7,196 nucleotides of DNA, from NCBI GenBank assembly GCA_017626655.1, contig JAGAIH010000458.1, positions 1 through 7,196 of the forward strand, written 5' to 3'. Below the pieces are notes generated by a model, which searched no databases, was not told the origin of the DNA, and saw only the letters and a list, made by a program, of their open reading frames with translations. Position 1 is the stretch's first letter; each line of letters opens with the position of its first letter. The stretch comes from Clostridia bacterium. Its GTDB lineage: Bacteria > Bacillota_A > Clostridia > Oscillospirales > CAG-272. This document shows, in pieces, positions 1-7,196 of the stretch. The translations under genes were made by a program, and so were the position numbers.

Positions 1-770
1 CCCAGATCGTCTACTATATCTCCGCCTACTGCGACCTCTTGAACGAAGGTGTCTTGCAGATGGGCGAGACCATGGACGTCTGCGTGCCTACGGGCAACTT
101 CGGCAACATCTTCGCGGGCTACATCGCCAAGTTCATGGGTCTGCCCGTCCGTCATTTCGTCTGCGCCTCCAACAAGAATAACATCCTGACCGACTTTCTG
201 CGCACCGGCACCTACGACCGCAACCGCGACTTCCACCTCACCATGTCCCCCTCCATGGACATTCTGATCTCCTCCAACCTGGAGCGTCTGCTCTGCCTCA
301 CCGCTGGCGAGGAGCGCACCGCCGCCTACATGGAGTCCCTGAAGAAGGACGGCGCCTACACCGTGGATGCCGAGGTCCTGGCCGCTATCAATGAAAACTT
401 CTCCGGCTACTTTGCCGACGAGACCGCCACCGCCGAGACCATCAAGACTTACTTCGAGCAGTACGGCTACCTGGCCGACACCCATACCGCCGTGGCTCTC
501 TCTGCCGCCGAGCAGTACCTCAAGACCACGGACGAGGTCCGTCCCATGGTGGTGGATTCCACCGCCAGCCCCTACAAGTTCGCCGCTGACGTGTACGAGT
601 CCCTGGGCAAGGCCCAGCCCGCCGATCCCCTGTCGGCTCTGAACGAGCTGGCCGCCGCTACGGACACCGAGATCCCCTATCCCCTCCGCGGGCTGGGCGA
701 GCGGGAGGTGCGCTTCACCAAGGTCATCGACGCCGCCGAAATGCCCGCCGCCGTACTGGAGTGGTGCTGA
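1..770 (+). CDS. thrC: Threonine synthase, C-terminal half (5' end outside window)
   Basis: Threonine synthase is a PLP enzyme that converts O-phosphohomoserine to threonine and phosphate, the last step of threonine synthesis in the cytosol. The reading frame is open from base 3 to the TGA at 768-770, giving about 255 residues; the family is usually near 490-500, so roughly the N-terminal half, including the PLP-binding lysine, lies off the window. The call rests on QIVYYISAY at the start, the PTGNFGN phosphate/PLP-binding motif (bases about 90-110), a following AGYIAKFMGLPV segment, NKNNILTDFL, and near the end DTHTAVA and STASPYKF, all typical of the long bacterial ThrC type. The internal TTG at 39 is not the real start, since the homology begins before it. 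No U-rich terminator follows directly; the first plus-strand terminator is at 1041-1061, beyond an antisense gene. Identity is firm; the upstream operon cannot be seen. Confidence 0.95.
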   Translation, partial: QIVYYISAYCDLLNEGVLQMGETMDVCVPTGNFGNIFAGYIAKFMGLPVRHFVCASNKNNILTDFLRTGTYDRNRDFHLTMSPSMDILISSNLERLLCLTAGEERTAAYMESLKKDGAYTVDAEVLAAINENFSGYFADETATAETIKTYFEQYGYLADTHTAVALSAAEQYLKTTDEVRPMVVDSTASPYKFAADVYESLGKAQPADPLSALNELAAATDTEIPYPLRGLGEREVRFTKVIDAAEMPAAVLEWC

Positions 771-780
771 TCTGACAACC

Positions 781-810
781 AAAAAGGGGTATCGCGAAAA
801 GCAATACCCC
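781..810 (-). terminator. Intrinsic terminator of the DUF1540 gene (minus strand)
   Basis: The arms GGGGTAT (786-792) and ATACCCC (804-810) form a 7-bp stem. Past one mismatch, two more GC pairs close a GAAAA loop. Read on the minus strand, the hairpin is followed directly by five T residues (785-781), the classic intrinsic terminator layout, 22 bases after the DUF1540 stop codon. On the plus strand the hairpin is followed by AAGGAATTGAC with no T run, so it should not stop thrC transcripts efficiently. Confidence 0.8.
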
Positions 811-832
811 AAGGAATTGACTTGACCCCGCG

Positions 833-1015
833 TCAGCCCTTCACGTCCTGATTGGGCTTGAAGGTAGCGCAGGCAGTGTCGTGGGAGGTGGAGGCGTAGG
901 TGGGGCCTACGGTGATCTCACCGGCGGTGCAACGGGTCTCGCCGTCGTGGTAGGCGCAGTTCTTGACGTCACAGACGACGCCCTTGATGTGATCGCAGCA
1001 CTTCTTGTCGTTCAT
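833..1015 (-). CDS. DUF1540 domain-containing small cysteine-rich protein
   Basis: This encodes a 60-residue protein of the DUF1540 family, whose function is not established; the conserved cysteines suggest metal (probably zinc) binding. The single domain spans about residues 9-52: HIKGVVCDVKNCAYHDG, then C29, then ITVGPTYASTSHDTACATF. Cysteines are at 6, 7, 15, 20, 29 and 49, and 15/20/29/49 are the conserved DUF1540 set. There is no signal peptide or membrane segment. I chose the ATG at 1015 because AAAGGA lies 11 bases upstream on the minus strand; an in-frame ATG at 1027 would add four residues (MVCE), but it almost touches that AAAGGA, leaving no usable spacing. The gene is a lone minus-strand gene between two plus-strand genes, antisense to the likely thrC 3' region, with its own terminator at 781-810. 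No clear promoter was found upstream. Family assignment is strong; role unknown. Confidence 0.88.
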   Translation of the reverse strand: MNDKKCCDHIKGVVCDVKNCAYHDGETRCTAGEITVGPTYASTSHDTACATFKPNQDVKG

Positions 1016-1034
1016 TTCACATACCATCCTTTTA

Positions 1035-1062
1035 GGAAAGCCGCACCTGCGTGCGGTTTTTC
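1035..1062 (+). terminator. Plus-strand intrinsic terminator upstream of the metallophosphoesterase gene
   Basis: CCGCAC (1041-1046) and GTGCGG (1051-1056) form a perfect 6-bp GC-rich stem with a CTGC loop, followed by TTTTT (1057-1061). The stem can extend outward by A-T and G-T pairs with GGAAAG (1035-1040). The orientation fits termination of plus-strand transcription, most simply read-through from thrC, about 270 bases after its stop and beyond the antisense DUF1540 gene. On the minus strand the hairpin would lie in the DUF1540 leader and is followed there only by CTTTCC, a poor U tract. Confidence 0.7.
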
Positions 1063-1140
1063 CTTGATACTCGCGGTTGGATTGTCCTTCCGCGTGAGAT
1101 AGTTTGCCCGAGATATACCGATTCTATGCGGAATTCTTTG

Positions 1141-1147
1141 AAAGGAG
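1141..1147 (+). promoter_or_regulatory. Ribosome binding site that decides a GTG start
   Basis: AAAGGAG stands 8 bases before the GTG at 1156-1158. It is a strong Shine-Dalgarno match and fixes the start of the metallophosphoesterase just before its first metal-binding motif. The longer reading frame, open back to 1051, begins inside the terminator hairpin and lacks such a site. Confidence 0.85.
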
Positions 1148-1155
1148 TCCACGCC

Positions 1156-1929
1156 GTGTCCGTTTTCGTTATGGGAGATCTCCATCTCTCCACCAATCAG
1201 TCCACCAACAAATCCATGGAAAAATTCGGTAAGCGCTGGCTGGGCTATACCGAGAAGATCCGCAGGAACTGGGAGGCCGTGGTCACCCCCGCGGACACCG
1301 TGGTCATCCCCGGGGATATTTCCTGGGCCATGAAGCTGGAGGAGGCGCTTTCCGACTTTCAGTTCATCGAATCCCTCCCCGGCACCAAGCTCATCGGCAA
1401 GGGCAACCACGATTTCTGGTGGAACACGGGCGCCAAAATGACCGCTTTCTTTGAGGAGAATCACATCGAATCGGTGAAGATCCTCAACAACAACGCCTAT
1501 TTTGTGGAGAACCAAGTCCTCTGCGGCACCCGCGGGTGGTTCTTGGAGGAGCGACAGCAGGTGACGGTGGGGTCGGTGGACTACGAGAAGATCATCAACC
1601 GCGAGGTCATCCGTCTGAGGCTCTCCCTGGACAGCGCGGTGACTCTGCAACGGGAGTGCGAGGAGCATAAGGGCTTTACGCCGCCCATTTCGGTGTTCCT
1701 CCACTTTCCTCCCGTTTGGCTGGACTTCATCTGCCGCCCCTTCGTGGACACCCTCCACGAATACGGCGATCCTCCTTGCTATTTCGGGCATATCCACGGC
1801 ATGTACAACGCCCCAAAGGAGTTCGATTTCGAGGGCATCCCCATGCGCCTGATCTCCTCCGACGCCATGGATTTCACCCTGTACCGACTGCCCGCGGTCG
1901 TGAACGGAACAGCCTCCACGCATTTGTAA
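1156..1929 (+). CDS. Calcineurin-like metallophosphoesterase
   Basis: This is a predicted cytosolic metal-dependent phosphoesterase of 257 residues; its substrate cannot be read from the sequence. All blocks of the calcineurin-like fold are present: GDLHLS at 7-12 (D8 and H10), GDISWAM at 53-59 (D54), GNHD at 83-86 (N84, H85), a histidine in LHFPP (H183), and GHIH at 211-214 (H212, H214). These would bind a two-metal centre. The WAMKLEEA and RGNHD/KGNHD-plus-WW context resembles a clostridial group of uncharacterised predicted phosphohydrolases. GTG is chosen as start because AAAGGAG lies 8 bases upstream and GDLH then begins at residue 7, as usual for the family. No signal peptide or membrane helix is visible. 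It has a terminator in front and no clear U-tract terminator behind, so some transcripts may run on towards tig. Fold is sure, function is not. Confidence 0.9.
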   Translation: MSVFVMGDLHLSTNQSTNKSMEKFGKRWLGYTEKIRRNWEAVVTPADTVVIPGDISWAMKLEEALSDFQFIESLPGTKLIGKGNHDFWWNTGAKMTAFFEENHIESVKILNNNAYFVENQVLCGTRGWFLEERQQVTVGSVDYEKIINREVIRLRLSLDSAVTLQRECEEHKGFTPPISVFLHFPPVWLDFICRPFVDTLHEYGDPPCYFGHIHGMYNAPKEFDFEGIPMRLISSDAMDFTLYRLPAVVNGTASTHL

Positions 1930-1935
1930 CAAATG
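1921..1935. repeat. 15-bp palindrome spanning the metallophosphoesterase stop codon
   Basis: CATTTGT (1921-1927) and ACAAATG (1929-1935) are exact inverted 7-bp arms around a single A, and the TAA stop at 1927-1929 lies at the centre. There is no T run after it, so it is not a usual terminator. It may be chance or a protein-binding palindrome. Confidence 0.4.
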
Positions 1936-1958
1936 CACAAAAGAACTTCCGCTTCCTA

Positions 1959-1974
1959 TGTGACTTTCGTCACG
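1959..1974. promoter_or_regulatory. CRP/FNR-family-like palindrome upstream of the tig promoter
   Basis: TGTGA-CTTTCG-TCACG matches 9 of the 10 fixed positions of the CRP-type consensus TGTGA-N6-TCACA. The same bases include a GTGAC/GTCAC hairpin with a TTTC loop, but no T run follows. The centre is about 72 bases upstream of the start of transcription inferred from the tig promoter, on a face and at a distance where CRP-type activators can act. The match is seen directly; that a CRP-family protein binds it is inference, and there is no regulator gene in the window. Confidence 0.35.
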
Positions 1975-2003
1975 GGACAAACCGGGAAAATTTACAAAAA
2001 CTC

Positions 2004-2032
2004 TTGACAAAATTACAAAAAACAGATAAAAT
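2004..2032 (+). promoter_or_regulatory. Sigma-A type promoter of tig
   Basis: TTGACA (2004-2009) is a perfect -35 box, and TAAAAT (2027-2032), 17 bases further on, matches the -10 consensus at five of six positions. The flanks are A/T-rich, unlike the GC-rich genes around them. Transcription would start near 2039-2040, giving a leader of about 70 bases before the tig ATG. This is the clearest promoter in the window and suggests strong constitutive expression of trigger factor. Confidence 0.9.
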
Positions 2033-2047
2033 ATACTGTGAGTGTAA

Positions 2048-2113
2048 ATGGGAGCAGTATGTCCAATTGAGACCGACTTTCCCTCAACAAAAGAAAGGAA
2101 TCATCAAACATGA
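2048..2113 (+). other. Possible 21-codon upstream ORF overlapping the tig start
   Basis: An ATG at 2048, only about 8 bases after the inferred transcription start, opens a 21-codon frame that ends in TGA at 2111-2113, so its stop overlaps the tig ATG in an ATGA arrangement. It has no convincing Shine-Dalgarno site and would need near-leaderless initiation. It may be chance; if translated, it could couple to tig. Confidence 0.15.
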
Positions 2114-3405
2114 GTCTGATCAAAGCAGAAAAGGCCGAGAAGAGCGCCATGATCCTGGAGTTCTCCGTGGATAAGGAGACCTTCGACAAGGCCGTAAACA
2201 AGGTTTACCGTCAGCAGGTGGGCAAGATCAATGTCCCCGGCTTCCGTAAGGGCAAGGCCCCCCGTTCCGTCATCGAGCGTATGTACGGCAAGGGTATTTT
2301 CTGGGAGGACGCCGCTAACGAGCTGCTTCCCGACGCTTACGAGGCAGCACTGAACGAGTCCGGTGTCAAGCCCGTTGGCCGCGCTGAGTTCGATATCACC
2401 AGCATTGACGATAACGGTATCGTCTTCACCGCCACCGTTCCCGTGAAGCCCGCCGTGGAGATCGAGGGCTACAAGGGCATCGAGGCCGCCAAGGTCGTGG
2501 ATCCCGCAACCGACGTCGAGATCGACAACGAGATCAAGATCGTCCGCGAGCGCAACAGCCGCGAGACCGAGATCACCGACGATACCCCCGCCGCAAACGG
2601 CGACTCCACCAAGATCGACTTCGAGGGCTTCGTGGACGGCGTCGCTTTCGAGGGCGGCAAGGGCGAGGACTACAATCTGAAGCTGGGCTCCGGCTCCTTC
2701 ATTCCCGGCTTTGAGGAGCAGATCATCGGTCACAAGATCGGCGAGAGCTTCGACGTCAACGTCACCTTCCCCGAGGAGTACCACGCCAAGGAGCTTGCCG
2801 GTAAGGCCGCTACCTTCAAGGTCACCCTGAAGGCCATCACCCACATCGAGCTGCCCGAGCTGGACGACGACTTCGCCAAGGACGTCTCCGAGTTCGACAC
2901 CTTCGCCGAGTACCGCGCTGACGTGGAGGCCAAGATCCTGAAGCGCCACGAGTCCGCCGCCGAGTCCGTCTACGAGGAGACCATCGTCAAGGCTCTCAAT
3001 GAGAAGCTGGCCGGCGAGGAGATCCCCGAGGCTATGTACGAGGCCGAGACCGAGAACCTGCTCCGCGACTACGACAACCGTCTCCGTATGCAGGGTCTGG
3101 ATCTGAACACCTACTTCAAGTATACCGGCATGACCCTGGAGGCTATGCGCGAGCAGATGCGTCCCCAGGCCGAGTCCTTCGTCAAGACCCGTCTGGCTCT
3201 GGAGAAGATCGCAGAGCTTGAGAACCTGACCGCAACCGAGGAGGAGATCGAGGCCGAGTACACCCGCCTGGCCGAGGCTTACCAGATGGAGGCCGAGCAG
3301 GTCAAGGGCATGATCCCCGCCGAGTCCGTCGCCGAGGATCTCCGCGTCAAAGCCGCTATGGAGCTGGTCAAGGCCAACACCGTGGCTCCCGCTACTGCCG
3401 AGTAA
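2110..3405 (+). CDS. tig: Trigger factor, ribosome-associated chaperone and peptidyl-prolyl isomerase
   Basis: Trigger factor binds the ribosome at the polypeptide exit tunnel and protects newly made chains. The 431-residue length is normal. The N-terminal ribosome-binding domain (about 1-115) carries the signature GFRKGKAP at 44-51, followed by [15 protein letters not shown]. The FKBP-like prolyl isomerase domain runs from about 163 to 245 ([14 protein letters not shown], then [15 protein letters not shown] at 193-207, then [12 protein letters not shown]). The C-terminal chaperone arms (about 246-431) begin with [19 protein letters not shown] and are mostly charged helix. AAAGGA (2094-2099) stands 10 bases before the ATG. 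It has its own strong promoter and a GC-rich terminator behind it, so it is probably mostly transcribed separately from clpPX even though it is adjacent, as is usual in bacteria. Codon use is extremely biased to C/G endings, which fits high expression. The last residues are a short Ala/Thr-rich tail. Confidence 0.97.
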
Positions 3406-3442
3406 TCAACCAACCTCGGAAGCCCCCTTCCGCCGAATCGCT

Positions 3443-3480
3443 TGCCGCGGTCAGCCCAGAGCCGGCCGCGGCATACTTTT
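3443..3480 (+). terminator. Probable terminator after tig
   Basis: TGCCGCGG (3443-3450) and CCGCGGCA (3466-3473) form a perfect 8-bp GC stem with a 15-base loop, followed by TACTTTT. The T tract is interrupted, so termination may be partial. A second small hairpin follows at 3489-3506 (ACGG/CCGT or, alternatively, GGAG/CTCC) before TTTTGATTTTT, and may add to termination. Confidence 0.6.
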
Positions 3481-3508
3481 CAAAATCTACGGGAGTTTCC
3501 GTCTCCTT

Positions 3509-3538
3509 TTGATTTTTCTCCGCTTTATGGGGCAGAAT
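3509..3538 (+). promoter_or_regulatory. Candidate promoter of the clpP-clpX-purA unit
   Basis: TTGATT (3509-3514) and CAGAAT (3533-3538) are separated by 18 bases, a moderate sigma-A match. A second possible -10, TACAAT (3553-3558), has five of six consensus bases but only a poor -35 (GGGCAG). One of these probably drives clpP, since a terminator lies upstream and the region becomes A/T-rich. I saw no CtsR heptad repeat and no CIRCE element here, so heat-shock control of the usual Bacillus type is not indicated. Confidence 0.35.
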
Positions 3539-3574
3539 ACAGGTATGCTCCATACAATGAAACTAAATGAATGT

Positions 3575-3579
3575 GAGGT
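3575..3579 (+). promoter_or_regulatory. Ribosome binding site that decides the clpP start
   Basis: GAGGT ends 7 bases before the ATG at 3587 and 10 before a second in-frame ATG at 3590. It supports the start MMNDLYNTG and rules against upstream in-frame starts back to 3509, which would add an unusual 26-residue leader overlapping the promoter region. Confidence 0.7.
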
Positions 3580-3586
3580 AACCAAC

Positions 3587-4207
3587 ATGATGAATGATCT
3601 GTACAACACGGGTATGCCCCGCTCTTACCTCGTTCCCACCGTGGTCGAGCAGACCGGCCGCGGCGAGCGCGCCTACGATATCTACTCCCGTCTGCTCAAC
3701 GACCGCATCATTTTCCTGTCGGATGAGGTCAACGACGCCACCGCCTCCCTGGTGGTCGCCCAGCTCCTCTTCCTGGAGGCCCAGGATCCCGACAAAGATA
3801 TTTCCTTCTACATCAACAGCCCCGGCGGATCCGTCACCGCGGGTATGGCGATCTACGACACCATGAACTTCATCAAGTGCGACGTCTCTACCATCTGCAT
3901 CGGTATGGCCGCCTCCATGGGCGCGTTCCTGCTCTCCGCCGGCGCCAAGGGTAAGAGAATCGCTCTGCCCCACAGCGAGATCATGATCCATCAGCCCCTC
4001 GGCGGCGCCCAGGGTCAGGCCTCGGATATCAAGATCCGCGCCGACCTCATCCTCCGAACCAGAGATATGCTCAACAAGATCCTGGCCGAGAATACCGGCA
4101 AGTCCATCGAGCAGATCGAGCGGGATACCGACCGCGACAACTTCATGACCGCCGAGCAGGCCCTGGAGTACGGTCTGATCGACAAGATCTACACCCACCG
4201 CGACTAA
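3587..4207 (+). CDS. clpP: ATP-dependent Clp protease proteolytic subunit
   Basis: ClpP is the serine peptidase that forms the two-ring barrel of the Clp protease and degrades proteins threaded in by ClpX or ClpC/ClpA. The product of 206 residues matches the family length. The catalytic triad is complete: S110 in [10 protein letters not shown]135 in IMIHQPLGG, and D184 in ERDTDRDNF, each one position below the E. coli numbers. [17 protein letters not shown] (75-91) is the substrate-binding strand and turn. The N-terminal [24 protein letters not shown] segment gives the axial loop and propeptide region. The ATG at 3587 is preferred for its GAGGT site; MND at 3590 is the alternative. The gene is followed by clpX after 22 bases, so the two are surely cotranscribed and should supply a stoichiometric ClpXP. 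Nothing in it appears unusual. Confidence 0.97.
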
Positions 4208-4229
4208 TTCCACGAAAGGAAGCCCTATC

Positions 4230-5624
4230 ATGTCCAATACCACGAATCGTGGCGGCGGCAAGAATCAGAATCTCCACTTCTGCTCCTTCTGCGGCCGCAA
4301 CGAGAACCAGGTCAACTTCCTCATTCCCTCCTCCACGGGCGCGTACATCTGCGACTACTGCGTGGACGCCTGCTCGGATCTCATCGACGAGGCTATGGGC
4401 AACACCCGCGCCGCGTCTGTCAATTTCGGTGAGCTGAACCTGGCCACCCTTCCCCGCCCCATGCAGATCAAGGAGGCCCTGGACGAGTACGTCATCGGCC
4501 AGGACGAGGCCAAGATCGCTCTGTCGGTGGCGGTCTACAATCACTACAAGCGCATTCTCACCAAGACCCCCAAGAAGAAGGGCAAGAAGAAGGCCGACAC
4601 CGCCCCCGCCGAGGACTACATGGAGGCTCTTCGCGAGGTGGATATCCAGAAGTCCAACGTCCTGCTCCTGGGCCCCACGGGCGTGGGTAAGACCTACCTG
4701 GCCCAGACCCTGGCCAAGACCCTCCAGGTCCCCTTCGCCATCGCCGACGCCACCACGCTGACCGAGGCGGGCTACGTGGGCGAGGACGTGGAGAACATCC
4801 TCCTGCGCCTGATCCAGGCCGCCGACTTCGATATCGAGCTGGCTGAGCGGGGTATCATCTATATCGACGAGATCGACAAGATCGCCCGCAAGAGCGAGAA
4901 CCGTTCCATCACCCGCGACGTGTCGGGCGAGGGCGTCCAGCAGGCTCTTCTGAAGATCCTGGAGGGCACCACCGCCAATGTGCCTCCCCAGGGCGGCCGC
5001 AAGCACCCCAACCAGGAGTTCCTCCGCATCAACACCGAAAACATCCTCTTCATCTGCGGCGGCGCCTTCGACGGCCTGTCCCAGATCATTGAGAAGCGGG
5101 AAGGCGGTACCACCGTGGGCTTTGGCGGCGCGATCCGCACCAAGTCCGAGCGGGTTCAGAGCGGTGTGTTCAAGAACGTGGTCCCCCACGATATCGTCAA
5201 GTTCGGTCTCATCCCCGAGCTGGTGGGCCGTCTGCCCGTTATCGTCACATTGAACGACCTGGACCGCAACGCCCTCATCCGCATCCTCTCCGAGCCCAAG
5301 AACGCCGTGATCAAGCAGTACATGAAGCTCTTCGGGCTGGATCACGTCCGCCTGGTCTTTGAGGACGAGGCTCTGGAGGCCATCGCCGAGGAGGCCCTGG
5401 CCCGCAACACGGGCGCCAGAGGTCTGCGCGCCATCATGGAGCAGTTCATGATGAAGCTCATGTACGAGCTGCCCTCGGATGAGCTGGCCGAGACCGTCAC
5501 CATCACCCGCGACTTCATCCTGGGTAATGGTGAGGCCGTCATCACCCACCGCGCACCCGCCCTGCCCGAGGCAGAGACCCCTGCGCTTCCCGAGTCCACC
5601 GAGGACTCTACCGATACCGAATAA
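4230..5624 (+). CDS. clpX: ATP-dependent Clp protease ATP-binding subunit ClpX
   Basis: ClpX is an AAA+ unfoldase whose hexamer recognises tagged proteins and feeds them to ClpP. Of 464 residues, the N-terminal zinc domain has C18, C21, C41 and C44. The AAA+ module shows Walker A GPTGVGKT (148-155), pore loop 1 GYVGED (181-186), Walker [11 protein letters not shown] (209-218), the RKH loop (257-259), the arginine finger in LVGRLP (R334) and sensor 2 GARGLR (R397). The ClpP-docking loop reads VGF (296-298) in place of the usual IGF, a conservative change. Two parts look lineage-specific: a lysine-rich insert at about 112-121 and an acidic, proline-containing tail (about 441-464) with PALPE twice. 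The length exceeds the usual 410-430 because of these. AAAGGA lies 9 bases before the ATG. It sits 22 bases after clpP and 33 before the purA-like gene. Confidence 0.97.
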
Positions 5625-5657
5625 GCATTTTCCATCCCGAAAGGAATTTCAAAAGCA

Positions 5658-6923
5658 ATGTTGACCGCAATCGTTGGCATCAACTGGGGCGACGAGGGCA
5701 AGGGCCGCATGGTGGACCTGCTCTCCCGCGACCAGCAGATCGTTGTCCGCTACCAGGGTGACCACAGCTCGGAGCATACCGTCGTGACCGAGCGTGGCCG
5801 CTATATTCTCAATCTTCTTCCCACGGGTATTCTTCATCCTGACGTCGTCAACGTCATTGGCAACGGCGTGGTGGTGAATCCCTCCCATCTGGAGGAGGAG
5901 ATCAACGCCCTTCTCAGCCAGGGAGTCATGATTACCCCCGACAATCTCAAGATCTCCGACCGCTGTCCCGTGGTGCTTCCCTACCACGTCACCACCGAGC
6001 AGTACGAGCTGGAGCGCCGCGGCGGCGACGTCCGCAAGACCTGCGGCGTTTCCATGGTCTTCGGTGACAAGGCGCTGAACATGGCCATTCGTATGGGGGA
6101 TCTCCTGCACCCTGAATTCCTCCGCTGCCGCCTGGAGAAGTTCATCTCCTACAAGTCCACCGTTATAAAGAGCGTGTACGGTAAGGAAGCCATTGATCCG
6201 GACGAGATCATGGAGTACGCCATCCATTACGGCAAGGTCTTCGGTGACTTCATCTGCGACACCGGCGAGTACCTGACCGAGGCCGCCGCCATGGGCATGA
6301 ACATTCTCTTTGAGGCGCCCCAGGGCGCCCTCCGCGACGTGGATCTGGGCGCCTACCCTTACACCGCTTCCTCCTCCACCGTGGCCGCCTACGCCACCAT
6401 CGGCGCGGGCGCTCCCGCTCTGAAGCTGGACAAGACCATCGGCGTGCTGAAGGCCTTTTCCTCCATGGTGGGAGAGGGTCCCTTCGTTTCCGAGCTGTTC
6501 GACGAGAAGGCCTCCCAACTCATGGAGACCGGCAACGAGGCCGCCGAGAAGATCTCCCACATCCACCGCATCGGCGCCTTTGACGCCGTGGCCTCTCGCT
6601 ACGGCGTGAGGATCCAGGGCGCGGACGAGCTGGCCCTCACCAAGCTGGACAGCCTGTCCTACATGGACAAGATCCCTGTCTGCGTGGCATACGAGATCGA
6701 CGGTGTCCGCACCGATAAGTTCCCCATCGGAGCCGATCTGGAGCAGGCCAAGCCCGTCATCGAGTACGTGGACGGCTGGAACTGCGATATCTCGGAGTGC
6801 CGCACCCCCGACGATCTCCCCGTGGGCGCTCTGACCTACGTCAAGTACCTGGAGCATCTGTTGGGCTGTCACATCGCCTACGTGTCCGTGGGCGCCGAGC
6901 GCAACGCTTACGTTAAGCTGTAA
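5658..6923 (+). CDS. Divergent adenylosuccinate synthetase (PurA) family protein, possibly altered substrate
   Basis: Canonical PurA joins IMP and aspartate with GTP to make adenylosuccinate. This 421-residue protein has the whole fold: P-loop NWGDEGKGR (9-17, catalytic D12 and K15), VIGNGVVVNP (66-75), the second catalytic His (H40), Q222 in APQG, YPY (233-235), VGEGPFVSEL (271-280) and the guanine-binding TKLD (328-331). Yet the substrate residues differ: GGHNAGHT is GDHSSEHT (34-41); the TTGRGIGP phosphate loop is shortened to KTCGVSM (about 127-133); R143, L228 and T239 of the E. coli enzyme become N141, R226 and A237; and TTGRxRR, which binds aspartate and IMP, becomes KISHIHR (298-304), with both key arginines now His. 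The C-terminus ends at SVGAERNAYVKL. AAAGGA lies 12 bases before the ATG. It follows clpX by 33 bases and ends before a strong terminator. It could be a paralogue with another substrate or a regulatory GTPase; I leave the symbol empty, though annotation pipelines would probably call it purA. Confidence 0.85.
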   Translation: MLTAIVGINWGDEGKGRMVDLLSRDQQIVVRYQGDHSSEHTVVTERGRYILNLLPTGILHPDVVNVIGNGVVVNPSHLEEEINALLSQGVMITPDNLKISDRCPVVLPYHVTTEQYELERRGGDVRKTCGVSMVFGDKALNMAIRMGDLLHPEFLRCRLEKFISYKSTVIKSVYGKEAIDPDEIMEYAIHYGKVFGDFICDTGEYLTEAAAMGMNILFEAPQGALRDVDLGAYPYTASSSTVAAYATIGAGAPALKLDKTIGVLKAFSSMVGEGPFVSELFDEKASQLMETGNEAAEKISHIHRIGAFDAVASRYGVRIQGADELALTKLDSLSYMDKIPVCVAYEIDGVRTDKFPIGADLEQAKPVIEYVDGWNCDISECRTPDDLPVGALTYVKYLEHLLGCHIAYVSVGAERNAYVKL

Positions 6924-6931
6924 GGCTACAT

Positions 6932-6976
6932 AAAAAGAAGCATGACCGATGCAAGAGACGGGCATGCTTCTTTTTT
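6932..6976. terminator. Strong bidirectional intrinsic terminator
   Basis: AAAAAGAAGCATG (6932-6944) and CATGCTTCTTTTT (6963-6975) are perfect 13-bp arms around an 18-base loop in which CCG/CGG can pair further. On the plus strand a run of six T (6971-6976) ends transcription 9 bases after the purA-like stop; on the minus strand five T close the same hairpin. It can therefore also stop a convergent gene coming from beyond the window. Confidence 0.92.
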
Positions 6977-6987
6977 ACTTTTCGACT

Positions 6988-7134
6988 AATGCTTCAAATT
7001 GGGGTTTATCGCTCTCTGCCTTCCCCAGCGGGGAAGGGGGACCGCGAAGCGGTGGATGAGGAGAACACTTGTAGATAAGCTTTCCGGGTGAGACACTAAC
7101 TCTCCTACCACTTTTGGATGTTGAATGCTTCAAA
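6988..7134. repeat. 11-bp direct repeat flanking the REP-like element
   Basis: AATGCTTCAAA occurs at 6988-6998 and again at 7124-7134, exactly 11 bases, with 125 bases between. Its core ATGCTTC is also part of the terminator arm at 6964-6970, so three copies lie within about 170 bases. The outer pair could be the target duplication of an inserted small element or chance; no terminal inverted repeats are evident inside. Confidence 0.4.
7011..7063. repeat. REP-like double-hairpin intergenic repeat
   Basis: Two adjacent hairpins are seen: CCTTCCCC (7019-7026) with GGGGAAGG (7030-7037) around AGC, and ACCGC (7041-7045) with GCGGT (7049-7053) around GAA. They are followed by GGATGAGGAG. From memory, repeats of this pattern (CCTTCCCC-AGC-GGGGAAGG, a GCGAAGC hairpin, then GGATGAGG) are scattered between genes in many gut Clostridia. 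That makes it a dispersed palindromic repeat rather than a unique regulator. Its function is unknown; the copy number in this genome cannot be seen. Confidence 0.65.
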
Positions 7135-7196
7135 AATATAGTTGTATCAACCATTTTGCATTTTTTATCCGTATGGTTGTAGGAACGTAACTGTAC

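Follow-up and report, generated by a model that had tools for sequence, protein, structure and literature searches.

A clostridial PurA-like protein that keeps the GTP site and may have a rebuilt acceptor pocket

The locus and its PurA-like gene

The window, that is, the whole analysed stretch of 7,196 nucleotides, carries on its forward strand the genes for trigger factor (tig, 2110..3405), ClpP (3509..4207, taken from the first possible start, a later start being possible) and ClpX (4230..5624). The clpX gene ends 33 bases upstream of the gene studied here (5658..6923, also on the forward strand, as are all the features below), which starts with ATG and codes for a PurA-like protein of 421 residues. 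This protein matches PF00709 across residues 4–418 (441 bits), with both the Pfam domain and the full-length adenylosuccinate synthetase (AdSS) fold present. The reading frame is intact, with neither the breaks nor the drift of a pseudogene, and its GC3 (0.839) is close to that of tig, clpP and clpX (0.854–0.877), in agreement with the neighbour-like codon bias reported in the initial annotation. On the 3' side of the gene, an inverted repeat with a T run (6930–6977) resembles a terminator by eye; a terminator scan that considered only loops of 3–8 did not list it.

All residues are numbered as in E. coli PurA, the reference being the annotated E. coli K-12 PurA record. The GTP site starts with the G-D-E-G-K-G motif (5688..5705; G12 to G17), which includes the catalytic Asp (D13). 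H41, the T-K-L-D motif (6639..6650; T330 to D333, including K331), S414 and G416 are likewise retained. Over the positions that we assume to make up the GTP site, 13 of the 13 universal columns, D13, K16, H41, K331 and D333 among them, are retained by at least 90% of the members of the clade of similar proteins described below. D13 is present in 61 of the 62 clade members (61 of the 61 that cover the site, the gap belonging to the truncated P0121) and H41 in all 62. An intact site with both D13 and H41 suggests that the protein still binds GTP and probably still transfers phosphate. The initial description of a PurA-family protein with its GTP machinery is thus well founded.

PurA enzymes retain the ligands of IMP and aspartate, whereas the window protein lacks them, has a shortened or deleted loop 127–131 and carries new fixed residues in the pocket. 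At 5760..5777, D-H-S-S-E-H replaces the canonical G-N-N-A-G-H, so that the IMP contact N38 is lost and H41 retained. The site of the canonical IMP-phosphate loop, G127-x-T129-x-R131, is occupied by GGDVRKTCGVSM (6021..6056), a loop that is two residues shorter and in which G127, T129 and R131 are gone. At 6549..6572, K-I-S-H-I-H-R-I stands in place of A-T-G-R-P-R-R-V, and the aspartate loop is lost. Residue by residue, the IMP ligands N38, G127, T129, R143, T239 and R303 become S, a gap, K, N, A and H, and the residues that we take to form the aspartate site, R131, T301, R303 and R305, become C, I, H and H, the alignment within the shortened loop being uncertain. The changes listed in the initial annotation were mostly recovered (N38S, G40E, the shortened loop, R143N, T239A, T300K, T301I, R303H and R305H). 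However, R143N, T239A and T300K represent only final steps, as 83 of 83 canonical relatives already have K, S and A at these positions, and the listed L228R has to be withdrawn: all canonical sequences aligned have R at 228, a residue ordinary for Clostridia.

For H. pylori AdSS, the contacts tabulated in PMC11571797 (Table 3) give D12, N37, G119, T121, T230, V264, R294 and the partner-subunit R135* as residues hydrogen-bonded to IMP, and the same source has Arg294 and Arg296 binding a sulphate in the structure 8QWA. When these contacts are mapped by constant offsets to E. coli D13, N38, G127, T129, T239, V273, R303 and R143*, the window protein retains only D13 and V273 of the eight tabulated residues, the latter being a backbone contact. 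The former aspartate loop still carries basic residues (K300, H303 in 44 of 62 clade members, H305 and R306), and given these it could still bind an anion. Likewise, as D13 and H41 are present and position 224 is Gln, IMP chemistry is conceivable, though unlikely. A segment corresponding to E. coli 111–118 is deleted in 49 of the 62 clade members.

A clade with lost ligands and newly fixed residues

We searched 5.8 billion proteins both with the window protein and with a profile, each search listing the best 120 matches. At least 61 protein clusters of the same kind, 62–90% identical to the window protein, are among the matches listed; 60 of the 61 are 385–421 residues long and one has 369. 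According to the profile scores, 60 clusters fall at 709–815 bits and the truncated P0121 at 649 bits, the remaining listed matches scoring at most 673 bits (P0032). Two clusters (P0020 and P0029) have already been named adenylosuccinate synthase by a source. Neither the viral contigs searched nor the overlapping order, family, genus and relatives samples yielded a clade member. The best matches in these samples were the canonical protein of genome G447 (659 bits) and those of G655 and G005 (635 bits, 56.7% identical), and the best of the 80 loci listed in the first genome scan was 57% identical. In titles and abstract openings of the open-licence literature we found no description of the clade or of a joint loss of PurA and PurB in Clostridia.

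In an IQ-TREE phylogeny of 93 sequences (62 clade members, 29 of the 83 canonical relatives, P0032 and E. coli PurA), the 62 clade members are monophyletic with an ultrafast bootstrap value of 100. Their nearest neighbour is P0032 (423 residues, support 99), followed by a canonical group of P0042, P0048, P0058 and P0060 (97). In P0032, F and S replace R305 and T301; unlike the clade, it retains N38, G40, T129, R131 and R303. Judging from these residues, P0032 looks like a halfway stage between canonical PurA and the clade. The mean root-to-tip distance of the clade (3.68 versus 3.02) indicates faster evolution.

To compare the two groups column by column, we used the 119 columns in which all 83 canonical relatives agree with one another and with E. 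coli. At 90 of these columns, at least 90% of the clade members retain the residue. The losses are strongly concentrated: 9 of the 10 columns in contact with IMP or aspartate (13, 38, 127, 129, 131, 273, 299, 301, 303 and 305) are lost versus 20 of the 109 other universal columns (Fisher p=8.7e-6). The aspartate-loop positions in this test are those that we assume to form the loop. The IMP contacts are those tabulated in PMC11571797. Among the nine lost columns V273 is a mild case, with V in 54 of 62 members, the window protein included, and N38, T129, R131, T301 and R303 are replaced by residues that vary within the clade. The earlier proposal that the IMP and aspartate sites changed together agrees with these counts.

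Other positions have become fixed anew. G36D, A39S and G40E in the 5760..5777 motif, Q223P, L224Q and, in the 6549..6572 loop, R305H are common to 62 of 62 clade members, the window protein included, and A300K to 61 of 62; at the first six of these positions, G, A, G, Q, L and R are found in every one of the 83 canonical relatives. Altogether, 15 positions are fixed in both groups but differ between them, and 10 of these lie in or adjoin the substrate pocket, compared with 34 of 247 conserved columns (p=1.3e-6, for pocket windows picked by hand after inspection of the data). Unconstrained loss by itself would not bring new residues to fixation; the pattern, as judged on protein sequences, therefore argues for a rebuilt acceptor site and against decay. 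The view that the gene is not decaying, already held initially, gains from the at least 61 further clusters that share these residues.

The protein was also compared with family models and structures. It has the fold, the length, the GTP site, D13 and H41 in common with PurA (PF00709), its predicted model conserves the AdSS fold, and solved full-length PurA enzymes are 29–38% identical to it in Foldseek alignments. The low pLDDT of the loop 229–237 was considered as a special feature and dropped, as the canonical control P0042 shows the same (229–242). Among the NCBIfam PurA models, NF002223 gives 413.5 bits (cut-off 402) and TIGR00184 gives 341.1 bits (cut-off 395.55). The PRK04293 model (NF003295), which we take to represent the short archaeal type of PurA, gives 133.6 bits, below its cut-off of 368. 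PurZ presumably replaces the catalytic Asp13, as was also stated in the initial annotation, which set the protein apart from PurZ. This separation is supported by the PurZ model NF038379 (49.3 bits, cut-off 300). The PurZ/DgsS/PurZ0 group differs from the window protein, which keeps Asp13 and has lost the aspartate loop: PurZ still condenses aspartate (PMC12884076).

PurA and PurB in related genomes

Judged by ClpX, the window belongs with the genus of G447 (identity of 96% to G645, 91% to G660, 86% to G686 and 77% to G447). In G447, a PurA of canonical pattern, 61% identical to the window protein, is encoded directly 3' of clpX, which is the chromosomal place of the window gene, and the DNA match spans the clpX–purA junction (window 5638–6901, 67.5%). 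Given this gene order and the match across the junction, the simplest reading of the window gene is that it is the transformed PurA itself. The paralogue proposed initially finds no support here, as the gene occupies the place of canonical purA and 11 of 12 congeners have no PurA. The DNA match to G645 (89.6% over window 1288–5572) ends near the end of clpX, and a different open frame comes next. In the nine congeners with ClpX found, at least 1.5 kb is present beyond the ClpX match, and eight of the nine lack PurA; no true ClpX was found in the other 3 of the 12. The absence of a PurA-like gene from G645, despite its 96% identical ClpX, means that the gene is dispensable.

Among the 12 congeneric genomes, PurA is found only in G447 and PurB in the same genome, the other 11 being without both. 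In the PurB search, 10 of these 11 gave weak matches (13 matches, E values of 3e-6 to 3e-4) and G558 gave none. The weak matches were rejected as a replacement lyase, since the 11 loci fetched for the 13 matches look like ArgH or FumC by what we take to be the start and signature motifs of these enzymes. A sample of 395 genomes from the family of G122 contains 165 with PurA (E up to 1e-3) and 168 with PurB (E up to 1e-20): 155 have both, 10 PurA alone, 13 PurB alone and 217 neither. The sample includes G005, which is of the same order as G001 (Negativibacillus massiliensis), presumably Oscillospirales. Incomplete assemblies alone explain these absences poorly, because only 6 of 147 genomes of the order lack tig. 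Most of the genus seems to be without the usual PurA/PurB route to AMP, and from these relatives we infer that the window's own species likewise has neither PurB nor a second PurA.

In a tree of the PurB search, which listed the best 120 matches, the PurB of G447 is grouped with just two clusters, P0146 (the same protein) and P0174; P0147 is next by identity. So few clusters near this PurB, counted among the best 120 only, where a faster-evolving PurB would be missed, are suggestive of PurB loss in the species that bear the clade. Loss of the aspartate site fits the absence of PurB, because adenylosuccinate without PurB would be a dead end.

Possible functions and the purine genes of relatives

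We give about an even chance to the possibility that an ancestral PurA changed in place into a GTP-dependent protein re-aimed at another acceptor and making no adenylosuccinate. The adenylosuccinate route (PurA and PurB) would have been lost in most of the genus before the change of the gene or along with it. In the gene behind clpX, the fold, the GTP site and the catalytic residues D13 and H41 would have been preserved, while the residues that bind the IMP 5'-phosphate and aspartate disappeared and a new pocket made up of D36, S39, E40, P223-Q224, K300 and H305 became fixed. The protein would then bind GTP and either transfer its gamma-phosphate to the oxo group of a different acceptor or activate that group. 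On the best reading it is predicted to be a GTP-dependent phosphotransferase or ligase-like enzyme; AdSS activity is probably lost, and phosphotransfer would be to a new acceptor.

The alternatives all rank below this reading. A GTP-binding regulator or structural pseudoenzyme, which would sense GTP or bind a protein and perform no chemistry on a small acceptor, is unlikely. It would account for a GTP site kept at 13 of 13 columns while the substrate ligands were lost, and for the frequent deletion of the 111–118 segment (49 of 62), but the catalytic D13 (61 of 62) and H41 (62 of 62) are kept as well, and the new residues fixed in and beside the old pocket suggest a bound acceptor. It is rather improbable that the protein, with its unusual ligands, continues to serve its species as adenylosuccinate synthetase. 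The NF002223 cut-off is passed, the fold is unchanged and 11 of 12 congeners show no other PurA; however, the partner PurB is missing from the same number, only D13 and V273 are left of the eight tabulated IMP contacts, and T301, R303 and R305 are gone. That 11 of 12 congeners and 217 of 395 family genomes lack both enzymes makes such a role unlikely.

Less probable again is a one-step IMP aminase, in which GTP would activate the 6-oxo group and ammonia or another amine would attack, yielding AMP (or an analogue) without PurB. In its favour are the presence of the GTP site together with D13, H41 and Gln 224, the loss of the aspartate ligands and the loss of PurB in relatives; yet the IMP phosphate ligands N38, T129, T239 and R143 are lost too, and congeners such as G645 do without PurA, PurB and a window-type protein. 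Equally doubtful is the wider proposal of a PurA-derived enzyme that would aminate a GTP-activated oxo purine to an adenine product, using no aspartate and no PurB; its substrate may be IMP or a dephosphorylated or bound relative, in a lineage that had discarded PurB. The least probable explanation is a relic under relaxed selection and heading for loss. The faster evolution and the absence of the gene from the 12 congeners examined would suit it, but there are at least 61 clusters (60 of 385–421 residues), 90 of 119 universal columns are kept and the new residues are fixed in 62 of 62 members.

Among the enzymes of purine synthesis PurA is highly conserved; the clade keeps its GTP half and apparently rebuilds its substrate half. 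If the protein is indeed re-aimed at another acceptor, a core enzyme would have been redirected after the loss of its pathway. In metabolic models, the database name adenylosuccinate synthase would hide a purine auxotrophy or another route. A testable question is also raised, namely the source of AMP in the 217 of 395 family genomes without PurA and PurB.

Several congeners without PurA and PurB retain purE, purF, purM, purN, IMP cyclohydrolase, AICAR transformylase, purD and purL. The purine operons of G589 (L198:2191-17599), G645 (L188), G520 (L194), G482 (L195) and G699 (L196) also carry a formate-transporter-like gene and formate-THF ligase, and their IMP cyclohydrolase is PurO-like. From purM to purL they are 93–100% identical to G589, but purF, where most of the gene is covered, is only 74–88% identical, a pattern that would fit an exchange of part of the operon between species. 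A divergent PurC is encoded at L198:2786-3535, L196:2675-3436, L194:4385-5065 and L205:7193-7879, in which ASGNMRVY replaces the SPDTCRFW stretch found in G005 PurC; that of G589 scores 113 bits against the TIGR00081 cut-off of 190. The stretches examined of G482 and G660 gave no PurC match. As a marker of a PurB-free route the divergent PurC was rejected, because G575, a genome with both PurA and PurB, carries the same type. With E. coli Apt as query, only weak matches (25–37% identity) were obtained in the 20 genomes tried. Upstream of purE (L198:240-1633, L196:211-1579) there are a gene roughly 270 codons long, for which no Pfam family scores above the cut-off, and an aminoacyl-tRNA editing-domain gene (PF04073).
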